Both the position numbers and the translations under genes were made by a program. Positions 1-64,000 of a stretch of DNA of 64,000 nucleotides are shown in pieces. Below the pieces are notes generated by a model, which was not told the DNA's origin, made no database searches, and saw only the letters and a list, made by a program, of their open reading frames with translations. The stretch lies in NCBI GenBank assembly GCA_019359375.1, contig JAHHHL010000034.1, positions 1 to 64,000 on the forward strand, given 5' to 3'. Source of the stretch: Lyngbya sp. HA4199-MV5 (lineage in GTDB: Bacteria; Cyanobacteriota; Cyanobacteriia; Leptolyngbyales; Leptolyngbyaceae). The stretch's first letter is position 1. Each line of letters opens with the position of its first letter.

Positions 1-120
1 CATTTCAATTCTCCTGAACACGCGAAAGCACTTGTGCTTTCAAACAGGAGAATTTTTCTGCTATGGCTGCACCCAGTCAAACTTTTGAGCGTCTCCCCGG
101 CAAAGCCGGGGGCTTACCCG
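1..120 (-). mobile_element. Possible IS200/IS605-type left end and start codon of a gene leaving the window
   Basis: Read on the minus strand, the first three bases are an ATG preceded by a good ribosome site (AGGAGA, 6 bases upstream). Upstream of that is a perfect hairpin, GAAAGCA-CTTG-TGCTTTC, and further upstream a second one, CCCCGGC-AAA-GCCGGGG, at about 98-114. Closely spaced subterminal hairpins directly before a transposase start are typical of IS200/IS605-type elements in cyanobacteria. Only the start codon of the gene lies in the window, so the family assignment rests on the hairpins alone and is an inference. Confidence 0.35.
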
Positions 121-244
121 ATTTAGTCAGGAGTCAGCCGTGAAAAGCGCTTTTCATCTAGCTTGCAGCCTGAAAGCTGCTGTATTAGCATCCTATTTTC
201 TCCCAAAGGTTCGTTTGCTAAAGGGTTTACTCAGCTTGCCCTGA

Positions 245-438
245 TTGACTGACAAAAGTCTTGAAAGACTGGTCGCTTCGTTGCTCACCCGCCCGTGATT
301 AAAATCCGGGCTAATGGTGCGAAACCCGTTTTAACGGGTTGTAAGCCCCTCGTAGTCCTCTTGAGAGGACTTCCTGCCATTAGCCCGCACTTTTAGTGCA
401 GGGCGGTTCAAGTACTCGCTCAAAGATTTGTCAGTCAA
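245..438. repeat. 194 bp multi-hairpin inverted-repeat element (MITE-like)
   Basis: The ends are perfect inverted repeats of TTGACTGACAAA (245-256 and 427-438). Inside is a second imperfect inverted pair at 289-317 and 377-406, sharing CCGCCC and CGGGCTAATGG. Between them stand three hairpins: AACCCGTT..AACGGGTT (323-340), AGTCCTC..GAGGACT (354-371) and GCACT..AGTGC (387-399). No convincing coding frame fits. It may be a non-autonomous mobile element or a structured RNA; nothing here decides which. Confidence 0.55.
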
Positions 439-609
439 CCAGCAGCTTGCCATAACAAAAAATTTGCACAATAGAATAAGCTGAACCGATCGCAGCACCC
501 GCTGAGAATTTCTTCGGGTCAGTGCCTTACCGCCGATCGTGGTGTCACAATTGGTTGGTAGCACCGCTGCATTCTGTACTGAGCCGAACAGTGTTGAGTC
601 TAACCGCCC

Positions 610-3600
610 ATGAATAGCCCCTTCCTCGATCGCCTGCATCATCCCAATCGTCCCGTCATTGTTTTTGATGGCGCGATGGGCACGTCTCTGCAAACGCAAA
701 ACCTCACCGCAGACGACTTTGGCGGCGCAGAGTACGAAGGCTGCAACGAATATCTGGTGTTTACCAAGCCCGAAGCGGTCGCCAAAGTGCATCGAGACTT
801 TCTGGCAGCGGGTGCCGATGTCATTGAAACCGATACGTTTGGCGCGATGTCGATCGTCCTGGCAGAATACGATCTGGCAGATCAGGCGTATGCGTTGAAC
901 AAAGCTGCTGCTGAATTGGCGAAACAGGTCGCCGCGGAATTTTCTACGCCTGAGAAACCGCGCTTTGTGGCTGGCTCGATCGGACCTACCACCAAACTGC
1001 CCACGTTGGGGCATATCGACTTCGACACCATGAAAGCCACCTTTGCAGAACAGGCAGAAGGCTTGTACGACGGTGGCGTAGATCTGTTCCTGGTAGAAAC
1101 CGCGCAGGACGTGTTGCAGATCAAAGCCGCGCTCAATGGTATTGAAGAAGTCTTTGCGAAAAAGGGCGATCGCAAACCGCTGATGGTGTCCGTCACGATG
1201 GAACTTCAGGGCACGATGCTCGTTGGCTCTGATGTCACCGCGATGTTGAGCATTCTGGAACCCTTTCCCATTGATATCCTGGGGCTGAACTGTGCGACCG
1301 GACCCGATCGCATGGCAGACCACATCCGCTACCTCTCTGCCAACTCCCCCTTCGTCATCTCCTGCATCCCCAACGCAGGCATCCCCGAAAACATCGGTGG
1401 TCATGCCCACTACAAATTGACCCCAATGGAGTTACGGATGGCACTCATGCACTTCGTCGAAGATCTGGGCGTGCAGGTCATCGGTGGCTGTTGCGGCACC
1501 CGACCCGACCACATTCAGCAGTTGGCGGAGATTGCACCCTCGTTGAAGCCAAAAGAACGGCTAACTAGAGGGATGAAGGCGGAGGGCGGAGGGATGAAAG
1601 ATGTACCAGACACTTCATCCCTCACATTTCATCCCTCATCCCTTCCTTCTCCCCGCCCTCTCCTCAGCTACACTCCCGCCGCCGCCTCTATCTATAGCGC
1701 TCAGCCTTACGACCAGGACAACTCGTTTCTCATTATTGGGGAACGCCTGAATGCCAGTGGTTCTAAGAAGTGCCGCGATTTGTTGAATGCGGAAGATTGG
1801 GATGGGTTGGTGTCGCTGGCGAAGGAGCAGGTGCGGGAAGGTGCCCACATTCTGGATGTGAATGTGGATTATGTTGGGCGCGATGGCGTGCGGGATATGC
1901 GCGAAGTGGTGTCTCGGCTCGTCACGAATGTCACCCTGCCGCTGATGCTCGATTCCACTGAGTGGGAAAAGATGGAGGCTGGGCTGAAGGTTGCTGGCGG
2001 GAAGTGTTTACTCAACTCCACGAACTATGAAGATGGGGAAGAACGCTTTCTCAAGGTCTTGGAATTAGCAAAACAGTATGGTGCCGGGGTCGTTGTGGGC
2101 ACGATCGACGAAGATGGCATGGCACGCACGGCTGAGAAAAAGTTTGCGATCGCCCAACGCGCCTATCGTCAGGCATTGGAATACGGCATTCCGGCTCACG
2201 AAGTTTTCTTTGATCCATTAGCGCTGCCCATCTCCACGGGGATTGAAGAAGACCGGGCAAACGGACGCGCCACGATCGAGTCTATCCGCCAAATTCGCAC
2301 TCAGCTTCCCGGTTGCCACATTCTGCTGGGCGTGTCCAACATTTCGTTTGGCTTGAGTCCGGCGGCGCGGATTGTCTTGAACTCCGTGTTCCTGCACGAA
2401 GCGACTGAGGGAGGCATGGATGCGGCGATCGTCAGCGCCAGCAAAATCCTTCCCCTAGCCAAAATTGATCCCGCCCATCAAACGGTTTGCCTTGATTTGA
2501 TTTACGATCGTCGCCGCTTTGAGGGCGATGTGTGCATCTACGATCCGCTCACCGAGCTGACCAAACTCTTTGAAGGGGTGTCTGCCAAAGATGCCAGAGC
2601 GTCCCGCGCGGCGGCTGCCGATCTTCCCCTCGAAGAACGCCTGAAGCAACACATCATCGATGGCGAACGCATGGGGATGGAAGAGGCGCTGAAGCAGGCG
2701 ATGGAGCAGTACCCACCCCTGCACATCATCAACACCTTCTTGCTCGACGGCATGAAAGTTGTGGGTGAGTTGTTTGGCTCGGGGCAAATGCAACTCCCCT
2801 TCGTGCTGCAATCCGCTGAAACCATGAAAGCCGCCGTTGCCTTCCTGGAACCCTTCATGGAAAAAGAAGACTCCGGGCAGGCAAAAGGCACGTTTGTGAT
2901 TGCCACTGTCAAAGGCGACGTACACGACATCGGCAAAAATCTAGTCGATATCATCCTGTCCAACAACGGCTACCGCGTGATTAACCTGGGCATCAAACAG
3001 CCTGTGGATGCCATCATTGAGGCATACGAGCAGCACAAGCCCGACTGCATCGCCATGAGCGGCTTGCTCGTCAAATCCACCGCCTTCATGAAAGAGAATC
3101 TACAGGTTTTTAACGATCGCAACATTACCGTCCCCGTTATCCTCGGTGGAGCCGCCCTCACGCCCAAATTTGTCCACGAAGATTGCCAGAATACCTACAA
3201 CGGTCAGGTCATCTACGGCAAAGATGCCTTTTCTGACCTGCACTTCATGGATAAACTCATGCCTGCGAAGGCAGAGGGGAATTGGGATGATGCGCGGGGA
3301 TTTTTGGGAGAGGAGGCAGAAGGCAGGAGGCAGAAGGCAGAGGGGGTAGGAGAGAGGAGAGAGGAGTCAGAACTCAAAACTCAAAACTCTACCCCTACTC
3401 CCCACTCCCTACTCCCCATTCCCTCCATCGAAGACACCCTTCGCTCCGACGCGATCGCCCCCAACATCCCCCGTCCCACACCACCCTTCTGGGGCACCAA
3501 AATCCTTCAACCTGCCGATATTCCCTGGGACGAACTCTTCTGGTATCTCGATCTGCAAGCGCTGATTGCCGGACAGTGGCAGTTCCGCAAGCCGCGTGAG

Positions 3601-4317
3601 CAATCGCGGGAAGAGTACGATGCATTCCTGCAAGAAACCGTCTACCCCATCCTGGAGCACTGGAAACACCGCATCGTAAACGAAAATCTGCTCCACCCTC
3701 AAGCCATCTACGGCTACTTCCCCGCCCTGGCTGATGGTAACAGCATCCACCTCTACGAACCCCTCTCTCCTCTCTCCTCACCCCTCACTCCCACTGCCAC
3801 CTTCACCTTCCCCCGCCAAAAATCCCTCCGCCGCTACTGCATCGCCGATTACTACCTGCCAAAAGACCTCCCCACACCCCACACCCCACACCCCACACCC
3901 CATTCCTTCGACGTTTTCCCCATGCAAGCTGTCACAATGGGCGAAGTTGCCACCGAGTACGCCAAAAAGCTGTTTGAAGGCAACAATTACACCGACTACC
4001 TCTACTTCCACGGCATCGCGGTACAGATGGCAGAAGCACTGGCAGAGTGGGTACATGCCCGCATTCGCCGTGAGTTAGGCTTTGGCGACGAAGAGCCGGA
4101 CAATATCCGGGATGTGTTGGCGCAACGCTATCGAGGGTCGCGCTATAGCTTTGGCTACCCTGCCTGCCCAAACATGCAAGATCAATATACGCTGCTGGAT
4201 TTACTGGATGCCGATCGCATCAATCTCCACATGGACGAAAGCGAACAACTCTATCCAGAGCAATCAACCACTGCGATCGTTGCCTATCATCCTGCCGCTA
4301 GCTACTTTAGCGCGTGA
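610..4317 (+). CDS. metH: Cobalamin-dependent methionine synthase MetH
   Basis: This enzyme transfers a methyl group from methyltetrahydrofolate to homocysteine through bound cobalamin, making methionine in the cytosol. The order is full MetH: homocysteine domain at residues 1-315 with zinc cysteines C228, C294 and C295 (GLNC and GGCC); pterin domain from about 372; B12 cap at about 650-745; B12 domain with DVHDIG, in which H772 is the cobalt ligand; and a C-terminal reactivation domain to residue 1235. The length is normal for MetH. Oddly, three linkers carry low-complexity insertions (residues about 318-360, 887-939 and 1087-1100) made of the same short repeats found between genes here, all in frame. 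No cobalamin or SAM riboswitch was recognised upstream. Confidence 0.97.
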
Positions 4318-4424
4318 TGGGACGATCGTAAGCTTGCCTGCAACCGTTCTTCAAGGGACACGGACGATCGCTCCATGACGCGAAAAACAATTTACGCTTT
4401 CATCTACCCAATGCACTGACAACG

Positions 4425-4537
4425 TTTTCCAATTTGCTGAGGTACACCTTAGTCCCTTGACTCCTTGACTCCCTGACTCGTTGACTCCTTAACTCCCTGC
4501 ATGGATCTGTACGTCACTTGATTGAAAATTGCTGCAA
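4425..4537 (+). repeat. Dispersed repeat, copy A (inverted relative to 19132-19212)
   Basis: The segment starts TTTTCCAATTTGCTGAGG and ends CAATTTTC-type sequence before GCTGCAA. Its reverse complement is nearly identical to 19132-19212. Copy A is about 32 bases longer because a GACTCCTT-like unit is repeated about five times in its middle. It fills most of the gap between metH and the histidine kinase; nothing else was recognised in that gap. Confidence 0.8.
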
Positions 4538-4699
4538 TAACTGTGCTGAAGCTTGAGGGAAAGCTTGGCGGTGGCAGTTACTCACAGACGGATCAGTTGG
4601 AACGTGAGATCTCCCTGCTGAAGGCGCAAGCGTAGGTATCCCCAGCGGATTTTGGGAATACTGGCTCTATCCTCCTCGTTTGTCCAGAGTAGATTCTCC

Positions 4700-6388
4700 A
4701 TGAAAATTTCCCATAAACTGGTTGGCAGCTTTATTGGTGTTTCTCTGTTAACTGGAGTAGTCGGCGCAGTTGCGATCGCCCAAAGCCACAAAATTGCCGA
4801 AACCCTGGCGATGGCAGAAGCCAAAGATGTTGCCCAGGTGATATCAACCTCGATTATCCATAATTCGCATCATCAAGAATCTACCCACACCCAAAAGTCA
4901 GACGATCTGCAACATTACACCGACCTGATGCATGACCTGCAAAAGCGTGACATTGTAATAGTTAATCGCCAAAAGTTAATTTTGGCAGATACTGTTCCTG
5001 AGAATGTCGGCACTATTTTTGAGCATGACCAGGGCAACGAAATTCAGCAAACGATGCAAGATGGCAAAACCAGAACTTTTCTGGAAAAAAGCGTCGATTA
5101 TCCCCAGGGCATCAAACTGATTGTCGTTCCGCTCAAAACCAATCCAACGACAACGAATGGTGCCGTGATTGTGGAGTGGTCATCGCTGTACGACCAGGCG
5201 ATCGCCCAAGCCAAACCTACGATCATTGCCATTAGTATTACCAGTTTGAGTTGTGTTGCCCTTGCTTTGCTGATTGGGTTACGCATTTCGAGCAGCATTG
5301 CCAAGCCTCTAAACGCTGTAACAACCGTAGCCAGGGAAGCGACACAAACATCTAATTTCGACCTGCAAGCTCCAGTGACAACAACAGACGAAACCGGTAC
5401 GTTGGCGATAGCGGTGAATGCTCTAATTCAACAAGTTAAAGCGTTGCTTAATGACAAAGAGCAGCGTTCTGAAGAACTCCAGCAAGCGTTACATCAGATT
5501 CAAACGACGCAACTTCAATTGATACAAACCGAAAAAATGTCGAGCTTAGGGCAATTGGTCGCTGGTGTAGCTCACGAAATCAACAATCCGGTCAACTTCA
5601 TTCATGGCAATATCGCTCATGTTGATAACTACATTCAAGATCTGCTGAAAGTCGTGCAGGCATATCAGACCCATTATCCCAACCCGCCTCAGACACTCCA
5701 GTCAACTTTGGATGATGTGGAACTTGATTTCTTAGAGCAGGACTTAGCCAAACTGCTTCAATCAATGAAGGTCGGCACCGCTCGCATTCGGCAAATTGTC
5801 TTATCGCTACGCAACTTCTCTCGGCTGGATGAATCTGACTTTAAGGCGGTTGACTTGCATGAAGGCATCGATAACACGCTACTAATTTTACAGCATCGTT
5901 TGAAGGCAAAGTCAGAGTCTCCAGCCATTGAAGTCATTAAAGACTATGCTCAATTGCCTTTGATAGAGTGCTATCCGGGGCAGCTTAACCAGGTATTTAT
6001 GAACTTAATCGCTAATGCGATCGACGTGCTGGATGAAGCGGTTCAACAACGCTTAAAGGAGGGACAACCAGCCCAGGTCAGTACAATTTGGCTTTCGACT
6101 CAAATGAACGCTGAAGATCACGTTCAAATTACCATTGCTGATAACGGCTTAGGAATGCCAGAAGCCGTGCGATCGCGCATTTTTGATCCCTTCTTCACTA
6201 CTAAATCGATCGGTAAAGGCACAGGTTTAGGATTGTCGATCAGTTACAAAATTGTGACTGAAAAACACAAGGGTCAGATGACATGTGATTCGGTAGCAGG
6301 AGAAGGCACCAAATTTGTCATTGAGATTCCTATGCGCCAAGCCAAACCAATGTCTACTCTTAATACCGATGCGATGGTTAGCGTGTAA
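4700..6388 (+). CDS. Membrane sensor histidine kinase (HAMP, HisKA, HATPase)
   Basis: An inner-membrane sensor kinase of 562 residues. It has an N-terminal membrane segment (about 9-30), a periplasmic sensor region, a second membrane segment (about 175-197), a HAMP linker, a coiled stretch, a phosphoacceptor box with GVAHEINNP (H292) and an ATPase domain with N, DNGLGMP and GTGLGLS motifs. The NPVNFI form of the H box is typical of cyanobacterial kinases. The ATG at 4700 was chosen because it starts directly before the first membrane segment; an in-frame codon at 4652 would add 16 unlikely residues. No response regulator is adjacent, so it is an orphan kinase with unknown signal. The 131 bp MITE lies 23 bases after its stop. 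Confidence 0.9.
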
Positions 6389-6411
6389 TGAGTCGATCGT
6401 GGCTTCAGATG

Positions 6412-6542
6412 CTAGGGCGTGTCATCAATTAGCTCCGAAACCTTGCAATATCACCAGTGTCACGCCCGTCTCAACACACCAGGCTAGGGGCTGGAACCCT
6501 TGCTGCAAGCAATGTGTAGTCGTAATTGATGACAGCCCCTAG
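6412..6542. mobile_element. 131 bp MITE, copy 1
   Basis: Terminal inverted repeats of about 20 bp begin CTAGGG and end in GTCATCAATTA, with two mismatches between the arms; the element has no coding capacity. A second copy with about 10 differences is at 34137-34266 in the same orientation. The CTAG at both outer edges may be the target duplication, as in some IS5-type elements. The parent transposon is not in the window. Confidence 0.8.
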
Positions 6543-6610
6543 TGCAGATCTTCTTCGCTGGGCACTGTTTACTGATCACTGGCGATCGCTGAGCACTCAA
6601 AACTGCCGCC

Positions 6611-7525
6611 TCACTCCTTTGCCCTCTCCTTGTCACACCCCGGAGTCAACGTCATCAAGTCCTCAATATTGCGGAGCATGGTCGCGCAAATAGCATCTAG
6701 AGGCAAATCGTTGGGGTCATGCCCAAAGGGGTTTTCGATTTCGATGCCAATTTCTTCAATGCCAAACAGCGTAAAGCTGATGAGAATGACGACAGGACCT
6801 GTCCACCAACCCACGCTTTCTACCATCTGAAAGGGTAGTGAGAGGCAATAGAGCAATAGCAGTTGCTTCAGGTGAATGGCATACGCCATCGGCATCGGTG
6901 TTTTGAGGATGCGTTCGCAAGCTCCCAGCATGTCAACCATCGTGTCTAGTAATTTGAGCAAGGCACTAAGTTGATAAGGATTGAGACGATTGCGATCGTA
7001 TTCCTGCTGCAAGTAATCACCAATCCAGAAAGCGATCTCCAGCGGGGGATGATGCATTCTCTGGAGGATGTTGTACTTTTCAGACGGTAAGAGTGCTTGC
7101 AATTCTTCATTGATGGGTTCGTGCCGCAGATGCAGTTTGGTTGCCACACAAAAAGCAACCAGCATTCGCAGCACAGTTTGTTTCTGAGCATGGGCTTGTG
7201 GGGTTGAAGCGACGATCGCCAACCAGATTTGTCGTGCCACGTTGCGAACGGTGTTGACCAGCGTGCCCCAACTTTTGCGTCCTTCCCAAAAGCGCTCATA
7301 CGCCGTGTTGGTGCGAAAGACAAGCAGTAACCCCAGCACAATATTGGGAATGAGGCTTGCCAGCGTTGGCATCGCAACGGGCAGTCCGGCGTGAAAAAGC
7401 ACGGAGATCAAGACCCCAAACACACCACACAGGACAGTACGCCCCAAAATGGATGGAATGACCGACCCTTTGATTTGAAAGACCGTTTGAAACCAGTGTT
7501 TGCGCTCAGTAACTATAGGCTCCAA
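6611..7525 (-). CDS. Bestrophin family (UPF0187) ion channel protein
   Basis: A 304-residue membrane protein of the bacterial/plastid bestrophin-like family, probably forming a pentameric anion channel; in plants the relatives sit in the thylakoid membrane and adjust proton-motive force. The sequence shows the family's typical opening (W..VF..KGSVIP.I), a first hydrophobic pair around residues 25-65, the conserved NTAYERFWEGRKSW block at about 73-86, and a late hydrophobic hairpin near 225-255 followed by GIEEIGIEIENPFG. It lies downstream of mnmG on the same strand with about 100 bases between; co-transcription is possible but not shown. Ion selectivity cannot be read from the sequence. Confidence 0.87.
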   Translation of the reverse strand: MEPIVTERKHWFQTVFQIKGSVIPSILGRTVLCGVFGVLISVLFHAGLPVAMPTLASLIPNIVLGLLLVFRTNTAYERFWEGRKSWGTLVNTVRNVARQIWLAIVASTPQAHAQKQTVLRMLVAFCVATKLHLRHEPINEELQALLPSEKYNILQRMHHPPLEIAFWIGDYLQQEYDRNRLNPYQLSALLKLLDTMVDMLGACERILKTPMPMAYAIHLKQLLLLYCLSLPFQMVESVGWWTGPVVILISFTLFGIEEIGIEIENPFGHDPNDLPLDAICATMLRNIEDLMTLTPGCDKERAKE

Positions 7526-7625
7526 ATCGATTTCGCCTCACTAGCGATCGCTACCTCCAGCAGTTTACGCGATCGTCCGCATCCTTCAACCCATCATCAT
7601 TAGCTGATTCTAGAGGTAAACGCCG

Positions 7626-9542
7626 TTATAAAACTCCGGCTTCTGTTTGCTGACGTGCCTGAATTTCGAGGTATACAAGTAACGCATTCACATCAGCCGG
7701 ATTGACACCACCAATGCGAGCAGCCTGCCCAATCGTGAGCGGCTGCACGTTTGCCAGCTTTTCACGGGATTCTTTCGAGAGCGTGTTGATCGCGCTGTAG
7801 TCTAAATCGGGTGGTAAGGGGCGATGTTCTTGACGCACGATCGCATCAATTTGATGTTGTTGCCGTTGAATATAACCAGCGTATTTGATGTCAATTTCAG
7901 CCCCTTCTTTTTCGGCGCGATCGCAGTCTAGATTGCCTAACCCAAAGCGTTCCAAATCAACGTAATGAAATCCTGGTTTCCGTAGTAAATCCGCTAAGGT
8001 TACGGAACCTTTGATGGCTTGTTGGGTATGCGCCGCAATTTGTTTGCCTAAAGCATCATGCTCTTTCACACGAGTTTCGTGCAGGCGTTCTTTCTCGGCA
8101 ACAATGCGTGCTTGTTTGTGGGTAAACAACTGCCAGCGGCGATCGTCAATCAACCCAATCTCCTGACCTAAAGGGGTGAGGCGTTGATCCGCATTGTCCG
8201 ATCGCAGCAGCAGGCGATATTCCGAACGGGACGTAAGCACACGATACGGCTCTCGTAGATCTTTGGTGCAAAGGTCATCGATTAAGGTACCGATGTAGCT
8301 CTGCTCACGCGGAAAGATGACCATTTCCTGGCGGTGAATCAACCGTGCGGCGTTGATGCCTGCCACAATCCCTTGCGCTGCGGCTTCTTCGTAACCTGTG
8401 GTGCCGTTGATTTGTCCCGCGCAGAATAGCCCTTCGACTTTTTTGGTCATCAAAGTGGGATAGCACTGGGTCGCAGGAAGATAGTCATATTCCACCGCGT
8501 AGGCGGGACGCAGCATGGCGCAGTGTTCTAAACCAGGGAGCGATCGCAGCATTTGCAGTTGAATCGCTTCGGGCAATCCGGTTGAAAAGCCCTGGATGTA
8601 GAGCTCTGGCGTATCCCGTCCTTCTGGCTCAATAAAGATCTGATGGCTTTCCTTGTCGGCAAAGCGCACAATTTTGTCTTCAATACTGGGGCAATAGCGC
8701 GGTCCTTTCGCATCGACCCAGCCACCGTAAACAGGCGACAGGTGAAGATTTTCACGAATGATGCGATGGGTTTCGGCTGTGGTGCGCGTCAAGTAGCAGG
8801 GCATCTGTTCACGTTCCACCCATGTTTCTGGATCGAAGCTAAACCAGCGCACGTCTGCATCACCGGGTTGAGGTTCCAGGTGGGTGAAAGCCACAGAGCG
8901 ACGATCGACCCGTGCAGGGGTACCCGTTTTCAGCCGTCCTGTTTCAAAGCCCAGCCGATTGAGCGTTTCAGTCATGCCTACAGCAGCAAATTCTCCTGCC
9001 CGTCCTGCTGCCATCGACGTGTTGCCAACCCAAATTTTGCCGCCCAGAAAGGTGCCTGTAGTTAACACGACCGCTTTGCACTGAAACGCCACGCCAAAGT
9101 AGGTTTGCACCCCGATGATTTCATCGTTCTCACCCAGCACTAAATCCGTTGCCATGCCTTCGCGGATGGTCAGATTTGCCTGGTTCTCCACGATCGTTTT
9201 CATCACAGCGGCATATTCGCGCTTATCGGTTTGTGCCCGCAGCGCCCACACCGCAGGTCCTCTGGAGGCATTGAGTACTCGCTTTTGCAGATAGGTGCGG
9301 TCTGCCATTTTGCCAATCTCGCCGCCCAGGGCATCCACTTCATGCACCAGTTGAGATTTTGCAGGACCACCCACGGCAGGGTTACACGGCTGCCACGCGA
9401 TTTTATCTAGCGTTAAGGTTAGCAACAGTGTGCGACAGCCTAGCCGCGCCGTTGCCAATGCTGCTTCACAGCCAGCGTGTCCGGCTCCCACCACCACTAC
9501 ATCAAAGGCATCCAAAAATTCAACGGACGATCGCACGGTCAT
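7626..9542 (-). CDS. mnmG: tRNA uridine-5-carboxymethylaminomethyl modification enzyme MnmG (GidA)
   Basis: MnmG works with MnmE to install the carboxymethylaminomethyl group on the wobble uridine of some tRNAs, using FAD, NADH and methylene-tetrahydrofolate. At 638 residues it is the usual length. It shows an N-terminal FAD Rossmann motif ([14 protein letters not shown], about residues 16-29), the family signature [15 protein letters not shown] in the middle, [17 protein letters not shown] near 375, and a helical C-terminal domain. The start at 9542 places the Rossmann fold at the expected distance. The C-terminal 15 residues ([11 protein letters not shown]) are not conserved family sequence. 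Confidence 0.97.
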
Positions 9543-9750
9543 AGCGTCTACGGCTTGGGAATCTCATCCCATTTTAGCGGGTTCAGCGTCGAGCTTTAGC
9601 CGGGGCACCCACATGACCTATACTGCTGGCGCTGCACAGCTTGCATCCCATTATCTGTGTTTTTAAGTTTTATTGCGATGGCGTTGAATGTCAGAAAATA
9701 CTGACAGCTACAAGCCTGTCAATCAGCCTCATCCTCCGCTAGAATCAGCA

Positions 9751-9779
9751 TTACAAGGATCGGCGTTTGCATATATAAT
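9751..9779 (+). promoter_or_regulatory. Putative sigma-70 type promoter upstream of ilvB
   Basis: A perfect TATAAT (9774-9779) follows TTACAA (9751-9756) with a 17-base spacer, about 95 bases before the ilvB start. The -35 box is weak. The rest of the 9543-9874 gap contains no gene that I could recognise. Confidence 0.4.
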
Positions 9780-9874
9780 GGCTCGACAGGAATCACGATC
9801 CGCACTAGACTGATGTTCTAGCGGCTAATGCATCATCTGATACAAATTCATCTACGGGTTGGCGAGGTTTTCTA

Positions 9875-11710
9875 GTGCAACTGCAACGTGTGGCTGTAAA
9901 GCGAGTAACTGGCGCATTCGCATTGATTGACAGTCTCAAGCGCCACGGAGTCAAACACATCTTTGGTTATCCCGGCGGCGCAATTCTGCCCATTTATGAC
10001 GAAGTTTACCGGGCGCAGGCTGAAGGAGGGTTTCAGCATATTCTGGTACGCCACGAACAGGGTGCGGCACATGCGGCTGATGGCTATGCTCGCGCGACAG
10101 GGCAGGTTGGCGTTTGCTTTGCTACCTCTGGTCCTGGTGCAACCAATCTTGTGACTGGCATTGCAACCGCCCACATGGATTCGATTCCAATGGTGGTGAT
10201 CACGGGGCAGGTTCCCAGCTATGCGATCGGCAGTGACGCGTTTCAAGAAACGGATATTTTTGGCATTACGCTACCCATTGTCAAACATTCCTACGTGGTG
10301 CGCGACCCGCGAGAGATGGCGCGGATTGTTGCCGAAGCCTTCTACATTGCCACAACGGGTCGCCCTGGACCAGTGTTGATTGATGTGCCCAAAGACATTG
10401 CCCATCAAGAGTTTGATTATTCGCCCATGACGGTGAACGACATCAAGCTACCAGGCTACCGTCCCACCGTAAAAGGAAATCCGCGTCAGATTGCCCATGC
10501 GTTGAGGTTGATCCGGCAGGCGAAGCAGCCGTTGCTTTATGTGGGAGGAGGCGCGATCGCCTCGAATGCCCATGCCGAAATTAAAACGTTTGCTGAGCGC
10601 TTCAGTCTGCCTGTGACCACAACGCTGATGGGTATTGGAGCCTTTGATGAACACCATGCTCTGTCAGTTGGTATGTTAGGGATGCATGGCACTGCCTATG
10701 CCAATTTTGCCGTGACGGAGTGCGATCTACTGATTGCCGTTGGCGCTCGGTTTGACGATCGCGTTACAGGCAAGCTGGATGAATTTGCATCCCGTGCCAA
10801 AGTGATCCACATCGACATTGACCCCGCAGAAGTGGGCAAAAATCGCGCCCCAGAGGTGCCGATCGTCGGTGATGTGAAGCATGTACTAACCGAACTGTTG
10901 CGTCGGAGCGACGATGATGGTGACGTGCGTGACCCGCAGCGTAACCAGGCATGGCTAAACCGGATTGCTCGTTGGCAGGAAGATTACCCGTTAGAAGTAC
11001 CTCGTTACGCCGACAGCCTCTCTCCACAAGAAGTGATTGTTGAGCTTGGCATTCAGGCACCCAACGCCTATTACACGACAGATGTGGGGCAACATCAAAT
11101 GTGGGCAGCGCAATTCCTCAAAAACGGTCCCCGTCGCTGGATCTCAAGTGCAGGCTTGGGCACGATGGGTTTTGGGATGCCTGCTGCAATGGGTGCGAAG
11201 GTTGCCCTACCCGATGATGATGTTATTTGTATCAGCGGTGATGCCAGCATCCAGATGAACATTCAGGAGCTAGGAACCTTGGCGCAGTATGGGATCAACG
11301 TAAAAACGGTCATTATTAACAATGGCTGGCAAGGGATGGTGCGCCAGTGGCAGCAAGCGTTCTATGACGAGCGCTACTCAAATTCCAATATGGAAGTGGG
11401 TATGCCAGATTTTGTGAAGTTGGCAGAAGCGTTTGGCATCAAAGGCATGACCATCAGTACGCGGGAAGAGTTAAAGAGCGCGATCGCTCAGATGCTCACC
11501 CACGATGGTCCAGTTCTGCTCGATGCCCGTGTGCGGCGCGATGAAAACTGCTACCCCATGATTCCACCCGGCAAGAGCAATGCTCAGATGGTGGGCTTAC
11601 CCGAACGCAAAACGTTGGATAAAGCTGCTGAGCTGATCTACTGTGGCGGTTGCGGGGCAAAGAACATCACGAACAACAATTTCTGCCCAGAGTGCGGCAC
11701 CAAAATGTAG
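9875..11710 (+). CDS. ilvB: Acetolactate synthase large subunit with C-terminal zinc ribbon
   Basis: This thiamine-diphosphate enzyme condenses two pyruvates, or pyruvate and 2-ketobutyrate, in the first common step of branched-chain amino-acid synthesis. It has the N-terminal ThDP domain with the catalytic glutamate in [15 protein letters not shown] (about residue 61), a central FAD-type domain, and the C-terminal ThDP/Mg motif GDASIQMN...INNGWQG. The protein is 611 residues, longer than the usual ~570-590, because it ends in a CGGCG...CPECG zinc ribbon (four cysteines in two CxxC pairs, last 22 residues). The start used is a GTG; a second GTG lies 15 bases downstream and could be the real start. 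The regulatory subunit gene ilvN is not adjacent. Confidence 0.95.
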
Positions 11711-11738
11711 CCAATGCCTTGAAGTAGGTCGGCGATCT

Positions 11739-11765
11739 GTAGGGACGTTATAGTAACGCCCCTAC
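11739..11765 (+). terminator. Hairpin after ilvB
   Basis: GTAGGG and CCCTAC arms with an inner CGTTA/TAACG stem form a strong hairpin 28 bases after the ilvB stop, without a T tract. It belongs to the same GTAGGGACG repeat type as the perfect palindrome at 58558-58585, so it may be a dispersed repeat that also acts as a transcript end. Confidence 0.5.
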
Positions 11766-11899
11766 TTGCATGAATCGTTTGCAGGTTAAATAGAGCGATC
11801 GCAAACCTGAATTGCAGAGCACTCAAAGCCTCAATCCAAGTTGCATCAGTTAAAGGGTTTTTTGCAAAAGCCTCAAGCAACAGCGTTGCGCGATCGCGC

Positions 11900-12997
11900 T
11901 TAGTCAAAACCCACCGTTTTGGACGCTACAAGGCGATAGGTTGCTCGCACTTTAGGACCAAAAATGATGATATCTTCTGGCTTTAGCTCCCAGGTTCGGT
12001 ACTTTTGACCGTTAATCAGCAGTCCATTTGTGCTGGCTTTGCCATCTAAATCGCCATCGGTAATCTGATACGCGTAGTTGCCATTCCCTTTCGAGATTTT
12101 GGTGATCACCGCGTGCTGACGAGACGCAAATTGGGAATGCAGGCAAATATCGCTTTTAGGATCTCGACCCAGTTGGTATTGATCACACTCTAGAATGACA
12201 TCTCGCTTCCCGTGATCATCCTCAATCACCAGAAATGGTCTGCCTTGAGAGTGCGCAACGCTGTCTTCATCCTCATCAAGCTCTGGCTCAAAGATGGCAT
12301 GGCTATCCAGGTCGCCTTCCACAAAGGTCTGCGGTTCGCTAAATCCAGCGCCATACCAGGCAGGATTGGTGGTTGGCGGACGATAGTTTAACCCCGATCG
12401 CTCAGAAGCAAGGTTGCGTGCCTGCCAGGAAAGCTCATCATCGGGCTGAAGGGTGAGGGCACGATCGTAACTGGCGATCGCTTCGGTATAGCGGTGCAGT
12501 TCAACCAGTGCATTGCCCCGATTGCGCCATGCCAAATAGTTGTCTGGATTGATGTGCAGCACGCGATCGTAGCTTGCAATAGCATCGGTAGGAAGACTCA
12601 AGCCATGCAGTAACGCATTGCCGCGATTGTACCAGGTTGCCTCGTGGCTGGGATTAATTTGTAAGACCCGCTCATAGCTATCAATGGCTTCTGCGTAGTT
12701 ACCGAGACCGTATTGCAGAGCATTCCCGCGATCGTGCCAAATGTGTGCCGACGCATTCCCCTTAGGGCGCAAACTGAGGGCACGATCGTAACTGGCGATC
12801 GCGTCGTTGTAAAAGCCACGCTTCTCAAGCGCTAAACCGCGTTCGTACCAGGCTTCGTAAAAATCAGGGCGAACATCGATCACGCGATCGTAATACGCGA
12901 CAGCTCGTTCGTATGTTTCAGCCGCCGCCGCCGCTAGCCCTTGCCGAAACCATACAAGAGCGTCGCCGCTGAGTTGGAGTTGACCTGTATCAAGCAT
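11900..12997 (-). CDS. TPR-FHA protein
   Basis: A cytosolic 365-residue protein with about five tetratricopeptide repeats at residues 10-205, recognisable by recurring AIASYDRAL..P......W..RGNAL units of 35-38 residues. A forkhead-associated domain follows at about 262-345, with GRDPKSD, SRQHAV and TNGLLING, the residues that bind phosphothreonine peptides. TPR-FHA proteins act as scaffolds that dock onto partners phosphorylated by Ser/Thr kinases. Between the two domains lies an acidic linker (ELDEDED). No Ser/Thr kinase gene is in the window, so its partner is unknown. The TPR-coding DNA is visibly repetitive, with ACGATCGTAACTGGCGATCGC recurring almost exactly. Confidence 0.9.
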   Translation of the reverse strand: MLDTGQLQLSGDALVWFRQGLAAAAAETYERAVAYYDRVIDVRPDFYEAWYERGLALEKRGFYNDAIASYDRALSLRPKGNASAHIWHDRGNALQYGLGNYAEAIDSYERVLQINPSHEATWYNRGNALLHGLSLPTDAIASYDRVLHINPDNYLAWRNRGNALVELHRYTEAIASYDRALTLQPDDELSWQARNLASERSGLNYRPPTTNPAWYGAGFSEPQTFVEGDLDSHAIFEPELDEDEDSVAHSQGRPFLVIEDDHGKRDVILECDQYQLGRDPKSDICLHSQFASRQHAVITKISKGNGNYAYQITDGDLDGKASTNGLLINGQKYRTWELKPEDIIIFGPKVRATYRLVASKTVGFD

Positions 12998-13328
12998 GGC
13001 TCATTGTCCTGAAATCCAGTACCCATCCAAACAAACAGGGAGCCTACGCCGTTTTGAGGTAGGCGCGATTCTGACAGCAAACCGAACTTGATGACTGATT
13101 CTAACGTGCCAGTGAGTCCGCAACCAGGGATCCGTAACCAGCGATCCGTAAGTGACGATCCGTAAATTCTACTAGCCTTTCTTAACGCTAGCGTAAAACG
13201 TCAAAACTTCTCACACTTCTTTGCAAAAAAGCAAAACATCACGAAATCGAGGGATGGTAAAGGGATGATCGGTGTGCATGGTAAAGGTAAGGGATGAGGG
13301 ATGAGGGATGAAAGTTGGATCAGTTGTT
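12998..13328. other. Intergenic region without recognised gene
   Basis: This stretch upstream of the TPR-FHA gene holds only short direct repeats, such as GATCCGTAA repeated at about 13128-13165 and GGGATGA repeated at about 13293-13312. No gene, RNA or clear promoter was recognised. Confidence 0.4.
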
Positions 13329-13383
13329 AGTTTTTGGTTTTTAGTGCATGAGCTGTTCCTGACTCCTTCTAAAAACTAAAAAC

Positions 13384-14858
13384 GTAACTGCCTAGCACCT
13401 GAATTGGATAGGAAAAAGCGAAGTAGAACTGGGATAGGAATATAGTAGTGTGATGCTATGAATCTAGAGGAAGCACTGCAACGAATCCAGGAGCTAGAGG
13501 CAGAGAATCAAGCCTTGCGGGTGCGCTTGGCAGAGATTGAGCGGCACTTGGGTTTGAATAGTCAGACGAGTTCGAAGCCGCCCTCGAGCAACGGGCTGAA
13601 GAAAGGAGCGCGGCGCACCCAAAGCTTGCGGGGCAAGAGCGAGCGCCAGCGAGGGGGACAAGCGGTGCATCAAGGCGATACGTTAAAGCAGGTGAGCGAG
13701 CCGGATGAAGTGATTATGCACCCGGTTGGGGCGGTTTGTTGTGGGTGTGGGCGTGAGTTAAGGGCGGTTCCAGCCCTGCCGCCGTTGAAGCGGCAAGTCT
13801 TTGAGCTCCCTGCGTTGACCCTGGTGGTCAGCGAGCATCAAGTCGAACAAAAGGAGTGTCCCCACTGCCAGCAGCGGGTGCAAGGAGTGTTTCCAGCGGA
13901 AGTGAAGGCTGCGACGCAGTATGGTAAACGGATACAAGCGGTGGCAGCCTATTTGAGTCATCAGCACTTGATTCCTGAAGCGCGGGTGTGTGAGATGCTG
14001 GGGGATTTTTCGGGTGCTCGTTGAGTGGGGGCAGTTTGGAGCGCATTACGCATCGCCTCAGCCAAACCTTGCAGGGAGTCACCGCAGGTCTAGCTGAGCA
14101 GGTGAAAGCGGCGGCGGTGAAACATTTGGATGAAACGGGATTCCGCATTACGGGCAAGACCCAGTGGTTACATGGGGTATCTACCCGCACGACGACGTGG
14201 TATCGGATTGCTGCTAGACGCAAGGAGTTGAGCCAGTTAAGCGGGATGCAAGGCGTGGTGGTGCATGACCACTGGAAACCCTACTTTGAGTTAGCCGGGG
14301 TGCGTCATAGCTTATGCAATGCCCATCACCTCAGAGAACTCGAAGCACTCAGTCGGCTTGAGCGAGAATCGTGGGCAACGGCAATGGGGCGCTTGTTAAG
14401 AGTTGCCTGTCGCAGCAAGCATCGCTACCCAGAGGGCATTCCGCCCCCTCTGCAAGCCCGCCTGACTCACCTCTATTGCCAGATTGTCGCACGCGGGTTG
14501 AAGTTTCATCAGCAGCAACCCCCGCTTGAGCAAAACCCTAGAGGCGGTCGTCCCAAACGGCGGGTGGGGCATAATCTGCTGCGGCGCTTGCAAGCTTATC
14601 AAGCCGATGTGCTGCGCTTCCTCAATGAGGTCGAAGTCCCCTTTACCAATAATCAAGCCGAGCAGGACCTGCGGATGATGAAGCTGAAGCAGAAAATCTC
14701 CGGTGGCTTTCGCTCCCTCCAAGGAGCTACGGATTTTGCTTGTATTCGCTCGGTACTCTCTACCGCAAGAAAACGTGGCTTGAATCTGTTGAAAGTGCTT
14801 GAAGCTGCGCTCCACGGAGATATGCTTCTCTTGGATTGAATATCTGCTAGGCAGTTAC
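13384..14858 (+). mobile_element. Complete IS66-family insertion sequence (1475 bp)
   Basis: The ends are perfect 14 bp inverted repeats (GTAACTGCCTAGCA at 13384-13397, its complement at 14845-14858), starting with the GTAA expected for IS66. The element is flanked by a perfect 8 bp direct repeat, CTAAAAAC, at 13376-13383 and 14859-14866, the target duplication size of this family. It carries one transposase gene broken by a frameshift and lacks the small tnpA and tnpB genes, as in the single-gene subgroup of IS66. The target was one arm of a hairpin whose other arm is at 13329-13344. Confidence 0.93.
13458..14839 (+). pseudogene. tnpC: IS66-family transposase, frameshifted
   Basis: The DDE transposase is split into two frames. 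The first part (13458-14024) has the leucine-zipper-like start (LEEALQRIQELEAEN), the SSKPPSSNG motif and a zinc finger with CCGCGREL and CPHC. The second (from about 14021) carries the catalytic core: HLDETGFRI, VVHDHWKPYF, HLLRELEAL-like and the final NNQAEQDLRMMKLKQKISGGFRS. The break is at a run of five T (14006-14010): one extra T would restore LGDFFGCSLSGGSLE, the usual family sequence. It is either an inactivating deletion or a site for -1 ribosomal slippage. IS66 transposases are normally one frame, so I favour deletion, which must be recent given the intact ends. Confidence 0.88.
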
Positions 14859-14948
14859 CTAAAAACTAAAAACCAAAAACTCCCTTGCCTCCCTTGCCTC
14901 CCTTGCCTCCCAACTCCTAGCTCCCCACTTGCTCAACAGTTTGTATTC

Positions 14949-14990
14949 ATACATTTGATGTGCTAATATATCTGTATACGAAATGTATGT
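14949..14990. promoter_or_regulatory. Inverted repeat upstream of pirin gene, possible operator
   Basis: CATACATTT (14949-14957) and AAATGTATG (14982-14990) are perfect 9 bp arms in an AT-rich stretch about 30-70 bases before the pirin start. The position and symmetry suit a dimeric repressor or activator site. No regulator gene is adjacent. Confidence 0.4.
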
Positions 14991-15020
14991 CCTAGTATAT
15001 TTCCACAGGAGAAGACGCAA

Positions 15021-15719
15021 ATGCTGACAGTTCGTAAGGCTGAAGACCGGGGACACGCTAATCACGGTTGGCTGAACTCCTATCATTCCTTTTCGTTTGC
15101 CAATTACTATGATCCGCAGCATATGGGTTTTCGTAGCTTACGTGTGATCAATGAAGATATGATCGCGGCTGGTGCGGGGTTTCCCACTCATCCTCACCGA
15201 GATATGGAAATTATTACCTACGTAGTTTCCGGTGCTGTTGCCCACAAGGATAGTATTGGCAACACTGAGAAAGTAGGAGCAGGGGGTATCCAGCGCTTTT
15301 CGGCTGGTACTGGCATTACGCACAGTGAGTTCAACCCCTCTCGCACAGAAGCACTGCATCTGTTGCAAATCTGGATTTTGCCAGAGCAGCAGGGCATTAC
15401 CCCAAGCTATGAGCAAAAAGAGTTTCCAGCCGACACAAAGCGCGGTCAGTGGCAACCCCTAGCAAACCGTGACGCAACAGAGGGTGCTGCCAAACTACAC
15501 CAGGATGCCGCCATCTACGCCACCATCCTGGAACCGGGCGAACGGTTGACATATACTCTCAAGGACGATCGTCACGCCTGGGTGCAAATTGTGGACGGTA
15601 CAGTGACCCTGAATGGGACACTCCTCGATAAGGGGGATGCCGCTGCGATCAGCCAGGAAACGGAGTTGGCTTTTGAAGCCAGCACTGATGCAGAAATCCT
15701 GCTGTTTGACCTGGCATAG
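15021..15719 (+). CDS. Pirin family protein (YhhW-type bicupin)
   Basis: A 232-residue bicupin of the pirin/YhhW group, some members of which oxidise flavonols such as quercetin with a bound metal. The N-terminal cupin carries the metal motif HPHRDMEIITYV (about residues 57-68) and a later H-S-E-F (GITHSEFNPS). The C-terminal cupin lacks metal ligands, as is usual. A strong ribosome site (ACAGGAGAAG) precedes the ATG at 15021. The gene stands alone, with an inverted repeat upstream and a good terminator after it. The substrate in this organism is unknown; members are often induced by oxidative or xenobiotic stress. Confidence 0.92.
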   Translation: MLTVRKAEDRGHANHGWLNSYHSFSFANYYDPQHMGFRSLRVINEDMIAAGAGFPTHPHRDMEIITYVVSGAVAHKDSIGNTEKVGAGGIQRFSAGTGITHSEFNPSRTEALHLLQIWILPEQQGITPSYEQKEFPADTKRGQWQPLANRDATEGAAKLHQDAAIYATILEPGERLTYTLKDDRHAWVQIVDGTVTLNGTLLDKGDAAAISQETELAFEASTDAEILLFDLA

Positions 15720-15732
15720 TCAAGGTAGTGCT

Positions 15733-15776
15733 GAGACGCGGCTGAAGGGAAGTGTTCCTCAGTCGCGTCTCTTTTT
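15733..15776 (+). terminator. Rho-independent terminator of the pirin gene
   Basis: GAGACGCG (15733-15740) pairs with CGCGTCTC (15764-15771), with further inner pairing GCTGA/TCAG and GAA/TTC, and is followed by TTTTT. It begins 13 bases after the stop codon. Confidence 0.85.
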
Positions 15777-15851
15777 GTAGTGCAGAACTTACGCCTTTTG
15801 ACTAAAAAATTTAGGTGACTTCTCTTAAAGAATCTACCCAACGGACACCCT

Positions 15852-15898
15852 AGTGTAAGCCTCTCGCTTGCGACGTGGGCAAGATGCGCCAACGTAGT
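15852..15898 (+). repeat. Degenerate copy of the GTAGTGTGAGCG cloverleaf repeat
   Basis: TAGTGTAAGCCTCTCGCTTGCGACG followed by GTGGGCAAGATGC matches the well-formed copy at 17708-17754 with several changes that weaken its stems. Confidence 0.6.
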
Positions 15899-15962
15899 GG
15901 GGTCATTTCTTTTGTGGAAATCGCCTTGGAGGTTGGATGCCTACGAGTAAACCTCGCTTGCT

Positions 15963-16592
15963 TCAACTTAGCCTTACAGCGGCGGGTGCTTTGAGCTTGT
16001 GGGCAATGAGTTCTAAGCCAGAGACTGAAAGGTCAAGCCGCTCCCATTGCTCTAGATGCGTTTTAAGTTGATCAAAAGCTGCTTCGGTGAGCAATACTTC
16101 GCCCCGTCGAGCCAGATCTTCGCCCAATTTGCACGCTAGATTCATCTCGCTGCCGTAGAGGTCATTTTCACCCACGAGCAGCGTTTTGCCGTAGCCAATG
16201 CCAATACACGCATACAAATCTTGCTCGTCGGGTAGACCTGTATTGACGGCAGCAAAGCTTTTCAGGATATCTACCGCACTGTCGATCGCCCCCTCCACGG
16301 TTGGAAAGACAGCAAACAAATTATCCGCCTCCTGCTTCACGACCCGACCTTGATGGAGTTGCACCAGGGGAGTGGCGATCGCCGCCATCCGATGCACCAT
16401 TGCCAAAAAATGGATGATGCCGTAGCGCAGAGTTAGTCGCGAAAAGCCAGCCATATCTAGCACAAAGATGGCACAGTCTTGCTCGAAACTGGCACAGATC
16501 TGGGCATCGATCGTGGTCGATCGCTCTGGGTATTCATTGCGCTCTTGCAGCAGTTGGATGAGTTCAGTGCGGGTATTTTTAGCGTTAAGCAT
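15963..16592 (-). CDS. Single-domain class III adenylate/guanylate cyclase
   Basis: A 209-residue protein consisting almost only of a class III nucleotide cyclase domain. The metal-binding aspartates are in VLDMAGFSRL (about residue 46) and KQEADNLFAVF (about 89). The C-terminal dimer motif is present as DLYGSEMNLACKLGEDLA, where the N and the R/K position align with transition-state residues. It has no membrane segment or sensory domain, so it is cytosolic and must homodimerise or be regulated by a partner. Most cyanobacterial cyclases carry GAF, PAS or CHASE2 domains, so this short form is unusual. Whether it makes cAMP or cGMP, or is active, is not decided by the sequence. Confidence 0.8.
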   Translation of the reverse strand: MLNAKNTRTELIQLLQERNEYPERSTTIDAQICASFEQDCAIFVLDMAGFSRLTLRYGIIHFLAMVHRMAAIATPLVQLHQGRVVKQEADNLFAVFPTVEGAIDSAVDILKSFAAVNTGLPDEQDLYACIGIGYGKTLLVGENDLYGSEMNLACKLGEDLARRGEVLLTEAAFDQLKTHLEQWERLDLSVSGLELIAHKLKAPAAVRLS

Positions 16593-16827
16593 GGGCAGAA
16601 AGGCGAAAGGCGAAAGGCGAAAGCTAAAGGTGGATGCATCTATAAGGTTAGGGGAATCAGTCGTCGTGTCGTGAAGAAGGAGAGAAGGGGAGGCGCGGAG
16701 AGTCAGAGATGGCTTGAAATCCCCGTGTCTCCGTGTCCTTGTGTCTCCGCGTCAGCCTCTTCCAACTATTAGATGCCCCCGCTAAAAGTGCTTTGATCCG
16801 TTAGCCCTCCTTTCTAAGGTTCCCGTT

Positions 16828-17496
16828 CTATAACCGGAACAACTCACCATAGGTTTCGCCAAAGCAAACCTGCTCTATACCAAACCGTCCTCCAAACGGC
16901 TTGAGGGGTTCGTCAGCGTAGCCGAGACAGAGGATGCAGCAGATATCAACCGTATCGGGAATTTTGAAGGCGGTTTTGACCTGAGCGCTCACAAAGCCTT
17001 CCATCGGACAGCTATCTACGCCAAAGCTTCTTGCCACAATCATCAGGTGGGCAACTGCCAGCATGGTGTGTCGGTTTGTCCAGCTTTCCAGAGACTCAAA
17101 GCTAGGATGGTGTTCAAAAAAGGGCGGAATTTGCGATCGCATGTAGCCTGCAAACTGTTCCGTCATTGCGTTGTGCGTTTCACCCAGCTTAATGACGGCT
17201 TCGATATTTTCGGTACTGCTGGCAGCGCGATCGCCGCAGCAAATTAAGACAACGGGTGCCTGAGCAATTTGAGCTTGATCGAACGCACAGCTTTTGAGCG
17301 TGTCTTTGCTTTCTTGCTGCCTTAAAATGACGAAACGCCACGGCTGTAAATTGTAGCCAGAAGGCGATCGCAGCCCTAAATGGAGAATTTCTTCGAGAAT
17401 GACTTCTGGAATCGGATCAGGGCGAAACGCACGGGCAGCACGACGCTGTTCGATCGAATCCTTTAAACCCGTCGTAGGCTGTAAATCAATGGTCAT
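16828..17496 (-). CDS. Nitroreductase family FMN oxidoreductase
   Basis: A 222-residue flavoprotein of the nitroreductase superfamily, probably a homodimer binding FMN and using NAD(P)H. It shows the N-terminal RRAARAF FMN-phosphate motif (about residues 18-24), the SPSGYNLQPWRFVIL block (about 44-58), and the C-terminal CILCLGYADEPLKPFGG segment near the flavin. The closest recognisable type is the NfsA/NfsB-like group acting on nitroaromatics and quinones; the true substrate is unknown. It stands alone with more than 300 bases upstream holding only a repeat. Confidence 0.87.
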   Translation of the reverse strand: MTIDLQPTTGLKDSIEQRRAARAFRPDPIPEVILEEILHLGLRSPSGYNLQPWRFVILRQQESKDTLKSCAFDQAQIAQAPVVLICCGDRAASSTENIEAVIKLGETHNAMTEQFAGYMRSQIPPFFEHHPSFESLESWTNRHTMLAVAHLMIVARSFGVDSCPMEGFVSAQVKTAFKIPDTVDICCILCLGYADEPLKPFGGRFGIEQVCFGETYGELFRL

Positions 17497-17707
17497 GTCA
17501 ATCCTTTCACACTACCGTCTGTTCATTAAACCTGCAATTACAGACTTTAAACGATCAGAGCCTATCTAGTTCTTTAACATGGTTAGCGTCTGGAACCTTC
17601 GTCCAGGCATTTATCGCCCAGGTTTGCTGGTGTTACTCTCAACACTCTGAAAGCCGACATGCTATCTTTGCACCGCTAGTAGACCAAAACAAAAGTTTTG
17701 CAACACC

Positions 17708-17754
17708 GTAGTGTGAGCGTCTCGCTCACGACGCGGGCAAGATGCCCGCACTAC
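17708..17754 (+). repeat. Cloverleaf-forming dispersed repeat
   Basis: An outer stem GTAGTG/CACTAC encloses two hairpins, GTGAGCG-TCT-CGCTCAC and GCGGGC-AAGAT-GCCCGC. A worn copy is at 15852-15898. Nothing else was recognised in the 17497-17815 gap. Confidence 0.75.
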
Positions 17755-17815
17755 GTTCCATAATTTTCTGTTTGCTCTACTAGCATGAATCCATGATCAA
17801 AACAGAGCCTGCCCA

Positions 17816-18607
17816 ATGTTTCTATATCTATCAAAGCTCTTACCACTGTTTATTTACCCGCTGGGGTTGACCTGTGTGTTGCTGCTTGCCTCGCTGGTGC
17901 TGCTTTGGCGACGATCACGATGGACTGCACTCCCGATTGTGTTGTCGTTGCTGTTGCTGCTGGGTGGAAGCAATGGTTGGGTGGGTGCGTGGCTGGTGCG
18001 ATCGTTAGAGTTGCAGCAGTTGCCACCGACTGTGATGCCTCAAGCAGATGCGATCGTCGTTTTGGGCGGCTGCACCAAGCCAGCGTTTCCGCCGCGCCCG
18101 TGGGTAGAGGTCAGTGAGGAGGGCGATCGCGTCCTTTACGGAGCCAAGCTATATCGGGAAGGCAAGGCACCTCGCGTGATTCTCAGCGGTGGGCGCATTG
18201 ACTGGAAGGGCGGTGGTCCATCCGAATCTGATGATATGTCGCAACTCATCGAAGCAATGGGTGTACCCAAAACGGCGATTTTACAAGACCCAACGTCCCT
18301 CAACACCTATGAAAACGCCGTCAACGTCAAGCAGATCATGACAGCGCAGGGCATTCGTCGTATCTTGCTCGTCACCTCCGCCATGCACATGCCGCGATCG
18401 CTGCTCATTTTCAAGCACCTGGGCATTGATGCCATTGCCGCTCCAACTGATTTCAACACAACCGATCGCGATTGGCAGGAGATTCAGGGCAGTACCGAAG
18501 CGATTGTGTTGAATGCGTTGCCTGAAACCGATCGCTTACAGCGCACCACCAGAGCTTTAAAAGAATATTTAGGCTTGGTGGTTTATCGTTTAAAGGGATG
18601 GCTCTAA
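17816..18607 (+). CDS. YdcF/ElyC family membrane protein (DUF218)
   Basis: A 263-residue inner-membrane protein. Two N-terminal hydrophobic segments (about residues 8-30 and 37-58) are followed by a DUF218 domain with ADAIVVLGGC (about 76-85), YREGKAPRVILSGG, ESDDMSQLIEAMGV, and the conserved SLNTYENAVNVK motif. Relatives such as ElyC and SanA affect envelope integrity and peptidoglycan or polysaccharide carrier metabolism. The domain is Rossmann-like and may bind a nucleotide-sugar or lipid carrier, but the reaction is not established. No neighbours suggest a pathway. The start is the first ATG in the frame and begins the first membrane helix. Confidence 0.88.
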   Translation: MFLYLSKLLPLFIYPLGLTCVLLLASLVLLWRRSRWTALPIVLSLLLLLGGSNGWVGAWLVRSLELQQLPPTVMPQADAIVVLGGCTKPAFPPRPWVEVSEEGDRVLYGAKLYREGKAPRVILSGGRIDWKGGGPSESDDMSQLIEAMGVPKTAILQDPTSLNTYENAVNVKQIMTAQGIRRILLVTSAMHMPRSLLIFKHLGIDAIAAPTDFNTTDRDWQEIQGSTEAIVLNALPETDRLQRTTRALKEYLGLVVYRLKGWL

Positions 18608-19131
18608 ACACCTTGCAGTCTTGCTTCTACAGCGGTTCTTCATTGAGTAGGCTACCGTCTTGCCAAGACGAATGGGAGGGTAAAGTGTGGTGATTCAATT
18701 AGTTCATTAAGTCCAGCGCTCTTATAAAGATCGTATAAAGGCAACCCAGTAGTCTGGAGATTATTATTCTTTGGCTGTACGCTTAGTGAGGGTTTGTAAT
18801 ACGAGTCTTACTTCAAGCAACACAAAGCTTCTACCATCGTTGCTAGACATGTGCATTACCAGAGACGCGGCTGTGTGCTAACTTCATACGCAGTCGTGAA
18901 GGGTTCCTTACATCATTTGTGTCTACCTGGTTCAATGAGCTTTATGCTCAGTCGATTATTTGACGCTAGACGATGCGCCAACGGGTCGAAGATTTATTGT
19001 CTGAGATGTGCAAGTTATTGGTTTATTACGTTTTATCGTCTATCACAAGCGCCCTTACCGCATGTTGAGACGGTTTAAATGGGAAAATTTGACTGATTGA
19101 TATGAGTTGCATCACTCACTATTCATTCATC
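18608..19131. other. Intergenic region without recognised gene
   Basis: A 75-codon frame exists at 18851-19078 but shows no domain, ribosome site or cyanobacterial codon pattern, so it is not called. No RNA gene was recognised. An inactive remnant cannot be excluded. Confidence 0.4.
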
Positions 19132-19212
19132 TTGCAGCAATTTTCAATCAAGTGAAGTACAGATCCATGCAGGGAGTCAAGGGAGTAAGGTGTACCTCAG
19201 CAAATTGGAAAA
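19132..19212 (-). repeat. Dispersed repeat, copy B (inverted relative to 4425-4537)
   Basis: Eighty-one bases match the reverse complement of 4425-4537 almost throughout, with fewer GGAGTCAAG-type units in the middle. The two copies bracket 14.6 kb. Confidence 0.8.
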
Positions 19213-19249
19213 GTATATCAATTCTCTTTAAAGGTGTACAGAATTGCAA

Positions 19250-19320
19250 GTTGGTTAGAACAGCGTAAAACCCAGCAATGACTGAGTTTTATTGGCTTTC
19301 TATTAGACTCAACCCAACTT
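19250..19320 (+). repeat. Worn copy of the GTAGGTTGGGT nested inverted repeat
   Basis: GTTGGTTAGAACAGCGTAAAACCC...CTCAACCCAACTT resembles the intact copy at 21740-21812 in order of elements but has lost much of its pairing. From here to the pixG-like start the sequence holds nothing else recognisable. Confidence 0.55.
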
Positions 19321-19605
19321 ATATTTGTATGCAAATTCATGTGGAATTAGTATTATTTCCTGATCGTTGAGAATAGCTAACCCGGTAGAAGCCTGGTGCT
19401 TTGAATTGCTTGTTTCTAAAAGGTGGCTTTACCGTGATTTTTTAGTACTTTTCTGGAGATAGTACTAAGAAGCCACACATTGCAACTGTACAAAAATCTA
19501 ATCGAATTTGTCTAAATCTGAGCATTCTGGAGAAAGCTTCAGCACTGGCGTGCGTGCCTTGCTTTTCAGGTGATCTTTAAGTCGCTTCGTATTGGTTATT
19601 CATCT

Positions 19606-20841
19606 ATGAAAACATCAGCAGGTTCTTATAGTTTTCAGTTTCACGCTCACGAACTACCTCAAAGGCTTAGCCAGATAGCCCAAAAGCCACAAACGGGGTA
19701 TTGGCGGTTTGAGTTTCCCCAGTTAGCTGAAAGTAAAACAGCCAGTCGATGGTATCTCGGTTTAGCCCAAGGGAAAGTAGTCTTTTCAGGGAATCAACCA
19801 TGCTGCTGGAGTGCTCTTTTTGAAACGTTGCAGCGTTATGTTGCTCGTTTGCGAGTCGGTGATGCCAAGCAGAAAATTTTGAGCATAGAAAAGCAGCTCA
19901 TCCTTACTCAGCTAGACAAGCGATCGACAGGGCTTGTGGCTTTGTTAAATGAATTAAACGAGCTGAACGTCCTTAAAACTGAAGAAGTTCGAGAATCATT
20001 ACGGTTGCGAACACTCTCTGATTTAGACAGATACTCTTTTGAATATGCAGGGCGGGCAAATTTCTTGCCCTATCCTCAAATGGAGACACAATTGCCGATC
20101 TCAGGTTTTGATATAGACGTATTAGTGTCTCAAGCAAAGGAACGGCGAGTTTTATGGGACAAACTGAAAATGCTGCTTCCATCAATGGAAGCAGTGCCTA
20201 CACTTAACATGCAAGCAGTTAAGGCATCGTCTCTCAACAGAACGCAACGGCAGCGGTTAGAGTCGTTAGTATCCAATCATCAGACATTGGAGGAAGTTGC
20301 AGTTTTTCTGGCTCAAGATGCTTTGGAAATTGCCAGATTTTTTGCCAAGTTAATGGATGATGGTTTAGTTGTTTTTCGCTCAGCGTCAATGACTAAGACC
20401 GCAGAAGTTTTTGTGGTTGATGACTCACCAGTATTACTAAGGCAATTTGAAAACCTGGTTGCAGGTTGGGGCTACAGCGTTCGATCGTTTTGTGAGCCAT
20501 CACTTGCTTTACAAGCACTTGTAGATGCCAATCCTGCTGTCATTTTTCTGGATATCAACATGCCAAACGTTACAGGTTTTGATCTAGTAAAGCAAATTCG
20601 CCGTCTGCCTGGGCTAGAGGAGATACCTGTGATTATGTTAACAGCCGAAAAATCGCTCTCAAATAATTGGCGTGCCCGATGGAGTGGCTGTCAGTTTATG
20701 AGCAAGCCGCTCACACCTGGCGAAATACCCACGTTTCGTCTGGAATTACAAACACTGCTGACTGAACTGGCTCCCTTGCATCAGCAACCAGCGTTGGTTG
20801 ATAGGCAACAACCCAGGTTGCAAATGGAGACCAGCTATTAA
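19606..20841 (+). CDS. PATAN-domain response regulator, PixG/PatA/HmpA-like
   Basis: First gene of a Pix-type chemotaxis operon. The N-terminal half (about residues 1-265) is a PATAN/DUF4388-type domain, with GYWRFEF...YLGLAQGKVVFSG near 22-60 and a winged-helix-like TLEEVAVFLAQ. The C-terminal half is a receiver with DD in VVDDSP, the phosphorylated aspartate in FLDINMP (D316) and the lysine in FMSKPLT. Homologues PixG and PatA receive phosphate from the CheA-like kinase and act on type IV pilus motors or on cell patterning. I place the start at the ATG at 19606 rather than the GTG at 19570; neither has a clear ribosome site. The gene is followed by the CheY gene after 30 bases. Confidence 0.88.
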   Translation: MKTSAGSYSFQFHAHELPQRLSQIAQKPQTGYWRFEFPQLAESKTASRWYLGLAQGKVVFSGNQPCCWSALFETLQRYVARLRVGDAKQKILSIEKQLILTQLDKRSTGLVALLNELNELNVLKTEEVRESLRLRTLSDLDRYSFEYAGRANFLPYPQMETQLPISGFDIDVLVSQAKERRVLWDKLKMLLPSMEAVPTLNMQAVKASSLNRTQRQRLESLVSNHQTLEEVAVFLAQDALEIARFFAKLMDDGLVVFRSASMTKTAEVFVVDDSPVLLRQFENLVAGWGYSVRSFCEPSLALQALVDANPAVIFLDINMPNVTGFDLVKQIRRLPGLEEIPVIMLTAEKSLSNNWRARWSGCQFMSKPLTPGEIPTFRLELQTLLTELAPLHQQPALVDRQQPRLQMETSY

Positions 20842-20871
20842 CGGCTTAACCAGTTATTTAGGAGAACGTAT

Positions 20872-21228
20872 ATGCGGTTCTTGATTGTTGATGATAGTGC
20901 TGTCGATCGCCATTTCTTAACAACCCTGCTGGAAACAATGGGGCATGAAGTTGAAGCGTATAACACGACAGAAGGTGTTGTAGAAAAGTTGGCAACTGGT
21001 AAGTATGGCTCTGTCTTTCTAGATATCGTCATGCCTGAAAAAGATGGCTATAAATTTCTGCGAGAAGTCCGGCTCAATCAGCGCACTGTCAATCAGCATG
21101 TGATTCTTTATTCCAGCAAGTCTACTCCTGTGGAGATTGCGTATGGTCTCAAACGCGCTGGAGCAAATGCCTATCTAGCCAAGCCAGCAACACGCGAACA
21201 GCTTGAACACACCTTGCGCAAAATCTAA
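20872..21228 (+). CDS. CheY-like response regulator, PixH-like
   Basis: A 118-residue stand-alone receiver domain. It has the acidic pair D7-D8 (LIVDDS), the phosphoacceptor D51 in FLDIVMP, a serine in the switch position (YSSKS) and the conserved lysine in YLAKPAT. With no output domain it probably carries phosphate from the operon's CheA-like kinase to a pilus target or acts as a phosphate sink, as PixH does. A ribosome site (TAGGAGAACG) precedes the ATG. It is the second gene of the operon and is spaced 22 bases from the CheW gene. Confidence 0.93.
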   Translation: MRFLIVDDSAVDRHFLTTLLETMGHEVEAYNTTEGVVEKLATGKYGSVFLDIVMPEKDGYKFLREVRLNQRTVNQHVILYSSKSTPVEIAYGLKRAGANAYLAKPATREQLEHTLRKI

Positions 21229-21250
21229 CGTTCTATGAGACTTCAATTTT

Positions 21251-21712
21251 ATGAATACCGATCTAACGGTGAGTCTTCCTGACACAACTGAAACGAACGC
21301 TCACTCTCTTCAATCCTTGCAGCACCGTTATATGCTCACCCAAGTGGGGCAACAACAGCTCGCTTTCCCTACACATTGGGTCGAGGAAATTATGCTGACT
21401 GAGCGATCGCAGATTCTGAGATTGCCCTTTTATGACCGCTTACTGCTCGGTCTGGTTCACCACGACGGTTCAATTGTGCCGCTGCTTTCTGCCCACACCT
21501 TGCTACTGGAAACACGAGGTCAAGAGATGCGTTCAAGAGCCTTAAAAGATTTCCTCACAGTGGTTCGCCTACGGTCAGCGGTAGATGGTTTGGCTGGGGT
21601 TGGCATTGTCGTTGACGGGGTTGTTGGCAGCATTACACGCGAGCAGGTTGCAGAGCTGCGCCTCTTTCAACGTTCAGATCTACCAAGTCAGCTCTGGCAA
21701 CCATGCTGGTGA
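21251..21712 (+). CDS. CheW-like adaptor, PixI-like
   Basis: A 153-residue CheW-domain protein that couples receptors to the CheA kinase in the cytosolic array. The domain covers residues about 27-150, with YMLTQVGQQQLAFPTHWVEEIM at the start of the first barrel, LGLVHHDGSIVPLL in the middle and VVDGVVGSITREQV at the second barrel. It is third in the operon order pixG-H-I-J-J-L. A short N-terminal extension of about 25 residues is unrelated to CheW. Confidence 0.88.
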   Translation: MNTDLTVSLPDTTETNAHSLQSLQHRYMLTQVGQQQLAFPTHWVEEIMLTERSQILRLPFYDRLLLGLVHHDGSIVPLLSAHTLLLETRGQEMRSRALKDFLTVVRLRSAVDGLAGVGIVVDGVVGSITREQVAELRLFQRSDLPSQLWQPCW

Positions 21713-21739
21713 GTAAGGATAGTGGACTAAATAACCTGA

Positions 21740-21812
21740 GTAGGTTGGGTAGAACAACGTGAAACCCAACACTCCCGCAGATGTTGGGTTTCGCAAACTC
21801 AACCCAACCTAC
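21740..21812. repeat. GTAGGTTGGGT nested inverted repeat
   Basis: Outer arms GTAGGTTGGGT / ACCCAACCTAC and inner arms AAACCCAACA / TGTTGGGTTT give a long nested stem inside the operon, between the CheW gene and the first receptor. It could attenuate transcription to the downstream receptor and kinase genes. Confidence 0.8.
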
Positions 21813-21967
21813 TAAAAGTCGGATGTTATTTAATTCCCATTCCAAAGCAATGCTGGCTGACCAATCGTTTAGCGAATCGCGCCGCAATTGGTTACCGCAA
21901 AATTAAGGATTTCATGCCATTAAACTTTATTCCGTCATCAATGAATGCATAGACAAAAGAGGTCAAC

Positions 21968-24772
21968 GTGAAAGTGAATGCCAAAGCTCAAAAGAATCTG
22001 CTAGTTCCCTGGGAAGGTTTAAGCTTACGACTCAAAGCCACGCTACTGGCAGTTGCAATAAGTACTATTCCTGTCGTCGTTGTAGGGGCAACTGCGTATG
22101 TGCAATTAAAAGAGTCAACCCGACAAAGTGTCGAAAAAAGTGAGCAACGTATTACAAGTGAAGTCCAAAGCCATCTCAACCAGTATATGTGGGAACGGTT
22201 TGGCGATATCAAAATTATGTCGGGTCTTGATATCTTGACAGATTCTAACCTTCGGCAAACAACCACAACAGCAGAAAAATCTGCCGCGCTCGATCGCTTT
22301 ATCCAGGCATATCCGCTTTATAACAGCATTGCTGCCTTTGACTTAAAAGGCGACCCGATCGCTCAAACAAAGGGAACAGCGCTATCGAATCATAGCAATC
22401 GCTCCTACATCAAAGAAGCGTTGCGATTGAAGGGACCCGTTTTAAGCCAGCCTACGATATCAGCCAGCTCAGGGATTTTTAGCGTTTACGCCGCTGCGCC
22501 CCTCAAGGATAAAGATACCGGTGAAATCGTTGGCTCGATCCGTGCTCGGATACCCGTGGCTAAATTTAATGAGCTGGTTCCAGCCTTGCAACCACATAAA
22601 GGCGGCGCATATTACCTCATTAATGCTTCTGGTGAGGTGTTTTATGGACCTGAGGGGATTTATGTCAACAAGATTACGTCAAGTGGGGGCAATGCAACCA
22701 CTGATGAAAAAGCTTTTAAAGAAAAGCGCATTGAAGAAATTTTTCCAGGCGTTGGAAGACTGAGAACGACTCAAGAGACTGGTAGCCTCTTTGCCGTCAA
22801 TCCAGGCACCCAGGCGCAACAGTTTATTACGTATGTCCCACCGACACAACTAGAAGGATTGCCCCCCCTCAACTGGAGTGTAGTGCTAGCCACTGATCCA
22901 GAGGTTGCCTTTGCAGCCCAAAAACAACAGTTGCGGATTCTTTTGATGGGGCTTGGATTGACCGTCACGATCGTGAGCGTTGTATCAATCTACCTCGTCA
23001 ATCGAGGGCTTCGACCTGTCCTTCGATCGGCTCAAGTCGTCGAAAAAATTGGACGGGGACAGTTAGACGCACGGGTCGCTGTTAAGGGTAGGGATGAACT
23101 GGCAGTGCTGGGTAACAATATTAACCAAATGGCGGATCAAATCCAGAATTTGCTGCAAACCATGCAGCAGAATGCGGAGCAGCTTAAAGAACAGAACGAT
23201 GCGCTATCGGCTTTGGCTCAGCATGAAGCCCTGGTACAAGGCAATGTAAAAGCAGCAACGAGTAGCTTTACCGAGGCGATCGCCAAAACATTGAAGTTAG
23301 AACGAGTCAGCATTTGGCTCTATAACCCCGATCGCAGCCAACTAACGTGCCTCGATCGTTATGACCAGAGCCAACAACAACACTCTGTGGGTGATCTGAT
23401 TCAAGCCACGGATGTTCTGGCATATTTTCAACCCCTGAAAGCCGAACCATTTCTTGAGACAGGCAATGTCTGCACGACAGCGCTTCATCCACTGTTGGCA
23501 GAGGGTGTGCTGTCATCGGGCACACGATCGCTGCTGCACTTACCCATTCAAATTGCCAATCGAACTGTGGGGTTTATCCAGTGCGAACATGCACACGTTT
23601 CTCACCCCTGGCAGGCTGACGAAAAAACCTTCATCAGTGGCGTTGCTAGCCTGATTGCCATCGTGCTCGAAAGTGAGTTCCTGCAACAGGAAGTGAGTCA
23701 TCTCTTAGATGTGGTTTCAGATGTGGAAGAAGGAGATTTAACCACTCAGGCGAGGGTGAGCGATCGGGCTACAGGTTTAATAGCTGATACATTCAATCGG
23801 TTAATTGAACGCTTTGCTTATGTGTTGAATCAGGTTTTAGTAGCAGCTCACCAGGTATCAGAATCTGCTAATCAGCAAAAAGTACTGGTTGAAACGGTGG
23901 CTACCAACGCAGAGCAGCAAGCACAGGCTGTTAACCACGTATTGCACCTGACCGAACAAGTGGAACAAGCCGCGCAGGGTTCAGCAGAGCGGGTCAAAGT
24001 GTCCAATGAATCGCTGCAAACGGTATCCAGTACATTGGTGCTGGGGCAAGAGGCGATCGACGCATTAACTCAAGGCATCACGGTTTTACAAGAAGGCACC
24101 AACCGCATTATCCAACGCATGAAAACGCTGGGTGAATTTGTGGGTTTAGCGGATCAATTTGTGCAAAATCAAAGCCAAATCGCGTTTATCACACAAACCC
24201 TGTCACTCAACGCCTCGCTGGTGGCAGCTAGAGCCTCAGAACAGCGTGATCCCAGGCAATTTGTGGTGGTCGCGCGTGAATTTGATTCTATTGCTGACCA
24301 GGTTAACAAGCTAGCGCAACAAACGAGCGAAGGTCTAACAAGCCTGGAGCAACGAAGCGCTCAAATTCATAGCGCTGTTGCAGCCGTGGATGGTGATGTG
24401 CAAAGTATGGGCGAACTGGTGCGGCAATTTACAACGGGTGTTGAACAGTCGAACCACGTCTTTCAGATGGTGCAGAACATCACGGGTGAGACTGTGCAGG
24501 CGGGTGAAGCCGTGCATCAATTTAGCCAACAGATTATGGAGGCAGCAGAGACAACAGCCCATGTGATGCGAGACATTACCGGATTGGCAACCAAAACCGC
24601 TGCTCTGACTCAGGTTGCCCGTGAGCGATCGGATCAGATGGATTTACTCGCAGCACAACTATTGCAAACGGTGCAATTCTTCCAGTTGCCTGTTGACTCT
24701 CCCCAAAACGGTCAGCCTGCGATTAAAGAGATGACGGTGACTGTTCCCGTCGAAACGATCGCGTCTCATTAG
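21968..24772 (+). CDS. Cache-HAMP-GAF methyl-accepting-type receptor, PixJ-like (first)
   Basis: A 934-residue membrane receptor. It has a first membrane segment (about 23-44), a periplasmic double-Cache sensor (about 45-315), a second membrane segment (about 321-344), HAMP (345-400), a cytosolic GAF domain (about 417-574), a HAMP-like DVVSDVEEGDLT stretch and a long coiled-coil signalling region to about 905. The GAF domain lacks the Cys-His or DXCF signatures of bilin-binding cyanobacteriochromes, so light sensing is not supported. The signalling tip (SLNASLVAARASE) departs from the classical ALNAAIEAARAGE, as is common for PilJ-like receptors. Order and partners imply input to the PixL-like kinase. 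Confidence 0.88.
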   Translation: MKVNAKAQKNLLVPWEGLSLRLKATLLAVAISTIPVVVVGATAYVQLKESTRQSVEKSEQRITSEVQSHLNQYMWERFGDIKIMSGLDILTDSNLRQTTTTAEKSAALDRFIQAYPLYNSIAAFDLKGDPIAQTKGTALSNHSNRSYIKEALRLKGPVLSQPTISASSGIFSVYAAAPLKDKDTGEIVGSIRARIPVAKFNELVPALQPHKGGAYYLINASGEVFYGPEGIYVNKITSSGGNATTDEKAFKEKRIEEIFPGVGRLRTTQETGSLFAVNPGTQAQQFITYVPPTQLEGLPPLNWSVVLATDPEVAFAAQKQQLRILLMGLGLTVTIVSVVSIYLVNRGLRPVLRSAQVVEKIGRGQLDARVAVKGRDELAVLGNNINQMADQIQNLLQTMQQNAEQLKEQNDALSALAQHEALVQGNVKAATSSFTEAIAKTLKLERVSIWLYNPDRSQLTCLDRYDQSQQQHSVGDLIQATDVLAYFQPLKAEPFLETGNVCTTALHPLLAEGVLSSGTRSLLHLPIQIANRTVGFIQCEHAHVSHPWQADEKTFISGVASLIAIVLESEFLQQEVSHLLDVVSDVEEGDLTTQARVSDRATGLIADTFNRLIERFAYVLNQVLVAAHQVSESANQQKVLVETVATNAEQQAQAVNHVLHLTEQVEQAAQGSAERVKVSNESLQTVSSTLVLGQEAIDALTQGITVLQEGTNRIIQRMKTLGEFVGLADQFVQNQSQIAFITQTLSLNASLVAARASEQRDPRQFVVVAREFDSIADQVNKLAQQTSEGLTSLEQRSAQIHSAVAAVDGDVQSMGELVRQFTTGVEQSNHVFQMVQNITGETVQAGEAVHQFSQQIMEAAETTAHVMRDITGLATKTAALTQVARERSDQMDLLAAQLLQTVQFFQLPVDSPQNGQPAIKEMTVTVPVETIASH

Positions 24773-24797
24773 CGCTTTTCATCGGTACTTCAAGCCC

Positions 24798-24836
24798 AAG
24801 GATCGGGGATTTAATAAAACCGGATTCTTGCGTAGG
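24798..24836 (+). repeat. Short dispersed module shared with 31454-31491
   Basis: AAGGATCGGGGATTTAATAA followed by ACCGGATTCTTGCGTAGG recurs with four differences at 31454-31491. In both places it leads directly into a GTAGG-type nested inverted repeat. Confidence 0.65.
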
Positions 24837-24932
24837 ATGTGTAAAGCCGTTCCGGCATATCAGAAACGCGCAGTGTAACGCATCGTCTCCGGGGCTTGTG
24901 ATGCGTTACGGCTAGCGCCTAACACATCCTAC
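24832..24932. repeat. GTAGGATGTGT nested inverted repeat
   Basis: Perfect 11 bp outer arms, GTAGGATGTGT (24832-24842) and ACACATCCTAC (24922-24932), enclose perfect inner arms GTAACGCATC (24875-24884) and GATGCGTTAC (24900-24909). It sits between the two receptor genes. A longer, diverged copy is at 27740-27884. Confidence 0.8.
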
Positions 24933-25004
24933 AAAAGCTGGTATAGCAATTAAACGGTTGGTTAGGATACATAGCACTGCTCAAAGCATGGATACGCGTA
25001 GTTT

Positions 25005-25049
25005 TGCCTTCTGCCTTCTGCCTTCTGCCCTCTGCCTCCTGCCTTTTGC
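25005..25049 (+). repeat. Short tandem repeat (CCTTCTG)n
   Basis: About six imperfect copies of CCTTCTG/CCTCCTG lie 30 bases before the second receptor gene. The complementary version (CAGAAGG) recurs at 59218-59312 and inside metH at about 3310-3350. Confidence 0.75.
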
Positions 25050-25085
25050 TACACAAGTCAGTGTCACTCATCTCGGAACAATCCC

Positions 25086-27617
25086 ATGACGACTCTTCAA
25101 TCAGATTCAACCATCGGTTCCAGTTCGTCTGCAACATTGCCTCTGACAACGTTGCACGTAGCCGCACCAACATCTTCTAAAGCCCCAGTGTTAGGTTTGC
25201 GGGACAAGCTTAGTATTCGCGTCTTAATTGTGACTGTCTTTGTCATCCCGATCGTGGGTGCGGTTGGACTGACTGGCTGGCTATCCATCCGCAATGGACA
25301 ACAGGCGGTCAGTGAGTTGGCAGGGAAGTTGCAAACAGAAGCCAGCAAGCGCGTCTCGGTTCACCTTGATTCATACTTGAGTGTGCCGCACCAAGTCAAC
25401 CAGATCAATATGGATGCGGTTGAGTTGGGCATGGTGAGTTTGCAAGACTTCAACAAGCTAGGAAAATATTTTTGGAGACAGATGAAAGTCTTCGATATCG
25501 GCTACAGCAACTTTGCCAATAAAGATGGGGAGTTTATTGGCGTTGAACGGTTAGATAATGGCAATTTGCTGATTAATGAAGTCTCCCAGGTATCAACTGG
25601 GGGCAAGCTTCACGTCTATCAAACCGATCAGGCGGGCGATCGTACGAAGCTAGACTCAGTGAAAACGTATGATCCGCGAGAAGAAGCCTGGTATGCCGAT
25701 GCAGCAAGGATTGGAAAGCCACTGTGGACTCAGATTTATCAGTGGGAAGATAAACCTGAAATTATGTCAATTTCATCCAGCTTTCCGGTGTATGCTGCTG
25801 GCGGGAAATTTGTTGGCGTGATTGGGATTGACTTAATCCTCACGCAAATCAGCAGTTTTCTCAATACCTTAAATGTGAGTCCGTCTGCCAAAGTGTTTAT
25901 TATTGAACAAAACGGGCTCATGGTGGCAAATTCAGGTAAAGAACCCGCTTACAAGGTTGTTCAGGGTAAGCCTCAACGAGTCTCTGCCGAAAACAGTACT
26001 GATCCACTGATCAGTGCTGCTGCTCAGTATTTAAAAACGACGTATGGAGTACCTGGAAATATTAAAAACAGCCAACTCACCAGTTTCAATTTCAAAGGCG
26101 AACGACAGTTCGTACAGGTAACGCCGTGGAAGGATCAATGGGGCTTGGACTGGCGCATTGTAGTCGTGACTGCGGAGTCCGATTTTATGGCACAGATCAA
26201 TACCAACACGCGCAACACGATCGCGCTGTGTGGTGTGGCACTGGTGCTTTCTACGCTTCTGGGTCTCATGGCATCTCGCCACTTGACCAGTCCCCTGGTG
26301 CGCTTAAGTCAGGCTTCGCAAGCGATCGCAAGCGGCGACCTGAATCAAACGGTAGCGGTCGAAGGCTTGGGTGAAATGCGCGTTTTGTCGCGATCGTTTA
26401 ACCAGATGGCGACCCAGTTACGCGAGTCGTTTACCGCCTTGGAAACGGTCAATAAAGAGCTAGAACAGCGAGTAGCAGAACGAACTGCAACGCTGCATGA
26501 GGAAGGTCAGGCGCTACAACACGAGGTTGGGCACTTGCTGGATGTTGTTTCTGCGGTAGAAGAGGGTGATTTAACCATTGAAGCTGAAGTCAGCCCACGG
26601 GTGACAGGTTTGGTAGGCGATACCTTGAACCGTCTGATTATGCGCCTGGGGCAAGTGATGGCGGAGGTATTGAATGCCGCTGAACGAGTCACACACGGAA
26701 CGACCTACCTGGAACAACTGGCCGTATCGGTAGCCGATAACGTGCAACACCAATTTCAATCCGTTGCTGAGGTGCAAACGTTGATGGAAGAAGTGAACAA
26801 TCAAGCTCAAGAGGCTGCTTTACAGGCGATCGCTACAGGAGACGCTGTTCAACTCACCCAGGCTGCCATTAGCGAAGGGCAATACGAGATTACAGCGATG
26901 ACGCAAGGGATTCAGGGGTTACGGCAGGAGACGGATCAAATCGTTAAACGGACTCAAACGCTGACCAACTATGTAGAGCTGGCAACACAATTTGTAAAAG
27001 ACCAGAAGCGCATTGCAGCCATGACCCGCATTCTGGCAGTGAATGCATCAATGTTGTCCAATCGGGCTACTGTACAGCAAGATCCTGAACAGATGGCAGT
27101 CATCACGCATGAATTTGAAACGATCGCGGCGCAGGTAAATCAGCTTGCGGCTCAAACGAATCAGAGTTTGATCTTGCTCCAGCAACGGACGGATCAAATT
27201 CAAACCGTGGTGTCAGGGTTGAACTATGACGTGCAAGGTATCAGTCAACAGGTGAGTCAGTTCACTGTTGGTGTAGAACAATCACAGCAGGCATTCCAGA
27301 CCATCCGAACGGTGAGCGAGCGGGTGGCGCAGATGGGTCAGCAGGTAACGCAGTCTAGCCAGGTGATTGCAGGTGCAGCTCAAACGACATTGCAATCGGT
27401 GCGTGATATTGCTAGCAGCTCTGCTGAAACGTTGCAGCGAGCCAATGTTACGCAAGAACAGGCAGAGCAAATGGAGCAGCTAGCGCAATCGTTACTCCGC
27501 AATGTGGAATTTTTTCAACTGCGCCCAGAACAGCTAATTTCTCGTCCAGAACAGTTAATTTCTCCCGACTCTGAGCCGCAGCGCGCGCTTGCACCCGCTG
27601 TCTTAGCTACAAAGTGA
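25086..27617 (+). CDS. Cache-HAMP methyl-accepting-type receptor, PixJ-like (second)
   Basis: An 843-residue receptor with an N-terminal cytosolic lead, first membrane segment (about 48-70), double-Cache periplasmic domain (about 75-370) containing YDPREEAWYADA, second membrane segment (about 376-398), HAMP (399-450), a second HAMP-like stretch (DVVSAVEEGDLT) and a coiled-coil signalling region to about 820. It shares the DVVS.VEEGDLT..A.V frame with the first receptor, so the pair arose by duplication, but it has no GAF domain. Its tip (AVNASMLSNRA) is even more divergent. The C terminus carries a tandem RPEQLIS duplication. The Cache motif resembles the amino-acid-binding signature but lacks its key arginine, so the ligand is unknown. 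Confidence 0.87.
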   Translation: MTTLQSDSTIGSSSSATLPLTTLHVAAPTSSKAPVLGLRDKLSIRVLIVTVFVIPIVGAVGLTGWLSIRNGQQAVSELAGKLQTEASKRVSVHLDSYLSVPHQVNQINMDAVELGMVSLQDFNKLGKYFWRQMKVFDIGYSNFANKDGEFIGVERLDNGNLLINEVSQVSTGGKLHVYQTDQAGDRTKLDSVKTYDPREEAWYADAARIGKPLWTQIYQWEDKPEIMSISSSFPVYAAGGKFVGVIGIDLILTQISSFLNTLNVSPSAKVFIIEQNGLMVANSGKEPAYKVVQGKPQRVSAENSTDPLISAAAQYLKTTYGVPGNIKNSQLTSFNFKGERQFVQVTPWKDQWGLDWRIVVVTAESDFMAQINTNTRNTIALCGVALVLSTLLGLMASRHLTSPLVRLSQASQAIASGDLNQTVAVEGLGEMRVLSRSFNQMATQLRESFTALETVNKELEQRVAERTATLHEEGQALQHEVGHLLDVVSAVEEGDLTIEAEVSPRVTGLVGDTLNRLIMRLGQVMAEVLNAAERVTHGTTYLEQLAVSVADNVQHQFQSVAEVQTLMEEVNNQAQEAALQAIATGDAVQLTQAAISEGQYEITAMTQGIQGLRQETDQIVKRTQTLTNYVELATQFVKDQKRIAAMTRILAVNASMLSNRATVQQDPEQMAVITHEFETIAAQVNQLAAQTNQSLILLQQRTDQIQTVVSGLNYDVQGISQQVSQFTVGVEQSQQAFQTIRTVSERVAQMGQQVTQSSQVIAGAAQTTLQSVRDIASSSAETLQRANVTQEQAEQMEQLAQSLLRNVEFFQLRPEQLISRPEQLISPDSEPQRALAPAVLATK

Positions 27618-27739
27618 TACAGCCATTTCTCCAGCACCCAACGCTGTGTAATCGCTGCTAATCAGTTGGTTGACAGTTAAACGCTCAGTCCAATCCATCA
27701 GGTTGCATTCAATGAAGTAAATAGGTAGTCATCATTAAT

Positions 27740-27884
27740 GTAGGGTGTGTAAAGCCTTTCCTTCGGAACGCTTCGCGAACGGCATGGCTTCGTTAAAGGC
27801 GTAGCCGCAACGCATCAAACCCTTTAACAGCATGGGTTGCGCTTTTCTGGTATGCCCTTAGGGCTTTTCGCTAACCCATCCTAC
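27740..27884. repeat. GTAGGGTGTGT nested inverted repeat, long copy
   Basis: It begins GTAGGGTGTGTAAAGCC and ends ACCCATCCTAC, with several inner hairpins such as TTCCTTCGGAA and GCCCTTAGGGC. It fills most of the gap between the second receptor and the CheA-like gene; no gene was seen in the remaining bases. Confidence 0.7.
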
Positions 27885-27961
27885 AAAAAGCGAGTTTCGC
27901 TGCTGATTTCTGACTCCTAACGTCTGCTGACGCTCTCTGAATCTTTTTTAAATGATGCCTT

Positions 27962-30900
27962 ATGTCGATTCCAGAGATTGATTCTTCCCAACGCTTTGAA
28001 GCGATCGCTGATGAACAACTACAGCAGGAGCTTCGCGGTCTGTTTGCCGTTGATACGCAACACTATTTGCAGAAATATAGCCAGATTGCTCAGTCTCTTC
28101 AGGCTCAATCATGGCGATCGGATATTCAGGAACTCTATCGTTGTGTGCATACCATTAAAGGGGGTGCGGTGACGATTGGAGCAGAGGCTGTTTTACACAT
28201 TGCCACGGCATTAGAAGACGTGTTGGCAGACTTACGCTATCTGGAAGTGGCTCCCAATTTAACCGATCGCCATCTAAGCCAGGTCTTAATGGAAGCGGGT
28301 GAGCTACTAACAGGTTCTCTGGAAGCTCAACAGCAAGCCGAAGGGCAGGAGCCAATTCTCAACCGTATTCAAACAATTCATCAGGAGATTCGAGAGCGCT
28401 ACCTGCCGCAATGGGATGAAGTGAGTCAAATCCATCAGGCGTTTGCAGAAGAAGGCTTAGATCTCGTTGTGTTGGAGCTAGAGATTACACTAGAACGCCA
28501 GCCAGAAGCGGGAATAATCTCCGACAGTACGATTTACACCGCACAGCAGATTTTAGAGCAGCTTGCGGAAATTGGTGAAGAGATACACCTGGCAAGTGGT
28601 TGGTCAGAGCTTCTCCAGCAGGCGCAGCCATTGTTAGAACAGCGAGATAGTGCTGTTTGGCGATCGCAATGGACACGGCTTTTGCAAGCACTCAAAACCT
28701 GTGCAAAACAAGGTGGCAAGCCTGTGCTCTTTGCCTTTGATAGTTTTCAGTCTGTTAGTTCTCTGCCGACTAACTCTACTCATTCTCTGCCGACTCATTC
28801 TTTGCTCGTCGAGACAGATATAAATGACCCCAATGCCTGGGTTGCTGACCTGACAACCGATTCAGGCATGGAAGCCTTTACACAATTTGATATCCATGAG
28901 TTGAACATTCATGAGTCGGGCATCCAGGAGTCGGACATCCAGGAGTCGGACATTTATGAGTCAGATATTCATGAGTCGGACATCCAGGAATTGAATATTC
29001 ATAAGTCGAATAGCCATGAGCCTGATGCTTTGCTGGATTACCTGGAAACAGATTCCATTGCTAACGTGGGCACCTTTCTTGATGCGTTAGATCCGGTTGA
29101 AGCCGTTTTGGTGGAGCCGATCGATGGGTTCACGGATCCATTCCTTGACCCGATCGCCAGCCTGACAAGCCACGTTTCCCAACCAGAGCAAAGCCATTTA
29201 GTGGACGATCGACAGACCCTTGAAGAAGCGGCTGATGGGACTAATGATGCACTCCATCCATCTGACGATCGCTGGGAGCTTGAATCAGACTTCGCCGCAC
29301 TGTCGCAGCCAGTAGTGTTACCAGCAAGTGAGATTGTGCTGGATTGGTTAGAACAACCCAGTGCGATCGCGGATGCAATTGAGCCTCGATCGCCCATGCT
29401 GGAACAACGGGATGCGATCGAGGAGTCGCAATCTTTACATCCTGCGTCGGTTGCCACCCCAAACAGTTCACCCAAGCCGGATCAGCCCATCCAAACCCTG
29501 GAAAAAGTTCAAATTCCTGTGCCGCTAGAGTCGCTCGATCAATCCGCGCAGCACCTGGTTGAAACGCTACTCACTTTACGCACCACGCAGGGATTTTATC
29601 AAGCACTCCAAAGCCAGATCGCACAGATCATGACGCTTGCCCAGGAAGGGACACAGTACATCACACACCTTCGTCAGATTCAGGATGACTACACCCTGCT
29701 CGAAGAACTGAGCCAGAGCGCTCAAGCAACCGCTGGACCAACCCCAGAGCGCTATCGCCAGGGCTACACCATCATCAATCGGCTGCTGGAAACGAGCCTC
29801 CGCTTATCTGAAATTGGTGCGGAGACTGGAAAAACTACCCAGCAAATTGCAACCTATCTTCAGACCGTCGATCGCAATGTCCTGAAACTCCAAAGCACGA
29901 TCGAAGATAGCCGTCTGGTACCGTTTCAAAACTTGGGCTTCCGCGCCAGAGCGATTCTGCGTGACCTCACCACGCGCTATAACAAGCCTGCCCAACTGCT
30001 TGTACAGGGAGAAAAGACCGAACTGGATGTAACGATCGCCCGTAACCTGGAACCCGCCTTACTGCACCTCATTCGGAACGCGTATGATCACGGGCTGGAA
30101 ACTCCTGCTGAGCGGACGGCTCAAGGGAAAGCAGAGCAAGGCACCATTACGCTATCACTCCAGCGACAGGGCAACCGCTTTCAGTTTGAGATTCAGGATG
30201 ACGGTCGTGGGATAAATGCCAGCGCCATTCAAGCCAGAGCCGAAGCCTTACGCCTGCCCCTGAGCAACACTCAAACGCCAGCAGAGCTTTTAGCCGTGAT
30301 TTGCCAGCCTGGTTTTAGCGCACAAAACCAGGTCAGTGAAATTTCTGGTCGTGGCGTGGGGATGGATGTGGTTGCCGCTCAGGTGGTCCGCCTCGGTGGA
30401 CGTTTGAGTTTGAACACGGTTCCTGGTAGTGGCACTACGTTTCAAATTCAATTCCCGGTGCCGCGCCTGTTAGTGCCTTGCGTGTTGCTGCAAGCAGGTG
30501 ATCAGACTGTGGCAATTCCAGAAGATGACATTAGAACGATTACATTATTAGGCAATCTGGATGCATCCCTGGTCAAAGAGACGAGTCAGGTGGGTGGGTG
30601 GACGATTCACAGTCAGGCTGGCTCATTACCTGCATTAGATTTACTCAAATACTGGCAACCCCAGGCACCCGATCGCACCTTAGCAGATACCACCGTATGT
30701 GTCTATGTCGCCTTGGCAGGCGCTCAGCAAGGTGCTTGGCTACTGACTGACGCACTCCTAGAGCAAGCAGAACTCATTATTAACCCCATCCCACAGCCAT
30801 TGATTGTACCCAGTGGGTTAATTGGGGTCAGCTTACAGGCAAATGGGGCACTCGTCCCGGTGCTAGAAGCGCAGGCATTGGTAGAAAAACTCTTAACGGC

Positions 30901-31342
30901 TCCAATGCAATCCAGGGAACCAGCTTCCATTACGACTTCTGATCTGAACCATTGGAACGCTGACCATCCAACTCACTCCATTCTAATTGTGGATGATGCC
31001 GCGTTAATGCGGCGACGGTTAGAGGCAAGCCTGCATAGCAATGGTTATCTCACCCATACATGTGCCGATGGGCAAGAAGCATGGCACTGGCTCCAGGCAA
31101 ATCCGCACCCCAATCTTGTGATTACAGATATTGAAATGCCAAATATGGATGGGTTTACGCTGATCGATCGCTGCCGTCAAGCAGACATTCATGTGCCGAT
31201 CCTGGTTGTTTCGTCACGTTTATCAGAAGAATGGTTTGATGAAGCTCGACGCTTAGGCGCAAATGATTATTTAACCAAAGGCTTCTCTACGACCGATTTA
31301 CTCAAAAAAGTTAACGCGCTACTTAACCTTGTTGTGCATTGA
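27962..31342 (+). CDS. CheA-like hybrid kinase with receiver, PixL-like
   Basis: The kinase of the operon, 1126 residues, cytosolic. An N-terminal HPt domain carries the phosphorylated histidine in HTIKGG (H63). A second helical region (about 150-260) resembles HPt but has no HxxKG motif. A low-complexity linker includes about nine tandem pentapeptides of type DIQES (about 309-353). The ATPase domain has HLIRNAYDHGLE (about 702), DDGRG and GRGVGMD (about 796). A CheW-like coupling domain starts near 833, and a C-terminal receiver has DD and D1056 in ITDIEMP. The layout is that of PixL/HmpE-type kinases that control type IV pili in cyanobacteria. It ends the operon. Confidence 0.92.
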   Translation: MSIPEIDSSQRFEAIADEQLQQELRGLFAVDTQHYLQKYSQIAQSLQAQSWRSDIQELYRCVHTIKGGAVTIGAEAVLHIATALEDVLADLRYLEVAPNLTDRHLSQVLMEAGELLTGSLEAQQQAEGQEPILNRIQTIHQEIRERYLPQWDEVSQIHQAFAEEGLDLVVLELEITLERQPEAGIISDSTIYTAQQILEQLAEIGEEIHLASGWSELLQQAQPLLEQRDSAVWRSQWTRLLQALKTCAKQGGKPVLFAFDSFQSVSSLPTNSTHSLPTHSLLVETDINDPNAWVADLTTDSGMEAFTQFDIHELNIHESGIQESDIQESDIYESDIHESDIQELNIHKSNSHEPDALLDYLETDSIANVGTFLDALDPVEAVLVEPIDGFTDPFLDPIASLTSHVSQPEQSHLVDDRQTLEEAADGTNDALHPSDDRWELESDFAALSQPVVLPASEIVLDWLEQPSAIADAIEPRSPMLEQRDAIEESQSLHPASVATPNSSPKPDQPIQTLEKVQIPVPLESLDQSAQHLVETLLTLRTTQGFYQALQSQIAQIMTLAQEGTQYITHLRQIQDDYTLLEELSQSAQATAGPTPERYRQGYTIINRLLETSLRLSEIGAETGKTTQQIATYLQTVDRNVLKLQSTIEDSRLVPFQNLGFRARAILRDLTTRYNKPAQLLVQGEKTELDVTIARNLEPALLHLIRNAYDHGLETPAERTAQGKAEQGTITLSLQRQGNRFQFEIQDDGRGINASAIQARAEALRLPLSNTQTPAELLAVICQPGFSAQNQVSEISGRGVGMDVVAAQVVRLGGRLSLNTVPGSGTTFQIQFPVPRLLVPCVLLQAGDQTVAIPEDDIRTITLLGNLDASLVKETSQVGGWTIHSQAGSLPALDLLKYWQPQAPDRTLADTTVCVYVALAGAQQGAWLLTDALLEQAELIINPIPQPLIVPSGLIGVSLQANGALVPVLEAQALVEKLLTAPMQSREPASITTSDLNHWNADHPTHSILIVDDAALMRRRLEASLHSNGYLTHTCADGQEAWHWLQANPHPNLVITDIEMPNMDGFTLIDRCRQADIHVPILVVSSRLSEEWFDEARRLGANDYLTKGFSTTDLLKKVNALLNLVVH

Positions 31343-31433
31343 AGCTTAAGGAATCGCGTCATCAAACTCACTATCAGAACCGCGATCGCCCGGTCACAGA
31401 TCTTCTCTACTGACACAGATCCTCGACTTACAC

Positions 31434-31649
31434 AAACCTCGGAGGTTTGAACTAAGGATCGTGGATTGAATAAAACCGATTCTTGCGTAGGGGCGTGGCA
31501 TTCGGTAAACAGTCTTTGCCATTGATCGAGAACCATCTGCCGAATGCCGCGCCCTTACAGGTGAACGGCTGAGGTTGTTGAAGTGATTTAATTCTCGATC
31601 CTAAGCGTCAGGCATCGCACTAACCTTATGGCTTAAACCTCCGAGGTTT
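31434..31649. repeat. Repeat cluster after the chemotaxis operon
   Basis: Two near-palindromes, AAACCTC-G-GAGGTTT (31434-31448) and AAACCTC-C-GAGGTTT-like (31635-31649), flank a nested inverted repeat at 31487-31558 (GTAGGGGCG..GGCATTCGG with CCGAATGCC..GCGCCCTTAC). The lead-in 31454-31491 is the module also found at 24798. The rest of the 31343-31865 gap shows no gene. Confidence 0.7.
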
Positions 31650-31865
31650 AGTCAAAGGGCGTAAGTCCTATTAGAAGGAAGGATCGTTGCGTCAAAGGCG
31701 TTTGGTGTTTGGGAACTATATAGAAAAGCAACGAAATTCTCTGTGATGCCCAAACCATTGGCAGGATCGTTGAAGAACCAGTTAGCGCCTTTAAAAGCGC
31801 CCGCTGTTTTTGCGATTGGTGTGACGGCACACAGCGCTCATGCACTTACTGAGAGGAAGAGTTTT

Positions 31866-33155
31866 ATGATACCCGATTCACTTCTGGCTGATGCGAATCA
31901 ACGTCTGGAACATGCCCTGAAATACACGTCGATTTCAGAGGATGCCGTTGAAACGCTGAAATTTCCCCAAACTAGCCTGACCGTCTCGATTCCTGTGCGA
32001 ATGGATGACGGCTCGCTCAAAATTTTTCAAGGGTATCGGGTGCGCTATGACGATACGCGCGGTCCCGGTAAAGGCGGCGTGCGCTACCATCCCCACGTCT
32101 CGCTGGATGAAGTGCAATCCCTCGCCTTCTGGATGACCTTTAAGTGTGCGGCTTTGAGCCTCCCGTTTGGGGGCGCAAAGGGTGGCATTACGGTGAATCC
32201 CAAAGAACTGTCCCGCATGGAGTTGGAACGCCTGAGCCGGGGCTACATTGACGCGATCGCCGACTTCATTGGTCCCGATGTAGATATCCTGGCTCCCGAC
32301 GTTTACACCAACGCCATGATCATGGGCTGGATGATGGATCAATACAACATCATCAAACGCCAGATCTGTCCCGCTGTTGTCACCGGAAAGCCCGTCAGCA
32401 TGGGCGGCAGTTTGGGGCGTGAAAGCGCAACGGCAATGGGTGCCTTTTTTGTCATTGAATCGACATTGCCCAAGTTCGATCGTCATCCCAGCACCACAAC
32501 CGTTGCCGTTCAGGGCTTTGGCAACGCTGGGGGCATTCTGGCAGAATTGCTGTTTCGAGCAGGCTACAAAGTCGTTGCGGTCAGCGATTCGCAGGGAGGG
32601 ATCTACGCCAAAAATGGACTCGACATTCCCAGCATTCGCCAGTTCAAAGAGTCCCACCGGGGCGTGAAAGCGTTGTACTGCGATAACACGGTTTGCCACA
32701 CAGCGGCTGACGATGTACTCACCAATGCCGAACTGCTGGCGTTGGATGTGGATATTCTGGTACCTGCTGCCCTCGAAAATCAAATCACCGATGCTAATGC
32801 CGACACCATCCAGGCAAAGCTCATCTACGAAGTTGCCAACGGTCCCATTACCTCTGCCGCTGATCGCATCCTCAACGACAAAGGCATCTACGTCTTTCCC
32901 GATATTCTCGTCAATGCAGGCGGGGTCACGGTTAGCTACTTTGAATGGGTACAAAACCGCAGCGGCTTGTACTGGACGCTAGATGAAATTAACCAACGCT
33001 TGAAGCTTCGGATTGTAGAAGAATCGGAGTCGATCTGGTCGATCGCCCGCGATTTGTCGATCAACCTGCGTACCGCCGCCTACGTCCACGCCCTCACCCG
33101 CCTTGGCGAAGCCATCAGCGCGAAAGGGACACGGGACTATTATCTAAATGGTTAA
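31866..33155 (+). CDS. gdhA: Glu/Leu/Phe/Val dehydrogenase, probable glutamate dehydrogenase
   Basis: A 429-residue enzyme that interconverts glutamate and 2-oxoglutarate plus ammonia with NAD(P). The N-terminal substrate domain has GGVRYHP, then the catalytic-lysine segment LPFGGAKGGI and a DVYTN aspartate region. The C-terminal Rossmann domain has VAVQGFGNAGG and VANGPIT. The start at 31866 is supported by a ribosome site (GAGGAAG, 9 bases upstream) and gives normal length; a frame open from 31743 would add 41 residues without homology. In cyanobacteria this route supplements glutamine synthetase-GOGAT, mainly under energy limitation. Cofactor preference cannot be read safely. The adjacent AraC gene may or may not regulate it. 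Confidence 0.93.
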   Translation: MIPDSLLADANQRLEHALKYTSISEDAVETLKFPQTSLTVSIPVRMDDGSLKIFQGYRVRYDDTRGPGKGGVRYHPHVSLDEVQSLAFWMTFKCAALSLPFGGAKGGITVNPKELSRMELERLSRGYIDAIADFIGPDVDILAPDVYTNAMIMGWMMDQYNIIKRQICPAVVTGKPVSMGGSLGRESATAMGAFFVIESTLPKFDRHPSTTTVAVQGFGNAGGILAELLFRAGYKVVAVSDSQGGIYAKNGLDIPSIRQFKESHRGVKALYCDNTVCHTAADDVLTNAELLALDVDILVPAALENQITDANADTIQAKLIYEVANGPITSAADRILNDKGIYVFPDILVNAGGVTVSYFEWVQNRSGLYWTLDEINQRLKLRIVEESESIWSIARDLSINLRTAAYVHALTRLGEAISAKGTRDYYLNG

Positions 33156-33225
33156 GTTTCAGGAGCCTCCACAAAAGCCGTGCGCTAGTGCCTACAATCA
33201 GAATTAGTTACCTGCGAGGTGTTTT

Positions 33226-34098
33226 ATGAACAATCCTGCAATTCCTTCAATTGAAGCGGACTGCTTGCCTCGCCTATCCAGCCAAACTCAGGGCTGGGAG
33301 CATCTTTTAGTTGAGCAATTTCAACCGTTGAGAGAGGGAGATTGCTACTACAAAAGTGATGACCATACGGTTTGTTTGTCTCTGGCTCCTCGCCCAGTGC
33401 AGATGCTACACATTAGAGGTGGTAAGACCTACACCGGGTTGTATGGCAAAGGCGATATTTCCATTACGCCTGCGAAGGTGCCGTTTTTTACTCGATGGGA
33501 GGGAGAAGACCACTACTTGCAAATTCGGATTGCTGCTCAGTTTATGCAAACCGTTGCCAGAGAGTCGCTGTCCATAAGCCCCGATCGCCTGGAATTACTC
33601 TCCGAATTCAAAACTCGCGATCCTCAAATTGAAGCGATCGGACTGTTGTTACTGACGGAACTCCAACAGAAAAATTTAGGTGGCAGGCTCTACATCGATT
33701 CGCTGGCAAATGTGCTGGCAATTCACTTAATCAGACAATATGCCACGACTAGAGTTCAGCTTCCCACGTATGAAGGTGGCTTGTCTCAGCGTCAACTATT
33801 GACCATTCTGGATTATGTGCATGAGTATCTTGAGCGCAACATCAAGCTAGCTGATTTAGCCAATCAATTAAGCATGAGTCAATTTCACTTCAGCCATTTA
33901 TTCAAACAGTCACTTGGTGTCACTCCTTATCAATATTTGCTCCAGCAACGCATCGAACGAGCCAAACAATTGCTGAAAGAGAGCGATCGCTCCATTATGG
34001 ACATTGCCTTGATGTGTGGATTCAACAGCCATAGTCATCTCAGCAAACAATTTCGCCAACTCACAGGCATGACACCCAAAACCTACAGAGCGAATTAA
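33226..34098 (+). CDS. AraC family transcription regulator
   Basis: A 290-residue regulator. The N-terminal ~180 residues form a sensing region without a clear cupin signature. The C-terminal ~100 residues hold two helix-turn-helix units: IKLADLANQLSMSQFHFSHLF followed by the linker KQSLGVTPYQYLLQQRIERAKQLL, and then SIMDIALMCGFNSHSHLSKQF with RQLTGMTPKTYR. That ending is complete and normal for the family. It starts 70 bases after the dehydrogenase gene with a GAGGTG ribosome site and is followed by the second MITE. Targets are unknown; the ECF sigma cluster downstream on the same strand is a candidate by position only. Confidence 0.92.
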   Translation: MNNPAIPSIEADCLPRLSSQTQGWEHLLVEQFQPLREGDCYYKSDDHTVCLSLAPRPVQMLHIRGGKTYTGLYGKGDISITPAKVPFFTRWEGEDHYLQIRIAAQFMQTVARESLSISPDRLELLSEFKTRDPQIEAIGLLLLTELQQKNLGGRLYIDSLANVLAIHLIRQYATTRVQLPTYEGGLSQRQLLTILDYVHEYLERNIKLADLANQLSMSQFHFSHLFKQSLGVTPYQYLLQQRIERAKQLLKESDRSIMDIALMCGFNSHSHLSKQFRQLTGMTPKTYRAN

Positions 34099-34136
34099 AC
34101 CGAACGGTTTTATTGTTAACTGAGTCTTTACTGACC

Positions 34137-34266
34137 CTAGGGCGTGTCATCAATTAGCTCTGAAACCTTCCAGTATCAGCAGTGTCACGCCCGTCCCAAC
34201 ACACCAGGCTAGGGGCTGGAACCCTTACTGCAAGCAATGTGTAGAGTAATTGATGACAGCCCCTAG
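34137..34266. mobile_element. 130 bp MITE, copy 2
   Basis: Near-identical to 6412-6542 and in the same orientation, with the same CTAGGG.GTGTCATCAATTA ends. It lies between the AraC gene and the ECF sigma factor, where it may have altered the promoter of the sigma gene. Confidence 0.8.
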
Positions 34267-34330
34267 CCTTTCTGCCTTAGAATATTGAGTCGCTCAGGAT
34301 TGGTTCTGTGAACTGAGGAGTCAGCAATTT

Positions 34331-35575
34331 GTGATGAACGAAAATGTAGCCTACCCGATTCACCAGCAGGTAGAGGTCATCTACCGCTCCGAATCCCGTC
34401 GTGTCTTTGCTACGCTCATTCGCTTACTGGGCGACTTTGACCGGGCTGAAGAGGCACTGCACGAAGCCTTCGCGGTGGCACTAGAGCAATGGTCTCATGA
34501 CGGTCTGCCTGCGAACCCGCGATCGTGGCTTGTTTCAGTCGGTCGGTTTAAAGCGATCGATCACATTCGTCGTCGTACTCGCTTCGATGCGGCTTTGCCA
34601 GAACTGGCTCAACAGTTCGATACCATTGATACTCCTCAAGATGACGAGGACGTGGAGGACGATCGCTTGCGCCTCATTTTCACCTGCTGCCATCCTGCCC
34701 TGTCGCCAGAAGCGCAAGTGGCGTTGACCCTCCGGGAAGTTTGTGGACTGACGACAGAAGAGATTGCAAGCGCGTTCCTGATCGCGCCTTCGACCCTAGC
34801 CCAGCGAATTGTGCGGGCGAAAGCAAAGATCCGCGATGCGGGGATTCCGTATCAGGTGCCCGCGATCGCCGATCTCCCAGAGCGGTTAGACACGGTGCTG
34901 CAAGTGATCTATCTCGTGTTCAACGAAGGCTACGCTGCCTCATCGGGCGAGGTGCTGACACGAACCGATCTCTCCACCGAAGCGATTCGCCTGGGGCGTT
35001 TGGTGGTGGAGCTTTTACCTGATCCTGAAGGAATGGGGCTTCTGGCACTCATGCTGCTGCAAGACTCGCGGCGGACTGCCCGCACCTCCTCGACTGGCGA
35101 CCTCATCCTGCTGGAAGATCAGGATCGCTCTCGTTGGCATCAGGACTACATTGCTGAAGGTAAAGCACTGATCCAGCGATCGCTTTCGTCGCAGCAGTTT
35201 GGCTCCTATACCCTCCAGGCGGCGATCGCGGCGGTGCATGCTGAAGCAGCGAGTACGGCGGCTACTGACTGGGCGCAGATCGTTGCCTTATATGATCTGC
35301 TGTTCCAGATGGAGCGATCGCCGATCGTGGGTTTAAATCGAGCGATCGCGGTGGCGATGCGGGACGGCGCACTGGCGGGGCTACAACAGATTGATGCCAT
35401 CCTGGCACAGGGCGATTTATCGAGGTACCATCTGGCGCACGCAGCACGGGCTGATCTGTGTCGCCGATTGGGAAAGACAGCGGATGCTAGAGCCTCCTAT
35501 CAGCAGGCACTGGCGCTGGTGAAACAGGAACCAGAGCGAAGATTTCTGGAGAAACGCCTGCACGAATTGGGCTGA
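34331..35575 (+). CDS. ECF42-type RNA polymerase sigma factor
   Basis: A 414-residue sigma factor that would direct RNA polymerase to its own promoters. Sigma region 2 lies at about residues 15-85 (LIRLLGDFDRAEEALHEAF...NPRSWLVSVGRFKAIDHIRRR) and region 4 at about 125-180 (LTLREVCGLTTEEIASAFL.....TLAQRIVRAKAKI). The long C-terminal part (about 200-414, DUF6596, with FNEGY, LLALMLLQDSRR and TPR-like AL..G.L..Y repeats) is the mark of ECF42 factors, which have no anti-sigma factor and are regularly linked to DGPF-motif proteins. Exactly that linkage is seen here: two DGPF genes follow within 4.3 kb. The start may be the GTG at 34331 or the ATG at 34334. Confidence 0.9.
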   Translation: MMNENVAYPIHQQVEVIYRSESRRVFATLIRLLGDFDRAEEALHEAFAVALEQWSHDGLPANPRSWLVSVGRFKAIDHIRRRTRFDAALPELAQQFDTIDTPQDDEDVEDDRLRLIFTCCHPALSPEAQVALTLREVCGLTTEEIASAFLIAPSTLAQRIVRAKAKIRDAGIPYQVPAIADLPERLDTVLQVIYLVFNEGYAASSGEVLTRTDLSTEAIRLGRLVVELLPDPEGMGLLALMLLQDSRRTARTSSTGDLILLEDQDRSRWHQDYIAEGKALIQRSLSSQQFGSYTLQAAIAAVHAEAASTAATDWAQIVALYDLLFQMERSPIVGLNRAIAVAMRDGALAGLQQIDAILAQGDLSRYHLAHAARADLCRRLGKTADARASYQQALALVKQEPERRFLEKRLHELG

Positions 35576-35667
35576 AAAAGTTTTTTACTGGGCTGTCGAT
35601 TTGCGGTCTCGCCGAACGACTATTGAATGAGAGCGAACAATTTCCGAGCAAATTTTGGAGAAAAACA

Positions 35668-36147
35668 ATGCACGCAGAACTTCAAAAACAACACCAATGG
35701 CTCGATCAATTGATTGGCGAATGGACGAGCGAAGTTGAATGCAGTATGGGACCTGATCAACCTCCGTCGAAAACTCACGGAACTGAGGTCGTGAGATCTT
35801 TCGGCGGGCTGTGGATCATCGCTGAAGGGGTGAGCGAAATGCCGGATGGGGACACTGGCAAGACGATCATGACGTTGGGTTTTGATCCGCAGCACGATCG
35901 CTTTGTGGGAACGTTTATCGGCACCATGATGACGCATCTGTGGATCTACAACGGCTCTCTGGATGCGACCGAAAAAGTATTGACGCTCGATACGGAAGGA
36001 CCGAACTTTAGCCAGAGTGGGATGACAAAGTACAAAGACATCATCGAGTTTGTCAGTGACGATCATCGGATCATGACTTCGCAGATCCTCGGCGATGATG
36101 GCAACTGGCTTCAGTTCATGACCGCGCATTATCGACGACAGCGGTAG
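35668..36147 (+). CDS. DUF1579 domain protein
   Basis: A 159-residue cytosolic protein matching the DUF1579 pattern: an opening QHQWLDQLIGEWTSEVECSM, then VRSFGGLWIIAEG, DPQHDRFVGTFIGTMMTHLWIYNGSLD and a late FRF-like end. The family has a lipocalin-like barrel and no proven function. It often accompanies DGPF and VOC genes near ECF sigma factors. The ATG at 35668 has GGAG seven bases upstream and was preferred over a frame open from 35623. It follows the sigma gene by about 90 bases, so the two are probably co-transcribed. Confidence 0.85.
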   Translation: MHAELQKQHQWLDQLIGEWTSEVECSMGPDQPPSKTHGTEVVRSFGGLWIIAEGVSEMPDGDTGKTIMTLGFDPQHDRFVGTFIGTMMTHLWIYNGSLDATEKVLTLDTEGPNFSQSGMTKYKDIIEFVSDDHRIMTSQILGDDGNWLQFMTAHYRRQR

Positions 36148-36165
36148 GTTCTGATCCAATACTTT

Positions 36166-36222
36166 TCGGGTAAGGAGTAAGGGGTAAGGGGTAAAGGGTA
36201 AGGGGTAAGGGGTAAAGGGTAA
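36166..36222 (+). repeat. Tandem repeat (GTAAGGG/GTAAAGG)n
   Basis: About eight copies of GGGTAAG or GGGTAAA stand between the DUF1579 and DGPF genes, followed by a pyrimidine-rich stretch. Confidence 0.8.
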
Positions 36223-36308
36223 ATACCTGGGTTTCAACCCTTTTCCCATTCACCTTTTCCTCTTTACCAAGAGATATTGAATTCTGATCAACATTCAGGA
36301 AATCAATC

Positions 36309-36668
36309 ATGAAATACATGATGCTCATTTACGGTGACGAAAATGCATGGACTCAAAGCGAACTAGAGGACTGCTATGAAGAGTCTTTGCAGCTAGTCGA
36401 ACAACTCAGGGCGAGTGGTCACTATTTAAGTTCTGCACCGCTCCATTCTGTAACCACAGCCACTAGCATACAGGTGCGCGATGGCAAAAAAATTGTGACC
36501 GATGGTCCCTTTGCGGAAACTCGCGAACAACTCGGCGGTTACTACTTGATTGACGCAGAGAATCTGGATGAGGCGATCGCCATTGCCGAGCGCATTCCCG
36601 CTGCTGGTAAAGGCACAGTCGAAATTCGCCCGATCGTGGCATTACCCGGTCTGCCGTTAGAAAAATAA
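36309..36668 (+). CDS. DGPF/YCII-related protein
   Basis: A 119-residue dimeric alpha-beta barrel protein of the YCII superfamily with the named DGPF motif in VTDGPFAETREQLGGYYLID (about residues 64-83) and the family start MKYMMLIYGDE. Some relatives bind or act on small aromatic compounds, but the reaction of DGPF proteins is not known. They are the recurrent partners of ECF42 sigma factors. It lies in the sigma-factor cluster behind a tandem repeat, and it is about 35% identical by eye to the second DGPF protein at 38555-38989. Confidence 0.92.
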   Translation: MKYMMLIYGDENAWTQSELEDCYEESLQLVEQLRASGHYLSSAPLHSVTTATSIQVRDGKKIVTDGPFAETREQLGGYYLIDAENLDEAIAIAERIPAAGKGTVEIRPIVALPGLPLEK

Positions 36669-36786
36669 TGTTCAAAAAAGCCTGCTCAATCTGTCGATCT
36701 CGTGAACCTTCATTCGACTATTGGGTAGAGCAAGCGTTTGGTCGCAAGCCAATCCCATCACTACAAAACCAAACAGGAGTTACAAT

Positions 36787-37170
36787 ATGAAACCCAATCC
36801 GATTATTTGGTGTGAGATTTACGTCCAGGACATGGATCGGGCAAAAGGTTTTTACGAGTCTGTGTTCCAGGTAAAGCTGGAGAAGCTGGAAAGTCCTGGG
36901 ATGGACATATGGGCATTTCCCATGACGATGGGTACGGTCGGGGCTTCTGGCGCACTGGTCAAAATGGACGGGGTTGAGTCTGGCGGCGGTGGCACGATCG
37001 CGTACTTCCATTGCGAGGAGGTTTCTCTAGAATCAGAGCGCGTCGTCAATGCGGGTGGAAAAATCCACAAACCCAAATGGTCGATCGGACAATTCGGGTT
37101 CATCGCTTTGGTGGTTGATACAGAAGGAAATATGATTGGACTTCACATGCCCCCAACAGCGACGGAGTGA
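36787..37170 (+). CDS. VOC family (glyoxalase/bleomycin-resistance-like) protein
   Basis: A 127-residue vicinal-oxygen-chelate protein with two beta-alpha-beta-beta-beta units. The first has WCEIYVQDMDRAKGFYESVF and the second ends GFIALVVDTEGNMIGLH, placing a candidate metal-binding glutamate and histidine. Members are dioxygenases, glyoxalases or antibiotic-binding proteins; this one belongs to the short form usually called a glyoxalase-like protein. The start at 36787 has AGGAG eight bases upstream; the frame is open further upstream to 36721 but without homology. It is part of the ECF42 cluster. Confidence 0.88.
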   Translation: MKPNPIIWCEIYVQDMDRAKGFYESVFQVKLEKLESPGMDIWAFPMTMGTVGASGALVKMDGVESGGGGTIAYFHCEEVSLESERVVNAGGKIHKPKWSIGQFGFIALVVDTEGNMIGLHMPPTATE

Positions 37171-37327
37171 GGGTGGATCTCATTGCACGAAGCGCAGTGA
37201 AGCAGCGCTGGAATGGTACACAGCTAGTCGCACATTGACGCAGAAGTATTGTTCCAGACAATGCCTTTTGACTGCAAGTGCATGGTTGACTCCGCTTTTG
37301 AGTAGCTCATCACGATGGAGAATTAAC

Positions 37328-37822
37328 ATGATTAAGCAAGCAAAGAATACGATTTGCCTTTGGTACAATGGCGATGCCGAGGAGGCGGCGCATTTTTACG
37401 CCAAGACCTTCCCCGATTCATCCGTTGGCGCAGTATACCGCGCGCCGGGAGATTTTCCGTCTGGGAAGCAAGGGGATGTGTTGACGGTCGAGTTTACCGT
37501 GATGGGAATTCCCTGCCTCGGGCTGAATGGCGGTTCCACCTTCAAGCACAATGAAGCATTTTCATTTCAGGTCGCAACCATTGACCAGTCCGAAACCGAT
37601 CGTTACTGGAACGAGATCGTCAGTAACGGCGGCGAGGAGAGTGCGTGCGGCTGGTGCAGGGATAAATGGGGACTGTCCTGGCAGATTACGCCGCTAGCTC
37701 TGACAAAAGCGATCGCCGATCCCGATCGCGCTGCCGCCAAGCGCGCATTCGATGCCATGATGCAGATGAAAAAGATCGACATCGCTGCAATTGAGGCAGC
37801 ACACTCCAATGAAGCTATATGA
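37328..37822 (+). CDS. VOC protein, PhnB/3-demethylubiquinone methyltransferase-like
   Basis: A 164-residue protein of the PhnB-like branch of the VOC superfamily, as shown by ICLWYNGDAEEAAHFYAKTFPDS at the start, FTVMGIPCLGLNGG and FKHNEAFSFQV in the middle, and CGWCRDKWGLSWQITP near the end. Despite the database name, methyltransferase activity is not established for this group. The start at 37328 has GGAG upstream. Its last 14 bases overlap the start of the glutathione S-transferase gene, which indicates translational coupling. Confidence 0.9.
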   Translation: MIKQAKNTICLWYNGDAEEAAHFYAKTFPDSSVGAVYRAPGDFPSGKQGDVLTVEFTVMGIPCLGLNGGSTFKHNEAFSFQVATIDQSETDRYWNEIVSNGGEESACGWCRDKWGLSWQITPLALTKAIADPDRAAAKRAFDAMMQMKKIDIAAIEAAHSNEAI

Positions 37823-38432
37823 ATTCGCTCCTACGCGATCGATTCGGGTGCGATGGATGCTCCAGGAACTGGGTGTAACCTTCGAGGCTGTAACCGTCAA
37901 CCTTGCAGCAGGCGAACATCATCGCCCGGAGTTCCTCAAGATCAATCCGGCTGGCAAACTTCCAGTGTTGGTTGATGGTGATTTCGTGATCACCGAGTCG
38001 GTTGCAATGGTGCTCTATCTGGCAGAGAAATATCCTCACGCAGGATTGATTCCCCCAGACTTCAAACAGCGATCGCAAGTCTACCGTTGGCTTTTATTCA
38101 CAGCCACGGAACTGGAGCAACCACTATGGCGCATCGCGCGTCACACGATGATTTATCCAGAACATCTGCGCCTGACCGCCGAGGTTTCCCTTGCCCGCCA
38201 GGATTTCACGGCAATGGTTGCTGTACTGGAGCATCAAATGCAGGGACACCAATTTGTTGTTGGTGACACCGTGACGATCGCCGATTTTGTCTGTGCCTAT
38301 ACCCTCGACTGGGCGAACGAGGTTGGGCTGCTCGATGACTGTCCGCAACTCCTCCAATACATGGAGCAGATGTATGCTCGTCCAAATGCGCCACTCCGCA
38401 TCGCCGCAGCACTCGCCAGCATCAACACCTAA
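37809..38432 (+). CDS. Glutathione S-transferase
   Basis: A 207-residue cytosolic transferase. The N-terminal thioredoxin-like domain (about 1-80) has the KLYEFAPTRSIRVRWMLQELG segment with a serine suited to activating glutathione, NPAGKLPVLVDGD with the cis-proline, and TESVAMVLYLAEKYP. The all-helical C-terminal domain has GDTVTIADFVCAYTL, the N-capping-box region. It starts inside the end of the preceding VOC gene. Together with the VOC and DGPF proteins it suggests a response to reactive or aromatic toxicants, which is an inference from context. Confidence 0.92.
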   Translation: MKLYEFAPTRSIRVRWMLQELGVTFEAVTVNLAAGEHHRPEFLKINPAGKLPVLVDGDFVITESVAMVLYLAEKYPHAGLIPPDFKQRSQVYRWLLFTATELEQPLWRIARHTMIYPEHLRLTAEVSLARQDFTAMVAVLEHQMQGHQFVVGDTVTIADFVCAYTLDWANEVGLLDDCPQLLQYMEQMYARPNAPLRIAAALASINT

Positions 38433-38554
38433 TTTGGGCGTTGCTGATTCTGGAGATGAATTTGAGTTGTAGGAACTGAAATTTCGCTCCAATGCAGGCT
38501 GCTATTTAGCACCACCCTAATTTGCTTTGAAAACAATCAACACCAGGAGATTTC

Positions 38555-38989
38555 ATGATGAAAGTTATGGTTTTAGTCAAAGCGACCTCAGACTCTGAAG
38601 CGGGTACAATGCCCAGCGAACAGCTTTTGACTGACATGGGGAACTACAACGAAGCGTTGGTCAAAGCCGGAATTTTGCTCGCTGCCGATGGGTTACATCC
38701 CAGTTCAAAAGGAGCGCGGGTCAGGTTCTCAGGAACAAATCGCACCGTGACCGACGGACCGTTCACAGAGACCAAAGAACTCGTTGCAGGCTTCTGGATC
38801 TGGCAAGTAAAGTCAATGGAAGAAGCGATCGCGTGGGTCAAACGCTGCCCAAATCCAATGCCAGGAGAATCGGAAATTGAAATTCGTCCGATCTTCACCG
38901 CAGACGACTTTGGAGAAACGCTGACCCCAGCACTCAGAGAACAGGAAGACCGCATCCAAGCAGAGGCTGACAAACTCAAGCATGAATAA
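38555..38989 (+). CDS. DGPF/YCII-related protein (second)
   Basis: A 144-residue YCII-superfamily protein with MMKVMVLVKAT at the start, GLHPSSKGARV, and TVTDGPFTETKELVAGFW carrying the DGPF motif (about residues 66-83). It has a longer C-terminal tail (DDFGETLTPALREQEDR) typical of the larger DGPF subtype. An AGGAG ribosome site stands seven bases before the ATG. It closes the plus-strand ECF42 cluster and converges with the minus-strand block. Confidence 0.92.
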   Translation: MMKVMVLVKATSDSEAGTMPSEQLLTDMGNYNEALVKAGILLAADGLHPSSKGARVRFSGTNRTVTDGPFTETKELVAGFWIWQVKSMEEAIAWVKRCPNPMPGESEIEIRPIFTADDFGETLTPALREQEDRIQAEADKLKHE

Positions 38990-39167
38990 TCAACGCTGAG
39001 TCCTTTGACGTTGTTGTAGGCTCTGTCATGAGTAACGGTAAGCTTCTGGAACGCGATCGCGGCTACATTGCAGAGCCTAATACAGATCTGATCGTGCGAC
39101 CTACCCCTCAAATCGATCCGTGGTGGCACGATCGCGATCGTCTCGTCTCGTGAGCAGAAACAGCCAC

Positions 39168-39449
39168 TTAAGTGCTAAGGCACCTGTATCGAGCCGTGTT
39201 GAGGTAAAGCTTGTTGGCTGGAAGGAACGTGCTGGACAGTACGCCCCTCAGTTGTGCTTTTCTCTCCTCGCATCTCGCGTTCGCCAGGATCTGACAGGCA
39301 CCGACATCGTAAGCGACGGTGCTCGTGCAGGTGACCGTGATATCCTGATTCGCTTTTCGATCGCCGCCGTCAGCCGCTGCTGGACATCCGCCCAGCGCTA
39401 CGCCTGCGATCGCCAAAGACATGAAAAGAAATCGATTTTCATTCAGCAT
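39168..39449 (-). CDS. Small exported cysteine-rich protein, possible lipoprotein
   Basis: A 93-residue protein with a signal peptide (NRFLFMSLAIAGVALGGC, a lipobox-like ALGGC around residue 22) and a mature part with four further cysteines (TVTCTS, GACQIL, ARCEE, YRCLS), probably two disulfides. It is not a family I recognise. The ATG at 39449 has AGGAGAG six bases upstream; an upstream in-frame ATG at 39548 lies inside the next gene and is less likely. It follows the prolyl oligopeptidase on the same strand. Confidence 0.65.
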   Translation of the reverse strand: MLNENRFLFMSLAIAGVALGGCPAAADGGDRKANQDITVTCTSTVAYDVGACQILANARCEERKAQLRGVLSSTFLPANKLYLNTARYRCLST

Positions 39450-39528
39450 GTGGCTCTCCTGTGTTGATTGGGGTATGGAGTGTGGGGTGAAAAGCACTCT
39501 ATTGGGGTGTTCTGTTGCTGTGCTCCGA

Positions 39529-41691
39529 TCATTTGCCATTCCTGACATTCAGCCCTGTCCAGTGAGCCGCAAATGCCCACATATCTGCCGTTTCCTCAAT
39601 AGTCTTGTCGATGGGCTTGCCTGATCCATGTCCCGCTCGCGTCTCAATGCGGACAAGGTGGGGCTTGTCACCAATCTTCGCTGCCTGGAGTGCAGAGATA
39701 TATTTGAAGGTGTGACTCGGCACCACGCGATCGTCCGTGTCGGCAGTGGTGGCAAGGATCGCGGGATAGGTTTTGCCAGACTGGATGTTGTGATAGGGCG
39801 AGTATTTCAAGAGATTACGGAAATCCGCTTCCCGTGCCGGAGAGCCATATTCGTCTAACCATAATTTCCCGCCTGTGAACTGGTCGAAGCGGAGCATGTC
39901 CATCACACCAACCTGGGGCAGCGCGGCGGCGAACAAATCTGGTCGCTGATTGACCACTGCGCCGATCAGGAGTCCGCCATTCGATCCGCCCTGAATCGCC
40001 AGACCGTTTGGGGGCGTGATGCCCTGTGCCTTGAGATACTCACCCGCTGCGATGAAGTCGTCAAAGACGTTCTGCTTGTTCTGACGACGACCCGCTTCGT
40101 GCCATGCCTTACCATATTCGGAGCCACCGCGAATGTTGGCGATCGCGTACACTCCGCCCTGTTCGACCCATCCCAGCGGCGCTGGCAAGAATTCGGGAAG
40201 TATGGGGATGCCATAGCCGCCATAGGCATGGAGTACGGTCGGTGCGGCTGCGGTTACATCCTTGCGCCGGATGATAAACATGGGGATACGGGTGCCGTCC
40301 TTCGATTTATAGAACCGCTGTTCGACCGCGATCCGGTTGAGATCGATCGCCACCTTGGGTTGTGCCCACACCTGCGCCCTATTGCTGGCGACATCGTAGC
40401 GATAGATCACGGCTGGAGCATTATAGCTGGTGAAGATGAAGAAGGTTTCCGGGTCATCCGGGTCGCTCTTAAAGCCGCCAGCGGTGCCGATACCAGGCAA
40501 CTTCACCACACCATCCGCCTTGCCATCCAATGTGTAGCGTCGAATCTCCGTCTTCACGTCAACGAAAGCGGAGATCAGTATCCGTCCGCCGACCAGTGAC
40601 GCAGTGCCTAGAACTGAATCCTGCTCTGGCAGCACAGCCGTAATCACTGGGTCAGCAGCGGCGATATCCATCGTCACCACCTTGCGGCGCGGCGCATCCT
40701 GAGTGGTTCTGAGGAAAAACTTCGTCCCCACATTGCCGACGACGTTCCATTCATCATCGAGCTTATCGACCAGTTTACGGGGTTTCCAGTCGGTGCTCTG
40801 AAGATCTACCACAGTCAGTTTGTTGCCGACTGAAACGGGCGTGGAAACGATCGTGAGATAGCGCCCGTCTGCGGTGATGTCAACGGTATGCACCAGGGTC
40901 GGCTGATCTGGGGTGGCATAGACCAGCCGATCCTGTGTCTGAGGCGTGCCGAGCCGATGGAAATAAACGGTCTGATTTTCCGCAACTGCCTGGAATGCTT
41001 CGCCCTGCTTCGGTTCAGGAAACCGGGCATAGAAAAAGCCAGAGCCGTCCTTGATCCAGGCGATGCTGGTGAGCCTTGCCCATTTGACCTCATCGTTGAG
41101 CACTTTGCCCGTGTTGACATCCAGCACTCGAATTGTGCGCCAATCACTGCCACCATCCTGCACCGCATAAGCTACACGTCTACCGTCGTCGGAAGCTGAC
41201 CATTCAGCCAGCGCAGTCGCTCCGTCCTTTGACCAATTGTTGGGATCGATCAGCACGCGCCCTGCACCATTCACGCTGTCCCGGACATGGAGAATCGGTT
41301 GGTTCTGAAGTCCAGAATTATGGAGGTAAAAGTACCGTCCACCCTGCTTGACCGGAATCGAAAATTGCTCAAAGTTGTACAACTGCTTGAGGCGCTCCTT
41401 GAAGATATCTCGACCTGGCAGCGTATTGAGATGAGCGTTGGTGACTTTGTTCTGTGATTCGACCCAGGCAGCAACTTGCTTATCGTTACGGACATCATTT
41501 TCTAGCCAGCGATAAGGGTCGGAAACCGTCTGCCCAAAAGGCTTTTCGACGACATCGCCCCGCCTGGTTTCAGGATAGGCGATCGTCGGCATCGTCGTTG
41601 CGGCTTCCGAGCAAGCGGAGGCTAAATGGGTAGTGAAGAGTAGCGCGATCGCGAACAGGGCTGCACGGCGCAGCGATATCTTGTTAATCAT
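39529..41691 (-). CDS. Prolyl oligopeptidase family serine peptidase (S9A), exported
   Basis: A 720-residue protease that would cut short peptides after proline outside the cytosol. It has an N-terminal signal peptide (residues about 1-30, ending LASAC, possibly lipid-modified), a family opening YPETRRGDVVE...DPYRWLEND, a beta-propeller to about 440, and an alpha/beta hydrolase domain. In that domain the nucleophile is in GGSNGG, the acid in TADTDDRVVPSHTFK and the histidine in RAGHGSGKP, so the triad is complete. The wording of the sequence is closer to proteobacterial than to cyanobacterial members in my judgement, which suggests transfer. The ATG has GGAG upstream. Confidence 0.92.
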   Translation of the reverse strand: MINKISLRRAALFAIALLFTTHLASACSEAATTMPTIAYPETRRGDVVEKPFGQTVSDPYRWLENDVRNDKQVAAWVESQNKVTNAHLNTLPGRDIFKERLKQLYNFEQFSIPVKQGGRYFYLHNSGLQNQPILHVRDSVNGAGRVLIDPNNWSKDGATALAEWSASDDGRRVAYAVQDGGSDWRTIRVLDVNTGKVLNDEVKWARLTSIAWIKDGSGFFYARFPEPKQGEAFQAVAENQTVYFHRLGTPQTQDRLVYATPDQPTLVHTVDITADGRYLTIVSTPVSVGNKLTVVDLQSTDWKPRKLVDKLDDEWNVVGNVGTKFFLRTTQDAPRRKVVTMDIAAADPVITAVLPEQDSVLGTASLVGGRILISAFVDVKTEIRRYTLDGKADGVVKLPGIGTAGGFKSDPDDPETFFIFTSYNAPAVIYRYDVASNRAQVWAQPKVAIDLNRIAVEQRFYKSKDGTRIPMFIIRRKDVTAAAPTVLHAYGGYGIPILPEFLPAPLGWVEQGGVYAIANIRGGSEYGKAWHEAGRRQNKQNVFDDFIAAGEYLKAQGITPPNGLAIQGGSNGGLLIGAVVNQRPDLFAAALPQVGVMDMLRFDQFTGGKLWLDEYGSPAREADFRNLLKYSPYHNIQSGKTYPAILATTADTDDRVVPSHTFKYISALQAAKIGDKPHLVRIETRAGHGSGKPIDKTIEETADMWAFAAHWTGLNVRNGK

Positions 41692-41740
41692 TTTGTTGTT
41701 CTCCAGTTTTTATTAATCGCCCTCGCGGGGTGGTAAAGCG

Positions 41741-42436
41741 TTACAGCAACCATTGGATCAGCGGAGGAACCAGGTAGCGGAGCGAGAACGCCTCCCAGAT
41801 CGCGCCGACGATGAACAGTGGGAGCGTGGATAGGCTCAGCCAACCGAGCTGTTGCAGCCCACGAACGTAACCCTGACGATGGTTCCGAGCACCGATCGTT
41901 GCGGGGCGAATCCAAGATCGACCGAGGATGTATGCGCCGAACATGAGCAGGGCATAAGCCTGGAATTCGATGAGTGCTGTCAGCGAGTGCGGGATCAGTG
42001 TCACCGCCATAATCTTGGTAGTCGGAGCCATCGCTAAACCTAAAGTGAACGCCTTATACGCAAATATCGCGATGCCAGCGAAGGGAGCGATCAGCGAAGG
42101 GAGCACGATTAACAGCGCACCGGTCGAGACGTTGACTCCCAGGATGGTCAGCGAGAACAGCCAAGGGGTATTGAGTAGCGATCGAACAAGGTCTAACGTT
42201 CCGTTGTCTTCCAGGATGACCACCTGACCTGCACCTAGGTTGGGGAAAACCATCGCCGCTACTAACCCAGCGATGACTGAGCCATACACAATGGCGTTGA
42301 TAGTGAGATAGGCGCGAAAATTGGCGCGAATGATCTGGAAAGGTTTGCGAAGAAATCGCCGAAGCGGGTGTTTGGTCCTGGGAGTAAGTGGTCGTTGTGG
42401 AGAGTGGTCGTTGGTGGCGATCGTTTTGCGTGACAT
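41741..42436 (-). CDS. SpoIIM-like (stage II sporulation protein M family) membrane protein
   Basis: A 231-residue integral membrane protein with about five hydrophobic segments (near residues 45-70, 95-130, 140-160, 165-185 and 200-220). The conserved NAIVYGSVIAGLV near the start and the PHSLTALIEFQAYALLMFGAYILGRS block (about 151-176) match the SpoIIM/DUF95 family. In sporulating bacteria SpoIIM joins a peptidoglycan-remodelling complex; in cyanobacteria, which do not make endospores, the family's role is unknown. It lies 49 bases upstream of the prolyl oligopeptidase gene on the same strand, so the two probably form an operon. Confidence 0.85.
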   Translation of the reverse strand: MSRKTIATNDHSPQRPLTPRTKHPLRRFLRKPFQIIRANFRAYLTINAIVYGSVIAGLVAAMVFPNLGAGQVVILEDNGTLDLVRSLLNTPWLFSLTILGVNVSTGALLIVLPSLIAPFAGIAIFAYKAFTLGLAMAPTTKIMAVTLIPHSLTALIEFQAYALLMFGAYILGRSWIRPATIGARNHRQGYVRGLQQLGWLSLSTLPLFIVGAIWEAFSLRYLVPPLIQWLL

Positions 42437-42535
42437 GTTTTAGCTCCGATATTTGGTGATGAATGCAGTGATGCTTCTCCACGGGAGAGGCTTCGCCAAC
42501 AAGAGTGAGAACCGCCGCATCTGTGGTAGTGAGTA

Positions 42536-42612
42536 GGGTGGGCTATGCCCACCCTTTTGTAAAACCCTTTACGGTAAAGCTTTGTGGGCAGTGCTCACCC
42601 AACAATTTGTGG
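42536..42612. repeat. GGGTGGGC hairpin repeat
   Basis: GGGTGGGC-TAT-GCCCACCC followed by TTTT on the plus strand, then AAAACCCTTTACGGTAAAGC and a second weaker GTGGGC..GCTCACCC pair. It is a dispersed repeat between two minus-strand genes. The T tract is on the strand opposite to the genes, so it is not a normal terminator for them. Confidence 0.6.
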
Positions 42613-42655
42613 CTCAATGAGTCCGCTGCAAGATCAAGTTTGAGTCTCAAAGACT

Positions 42656-43150
42656 CTAATTCAGAACACTTGACCATCCCAGCGTGAATAACATGATCAA
42701 ATTGCTGCTCCAAAACAGCCCTAATATCCACAAGAGGGCGCTTACCCACTTGCGACTCGATGAATGAAGGGTATGGATTAATTGTTTCCCTCGCCAAAGT
42801 TGCCAGAGTCGAAATGCAGTGTAAATCGTTCCAATCACAACAACCAGACTCGGAAACACCACACTACTAAAGACTTGCTCCGTGATGATTTGAATGATCA
42901 ACACAGTCAGATAAAACCCTAGAATCTTGCGCGGCTGAGGGTGTTTGAACCAACGTAACCACGCAACACTGGGAAGAATCAGACCGATCGCGATCGCCAA
43001 TCCAAGCCAGGACTGAATAAAAGCACGTTCCGCATCACTGAACTGAATGGTTTTCTGAATGGGAACGGCTCCAGTTGCGATTAGCCAGCCCACAACTAGC
43101 GTGAACAGTGTGGCAGATATGACAAAGGAGAGCGTCGTTTTCCAAGTCAT
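42656..43150 (-). CDS. Membrane protein of unknown function
   Basis: A 164-residue protein with four hydrophobic segments: SFVISATLFTLVVGWLIATG (near the N terminus), LGLAIAIGLILPSVAWL, ILGFYLTVLIIQIITEQVF...VVFPSLVVVIG and a final WILGLFWSSNLIMLF. I do not recognise the family. The ATG at 43150 with AAGGAA upstream was preferred over a frame reaching 43186. It follows the 95-residue gene by 10 bases, so both are likely expressed together. Confidence 0.65.
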   Translation of the reverse strand: MTWKTTLSFVISATLFTLVVGWLIATGAVPIQKTIQFSDAERAFIQSWLGLAIAIGLILPSVAWLRWFKHPQPRKILGFYLTVLIIQIITEQVFSSVVFPSLVVVIGTIYTAFRLWQLWRGKQLIHTLHSSSRKWVSALLWILGLFWSSNLIMLFTLGWSSVLN

Positions 43151-43160
43151 GCTCAGTTCC

Positions 43161-43448
43161 TTATTCTCTGTACCAGACCCGCACACATTGAAAGCAGTTG
43201 ACTGTCAAACCTTGGCTGACCATCACTGGGTAGAAAGCATTACTGGTCGTCACTCCATAGACATCATCACTGGTGCCTTCGATGCGATCGGGTAAAACAA
43301 CGGTTTCAACATTGATCACCTGTATCGTTGTACGTTCAAGCCACTGATTGACCGCACTCACAACCTCAGCGAAGAGTTCATACTCGGAAGCTCCGCCGAA
43401 GGGTCCTCGTTCAGTAATCCGAGGCGCAAAATCTTTGTACTGAATCAT
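43161..43448 (-). CDS. Small protein of unknown function
   Basis: A 95-residue soluble protein with an alternating sheet-like pattern (TTIQVINVETVVLP, VYGVTTSN) and a final CFQCVRVWY. I do not recognise the family. The start at 43448 has AAGGTGGG upstream; the frame is open to 43499. It lies between the SDR gene and the membrane protein gene on the same strand. Confidence 0.6.
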   Translation of the reverse strand: MIQYKDFAPRITERGPFGGASEYELFAEVVSAVNQWLERTTIQVINVETVVLPDRIEGTSDDVYGVTTSNAFYPVMVSQGLTVNCFQCVRVWYRE

Positions 43449-43543
43449 GTTATTTCCCACCTTAAACTTGTAGAGTTGACCATCACTGCAAGAAACCATC
43501 GGGATTTGATTTATTGATGGATCGATTCACTGCGATTCCACCA

Positions 43544-44299
43544 TCAACTCGCTGTATAGCCGCCATCGATCGCTAAGGGTTGTCCCGTAATGTAGCTGGC
43601 GGCATCAGAGCAGAGAAACACAACCGCTTGAGCAATTTCCGTTGCCTGACCGATCCGACCCATTGAAACCATCGACCCAAGATCATCGAACGTGATGCCC
43701 ATCTGGTCAGCGCTACGAGCCATGAGATCAGTTGCGATCGGACCCGGATTGACCGCATTGATCCGAATGCCCTGTTTGGCATAATCGAGGGCAGCCGATC
43801 GCGTTAGTCCCATCACTGCATGTTTGCTGGCAACGTAAGGAGAGATCCCCGGAAGCGCAACAAGACCATTCGTTGACGAGTTGTTCACTATCGCGCCTGC
43901 GCCCTGGGTTAGCATCTGCTGAATTTCGTATTTCATACAGAGGAATAGCCCTCGCGCATTGACCGACATAATCTTGTCAAAATTCTCGATCGATTGTTCA
44001 TGCAACGGTGCGACAACAAGATCGATGCCAGCATTGTTAAAGGCACAATCGAGTTTGCCGTAGGTGGCGATTACTTTTTGCACTAAGGCTTGCACGTCCG
44101 CTTCACTCGATACATCGGCTTTCACGAACAAGCATTCCGCCCCAGTTTCGCGAATCAAATAAGCCGTTTCTTCACCTTCTACACTGCGTATGTCCGAGAA
44201 AACAACTTTTGCACCCGCAGCACCGAACGCGATCGCCGTTGCACGACCAATTCCCGATGCGCCTCCAGTGACTAACGCCACTTTATCCTGAAGTATCAT
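43544..44299 (-). CDS. Short-chain dehydrogenase/reductase (classical SDR)
   Basis: A 251-residue NAD(P)-dependent oxidoreductase. The Rossmann motif TGGASGIGRA (about residues 11-20), an aspartate after the second strand (FSDI, favouring NAD), NNAG (about 88), the catalytic S in NNSSTNG and YVASK (Y-x-x-x-K) are all present. The C-terminal GQPLAIDGGYTA is standard. The substrate is unknown; the glucose/3-oxoacyl reductase-like group is nearest. A strong AGGAG ribosome site stands seven bases before the ATG. Confidence 0.93.
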   Translation of the reverse strand: MILQDKVALVTGGASGIGRATAIAFGAAGAKVVFSDIRSVEGEETAYLIRETGAECLFVKADVSSEADVQALVQKVIATYGKLDCAFNNAGIDLVVAPLHEQSIENFDKIMSVNARGLFLCMKYEIQQMLTQGAGAIVNNSSTNGLVALPGISPYVASKHAVMGLTRSAALDYAKQGIRINAVNPGPIATDLMARSADQMGITFDDLGSMVSMGRIGQATEIAQAVVFLCSDAASYITGQPLAIDGGYTAS

Positions 44300-44369
44300 T
44301 GTGCTTCTCCTAAAATCAAGTCTGGTTGTTCTCTCTTGAAATGATCATGAAATCGCTTTAGAAAAAAGC

Positions 44370-45161
44370 TTAGACAAATCTTGCCAGCAAAAGGCTAAGA
44401 GCAAAGGACAAGGCATGAAAGCTGACATGGGATAACATCGCAGCCTCAAGCGAGTATTGCCAAAAGAGCCAACCAAACGCAATGCCAGCAATCCCATTGA
44501 GTAATAACGCCCGAATAATCACAAGTGGAGTGAGTGGAACGATCGCGGCAGTTGTGGGCAGGTGTAGAAGTCCAAATACCAGTGCCGCTAGCACAATCGC
44601 ACCTTGGTATATTCCTTGGCTTGGTAAGGTAATACCTTGTTTTAAGACTTTCCACGCGATCCAAATAAGCAGCGACATTAAGCCCCAGCGCATCAGAATT
44701 TCCTCAGTGATGCCGCCATAAAGCATTGCTGTAAGCGAACTCAGCCAATTCGGTTCTGTGTGATTGGATGCCTGTAGCGCTTCAGGTAGAGCAGGTTTCA
44801 TGAACCGATCGAGCAACAGGACAATGATTGTCGTCGCTGCACCCACACCCAAACTCCATTTCATCTCAATGACAGAATATGGCATCTTAGGGGTATGAAA
44901 TACCCAGGAGTCAATCAAATGTGAGTGTAATCCAACGCGATAGGCACAGCCAATTCCCACCAGAATGCTAATTGCTAGTAGAACTGTAGGCTGTAGTGCT
45001 TGCAGCAGCATTAAAACCCACAGTGGCGGAACGTTTGTCAGTTCTTCTGGAGACAGTTGTGCCAACCGTTGCTCAACGAATGGAACCGACGTAATCGCAA
45101 GCATCACAATTCCCGCAATGCCCAACACAAAGAGAATCCCAAATTGTTTCAAAACTGCCAT
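44370..45161 (-). CDS. CPBP family intramembrane glutamic endopeptidase (first)
   Basis: A 263-residue integral membrane protease of the CPBP/Abi (CaaX prenyl protease 2) family with about seven hydrophobic segments. Motif 1 is EEILMRWGLMSLL (EExxxR form), motif 2 is FGLLHLPTT and the last helix has HVSFHALSFALS, so the active-site residues are kept. Starts at 45224 (TTG) or 45182 (ATG) are possible; 45161 begins just before the first helix. Roles known for the family include bacteriocin self-immunity and prenyl-protein processing; which applies here is unknown. Confidence 0.85.
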   Translation of the reverse strand: MAVLKQFGILFVLGIAGIVMLAITSVPFVEQRLAQLSPEELTNVPPLWVLMLLQALQPTVLLAISILVGIGCAYRVGLHSHLIDSWVFHTPKMPYSVIEMKWSLGVGAATTIIVLLLDRFMKPALPEALQASNHTEPNWLSSLTAMLYGGITEEILMRWGLMSLLIWIAWKVLKQGITLPSQGIYQGAIVLAALVFGLLHLPTTAAIVPLTPLVIIRALLLNGIAGIAFGWLFWQYSLEAAMLSHVSFHALSFALSLLLARFV

Positions 45162-45266
45162 TGCTTTAATCTCTAGAGACATCAGAAGACTGGGTAGACA
45201 CAGTGCCAAAATAAAGAACGGCAATAGTTCGCTTCAGTATCATCTGATTGAGCACCCCTAACAATT

Positions 45267-45944
45267 TCATCCGCCATTGGTTGCACCCAGAGTTGCGACT
45301 GCTTGAACGGCGAAAATTGCCTTTGAAACGGCTTGACCAACCAACTCCTCTCTTGCGATCGCCTTAATTCGCGATCGCGCTTCAAGACGTTCTTCAGGTC
45401 TAAACACTGCATCAGTCAGGTGAGAGGCTTGCATCAAACTAATCAATGCTGCCATCCGAGAATCCAGTCCAATGCCTTCTAACACGGCGGCACGAACTTG
45501 CTGGACAATCTCGCGTTGAATCGATTCATCGATTAGAAAATATCGCTGCGTTGGGAATAGCCCAAGAATGCGTTGCTCTTGTCGTTCTAAAACCCCTAAA
45601 TCAGCTAAGTTCTGCAACACAATCGTTTGCATTCCTCTGTATCTTCGTCTCCAACGAGTCACCCAGAACCTTGCAGTTCGAGGACGAGACGATGCTAGAA
45701 CCTCGTTGAGGCGTTGATCTAAGAATTCATTGCCTGTGTTGCCTGTGGTGGCTTGCCCGTGCGAAGCACGTATCGCACCGATCACACGATTGTCGTTGTC
45801 GATCTCAAGTTTGGCTTCCAGTACTAAGTCTAGTAATAAAGAACCGACCAAGCCACAGTCGAGTGCAGAGTAGAAAGAGAAGCGAGTTTTCCCAGTTTGG
45901 GGATTGAGTGCAAGAAGGATTAAATCCTGTGAAAGATATTGCAT
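45267..45944 (-). CDS. GPP34 (GOLPH3-like) family protein
   Basis: A 225-residue mostly helical protein of the GPP34 family, related to eukaryotic Golgi phosphoprotein 3. The signature LSQDLILLALNPQTGKTRFSF...CGLVGSLLLDL (about residues 4-40) and LGVLERQEQRILGLFPTQRY are present. GOLPH3 binds phosphatidylinositol-4-phosphate at membranes; bacterial members are unstudied and lack that lipid as a usual partner. The ATG at 45944 has AGGA upstream; the frame continues upstream only because it reads through the tail of a decayed CPBP gene. Confidence 0.87.
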   Translation of the reverse strand: MQYLSQDLILLALNPQTGKTRFSFYSALDCGLVGSLLLDLVLEAKLEIDNDNRVIGAIRASHGQATTGNTGNEFLDQRLNEVLASSRPRTARFWVTRWRRRYRGMQTIVLQNLADLGVLERQEQRILGLFPTQRYFLIDESIQREIVQQVRAAVLEGIGLDSRMAALISLMQASHLTDAVFRPEERLEARSRIKAIAREELVGQAVSKAIFAVQAVATLGATNGG

Positions 45945-45974
45945 GATGAATTCCTGATTGAGGTGTGTGCGGTT

Positions 45975-46043
45975 CCTCATGCCAGCAGCTACCATCACCG
46001 AGGTAATGGACAGGTTGAAAACGACGTGAATGACGACGGCAGG
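45975..46043 (-). pseudogene. Remnant of a CPBP protease C terminus
   Basis: Read on the minus strand, this stretch encodes PAVVIHVVFNLSITSVMV, which matches the last helix of the intact CPBP protein at 46944-47690 (PGLIVHVVFNLPSFLLMV), including the conserved histidine and asparagine. DNA identity to 46970-47020 is also clear. There is no upstream CPBP domain: the sequence before it is the end of the frameshifted NTF2 gene. It is therefore a fragment left by a deletion or recombination. Confidence 0.75.
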
Positions 46044-46383
46044 TCAGACCGAGGTTTTGATAACGAAAGCCTTTAATTCGACAATTTTGCCGCCGCGAAA
46101 GCGCCAGACATCGCAATACGAGTAATGAGCCATCTTCCCGTCTTCGTCCTTCATTGTGATGTCGCCGAGTGCCGTGAGGAAATCACCTTCAGCGATCAAG
46201 TTAGCGACCATAAACGTATGTCGTTGCCATCCATTGGCGAACGGCTTCCTTTCCTTGAAGGGTTTTATCGCCTACAAACGTCCATTCCGTGTCATCGGCG
46301 CAGAACGACAGGAATCCTTCATTGTTGCCTTCAGCGATCGCCGCGTTTCCCTCTAATAAAATTACTTTATTGTTCTCTGACAT
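46044..46383 (-). pseudogene. NTF2/SnoaL-like protein, frameshifted
   Basis: The first frame begins MSENNKVILLEGNAAI and runs to VRQWMATTYV (about 57 residues, stop at 46201). The next part is in another frame: FMVANLIAEGDFLTALGDIT...YCDVWRFRGGKIVELKAFV. Joined, they give a normal ~112-residue SnoaL-like fold with its ending VWRFRGGKIVE. The total of 340 bases is one more than a multiple of three, so one small insertion or deletion near 46205-46225 broke it. A good AGGAGAG ribosome site remains, so the damage seems recent; a sequencing error is the other possibility. Confidence 0.8.
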
Positions 46384-46445
46384 TTGCCTCTCTCCTGTGT
46401 TCAAGTGAATGTTTTAATGGAGCGGTTTTCCGTCTTGTGCGAAAC

Positions 46446-46847
46446 TCACGGAATAATTGCAGTCACGCGGATCTCAATCCGCATCGTTGGAAGTGCAAGC
46501 GCTGCAACTCCTACCTCTGTCCAAATGGGGGCATGATTGGGCATGTAATGACGAAAGAGCCTGACCATCACCTCGTTAACCTCTGGAGGAAACCCGCCAA
46601 CATGGTAAGAATTAACGTGGACAACATGCTCCCAACTCGCTCCAGCCGTCGCCAGGGTGCGCTCTACGTTCCGAAACGCCTGAGCAATCTCGTCCGCAAG
46701 CGACTCGGGAATTTGCAGATTGTCATCCACCCCGCCTTGTCCTGATGTCTCCACTCGATCGCCAATTTTGACCGCTTGCGAGTAATGCAATTCATTTAAC
46801 ATGTGTTCCCCATAGCCGGGAGTGATAAAAAACTTGGGCTGATTCAT
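46446..46847 (-). CDS. RidA (YjgF/YER057c/UK114) family protein
   Basis: A 133-residue trimeric protein of the Rid family, members of which hydrolyse reactive enamine/imine intermediates. ETSGQGGVDD near residue 33, AFRNVERTLATAGASWEHVVHVNSYHV in the middle and APIWTEVGVAALALPTMRIEIRVTA at the end fit the family. In true RidA the last segment has an arginine in R-x-x-x-x-x-x-L-P; here TEVGVAALALPTMRIEI lacks that arginine at the usual place, so it may belong to a subgroup (Rid4-7) with other activity. AAGGA precedes the ATG. Confidence 0.85.
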   Translation of the reverse strand: MNQPKFFITPGYGEHMLNELHYSQAVKIGDRVETSGQGGVDDNLQIPESLADEIAQAFRNVERTLATAGASWEHVVHVNSYHVGGFPPEVNEVMVRLFRHYMPNHAPIWTEVGVAALALPTMRIEIRVTAIIP

Positions 46848-46943
46848 GGTGTTCCTTGGTTCAGTATGTTTGACTCTATTTCGCATTGCTAAGACAGCTT
46901 GCAAGATCTGATTGACTTGAGATTGACTTGAAGAGACATCAGG

Positions 46944-47690
46944 TCAGCCCGTGCTGGTGAACAACACCATGAGCAGAAACGAGGGCAGGTTGAAGACGAC
47001 GTGGACGATGAGACCGGGCCAGATCGATCCACTGCGACGAAAGACCTCGGCGGTAGCGAGACCAGCCACCACGGCAGCGGGGAAGATGTTGTTGATACCA
47101 TGCATGAGAGCGAAGATCACAGTGCTGCCCACGACCGCGACGAATGGACCGTAGCGCAGCAGCGCGTTGGTGACGATGCCGCGATAGAGCAGTTCCTCGC
47201 CGAGGGGTGAGAAGACCGCGATGAACACCGTGGATAACACCAGAGAGAGTACCCCGCCGCGAGCGCCATCTCCGTAAACATCCTGGACATTGTTCGTGTC
47301 CCCGGCGATTTGAACCCAGGCAAGGATCGCCAGACTCTTAAGCACGAAGGCGACCAGTCCGACTCCAACCCCGATCAGGAGCCAGCGAACAGAGGTGCGG
47401 CGCACACCGAAGGCTCTCAGGGAACGAATCCGCAGCCGCACAGCCACTACGAACGCAATTAGCGTGGCGACACCCGTCCAGGAAGTCAAAATTAGACCGT
47501 AAACCCCAGGATCGAGACCGAGCCGCTTGAACTGTGAGATACTGACGAACCCGACGATCGCATAGACAACGAGACCCACAATGATTTCGAGCCAGCCTGG
47601 ACGGGAGGGCTTGTTGGGTGCGAACCGCTCTGAAGAGTTGGCGGTGGGCTTTCCCGTGTCCTGTGGATGGTGAGAAGACACTTTAGACAT
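46944..47690 (-). CDS. CPBP family intramembrane metalloprotease (second)
   Basis: A 248-residue membrane protease of the CPBP/Abi family with seven or eight hydrophobic segments. The motifs are GEELLYRGIVTNALLRYG (EExxxR), FALMHGINN and GLIVHVVFNLPS, so it should be active. The N-terminal ~35 residues are soluble and rich in Ser and Pro. The DNA is visibly richer in G and C than the surrounding cyanobacterial genes, and the wording recalls actinobacterial members; transfer is likely. AGGAG stands upstream of the ATG. The decayed fragment at 45975-46043 derives from a relative of this gene. Confidence 0.88.
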   Translation of the reverse strand: MSKVSSHHPQDTGKPTANSSERFAPNKPSRPGWLEIIVGLVVYAIVGFVSISQFKRLGLDPGVYGLILTSWTGVATLIAFVVAVRLRIRSLRAFGVRRTSVRWLLIGVGVGLVAFVLKSLAILAWVQIAGDTNNVQDVYGDGARGGVLSLVLSTVFIAVFSPLGEELLYRGIVTNALLRYGPFVAVVGSTVIFALMHGINNIFPAAVVAGLATAEVFRRSGSIWPGLIVHVVFNLPSFLLMVLFTSTG

Positions 47691-47756
47691 AATCCATTTA
47701 CTCCTAGATTCTCTTTGTCTTCGTTCACTTGAGCGTAGTGAGTTCCAACACTCAAC

Positions 47757-48725
47757 TTATTCCAGATTCTTATGGAGTTTCTTCGGTTGTTCGCGTTTGA
47801 ACACCTTGTAGGCGATCGCCAAAAACACAGGGACTGTAACCAGCACTGACAGCGCTCCGTAGGTCGCGTGGTACTCGCTGACTGTGAACAGAGTGGGCGC
47901 GGTCACGACGGCGCCAGTTGCTTTGACCAGGAGGAAGCCAACGATGTTGTTTGCGAAGTGTACGCCGATGGCAAGCTCAGTAGTTCCGTCAATCAACGAG
48001 ACTACAGTCCACACCAGACCCGGAACGAGGAAGTAGTTGAAGAAGACCGTGAGCCAGCCGCCCGCGCTTGCCTCCGGGTTGAGGAGATGCGGCAGGGTAA
48101 ATATCACGGCTGACACAAGCGCCAGAAAGACGCGGTTCGTCCAAATAATGCTCGCGCCCTGCACGATATATCCGCGAAAGAAAAGCTCCTCCGTGGTGGT
48201 TTGGATCGCAGTGAGAATCAGTGCCAGCGGGACGAAGAATGCGAACGTCGTGAGGTCGGAATTGAAGGAAAAGGTGTTGGGATAGAAGAAGTACTCTCCC
48301 AGCACACCGATGAGGCAGACTGGCACGAACCACGCCACAAACCCGTGACCGACACGCCGCCAGTTGATCTGCTCCCGCGCCGTGACCAGCGTCCGGGGGT
48401 GGCGGCGGTGAATTCCAACGACGGCAATGAGAATTCCTGCGAGGAAGAACGGGAACCCCGCCATGATCGGCAGAAAGTTGCCAAAGGGACCGAGCAAGGA
48501 GTAATCTCCCTTCCCGAACGCGATAAGCCCCTCCTGACCGCCGAACAAGAACGCGACGAGCGGGGCGGCAATGCCGCCGACCACCAGCCATGCAAAGAGG
48601 ATGACGACTAATCCCAGAACATACCGCCACCCCCGATACTTACCCCACCGGGCAGCCTCCACGTAAGTGGCTTCTTTCGCTTGCGTTCCGATTCCCTGCT
48701 TTCCTTTGATTGCTTTGATCCTCAT
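47757..48725 (-). CDS. CPBP family intramembrane metalloprotease (third)
   Basis: A 322-residue membrane protease, longer than its neighbours because of an N-terminal soluble part (about 35 residues) and two extra hydrophobic segments. Motifs are TTEELFFRGYIVQGA, FTLPHLLNPE and GVHFANNIVGF. It lies 66 bases upstream of the second CPBP gene on the same strand, so they probably share a transcript. GC content is high here as well, and GCGATCGC sites are rare over the stretch, both signs of foreign origin. AGGAG precedes the ATG at seven bases. Confidence 0.88.
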   Translation of the reverse strand: MRIKAIKGKQGIGTQAKEATYVEAARWGKYRGWRYVLGLVVILFAWLVVGGIAAPLVAFLFGGQEGLIAFGKGDYSLLGPFGNFLPIMAGFPFFLAGILIAVVGIHRRHPRTLVTAREQINWRRVGHGFVAWFVPVCLIGVLGEYFFYPNTFSFNSDLTTFAFFVPLALILTAIQTTTEELFFRGYIVQGASIIWTNRVFLALVSAVIFTLPHLLNPEASAGGWLTVFFNYFLVPGLVWTVVSLIDGTTELAIGVHFANNIVGFLLVKATGAVVTAPTLFTVSEYHATYGALSVLVTVPVFLAIAYKVFKREQPKKLHKNLE

Positions 48726-48805
48726 CTTTGTCTCCTATACTCGTGCGTGTATGTAGTGCTTAGATCTGATAGCCTCGGTGGAGTCAGCCAAAACAAAGCA
48801 TCTGT

Positions 48806-49102
48806 TTACTTCTGAGGCATGGGAGAACGCTTACACTGAATTGCCTTCACATTTCGTAGATAGTTCAACTCAGGCTCGAAATTCGTGGGACAGTTGACAT
48901 ACACAATGTCCTGAGGTCGGCTAATAACCAAACGGTAAGCAGGTGGAATCCCTTCAGAACTTTTGATGATTTTGATTCTGGGAATCACTTGTATATTGAC
49001 TTGAGCCAAAGATGGAACACTGAACAGCACCAATAGGCTAAGCAGGATTGTTGCTGAGACAATTCGCGGCGATCGTTGAAGTCTAGACAAAATCTTGTTC
49101 AT
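48806..49102 (-). CDS. Small secreted protein of unknown function
   Basis: A 98-residue protein with a clear signal peptide (IVSATILLSLLVLFSVPSLA, cleavage after SLAQ near residue 34). The mature ~64 residues carry two cysteines (YVNCPTNF and IQCKRS), probably one disulfide. I do not recognise the family. A full AGGAGG ribosome site precedes the ATG. It lies 30 bases downstream of the peptidoglycan-binding protein gene, likely in one transcript. Confidence 0.65.
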   Translation of the reverse strand: MNKILSRLQRSPRIVSATILLSLLVLFSVPSLAQVNIQVIPRIKIIKSSEGIPPAYRLVISRPQDIVYVNCPTNFEPELNYLRNVKAIQCKRSPMPQK

Positions 49103-49132
49103 TGGACGTTTCCTCCTGAGTTTTTCAAGTGA

Positions 49133-49594
49133 TTAATAGGATTTCCAGGGAAGCGGCGATCGATAGGGATTCTCCCGCATATCCAGCACTTCCCAGGTCA
49201 CAGGGTTAACCTGTCCTGTGACGGGGATGTTGTAGCGTCGTTGTAAATCTCTCACCGCAGACTCTGTAGTTGCGCCAAATGCACCATCAACAGCGGCACC
49301 ACTCGGATTTCCTAACCGAACTCCAGCAGCATTTAAGAACCCATTATCTGAGAGAATTTGCTGCAACATTTGCACTCTGCTGCCGCGATCGCCCCGTCTC
49401 AAGGTAGGCAATGTGCGATTCGTGTAGGCGGTTGCAACGAGAAGAGGCGATTGTTGAGGTAGAGGGGTCGCGATCGCCGGATGCATTCGCAAAACCCCAA
49501 CCACTCCTGTTGTGACGACGATTGATAGAGTAGTTTTAGCAAGCATCGCAGTGATTCCAGAAATTGAGCGTTGTGTTGTGGTCGCTTTCATCAC
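49133..49594 (-). CDS. Exported peptidoglycan-binding domain protein
   Basis: A 153-residue protein with an N-terminal signal or anchor segment (about residues 15-37) and one PG_binding_1 domain (about 65-135): LRRGDRGSRVQMLQQILSDNGFLN...VDGAFGATTESAVRDLQRRYNIPVTGQVNPVTWEVL. Such domains hold proteins on the cell wall. No catalytic domain is attached, which is common in cyanobacteria. AGGAG precedes the ATG. It is the first gene of a small pair with the secreted protein at 48806. Confidence 0.88.
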   Translation of the reverse strand: MMKATTTQRSISGITAMLAKTTLSIVVTTGVVGVLRMHPAIATPLPQQSPLLVATAYTNRTLPTLRRGDRGSRVQMLQQILSDNGFLNAAGVRLGNPSGAAVDGAFGATTESAVRDLQRRYNIPVTGQVNPVTWEVLDMRENPYRSPLPWKSY

Positions 49595-49645
49595 CCTTCT
49601 CCTGTTTGTCGCTATGAATGATTCATCCCGTATCGCTAAGTTCGT

Positions 49646-49915
49646 TTACAACAGCATCAATTTCGCTCGTTCCACCCGCTGTTGAATCACGTACTGGTGT
49701 GGTGAAACTCCCATCGCTTGTTTGAATGCACTGACAAAATAAGTCGGGCTAAGATTCAGCGTCTCTGCAAGTTCAGTCAGTGACAAGTCTCGATCGCGTA
49801 GCGTCGGCTCTACCGAATCGAGGTGAGTCTGAATATAGTCGAGTACTTGTTGCAATTGGGTATGCGTTAAGCCTTTGTGCTTGAATTCAATCGTTGGCGT
49901 TGTAGTGGTTAGCAT
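49646..49915 (-). pseudogene. AraC family regulator fragment
   Basis: An 89-residue frame matching the first helix-turn-helix and linker of an AraC DNA-binding domain (LSLTELAETLNLSPTYFVSAFKQAMGVSPHQYVIQQRVERAKLMLL). It then stops exactly where the second helix-turn-helix should begin, and it has no sensing domain. It aligns with residues about 180-240 of the complete AraC protein at 33226-34098. No clear ribosome site is present. It is most likely a remnant; a functional half-domain is less likely. Confidence 0.7.
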
Positions 49916-50108
49916 GATTCAAAAATTGGCAATTTGTTCAATAAAACAGGCAAAAGCTATAGCAGCTCTCACTTGAGTGCAGTACAGCCTGGTTAGGCGG
50001 GGTGTGTGGCGTGGGGTGTGGGGTGTACGGGATGCAAGCAAGAACCGCTATAGCGATCGAAATAGATCGCTGATTAGCACTCACAAACAAGTCAGACAGG
50101 AATAGAGC

Positions 50109-50666
50109 TTAGTGACTTGCAGCAATCATGGCTGTCATCAACTCTGTCATCTTCCAACGTCCGGCATATTGAATTCCATTGATGAACAGAGCTGGAGCGG
50201 TCATTACTCCACTCTGCAATCCACCTTCGATATCTTCATTGATGCGATCGACATGCACTTGTTTAGATAATTCTTTGAGAAACTGAGGCATGTCAAGCCC
50301 TATATCATTGGCGTACTCGATAAGATAACCGTTCTCCAACTTTTGTTGATGGGCAAATAAAGTGTCGTGCATTAACCAAAACTGCCCTTGGGCAGCGGCA
50401 GCTTGGGTGGCTTGGGCAGCCCGTTGAGCATGAAAATGGATCTGTGCTTGCGGAAAATGACGGAAGATAAGGCATAAATAATCTTCTCCAAAAGCAGCAC
50501 TCAGCTCTCGCTTGATCACTTTAATCAGCTTGTAAACGTCCGCACTTCTGGAGTCTTGATAGTCTCCATACATCACCAGCACGACCCTGGCACTCAGCAC
50601 ACCTTGCATCCAATCTTCGGTTGACGGTGGGACAAGTAAGGAACTGTGGCTACGATCGTCGTTCAT
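50109..50666 (-). CDS. DsbA-like thioredoxin-fold protein lacking the CxxC motif
   Basis: A 185-residue thioredoxin-fold protein of the DsbA/FrnE type. The order is right: VLVMYGDYQDSRSADVYKLIK at the active-site helix, LIFRHFPQAQIHFHAQRAAQATQAA in the middle, FWLMHDTLFAHQQKL, and VMTAPALFINGIQYAG with the cis-proline. Where disulfide oxidoreductases have CxxC there is DSRS, and the protein contains only one cysteine, so it cannot do dithiol exchange. No signal peptide is present, so it is cytosolic. A binding or glutathione-dependent role is possible, but not shown. Confidence 0.83.
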   Translation of the reverse strand: MNDDRSHSSLLVPPSTEDWMQGVLSARVVLVMYGDYQDSRSADVYKLIKVIKRELSAAFGEDYLCLIFRHFPQAQIHFHAQRAAQATQAAAAQGQFWLMHDTLFAHQQKLENGYLIEYANDIGLDMPQFLKELSKQVHVDRINEDIEGGLQSGVMTAPALFINGIQYAGRWKMTELMTAMIAASH

Positions 50667-50886
50667 CTCTCTACATCTGCATCAAGCATGGAACCTTGCA
50701 ATTGACTTGCTCAATCCATTGATTGCATAACTGTTTGTATAAATTCAATATAGGCGATCGGTTTCAAGCTGTCGTCTACAGTAAGTTAAAAGTTTTACAG
50801 TACAGATGGATAGAGTAACCATGCCATCGCGAAGTAGAAGGCTAGTTATAACTTAAGTTAGAATCATCACAGTGTGGAGGAAGGGA

Positions 50887-51564
50887 ATGGAAACACCTAA
50901 ACCTAGAAAACTGCTAACGATTGGGAAAGTTGCTCTAAATGATTTAATCCCGCTAATTCAGTTAGAAGAGGGCGGAATTGACGCTTACCCGTGGTTGGAG
51001 GATCAGGGTATCCCAATCACTGACGCTGAAAGGCAACAACTAGAAATTGTTCAATTGCGTCTGGCGAGTGATCCAACACATTTGCTGAACGAAGCGACCA
51101 TCTGGGCACGCGCGATTTATCCCTTACTGCTATTGGCAGAGCGGAACAGTATTCGAGCTTGGGCAGAAGTCGCATTGGCAGGACAATTTTCAACGTTTGA
51201 GATTTCTGGCATTGCTGATGGTGCATTGGGTCGGAGTATTGCAGGGCGGCTGATTTCACCCTATTTGGTCGTCGTTGAAACGAAACGAGGAATTGAAGGG
51301 GCGGACCCTATTCCTCAACTCTATGGGCAGATGCTTGCCGCTGCTTATCTCAACTGGAAATCTAATGCTCAAGCGGTGCAAGAAATCTTTGGATGCTACA
51401 CGATCGCGGATAGTTGGACGTTTCTGCGGGGCGAAGTCAGCCAGTTTGAGGCAGATTGCCCAATGCTAAAGGTTGAGTATTCTAGGGAATACAGCGAGAA
51501 ATATGACGCAGAGATTATCCTAAAAATTCTTAAACAAACGGTTGATCGCTATCTCACTCCCTAA
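50887..51564 (+). CDS. Putative PD-(D/E)XK nuclease-fold protein
   Basis: A 225-residue cytosolic protein. The segment EISGIADGALGR followed by YLVVVETKRG (about residues 115-145) has the spacing D....ExK of a PD-(D/E)XK nuclease core, followed by a helix with QLYGQMLAAAYLNW, the usual Q/Y-bearing helix. I recognise similar uncharacterised cyanobacterial proteins. It may be a restriction-like or DNA-repair endonuclease without its methyltransferase. The start at 50887 has GGAGGAAGGG upstream; the GTG-proximal frame start at 50872 would swallow that site. It stands alone. Confidence 0.6.
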   Translation: METPKPRKLLTIGKVALNDLIPLIQLEEGGIDAYPWLEDQGIPITDAERQQLEIVQLRLASDPTHLLNEATIWARAIYPLLLLAERNSIRAWAEVALAGQFSTFEISGIADGALGRSIAGRLISPYLVVVETKRGIEGADPIPQLYGQMLAAAYLNWKSNAQAVQEIFGCYTIADSWTFLRGEVSQFEADCPMLKVEYSREYSEKYDAEIILKILKQTVDRYLTP

Positions 51565-51650
51565 TTGTTCTGTCTAACTCATCCGATTTTCCGATTATTC
51601 AATTTGAGAGACGCGATCGCTGTCTTCTCGTAGCATCTAGGCAATCAGTC

Positions 51651-52277
51651 CTATAAATTGACAATGCCACGTTTAACGGCAACAATCACCGCTTGAGTGC
51701 GATCGCTGACATCTAACTTATTCAGAATGCGATTGACATGGGATTTAACTGTGCCTTCACCGATACTCAAAGCAGTCGCAATATCAGCATTGCTCATCCC
51801 CTGTGCTAGTGAGTGAAGTACTGCTAATTCTCTTTCACTCAGTTCTGGATTGCTGAGGCGCTGCACTAACTTTGCTCCCACATCGGGCGGAATATACTGC
51901 TGACCACGATGAACGGTGCGAATGGCATTCAGAAGCTCGTCAGGTTCAGTTTCTTTCAATAGATATCCTTTTGCGCCTGCCTGCAATCCCCGATAGATAT
52001 CTTCATCACTGTCATACGTGGTCAGTACAATAATTCGAGCCGATTTAGCAGTCGCACAAATGGCACCAATGGCAGCAACTCCTTCCACTTCCGGCATTCG
52101 TAGATCCATCAGCGTTACATCCGGTTGGTGTTCCCCGAATAGCGCGATCGCCTGTTCTCCATTTTCGGCTTGGGCAATCACGTTCATATCTGGGTCACGG
52201 TTAATAATCGTGGCTAATCCTTGCCGAAAAATAGCATGATCGTCCGCAATTAGAATCCGGATTTGAGGTGTGGGCAT
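51651..52277 (-). CDS. NarL/LuxR family response regulator
   Basis: A 208-residue two-domain regulator. The receiver (1-120) has D12-D13, the phosphoacceptor D58 in LMDLRMP, T/S at LTTYDSD and the lysine in GYLLKETEP. The C-terminal LuxR-type helix-turn-helix (about 140-205) has LSERELAVLHSLAQGMSNADIA and VKSHVNRILNKLDVSDRTQAV. It is the partner of the kinase encoded immediately upstream on the same strand; a ~200-base repeat-rich gap separates them. Targets are unknown. Confidence 0.95.
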   Translation of the reverse strand: MPTPQIRILIADDHAIFRQGLATIINRDPDMNVIAQAENGEQAIALFGEHQPDVTLMDLRMPEVEGVAAIGAICATAKSARIIVLTTYDSDEDIYRGLQAGAKGYLLKETEPDELLNAIRTVHRGQQYIPPDVGAKLVQRLSNPELSERELAVLHSLAQGMSNADIATALSIGEGTVKSHVNRILNKLDVSDRTQAVIVAVKRGIVNL

Positions 52278-52493
52278 AGGGTGTAGGGGTGTGGGGTGTT
52301 AGGGTGTGGAGGTTAGAAGATAGGACGCTTACTTAATCGTCTCCGCCAAAGCTTGCAGGGGGCGTAAGGGTGTAGGGTATGAATTTAGGAATAAGTTCAC
52401 TCTTACACTTCATTTTCACATCCAACTCTGCTCATACCCTACACCCCACACCCTACACCCTACACCCCTACCACTACACCCCAACTACTACAA
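52266..52493 (-). repeat. Tandem GTGTAGGG/GGGGTGT repeats between kinase and regulator
   Basis: Blocks of GGGTGTGGGGTGT and GTAGGGTGT occur at 52268-52315 and 52361-52380 and, as the complement (ACACCCCACACC), at 52433-52490, on both sides of a less repetitive core. The opposite orientation makes the region able to fold into a large hairpin. It overlaps the last bases of the kinase gene. Confidence 0.7.
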
Positions 52494-54780
52494 TAATCTC
52501 TGTTCCCTGCCCAGGTTGACTCTTAATCGTGAGTTGTGCGCCGATGCGCTCTGCCCGTTCGCTCATGCCGAGTAAGCCAAATCCTTCAGAGGCTGGCATA
52601 CTCCCCACTCCAAAGCCCTGTCCATTGTCTGTCACACGCAAGCAAACCTGATCGCGATCGTAGATTAATTCCACTCGAATTTCGTCAGCGTTGGCGTGTC
52701 TGATCGCATTGGTTAAGGCTTCCTGCCCCATCCGCAGCAGGTTATTCTCGACTTCAATCGGTAGAGCATACACTGCACCCGTGATCTCATCATATAAAGT
52801 GGTATCCATAGCGGCAGTTCTGAGTTGAGCCACGAGACGATGGAGCGCGCGCTGTAAACTGCCTTCCTCTAAAAGCTGAGGACGGAGCGCTACCACCGAT
52901 CGCCGCGCTTCAGTCAGACCAGTGCGTGCCAATTCTTTGATCAGATCCAGGTGTGCCTGAGTTGCTTCTAAATCATCCGTTAGCACCTGGTTTGCAGCGC
53001 CTACTTGAGCCAGAATGCCTGTAAACGCCTGAGCAAGGGTGTCATGAATTTCGCGTGCCATGCGATTACGTTCTTCTATAATCGACGCGGCTTCTGCTTG
53101 CTTTTGCAGCGTAATATCTCGCGCCAACCAAATCACCTGTTCGTGGTCGATTGGTGCAATGCGAGCCGAAAACCAGATTTCCCGTCCAGCTATCCACTGG
53201 CTGTATTCAACTGTGACTACTTGTTGGGTTCTCAGCACCTGCTGAATGTAACTCAGGAACTCATCAGCTTGTTCCTGAGCATAGATTTGATGCAGTGTTG
53301 TGCCAACATACTCCTCCCGATGCAACTCTCCATAGGACGGGTTCCCTTGAATGGCACAGATCAATTGCCCCTCAGCATTGAAGATACACATTGGATCGGG
53401 AATGGCTGAAAAGAGCGCCCGCAGTTCTGCTTCAGAGGCTTGCAATGCTGCTTCTGCCTGTTTGCGATCGCTAATATCGGCAATCACCCCTTCGATGTAT
53501 TTATCGTCTGCATTCAGATAAGAAGAGAAAAGCCCCCAAAACACTGTCCCATCTCGTTTTCGCAGCTGTGCTTCATAGCTTCGCACTTCCCCATCCTGCT
53601 TCAGCAACTCAATGTATTGTTGGCGATCGCTGGGATTTACAAAATAGCCGATGCTGTGTTCCAGTTCGATAATCTCCTCTGGTGAATCAAAGCCCAACAG
53701 ATTGGCAAGGCGTTGATTGGCATCGAGAAGTAATCCATCCGAGAAGCGGGTTCGGAAGATGCCGACCTGGGAGTTTTCAAAGATATTGCGGAACTTGGCT
53801 TCACTGCGTTGTAATGCCTCTTCTGCTTGCCTACGCTGGGTGGTGTCGTTGCCCACCGATAGGATTTCAACTAGCTCTCCCTGGTCATTGAAAATGGCTT
53901 GATTCGACCACTCCATCCAAACTCGCCGACCATCTCGACACAGGTTTTCACCCTCGCCATGCGGGTACGCTTGAGGATGACGAAGTAAATCACGGACAAA
54001 GGGTTTCATATCGCGTCCAGAGAGTTCGATGTCTGGAAGGATGGTTTCAAATAAGCTCCGCCCTAAAATCTCATGTTCTTCATAGCCCAGGAGTTTCACT
54101 CCATAATCGTTGATGTAGTGAATCCGTCCTTGCGGATCGTATCGAATAATGACTGAATTCGCGGTTTGTAGCAGGTTGCGATAATTCGCCTCACTTTGTC
54201 TCAAGGCGGCTTCAGTTTGTTGACGTTCCGCAACCTCCTGGTGTAAGGCTTGAGTTTGCTCTTCTACCTTCCTTTCCAGTGTTTCGGTATAGTCTGCTAA
54301 CCGCTCATATAACCGAGCATTCTCCAGTGAAATTGCTGCCTGAGCCATCAACAGTTTCAGGGCTTGCAAGCGATCGCTAGTAAATACTCCGGCATTAAGA
54401 TTGTTCTCCAAATAAAGAATGCCAATCAGATGACTCTGCTTGAGCATGGGCATACAGAGGAGCGATCGCGTTTGTTGGTGTTGAATATACGGATCAGTTG
54501 AAAAAGACGCTTCGCTAACCGCATCATCAAACACCAGCGTTTCTTGAGTGCGTTCTACCGAGTGAATGACGGAGACAGGAATCGTTGCACAGTCAGCAAC
54601 AGCAAGCTTTTTCAGGTCACACTGTCCACCGCTACATTGAGCTACCACAGTGAGTTGATCGGCTTCCAGGAGAACCAGAGCGCCTGTTTCGGCTCCTGCA
54701 TTTTCGATCACTGCCTGCATCAATGTGACAATTAATTGATCGAGATGGATGATTTCTGAGAGGACTTGAGCCGCTTTCAT
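52474..54780 (-). CDS. GAF-PAS-PAS-PAS sensor histidine kinase (NarX-type)
   Basis: A 768-residue cytosolic kinase with a GAF domain (about 10-160), a coiled segment (about 165-190), three PAS domains (about 195-310, 320-440, 445-560) and a HisKA_3/ATPase unit. The last has EERNRMAREIHDTLAQAFTGIL with the phosphorylated histidine, NLLRMGQEALTNAIRHA and DNGQGFG..., GFGLLGMSERAERIG. It pairs with the NarL-type regulator just downstream. The start of the GAF domain (AAQVLSEIIHLDQLIVTLMQAVIENAGAETGAL) is very like the GAF that follows the Ser/Thr kinase-AAA modules of large cyanobacterial sensor proteins. The gene may be a truncated descendant of such a protein, yet it starts with its own ATG. 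Confidence 0.92.
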   Translation of the reverse strand: MKAAQVLSEIIHLDQLIVTLMQAVIENAGAETGALVLLEADQLTVVAQCSGGQCDLKKLAVADCATIPVSVIHSVERTQETLVFDDAVSEASFSTDPYIQHQQTRSLLCMPMLKQSHLIGILYLENNLNAGVFTSDRLQALKLLMAQAAISLENARLYERLADYTETLERKVEEQTQALHQEVAERQQTEAALRQSEANYRNLLQTANSVIIRYDPQGRIHYINDYGVKLLGYEEHEILGRSLFETILPDIELSGRDMKPFVRDLLRHPQAYPHGEGENLCRDGRRVWMEWSNQAIFNDQGELVEILSVGNDTTQRRQAEEALQRSEAKFRNIFENSQVGIFRTRFSDGLLLDANQRLANLLGFDSPEEIIELEHSIGYFVNPSDRQQYIELLKQDGEVRSYEAQLRKRDGTVFWGLFSSYLNADDKYIEGVIADISDRKQAEAALQASEAELRALFSAIPDPMCIFNAEGQLICAIQGNPSYGELHREEYVGTTLHQIYAQEQADEFLSYIQQVLRTQQVVTVEYSQWIAGREIWFSARIAPIDHEQVIWLARDITLQKQAEAASIIEERNRMAREIHDTLAQAFTGILAQVGAANQVLTDDLEATQAHLDLIKELARTGLTEARRSVVALRPQLLEEGSLQRALHRLVAQLRTAAMDTTLYDEITGAVYALPIEVENNLLRMGQEALTNAIRHANADEIRVELIYDRDQVCLRVTDNGQGFGVGSMPASEGFGLLGMSERAERIGAQLTIKSQPGQGTEIIVVVGV

Positions 54781-54981
54781 GGAATTCTCCCCGATGAAGG
54801 TTCGTCAGCCGTCTCTCAAAGTATATCGCTTGCCAAACTGGGGTCTGAGGCGCAGTGAAACGGAAAACTGGATGAAAAGGACAACTCGAATAGTCAAAGG
54901 AATGAGACCGCAATCAATCCCATCGACAAAATTTCTATGGTGCCTTGCTGCTCATCAATGCGATCGCGCTGACTGTAAAGG

Positions 54982-55248
54982 CTAAGAACGGTAAAAAAGC
55001 TCTTTAACAACCCAGTAAGCGCTAGAGCCAATTAAAAGCAGTTGAGTAAACTGAAGGATTGGATCAAGCCGCCAACCTTGAAAGAAGAGAATAAACCCAG
55101 CGAGAAGGTAGACTACAGCAAGAACCAAATTTTGGACTAAACTACCAGCCCGAAAAGGTCGTATGGCTCCTACTATAAACAGCGATAAACCTAAAAGTGC
55201 CAGCGCAACGCCGAGCAACGCAGCAAAGTTGAAACCAATTTGTACCAT
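54982..55248 (-). CDS. ycf66: Ycf66 family protein
   Basis: An 88-residue membrane protein found in cyanobacteria and many plastids, probably in the thylakoid membrane; its function is unknown. It has the family opening MVQIGFNFAALLGVALALLG, a VRP-like IRPFRAG, and the hallmark FILFFQGWRLDPILQFTQLLL (about residues 54-74). There are three hydrophobic segments. It is short: many homologues have a long hydrophilic C-terminal tail that is absent here. It lies 40 bases downstream of the PlsY-PEP-synthase gene on the same strand. Confidence 0.88.
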   Translation of the reverse strand: MVQIGFNFAALLGVALALLGLSLFIVGAIRPFRAGSLVQNLVLAVVYLLAGFILFFQGWRLDPILQFTQLLLIGSSAYWVVKELFYRS

Positions 55249-55288
55249 GACGTTTCAATCATTTTTTACAGAGTTCTTCACTTATAGC

Positions 55289-58200
55289 TTAGAGAATCTC
55301 CACAATGCCTTGCTGACCATTGATACGAACGCGCTGACCGTCTTGGAGTAATTGAGTCGCGTTGTGGATATCCATCACGGCAGGGATGCGGTACTCACGA
55401 GCGACGATCGCCCCATGCGACAACCTGCCACCCACTTCTGCAATGAGTCCACCTGCCCTTGCTAGCAGTGGTGCCCAGCCCGAATCCGTATATGGCACAA
55501 CGAGAATGGTAGCGCGATCGACCTCCGGCAACTCCGTCAAACTCCGTACCACTTTAATAACACCTTCCACCCGTCCCGGACTCGCGCCAATGCCCTGTAA
55601 CTGTTGCAATGATTGTCTCTGATGAGCACTGATTGTTGGTACAGGTGGATCCTCGCCATACACCAGAAAGGGCACTGATGTAAGCTGACGATCGACCTCC
55701 AGTTGCGATCGCCGCTGTTCCACCAATGCCCGAAACCTTACCCCTCTCTCCTCACCCCTCTCTCCTCTCTCCCGAAGTTCCTCCCATTCTAGAAAAAAGA
55801 TATCTCCCGATTCTGCCAGCAACCCCGACTCTAACCAATGTCTTTCTAAAGCCACAAAGCTCCACCGCAGTTCTGCCAGCAAGCGACTGTAAACCTCCGT
55901 CACCCGACCTTTGAGCGTGAGGCGACGCTGGACTCGTTTAACTTTGCCAGTGGGGCGATCGATCTGAGGCGCGATCGCGGGTGGATGTTGACAAAACTGG
56001 ACAAACAGCGATCGTACAGGCTCCGGATCTTCCTTCCACGTTGGCACCGCAATATCCGTCCCCACTTCGCTCAAGTAGCCATACTGCTCAATCAGCACAT
56101 CCAGTTGCGCCAGGATGGTTTGTCCGTTAAAGGTTTGAGCGAGGGAGGTGAGGGGTGAGGGGTGAGGGGTAAGGGGTAAAGGGGTGTAGGGTGTGGGGTG
56201 TAGGGTGTGGGGTGTAGGGTGTAGGGGTGAGGGGTGAGGAGAGAGGGGTAAAGGGTAAGGGGTAAAGGGTAAAGGGTGTGGGGTGGATGTGGATGCTTCC
56301 TCTGCCTCCCTTGCTTCCCCTGCCTCCTGCCTTCTGCTCTCTGCCTCCCCTGCTCCCTCTGCCTCCCCTGCTCCCTCCGCCCCCGATTCCCCACTCCCGA
56401 CTCCCGACTCCCCCTCTAACACTTCCCGCGCTTCTCTCGCCAACGTCTGAAGCGATCGTAGTGCCGCAATCTCCGGTGTATCACTATTGTCTAGCTGGTC
56501 GTCGTTGATCTGGAAGAGACCTTTGCGTAGGGCGGCGCTGAGGGGAGCAAGGATGCTGTAGTAGGTGGCAGTTTGGAGCAGGGTGAGGATGCGATCGACC
56601 CGCTGTAGAAGTGCTGATGGACTAAGTTCTGTGGCGGGTTGGCGGGAGAACTCTGTTAAGGCAGGCGCAAATTGACGACGAGACACCAGGCGAAAGTCTT
56701 TCTCTAGCCGCCATTCTCGACGGGCAAGGCGTAGCAATCCTGGTACATTTCGCAGTGTGGATTGGAGGGGTGGTTTGCTAAATTTTGCGCCCCGTGTGAG
56801 AAACTCCAGGCTTTCGGGAGGCAATCCCATCCGTCGAAACAATTGTCCCAGCAGTGAAGCATTGAAGTAGGCGTAGGAGTAATGGAGCGTAGCGGTTTCG
56901 TTGAAGTCTAGACCCCTGGCACGATCGCCCAACACGAGGGTAAACAGATCGCCCCATACGCCACAGGTCAACGGACGATTGATCGACCAGGTAAGCGGAT
57001 GAATCAAACCGGGAATGACTTCAGCCGCAATTTTGCGTGTCCAGATCGGCAGCAACGTAGTGATCGGTCGCGCTTGCAGGAGCCAGAGTTGTTTGCCATC
57101 GTAGCTCCACTCAATGTCTTGAGGCGTACCTTGATGCTGAGCTTCTAAATGTCTGGCGAGAAAGGCGACCTGCTGAAGCAACCGAGTGGGCACAGAGCCA
57201 TTGCCATTGACAGCTAAGGATAGATCGTCAGGTAAAACCCAGGTGGATGGAGTTTGAGCCGTTGCCGGGGTGAAATCGATCGCAGGTACAACGACCTCAT
57301 ACCGTTCCGGCGTAACCTGTCCTGAGACAACCTGAGACGCGCTGCCGGGTAGAGCCTCGATCGCCACCCCATCTCCCTGCCGTGTCACTGGATCACGGCT
57401 AAATGCAACGCCTGAAAAAGCGCCCCGCACCTGCTGCTGGATCAAGACCGACATCGTTGCTTCTGGTAGATTGCGATCGCGACGATACTCCACAGCACTG
57501 GGCTGATTGTAGGAGGCAAAACACCGAGAAATGGCGGGCATCAACTGTTCTGAACGGACAATGCTGGGAATGGATTCATACTGCCCTGCTGCCGATGCTG
57601 TTTCGGAGTCTTCGCCGACTGCGGACGATCGCGCAATTAACTGTGCTTTGGGCGATGGCTTGAGCAGTTCTAACAAGGGTTCTGGATCGTCACCTGGACT
57701 CAACACCCAGCCCATCGGCACAGGATAGCCCGATCGCTTCAAACGCGCTAACGTTGCAGCCTTTTGTCCGACTTTCTGAGCCTCCAATGGATCATTGAGC
57801 GACCGGATGGCACGATCGCCCCGAAAGAATTTGAAGGTGGATTGCGCGTCTGCTTTTGCCTCTGTGGCAGTCATCTCCAGGTCATCGGGAATTTTGGTGT
57901 AAATCCAGCCCAGCATGATGGCAAGGACGATCGCCGCAACAATAAGCTCCTGGTTGGTGGGATGGCGCAGCGCAGTCATGATTGGAAAGATCACCAGCAC
58001 GCTGAGCCGTCCCTGCTGTCGTTCACGCAAAATGGTAAAACTGATCGCGCTGATGAGGAAGACAAACCCAGCCGCGATCGGATCGTGAACCACATAACCC
58101 CAGACCACATTCGTCGTTCCCGCGCCTTTGCCAAACCAGTAGCGCCCCATGACCAGTGCCATCAGCGCGATGAGTTCCCAGGCAGGATCGATGGGGAAGA

Positions 58201-58492
58201 ACGATCGAGCCAACAAAACAGCAGCAATCCCCTTCAGGGCTTCTGACAGAACAGCCAGAATGCCTGCTACCCGTCCACCGTGATAGAACGCAGCCGAAAC
58301 GCTGATATTCCCTGTACCGACCTTCGCCAGCTTGCGTCGGGTGAGGGCATATGTAATCCAGGCAATCAGCGGCAATCCACCCAGCAGCGGACAGATCACA
58401 AAGATTAACAGCGCACCCCAAACCTGTGTCAGCGTCATACGTTCATGAGAGCGAAAAATCCCCGACTTCTGTGCCGGTTCGGTCAAGCTCAT
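55289..58492 (-). CDS. Fusion of PlsY-like acyltransferase domain and PEP synthase-like domains
   Basis: A 1067-residue fusion. The N-terminal ~200 residues form a PlsY-type membrane domain with several helices and a GTGNISVSAAFYHGG segment like the GS(G/N)..T.N motif of glycerol-3-phosphate acyltransferases. A PEP/pyruvate-binding ATP-grasp domain follows (VGQKAATLARLKRSGYPVP, IARSSAVGEDS, QVRGAFSGVAFSRDP, DIEWSYDGKQLWLLQARP), then a swivelling PEP mobile domain with the catalytic histidine in GGRLSHGAIVARE. Two in-frame low-complexity blocks lie between (residues about 690-790 and 900). The start could also be the ATG at 58438 or 58534. The fusion is known in cyanobacteria but its reaction is not established. 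Confidence 0.85.
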   Translation of the reverse strand: MSLTEPAQKSGIFRSHERMTLTQVWGALLIFVICPLLGGLPLIAWITYALTRRKLAKVGTGNISVSAAFYHGGRVAGILAVLSEALKGIAAVLLARSFFPIDPAWELIALMALVMGRYWFGKGAGTTNVVWGYVVHDPIAAGFVFLISAISFTILRERQQGRLSVLVIFPIMTALRHPTNQELIVAAIVLAIMLGWIYTKIPDDLEMTATEAKADAQSTFKFFRGDRAIRSLNDPLEAQKVGQKAATLARLKRSGYPVPMGWVLSPGDDPEPLLELLKPSPKAQLIARSSAVGEDSETASAAGQYESIPSIVRSEQLMPAISRCFASYNQPSAVEYRRDRNLPEATMSVLIQQQVRGAFSGVAFSRDPVTRQGDGVAIEALPGSASQVVSGQVTPERYEVVVPAIDFTPATAQTPSTWVLPDDLSLAVNGNGSVPTRLLQQVAFLARHLEAQHQGTPQDIEWSYDGKQLWLLQARPITTLLPIWTRKIAAEVIPGLIHPLTWSINRPLTCGVWGDLFTLVLGDRARGLDFNETATLHYSYAYFNASLLGQLFRRMGLPPESLEFLTRGAKFSKPPLQSTLRNVPGLLRLARREWRLEKDFRLVSRRQFAPALTEFSRQPATELSPSALLQRVDRILTLLQTATYYSILAPLSAALRKGLFQINDDQLDNSDTPEIAALRSLQTLAREAREVLEGESGVGSGESGAEGAGEAEGAGEAESRRQEAGEAREAEEASTSTPHPLPFTPYPLPLSPHPSPLHPTPHTLHPTPYTPLPLTPHPSPLTSLAQTFNGQTILAQLDVLIEQYGYLSEVGTDIAVPTWKEDPEPVRSLFVQFCQHPPAIAPQIDRPTGKVKRVQRRLTLKGRVTEVYSRLLAELRWSFVALERHWLESGLLAESGDIFFLEWEELRERGERGEERGVRFRALVEQRRSQLEVDRQLTSVPFLVYGEDPPVPTISAHQRQSLQQLQGIGASPGRVEGVIKVVRSLTELPEVDRATILVVPYTDSGWAPLLARAGGLIAEVGGRLSHGAIVAREYRIPAVMDIHNATQLLQDGQRVRINGQQGIVEIL
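56134..56421 (-). repeat. Short tandem repeats inside the PlsY-PEP-synthase gene
   Basis: Repeated GGGGTGTAGGGTGT, GTAAAGG and CAGGAGG-like units stretch over nearly 290 bases. Read in the gene's frame they give a run of His-Pro, Thr-Pro and Leu-Pro units after Ala-Glu-Gly-rich units. The same units fill several intergenic gaps. Confidence 0.85.
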
Positions 58493-58557
58493 GATGACAC
58501 GAACCAGGAAGTCAGCGATCGATTCACACCGCAATCAAAGTACTGAGGTTGATTCGT

Positions 58558-58585
58558 GTAGGGACGTTCCATGGAACGTCCCTAC
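58558..58585. repeat. Perfect 28 bp palindrome
   Basis: Two perfect 14-base arms, GTAGGGACGTTCCA and its complement, with no spacer. It sits between bactofilin and the PlsY-PEP-synthase start, so it may end the bactofilin transcript or be a dispersed repeat of the type also seen at 11739-11765. Confidence 0.9.
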
Positions 58586-58623
58586 CGATCGTAAACACCA
58601 TCTTTAGACATTACCCGTTAGAA

Positions 58624-59052
58624 TCAGCCGCCCAAATTACCACTGTAGGCATCCCCGGTACCTGCTAATTCTGGTCGTGTTCTCACACCGGGCAACGCTT
58701 TGGTTTCACCCGTCTCAATGTAGCCAACGTAGAATGCGCCTTCTTCTACACTGAGCGCACTCGCATTCACATCGCCTTCTAACCGAGCGGTACGGCTGAG
58801 CGTCAGCTTCCCTTCAACCATCACGCGTGCCTTGAGAACACCATGTACCGTCAGGTTCTTCGCCCGTACTTCGGGACCTTCAATCAGTCCGCTCTCAGAA
58901 ATCTGCATGTCACCCCGCACTTCAACCGTACCGTGAATGATGCCATCCACCAGCAGATCGCCCTCAACGTGCAGCGTGCCCTGAAATTCGCTATTGGGCG
59001 CGATGTAGGTCGGTAGCGTTTTGGACGGTGGCGGGGTATTTTTTCTAAACAT
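58624..59052 (-). CDS. Bactofilin (polymer-forming cytoskeletal protein)
   Basis: A 142-residue beta-helical protein that polymerises into filaments and helps position or shape envelope structures. The central domain (about residues 15-110) shows the regular G-hydrophobic repeats of bactofilins: FQGTLHVEGDLLVDGIIHGTVEVRGDMQI...VHGVLKARVMVEGKLTLSRTARLEGDV. A short disordered N-terminal tail (KNTPPPSKTLPT) and a Gly-rich C-terminal tail flank it, as is normal. It lies upstream of the fusion gene on the same strand with the palindrome between. Confidence 0.9.
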   Translation of the reverse strand: MFRKNTPPPSKTLPTYIAPNSEFQGTLHVEGDLLVDGIIHGTVEVRGDMQISESGLIEGPEVRAKNLTVHGVLKARVMVEGKLTLSRTARLEGDVNASALSVEEGAFYVGYIETGETKALPGVRTRPELAGTGDAYSGNLGG

Positions 59053-59217
59053 ACCGTTCTCTGAGGGGTAAGACTCAACTAATCAATGCTTGCGAACGTA
59101 CCGATCGCACCTGATGCGTACTCAGTCCTCGCCGTCATCATGGCACACTCATTACTGAAAGTTAAGGCTTTGCAGGTAAAAAGTTGCGATCGACGGTTAG
59201 AAGTTTTGAGTTGAATA

Positions 59218-59312
59218 GAGAGGAGGCAGGAGGCAGAGGCAGAGGGGGCAGGGGAGGCAGAAGGCAGAGGGCAGAAGGCAGAGGGCAGAAGGCAGAGGGC
59301 AGAAGGCAGTAG
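59218..59312 (-). repeat. Tandem (AGAAGGCAGAGGGC)n repeat
   Basis: About nine imperfect copies of AGAAGGC/AGAGGGC lie between bactofilin and the secreted protein, followed by a pyrimidine-rich (ACCCTTC)n stretch to about 59400. The same unit appears inside metH and at 25005-25049. No gene was seen in the 59053-59463 gap. Confidence 0.85.
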
Positions 59313-59463
59313 GCGGAGGGAACATCCACACCCACCTCTTACCCCTTTACCCTTCACCCTTCACCCTTTATCCTCATCCTTTTAGCCTTTAGCCTTTTCC
59401 ACTCCCTACTTCCGACCCCAATCAAGCGTAGGATGAGTAAAGTCTGGTGGATGAGAATCGATC

Positions 59464-60690
59464 ATGGTCAAGCGCTTACGCCTTAAGAAGATTGCGACAG
59501 AAAGTTTGCTGGTGGGACTAGCAGCAACGACGCTTGTTGGTTTTTCAGCGCTGCCGCTAGGGGCAAACAGTGTCATGGCGGGCTTTTTCGACATCCCTAT
59601 TCCCAGTCTGCCGATTCCGGGTGGGTCGGTGGGAGATTTGCTGAAAGGGGCGGTTTTAGATCAAGCGGTAAAAGCGTTGAGCAGCACATTGCAGAATGAA
59701 GCCCCGATCGAATCCAGCAGTCAGGCAACATTCCCAACGGTCACGCAGCTACCGGGCAAAGCATTTCAGCCGAGTAGTATGCCATCCACCCTCATGGCGC
59801 AAATTCGGAATGCGGCTGATGGCACCGTCGCTTTACAACCGGGCGATTACCGGATTCCCGTCGATGTGTTTTGTATGAAAGTGTCGGCGCACAGTCCTGC
59901 GGGGCATCGTTACTTGCTGGCACCACTGAAAGGAAAATGGGCGGATATCATTGTGGCGCTGAATGCACGATCGGCTGGCTCCACCATCCCTCACAAACAA
60001 CTACAGGTCTTGTCATGGAATTTGCAGGCGGGGATGAAGTATGAGGAATTAGCGGCTGAACAACAGGCGATCGTCGATCAATTGCTGTCTGACTACAAAC
60101 CTCGCCTGTCGCGCAGTTTTTATGAGCAGATTGAATCAACGTGGAGTCAGTTGTCTGGTACAGTTCCCGGTTTACCGTCGATGGATTCTGCTTTGGGACG
60201 GTTAGGAACGGTGGGGAATGCGATCGTCACCCTTCGCCAAACCCGCGACACTTTGCTCCGCTACGGCAATAACTTTGACGCGTTGTCAAATGCCTTCGTG
60301 CTACCTGGACAGGCAAACACACCCACCCATGGAGCCAATACGCCGTGGAGCCAAATTAGCCCCCGGGTCTATGCTCGTTTAATGACACAGGGCACCTATG
60401 CCGATCCGGGTGAACTTCAGGTGCGAGTGACGGCAGAAGCCCCGATCGGTTCCAGCTCTCACCGTCTGATAGCTTCAACCAATCTGGTAGGTTCAAATCT
60501 TGCCGCTACACCTGTCAAAGTTCCCCTCGCTGGTCTAGTCGGTGATCCGCAAGATAGCAGCGTGCAGCCCTTATCCATGTCGCCGCGACCAGACGATAAA
60601 GACGACGATGATTCGAGTTCTGGAACCTTGCACATTCAAGAAAAAGGCTTTTCGGGACCACAGCCCCCGGCTCCGTTGAATCAGGTGTAG
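59464..60690 (+). CDS. Exported protein of unknown function
   Basis: A 408-residue protein with a signal peptide (ATESLLVGLAATTLVGFSALPLGANS, cleavage near residue 38). A Pro/Gly-rich stretch (IPIPSLPIPGGS) is followed by a ~170-residue folded part with CMKVSAHSPAGHRYLLAPLKGKWADIIVALNARSAG and a helical region, then a low-complexity tail with DDKDDDDSSSGT. I do not recognise the family. The single mature cysteine near 130 rules out an internal disulfide. It points away from the bactofilin gene, so the two share an upstream region. Confidence 0.75.
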   Translation: MVKRLRLKKIATESLLVGLAATTLVGFSALPLGANSVMAGFFDIPIPSLPIPGGSVGDLLKGAVLDQAVKALSSTLQNEAPIESSSQATFPTVTQLPGKAFQPSSMPSTLMAQIRNAADGTVALQPGDYRIPVDVFCMKVSAHSPAGHRYLLAPLKGKWADIIVALNARSAGSTIPHKQLQVLSWNLQAGMKYEELAAEQQAIVDQLLSDYKPRLSRSFYEQIESTWSQLSGTVPGLPSMDSALGRLGTVGNAIVTLRQTRDTLLRYGNNFDALSNAFVLPGQANTPTHGANTPWSQISPRVYARLMTQGTYADPGELQVRVTAEAPIGSSSHRLIASTNLVGSNLAATPVKVPLAGLVGDPQDSSVQPLSMSPRPDDKDDDDSSSGTLHIQEKGFSGPQPPAPLNQV

Positions 60691-60704
60691 GGATGAGGGA
60701 GTTT

Positions 60705-60889
60705 TTAGTTGTTGGTTGTTGGTTGTTAGAAGGAGTTAGGCAAAGCTCATGTACTATGGCAGAAGACAGGAGGCAGAGGGTAAAACCTTGTCTAGCAACC
60801 TTTTGATCATGGTGATATGTCCTAACCGACCTCTCGATTGCTCTAACAACTAACAACTAACAACTAACAACTAACAACTAACAACTCTT
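60705..60889. repeat. Large inverted repeat of GTTGGTT / AACTAAC units
   Basis: TTTTAGTTGTTGGTTGTTGGTTGTTAG (60704-60730 region) is complementary to tandem AACTAAC units at 60847-60888. The two arms, 120 bases apart, can pair over about 25 bases. The position, between convergent genes, suits a transcript end, or an element of the same kind as the IS66 target at 13329-13383/14866-14881. Confidence 0.7.
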
Positions 60890-60918
60890 AAGCTGACCGC
60901 CGACTGCTATTTCCACTT

Positions 60919-61557
60919 CTAAGGAAACACCGCACCCTGATTTGCGCCGTGCTTTGTGCTGGCATCGTAGGCTTTGTGCTTCTGTTTGAATGATGCTTTG
61001 ACGGCATCTCGCTTTTGGGCAGCGATTTTGTTGATGGCATCACAGGAAGGAGCGGCAGGCAGGGCTTTCAATTGAGCCAGTAGATCGTTTCCGGCATCAA
61101 TGCCTAATTGTTTGTGTCCATCTTCATGCGTTTGCAGGGCTGCCAGGTGCTTTTTCCAGCGATCGATGAGCGCTTGAGGGGTGCCAGTAGGGGGTGTCCA
61201 TTCTGGCAAATTGAAGGTAGTTTTCACGGTGACAGTGACGGTTTTTATTTTGCAGCTTGCGCCTTTTTTGCCGCCAGCGGTGAATTGGGCATCTAGATCC
61301 CATGTTGTGGAGGCATCAAAGCGTTTGCCTTCATCCTGGTTTAAGGGTCCTAGTTGGTTCATCTGCGATCGCAACTCAGCAGCGGTTTTGCCCTGAATTT
61401 TATAGGGCGCTACGGTTGGGGTTGCTACCGTTAAATCGGGATCAGTTGCTCCACCTGCAAGGGCGTAGCTCACGATGCAACTGCCCACAAAGATGGCTAA
61501 ACCGTGATGAAACATAGAGCTTTGGATGCGCGATCGCCGAAGGACTGTCAAAATCAT
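60919..61557 (-). CDS. DUF922 domain protein, putative exported zinc protease
   Basis: A 212-residue protein with a signal peptide or anchor (GLAIFVGSCIVSYALAGG, about residues 19-36) and a DUF922 domain. The latter has APYKIQGKTAAELRSQMNQLGP, a strand-rich middle with TWDLDAQF and the candidate metal motif HEDGHKQLG (HExxH). Members are predicted metalloproteases that act outside the cytosol. The ATG at 61557 was chosen; a TTG start at 61641 would overlap the preceding gene's stop but encodes a stretch that looks like a short DNA repeat (CGGTCAGCGATCAGC). It likely shares a transcript with the M16-like gene. Confidence 0.83.
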   Translation of the reverse strand: MILTVLRRSRIQSSMFHHGLAIFVGSCIVSYALAGGATDPDLTVATPTVAPYKIQGKTAAELRSQMNQLGPLNQDEGKRFDASTTWDLDAQFTAGGKKGASCKIKTVTVTVKTTFNLPEWTPPTGTPQALIDRWKKHLAALQTHEDGHKQLGIDAGNDLLAQLKALPAAPSCDAINKIAAQKRDAVKASFKQKHKAYDASTKHGANQGAVFP

Positions 61558-61637
61558 GTCATAAAGCTGACCGCTGTAGCTTGCTTCCCGTAGAGTTCGC
61601 TGATCGCTGACCGCTGACCGCTTATTCAACAGGTGCT

Positions 61638-63143
61638 TCAAGGTTTTCCTGAACCTGCTTTCTCTGAACCTGGAATGGTGATGTCGATCGCCGTTACAGG
61701 TTGCCCTAACGACTCCAGCGGTGGCTTGATCGTATCCCGATTACCGACGACCAGGGTGGCAAGCTTTTCGGGCTGTAAGTAGGTTTTAGCGACGCGCTGT
61801 ACGTCGGCGATCGTGGTTGCTGCCACACCCTTCTGATAGCGGAAAATGAAATCATTGGGATAGCCAAAATATTCGTAGCGCAACAGCCGAGAAAGGGTTT
61901 GCTCTGGTTGCTGGAAATTGAAGATAAAGGAATTTAAGACAGAATCTTTGGCAAAGGCAAGTTCGGCTGGGGCGATCGGTGCAGTGCGAATTTTCTCCAC
62001 TTCGGCTCGCACACTTTTGATGAACGGCACCGTTGCGTCCGATCGAGTTTGCCCACCCGCAACGAATAATCCAGGATAGTCGTACTGTGGTCCCCAGTAG
62101 GCGTAGACCGAGTATGCCAAGCCCTGCCGCGATCGCACCTCGTTAAAAAGCCGTCCACCAAAGCCATTCAGCACCTCGTTCATCACCGACAGCGCAGGGT
62201 AATCGGGACTATTCACCTGTCCGCCCAGATGCCCAACCTGCACATTGCTTTGGGTCAACTGCGGCTGGTTGACAAAAAAGATGCCACCCTGCTTCGCCTG
62301 TGTAACGGCTGGCAAGGCAGGAAGTTTCGTTTTTGCAGGCTTCCAGGCTCCAAACTTCGCTTCCACAAGCTGACGCATCGCTTTGCTATCAAAATCACCC
62401 ACAATGCCCAGGAGAATGTTGTTGGGTGAAAAATATTGCTGGTGAAATTGCACCAAATCATCCCGCATAATATTTCCCAGCGTGGCATATTCGGTATAGC
62501 GGGCATAGGGGCTGCTGTCACCATAGACCAGCTTGCGAAATTCTCGATCGGCGATCGCATCTGGTGCATCATTGCGACGGGCGATGCCTCCCCGCTCCTG
62601 ATTTTTTGCCAGGTTGAGCTTCTCCACCGGGAAGGCAGGCTGCTGCAAGGTCTCCAAAAACAGATCAAACACGTCTGGTAAATCTTCGGTAAGGGTACTA
62701 AACCCAGCATTGCCTGAGTCTTCATCAATTGAGGTTTCGACGGATGCGGCTCGTTGCTCCAAAAATTCGTTGATGGCATCGGCACTGCGAGTTTGGGTGC
62801 CCCCCGATCGCATCACCGTACCAACTAACCCTGCTAACCCGACTTTAGAAGCTGGTTCCAGGCGATCGCCCGTGCGAATAAACGCACTTCCACTGACTAA
62901 GGGCAGTTCGTGATCTTCCACCAAATAAACCACCATCCCATTTGCCAGGGTGAAGCGTGTGTAGTCCGGTAGCTTAATGGCGGGTGGGGGTGAAAAGGTC
63001 AAATCAGTATAGTGCTTGGGCGTGGCGGCAACGGCTGGATACCATGCCAAAAACAACAGCAGTAGCGGCACTACCACAAAAGAAAAGACCAGCACAATAA
63101 TTTTTGCCGTTTTCTGCTTTTTAGTTTCTGTAGTCGTTGACAT
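61638..63143 (-). CDS. M16 peptidase-like protein lacking the zinc motif
   Basis: A 501-residue protein with an N-terminal membrane anchor (VLVFSFVVVPLLLLFLAWYP, about residues 17-36) and two M16 domains. The first M16 domain starts FTLANGMVVYLVEDHELPLVSGSAFIRTGDRLEP, but the HxxEH zinc motif expected near residue 104 reads GLVGT, so it cannot bind zinc. The second half has the family SPNNILLGIVGDFD and GLAYSVYAYWGPQYDYPGLF. In bacteria such inactive subunits pair with a catalytic M16 partner, which is normally the neighbouring gene; here none is in the window. The next gene is a DUF922 protein. Confidence 0.88.
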   Translation of the reverse strand: MSTTTETKKQKTAKIIVLVFSFVVVPLLLLFLAWYPAVAATPKHYTDLTFSPPPAIKLPDYTRFTLANGMVVYLVEDHELPLVSGSAFIRTGDRLEPASKVGLAGLVGTVMRSGGTQTRSADAINEFLEQRAASVETSIDEDSGNAGFSTLTEDLPDVFDLFLETLQQPAFPVEKLNLAKNQERGGIARRNDAPDAIADREFRKLVYGDSSPYARYTEYATLGNIMRDDLVQFHQQYFSPNNILLGIVGDFDSKAMRQLVEAKFGAWKPAKTKLPALPAVTQAKQGGIFFVNQPQLTQSNVQVGHLGGQVNSPDYPALSVMNEVLNGFGGRLFNEVRSRQGLAYSVYAYWGPQYDYPGLFVAGGQTRSDATVPFIKSVRAEVEKIRTAPIAPAELAFAKDSVLNSFIFNFQQPEQTLSRLLRYEYFGYPNDFIFRYQKGVAATTIADVQRVAKTYLQPEKLATLVVGNRDTIKPPLESLGQPVTAIDITIPGSEKAGSGKP

Positions 63144-63228
63144 TGCTTCCTCAATTGCTCGATTGCATCAATACTTTTAATGCTTTGTGAATTGAATCTT
63201 GATCTTTTCAAAGGCTTGTAGCTTCTTT

Positions 63229-63672
63229 TTAGACTCGCAATATTTCACTCAAGACGATTACAGGCAAATTTGGTACTTTACGGAAGTCGATATCATTGGT
63301 CAGAAAAACAGAACACTTTTCACTCATTGCTGTTGCTGCATGGATTGCATCTGGTGTTCTTAGGCTTGTCGAAGCACGAAGATAGGCGGCTTCTTTAAGA
63401 ACAGCTTGAGTGACAGGAATTGCTTGTATCTCTGATGCTAGTAGTAAACGTTCGTAAGCCTGAACTAAGTTAGAGTTTCTGTTTTTTAATGGAAGAACCA
63501 AGGCTTCCATCAGAGTCAGTTCGCTGCTAATCATTTTAAGCGTGCCGACCTTCAATCTAATCCAAAGCGGTTCTAATAAAGGGAAATAATCTGGAAACTT
63601 TTCGACACTGTAAATTACAGGCGCTGTATCAATATAAACCAAACTGGATTCTGGAATCGTTAGCGTTCCCAT
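63229..63672 (-). CDS. PIN domain ribonuclease toxin (VapC-like)
   Basis: A 147-residue PIN domain protein with the four expected acidic residues: D in VYIDTAPVIY (about residue 15), E in SELTLMEAL, D in RTPDAIHAATA and D in FLTNDIDF. VapC toxins cut tRNA or rRNA when their antitoxin is lost. It overlaps the end of the antitoxin gene by 13 bases, as is typical of the two-gene operon. Confidence 0.9.
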   Translation of the reverse strand: MGTLTIPESSLVYIDTAPVIYSVEKFPDYFPLLEPLWIRLKVGTLKMISSELTLMEALVLPLKNRNSNLVQAYERLLLASEIQAIPVTQAVLKEAAYLRASTSLRTPDAIHAATAMSEKCSVFLTNDIDFRKVPNLPVIVLSEILRV

Positions 63673-63896
63673 GAGTCACGCTCTGCTTGAAGGTAGCGAT
63701 CGACCGCTTCAGCCGTTTTGAACTGCTGCTGACCTGATAGCTGGTTGAGAATGTCGATCGCGGCAAACCTTTTGGACGGTGATCCTGATAGCACCACAAA
63801 GACTTCAACCTCTTCACCGATAGAGCCAGGTGGTATCTGAATCTCAATTTTGTTTCCTGGAAGCACTTTCGTCGTAATGTGTAAAGCCGATTGCAT
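63660..63896 (-). CDS. Antitoxin of the VapC-like toxin
   Basis: A 78-residue protein whose first half (LHITTKVLPGNKIEIQIPPGSIGEEVEVFVVL) is sheet-rich with the PPGSxGxxVEVxVVL pattern of cyanobacterial PIN-linked antitoxins, and whose second half is helical and acidic to bind the toxin. It is not one of the classical VapB families I can name; the pairing and overlap define it. An unassigned ~100 bases remain to the window edge. Confidence 0.8.
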   Translation of the reverse strand: MQSALHITTKVLPGNKIEIQIPPGSIGEEVEVFVVLSGSPSKRFAAIDILNQLSGQQQFKTAEAVDRYLQAERDSWER

Positions 63897-64000
63897 GGTT
63901 GTTTCCCTTGATAAGTCTCTAAGAGGAGGGCGACTGGTTAAGCATCATGATCCTTTGGGTAGCAACTTACCGATCGTCCTGTTTTGGGGCATAAAGGTGG

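Follow-up and report, generated by a model that had tools for sequence, protein, structure and literature searches.

The motifs of the CPBP (Rce1-like) family of intramembrane proteases, PF02517, are EExxxR together with a conserved His and a conserved His or Asn. The microcystinase MlrA, which linearises microcystin, has been assigned to this family (PMC6914704); Abx1 binds and regulates the kinase CovS independently of protease activity (PMC3578759); and SilX is encoded by a CPBP gene within a bacteriocin locus and has been argued not to confer immunity (PMC9298176). The locus described here is located in the window, a stretch of 64,000 nucleotides from Lyngbya sp. HA4199-MV5, and contains three CPBP genes. 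As reported for SilX (PMC9298176), these are clustered with a regulatory system, but the contig carries neither a C39 exporter nor a constant peptide partner, and the likeness to MlrA is that of a shared protease family (PMC6914704). A laterally transmitted stress-gene island of another phylum is similar in outline and differs in that the cyanobacterial array is headed by a two-component system and has recombining cargo, nearly every copy being different. We consider it likely that the CPBP genes are cargo of a mobile, mosaic array of this type, with a probable role in stress or detoxification, present on cyanobacterial plasmids and chromosomes.

Three CPBP-family genes within a co-directional array

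The initial annotation described three intact CPBP genes, and open reading frames were recovered on the minus strand at the same coordinates (44370-45161, 46944-47690 and 47757-48725), CPBP1 being the ATG-started portion of a longer ORF listed from 45224. All three belong to a longer co-directional array extending from approximately 39.5 to 54.8 kb, whose parts are as follows, in the direction of reading.

52474..54780 (-): GAF/PAS histidine kinase (HisKA_3, HATPase_c; Pfam), array head
51651..52277 (-): NarL/LuxR-type response regulator (Pfam)
50109..50666 (-): DsbA-like protein without CxxC (Pfam)
49646..49915 (-): AraC-type HTH protein (Pfam), short, with 89 aa versus mostly 118 aa in relatives
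49133..49594 (-): peptidoglycan-binding-domain protein (Pfam)
48806..49102 (-): sec14, small protein whose N-terminus resembles a signal peptide and whose mature part has two Cys; relatives found
47757..48725 (-): CPBP3, putative CPBP-family membrane protease (Pfam match, alignment, tree); GC3 0.72
46944..47690 (-): CPBP2, putative CPBP-family membrane protease (Pfam match, homologue alignment); GC3 0.70
46446..46844 (-): Rid-family (RidA-like) protein (Pfam Ribonuc_L-PSP)
46044..46383 (-): broken SnoaL-like gene with a 14-bp deletion; final codons match CPBP2 sequence
45976..46052 (-): remnant of an earlier CPBP2, whose 3' tail is fused to the end of SnoaL (nucleotide matches)
45267..45944 (-): GPP34-family protein (Pfam)
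44370..45161 (-): CPBP1, putative CPBP-family membrane protease (Pfam match, homologue alignment); GC3 0.46
43544..44299 (-): short-chain dehydrogenase/reductase, SDR (Pfam)
43161..43463 (-): hyp6, conserved array protein (alignment; no Pfam match at E ≤ 0.1); in 32/62 arrays
41741..42436 (-): SpoIIM-like membrane protein (Pfam, 24.7 bits, just under the cut-off of 26.9); in 17/62 arrays
39529..41691 (-): prolyl oligopeptidase-like protein, which we take to be a probable prolyl oligopeptidase, at the far end of the array; in 5/62 arrays

The PF02517 scores of the three CPBPs (42.2, 68.1 and 44.0 bits) were all above the Pfam cut-off of 22.4, and the EExxxR motif and the conserved His/Asn positions were invariant in CPBP alignments of 11, 7 and 9 sequences. 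A simple hydropathy analysis, which is a rough method, detected four hydrophobic stretches in CPBP1, seven in CPBP2 and eight in CPBP3. In these respects the proteins match Rce1-like proteases, and their membership of the family is evident from sequence, proteolytic activity being putative; they differ in that no NCBIfam cut-off was reached by any of the three and in that profile searches with the three alignments detected no CPBP relative among solved structures up to an E value of 1. PF02517 was matched at nine places in the genome (E ≤ 0.001), and the three on this contig were CPBP1 to CPBP3. As none of these finds another by BLASTP (best E, 0.088), they are not tandem copies, and duplication of one CPBP gene was rejected. 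Median dN/dS values, from between-host pairs with 0.08 < dS < 0.7, were 0.25 to 0.32 for the CPBPs and 0.06 to 0.36 over the 17 array families measured; the array genes are under purifying selection.

The histidine kinase was the first recognised member in all 25 arrays containing it, and the DsbA-like protein was situated at most two recognised members past the regulator in 29 of 30. Amino acid identity of the regulator was 93 to 98% to most hosts compared and 78 to 79% in three loci. The active-site stretch of the DsbA-like protein reads DYQDSRS, and the lack of CxxC weakens a thiol-redox reading. No match to sec14 was detected in Pfam or NCBIfam, and the predicted models of sec14 and hyp6 (mean pLDDT, 58 and 64) were too poor for a structure search.

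The CPBP2 remnant behind the SnoaL-like gene

A decayed CPBP tail had also been proposed, and this proved to be a genuine CPBP fragment beginning at approximately 46052, slightly upstream of the position initially given (46043). The minus strand from 46060 to 45970 matched the 3' ends of CPBP2 genes in two other loci (85% nucleotide identity over 75 bp in L047 and 82% over 78 bp in L048), versus 76% over 45 bp for the window's own CPBP2; the fragment was placed by nucleotide matches alone, being too short for a tree. The SnoaL-like gene upstream has its deletion relative to L050. An identical SnoaL/CPBP2 junction was present in the window, L047 and L050, amounting to 3 of the 19 non-duplicate SnoaL 3' ends read and to three genomes of two genera, while the uncut order SnoaL-CPBP2-GPP34 was present in L048. 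On these comparisons the fragment is the deletion scar of an earlier CPBP2 behind SnoaL. An older CPBP2 between SnoaL and GPP34 was deleted to its tail in this strain, and the CPBP2 now located behind CPBP3 is of another type.

A shared gene pool of common polarity

Arrays were compared across 63 cyanobacterial loci, which exclude three near-duplicates (L066, L077 and L083) and four loci that are not cyanobacterial (L099, L101, L108 and L109). Because CPBP homology was the means of finding every locus, and one genome contributed several of them, member frequencies are biased. At least three pool members were present in 62 of the 63 loci (the exception being L062), and 582 of 585 recognised members were co-oriented, so that the arrays have a common polarity and a shared gene pool. 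The changing cargo consists of oxidoreductases (SDR, zinc dehydrogenase, pirin) and of hydrolase, SnoaL/NTF2, Rid, GPP34, SpoIIM-like, peptidoglycan-binding and CPBP proteins; in L048 a prolyl oligopeptidase-like gene is immediately behind hyp6. A TetR gene was also recognised in 15 of 51 CPBP3 loci, and hence the two-component head may not govern every member. The initial annotation had allowed for incidental clustering of CPBP genes with orthologues in unrelated contexts. This does not apply, the orthologues occupying the same kind of array, and the grouping is not due to chance since the three genes are near each other in relatives as well.

Order was loosely kept: CPBP3 was ahead of CPBP2 in 19/20 loci, CPBP2 ahead of CPBP1 in 14/15 and CPBP1 ahead of hyp6 in 19/19. 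Counted without correction, the 62 loci show 61 different arrangements, a figure raised artificially by contig ends and a 10-kb flank limit; therefore, a comparison was added that was restricted to stretches between two anchors of one locus, for which contig ends are irrelevant. Sixteen different interiors were found in the 16 loci with a regulator-to-hyp6 interval, 13 in 26 loci between the regulator and CPBP3 and 9 in 18 loci between CPBP3 and CPBP1. Junction positions between array genes vary, and gene remnants persist there. A segment in a Mastigocladus paper, considered for similarity, was set aside as unrelated.

Copies of the array are present on plasmids of approximately 300 kb in four cyanobacterial genera. 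Among array-bearing plasmids, NC_007412 and NZ_AP023443 were typed as conjugative and NZ_CP119970 and NZ_CP097482 as non-mobilizable. Plasmid C of Trichormus (Anabaena) variabilis ATCC 29413 has an array (AVA_RS28380 to AVA_RS28510) with all three CPBPs, the regulator (AVA_RS28515) and the kinase, and in a Nostoc MS1 plasmid transposases are located between the kinase-regulator pair and the cargo. Mean identity to Nostocales hosts at four-fold sites was 0.71 for CPBP3 (n = 11), 0.59 for CPBP2 (n = 7) and 0.74 for CPBP1 (n = 7), as against 0.33 for rpoB (n = 11), a single constrained marker, and 0.25 to 0.30 for shuffles of array genes. As a control covering the genus only, flank genes on the chromosomes of congeners were compared 16 times; values were 0.40 to 0.62 in the 14 comparisons that offered 70 sites or more, and the two with 3 and 10 sites were set aside. 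Lower array values were also seen (CPBP2 versus G002, 0.57, and versus G006, 0.53; PGb, down to 0.38), and the multi-copy SDR, with identities of 0.16 to 0.73, was excluded from this test. As the CPBP values are far above that of rpoB, the array pool has evidently been exchanged horizontally among cyanobacteria. GC3 is specific to the family whatever the host (for CPBP3, a mean of 0.72, a standard deviation of 0.03 and a range of 0.68 to 0.89 in 43 copies).

The chromosomal site of the array is variable among close relatives. A flank gene was present in 6/6 congeners, two of them on contigs that were too short; in the four readable for at least 5 kb beyond this gene, no window array genes were found behind it, nor was an empty site, with the window's other flank beside the conserved flank, observed.

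An actinobacterial link, as suggested initially, was borne out to the extent that, among the matches listed, the closest non-cyanobacterial relatives of CPBP3 and CPBP2 are Actinomycetota; the genome scan covered the best 80 matches, and the all-genome scan did not include CPBP2. There was no sign of co-transfer as a unit: Desertihabitans has its homologues of CPBP3 and CPBP2 on different contigs. Transfer of a unit from Actinobacteria was rejected: among 196 genomes sampled from the order to which Desertihabitans belongs, a strong CPBP3 homologue was detected in Desertihabitans alone, and strong CPBP2 homologues were detected in two. In a CPBP3 tree made by a quick method with SH-aLRT support only, in which L165 duplicates the Desertihabitans row, Desertihabitans joins one of the cyanobacterial subgroups (91), with Nesterenkonia outside (94 for the rest); because of these placements, no direction of transfer was assigned to CPBP3. 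On plasmids outside the cyanobacteria, CPBP1 has its best relatives in haloarchaea (∼38%).

Possible roles of the CPBPs and the array

The CPBPs could be catabolic peptidases that, in the manner of MlrA, open or cleave cyanopeptides or antibiotics with prolyl oligopeptidase-like and TAP-like hydrolases as partners. Besides the microcystinase precedent (PMC6914704), TAP-like hydrolases in 14/62 arrays, a prolyl oligopeptidase-like protein in 5/62 and a class A beta-lactamase in one plasmid array are consistent with this role, but the peptidases are inconstant among arrays and the three CPBPs are mutually unrelated (best BLASTP E, 0.088); we regard it as unlikely. Rather less probable is a genomic scrapyard, in which passing genes without a common function collect at a hot spot that the host tolerates. 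The difference of all 16 regulator-to-hyp6 intervals from one another, the occurrence of both orders for 100 of the 215 family pairs found together in five or more loci and the gene remnants at junctions would all fit such a hot spot; against it are the co-orientation of 582/585 members, the kinase in first position in 25/25 arrays, the preferred CPBP order and the dN/dS medians of 0.06 to 0.36 in the 17 families measured.

A regulatory role for the CPBPs, such as that of accessory proteins that bind or tune a histidine kinase in the way Abx1 acts on CovS, is very doubtful: they likewise accompany a kinase-regulator pair, but the kinase has GAF, PAS and kinase domains only in Pfam, the CPBP catalytic positions are invariant and three unrelated CPBPs for one kinase are more than this model requires. 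Least probable of all is a self-immunity locus, in which the CPBPs would confer protection from a peptide that is, or once was, produced here. A literature linking CAAX/Abi proteins to bacteriocin immunity exists, and the secreted-looking sec14, with its two Cys, is directly upstream of CPBP3 in the window, L048 and L049, but this sole peptide candidate followed was present in only 11/51 CPBP3, 6/24 CPBP2 and 8/26 CPBP1 loci (lower bounds, as contig ends cut loci), peptidase-C39 occurs at four places in the genome and at none on this contig, and most of the annotated array neighbours are oxidoreductases, hydrolases or SnoaL/NTF2 proteins. The lost or current bacteriocin locus proposed initially was thus not supported. 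An anti-phage system was rejected, no PADLOC match being detected at E ≤ 0.01 for eight array proteins; PHROGs gave no match for the three CPBPs, and no phage record with CPBP3, the only one searched for, was found.

For the favoured reading, that of the CPBPs as cargo of a mobile stress or detoxification array, we infer regulation by the head pair and a function of the CPBPs as follows. The kinase would sense chemical or envelope stress, and the NarL-type regulator would switch on the array, read as one transcript or a small number of them. Soluble enzymes would then clear reactive or toxic small molecules, while the CPBPs, working within the membrane, may target hostile peptides or membrane proteins that have been damaged. 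Cargo would be added, deleted and replaced through recombination at gene borders. A more specific proposal, advanced tentatively, is that of a mobile "cassette operon," in which a fixed, plasmid-borne sensor-regulator-DsbA head drives interchangeable detoxification enzymes and proteases of the membrane, drawn from a pool that several orders share and assembled by recombination at the borders of genes, with no dedicated site involved. If so, each strain would hold its own combination of chemical defences.

No description of such a cyanobacterial array gene pool was found in searches of the open-licence literature. If the favoured reading is right, three puzzling protease genes would be one visible part of a common cyanobacterial gene pool, and the arrays would provide a natural system for the building and rebuilding of operons by transfer, with a testable regulator and, in T. 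variabilis ATCC 29413, access through a model strain.

The CPBP genes and a CPBP2 remnant

The initial annotation had reported three intact CPBP genes and a decayed fourth, a cluster that was confirmed. The three genes are present on the minus strand, encode predicted PF02517 intramembrane proteases, and are accompanied by a 3′ fragment:

47757-48725 (-), CPBP3
46944-47690 (-), CPBP2
~45976-46052 (-), CPBP2 tail, after a SnoaL-like gene (46044-46383)
44370-45161 (-), CPBP1

These genes account for three of the nine PF02517 places in the genome. Catalytic positions were invariant in the homologue alignments of CPBP3 (E179/E180/R184, H213, H256, and N259/N260), CPBP2 (E165/E166/R170, H197, H230, and N234) and CPBP1 (E153/E154/R158, H200, H245, and H249). 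No mutual BLASTP matches were detected among the three proteins (best E value, 0.088), indicating that the cluster was assembled from different subfamilies.

The supposed fourth gene proved to be a true CPBP2 tail. The SnoaL end matches CPBP2 sequence, and an uncut order was found in a relative's locus, L048 (SnoaL-CPBP2-GPP34-CPBP1-SDR; window, SnoaL-[CPBP2 tail]-GPP34-CPBP1-SDR). Most of the 19 nonduplicate SnoaL 3′ ends read had a TEVKD-type tail, while a different end, whose final codons and stop match CPBP2 sequence, was common to the window, L047 and L050; the CPBP2 tail was kept in L050, and only its first bases in L047. The intact CPBP2 of the window is of a different type, placed behind CPBP3 (88% identity to L051 and 69% to L048). 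Remnants were also present at other junctions (AraC tails before CPBP3 and an SDR start before CPBP1), and their positions vary, a pattern suggesting that array junctions may arise by recombination, whether illegitimate or homologous, and not at one fixed site.

A co-directional array in relatives and on plasmids

In a search of 58 genomes, including the organism's own, close homologues of the three CPBPs were found in one another's vicinity. All three lay within ~5 kb in G002 C9, G006 C118 and G033 C1, CPBP2 adjoined CPBP1 in G013 C241 and G051, and CPBP3 and CPBP1 were present in G008 C32. The relatives' loci form a longer co-directional row; where a locus is more complete, a histidine kinase and a NarL-type regulator stand at its head. 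A CPBP3-alignment scan of named genomes detected at least 79 loci. In at least 45 of those outside Actinomycetota, the best segment reached 60% identity or more; the matches listed for this group comprised 44 cyanobacterial titles and one Chloroflexaceae bin. The CPBP3 of this bin (L089) branches with Nodosilinea sequences, and the locus is probably a misassigned cyanobacterial contig.

A set of 63 loci (the window, 16 relatives' loci, 42 from the scan and 4 from plasmids, several sharing one genome) was probed uniformly; all were found via CPBPs, and CPBP frequencies hold only for CPBP-containing arrays. At least three array members were present in 62 loci, and 582 of 585 recognised members shared one orientation. 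The kinase was the first recognised member in all 25 arrays having one, and DsbA lay at most two recognised members after the regulator in 29 of 30. The 51 CPBP3 loci contained CPBP2 (20), CPBP1 (21), another CPBP (37), the regulator (26) and DsbA (31), counts that are lower bounds because contig ends often cut loci. The interval from the regulator to hyp6 (43161-43463, an array protein without a Pfam match) had 16 distinct contents in 16 loci, and both orders were seen for 100 of the 215 family pairs co-occurring in at least five loci.

A second array type was observed at L079:9947-14715 and in L104 and L110, with the order CPBP3, another CPBP (~36% to CPBP1), a TAP-like hydrolase (~580 aa), SpoIIM and hyp6; a TetR gene often precedes CPBP3.

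CPBP3 homologues (66 to 74% identity) were detected on five cyanobacterial plasmids of 283 to 307 kb in PLSDB. All three CPBPs were present on plasmid C of T. variabilis ATCC 29413, on a T. variabilis 0441 plasmid (by homology matches) and on Chroococcidiopsis CCNUC1 pB, where CPBP3 is split into two unannotated pieces. The Nostoc MS1 and Gloeocapsopsis dulcis plasmids carried CPBP3 and CPBP1, with no CPBP2 among the 25 matches listed of 41 in PLSDB (1 of the other 16 being at 60 to 80% identity). Two of the plasmids, plasmid C and that of Nostoc MS1, were typed conjugative. An annotated class A beta-lactamase lies within the Chroococcidiopsis plasmid array (L219:15649-16440).

Setting and horizontal exchange

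The window looks chromosomal in gene content, with genes that we take from their translations to be those for methionine synthase, MnmG, acetolactate synthase and glutamate dehydrogenase. A gene flanking the array was found in all six other genomes of the genus; none of the window's array genes lay beyond it in the four congeners readable for at least 5 kb past, and no close homologues of CPBP1, CPBP2 or CPBP3 were detected in congeners G001, G004 and G005.

Four-fold-site identity was measured between the strain's genes and those of hosts placed, by title and presumption, in Nostocales. For rpoB, identity to 11 such hosts was 0.27 to 0.36, close to the shuffled value of 0.24. Means for array genes (hosts in parentheses) were 0.71 for CPBP3 (11), 0.59 for CPBP2 (7), 0.74 for CPBP1 (7), 0.72 for the kinase (8), DsbA (9) and hyp6 (6), 0.63 for the regulator (8), 0.62 for the peptidoglycan-binding protein (5; range, 0.38 to 0.78) and 0.93 for GPP34 (1), shuffled array genes averaging 0.25 to 0.30. 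The multicopy SDR was scattered (0.16 to 0.73). Chromosomal genes flanking the array gave 0.40 to 0.62 within the genus, a range not exceeded by CPBP2 against congeners G002 (0.57) and G006 (0.53). GC3 was family specific, each array family holding its own value whatever the host, and genera and families were intermixed in the CPBP3 tree.

Median dN/dS values were 0.32 for CPBP3 and 0.25 for both CPBP2 and CPBP1, and, at the array head, 0.06 for the regulator and 0.20 for the kinase; on these medians, the array genes are maintained, the cargo evolving faster.

Further array proteins and possible function

The DsbA-like protein at the array head (50109-50666) has no CxxC motif. Of 26 copies, 24 had a readable stretch; none of these has the second Cys, and the first position is occupied by either Cys (DYQC) or Asp (DYQD). 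The interval between the DsbA and regulator genes contains a plus-strand ORF of 230 aa (50872-51564), which runs against the array. The small secreted-looking protein sec14 (48806-49102) has two Cys, a pattern partly matched by a distant second type in L081, L083 and L104; columns Y, L, D, V, C and EP were invariant across both.

The initial annotation had raised a lost bacteriocin locus or a current peptide system, given the link of CPBP proteins to self-immunity against secreted peptides. The bacteriocin reading was not supported: none of the genome's four peptidase-C39 places lies on this contig, and sec14, the candidate peptide followed, was present in 11 of 51 CPBP3 loci. Recognised cargo includes many oxidoreductases, hydrolases, SnoaL/NTF2, Rid and envelope proteins, a family make-up suggesting that the array may serve stress or detoxification. 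Among two annotated regions of three fetched, non-cyanobacterial CPBP2-type neighbours were NTF2 in Devosia and oxidoreductase genes in Sphingomonas. CPBP precedents exist for kinase control (Abx1; PMC3578759), signal-peptide processing (SilX; PMC9298176) and cyclic-peptide cleavage (MlrA; PMC6914704), which by analogy might together bound the possible roles of the array CPBPs. No earlier description of such an array was found in the open-licence literature searched. The CPBP cluster is one visible part of a larger, shuffled, horizontally exchanged array.
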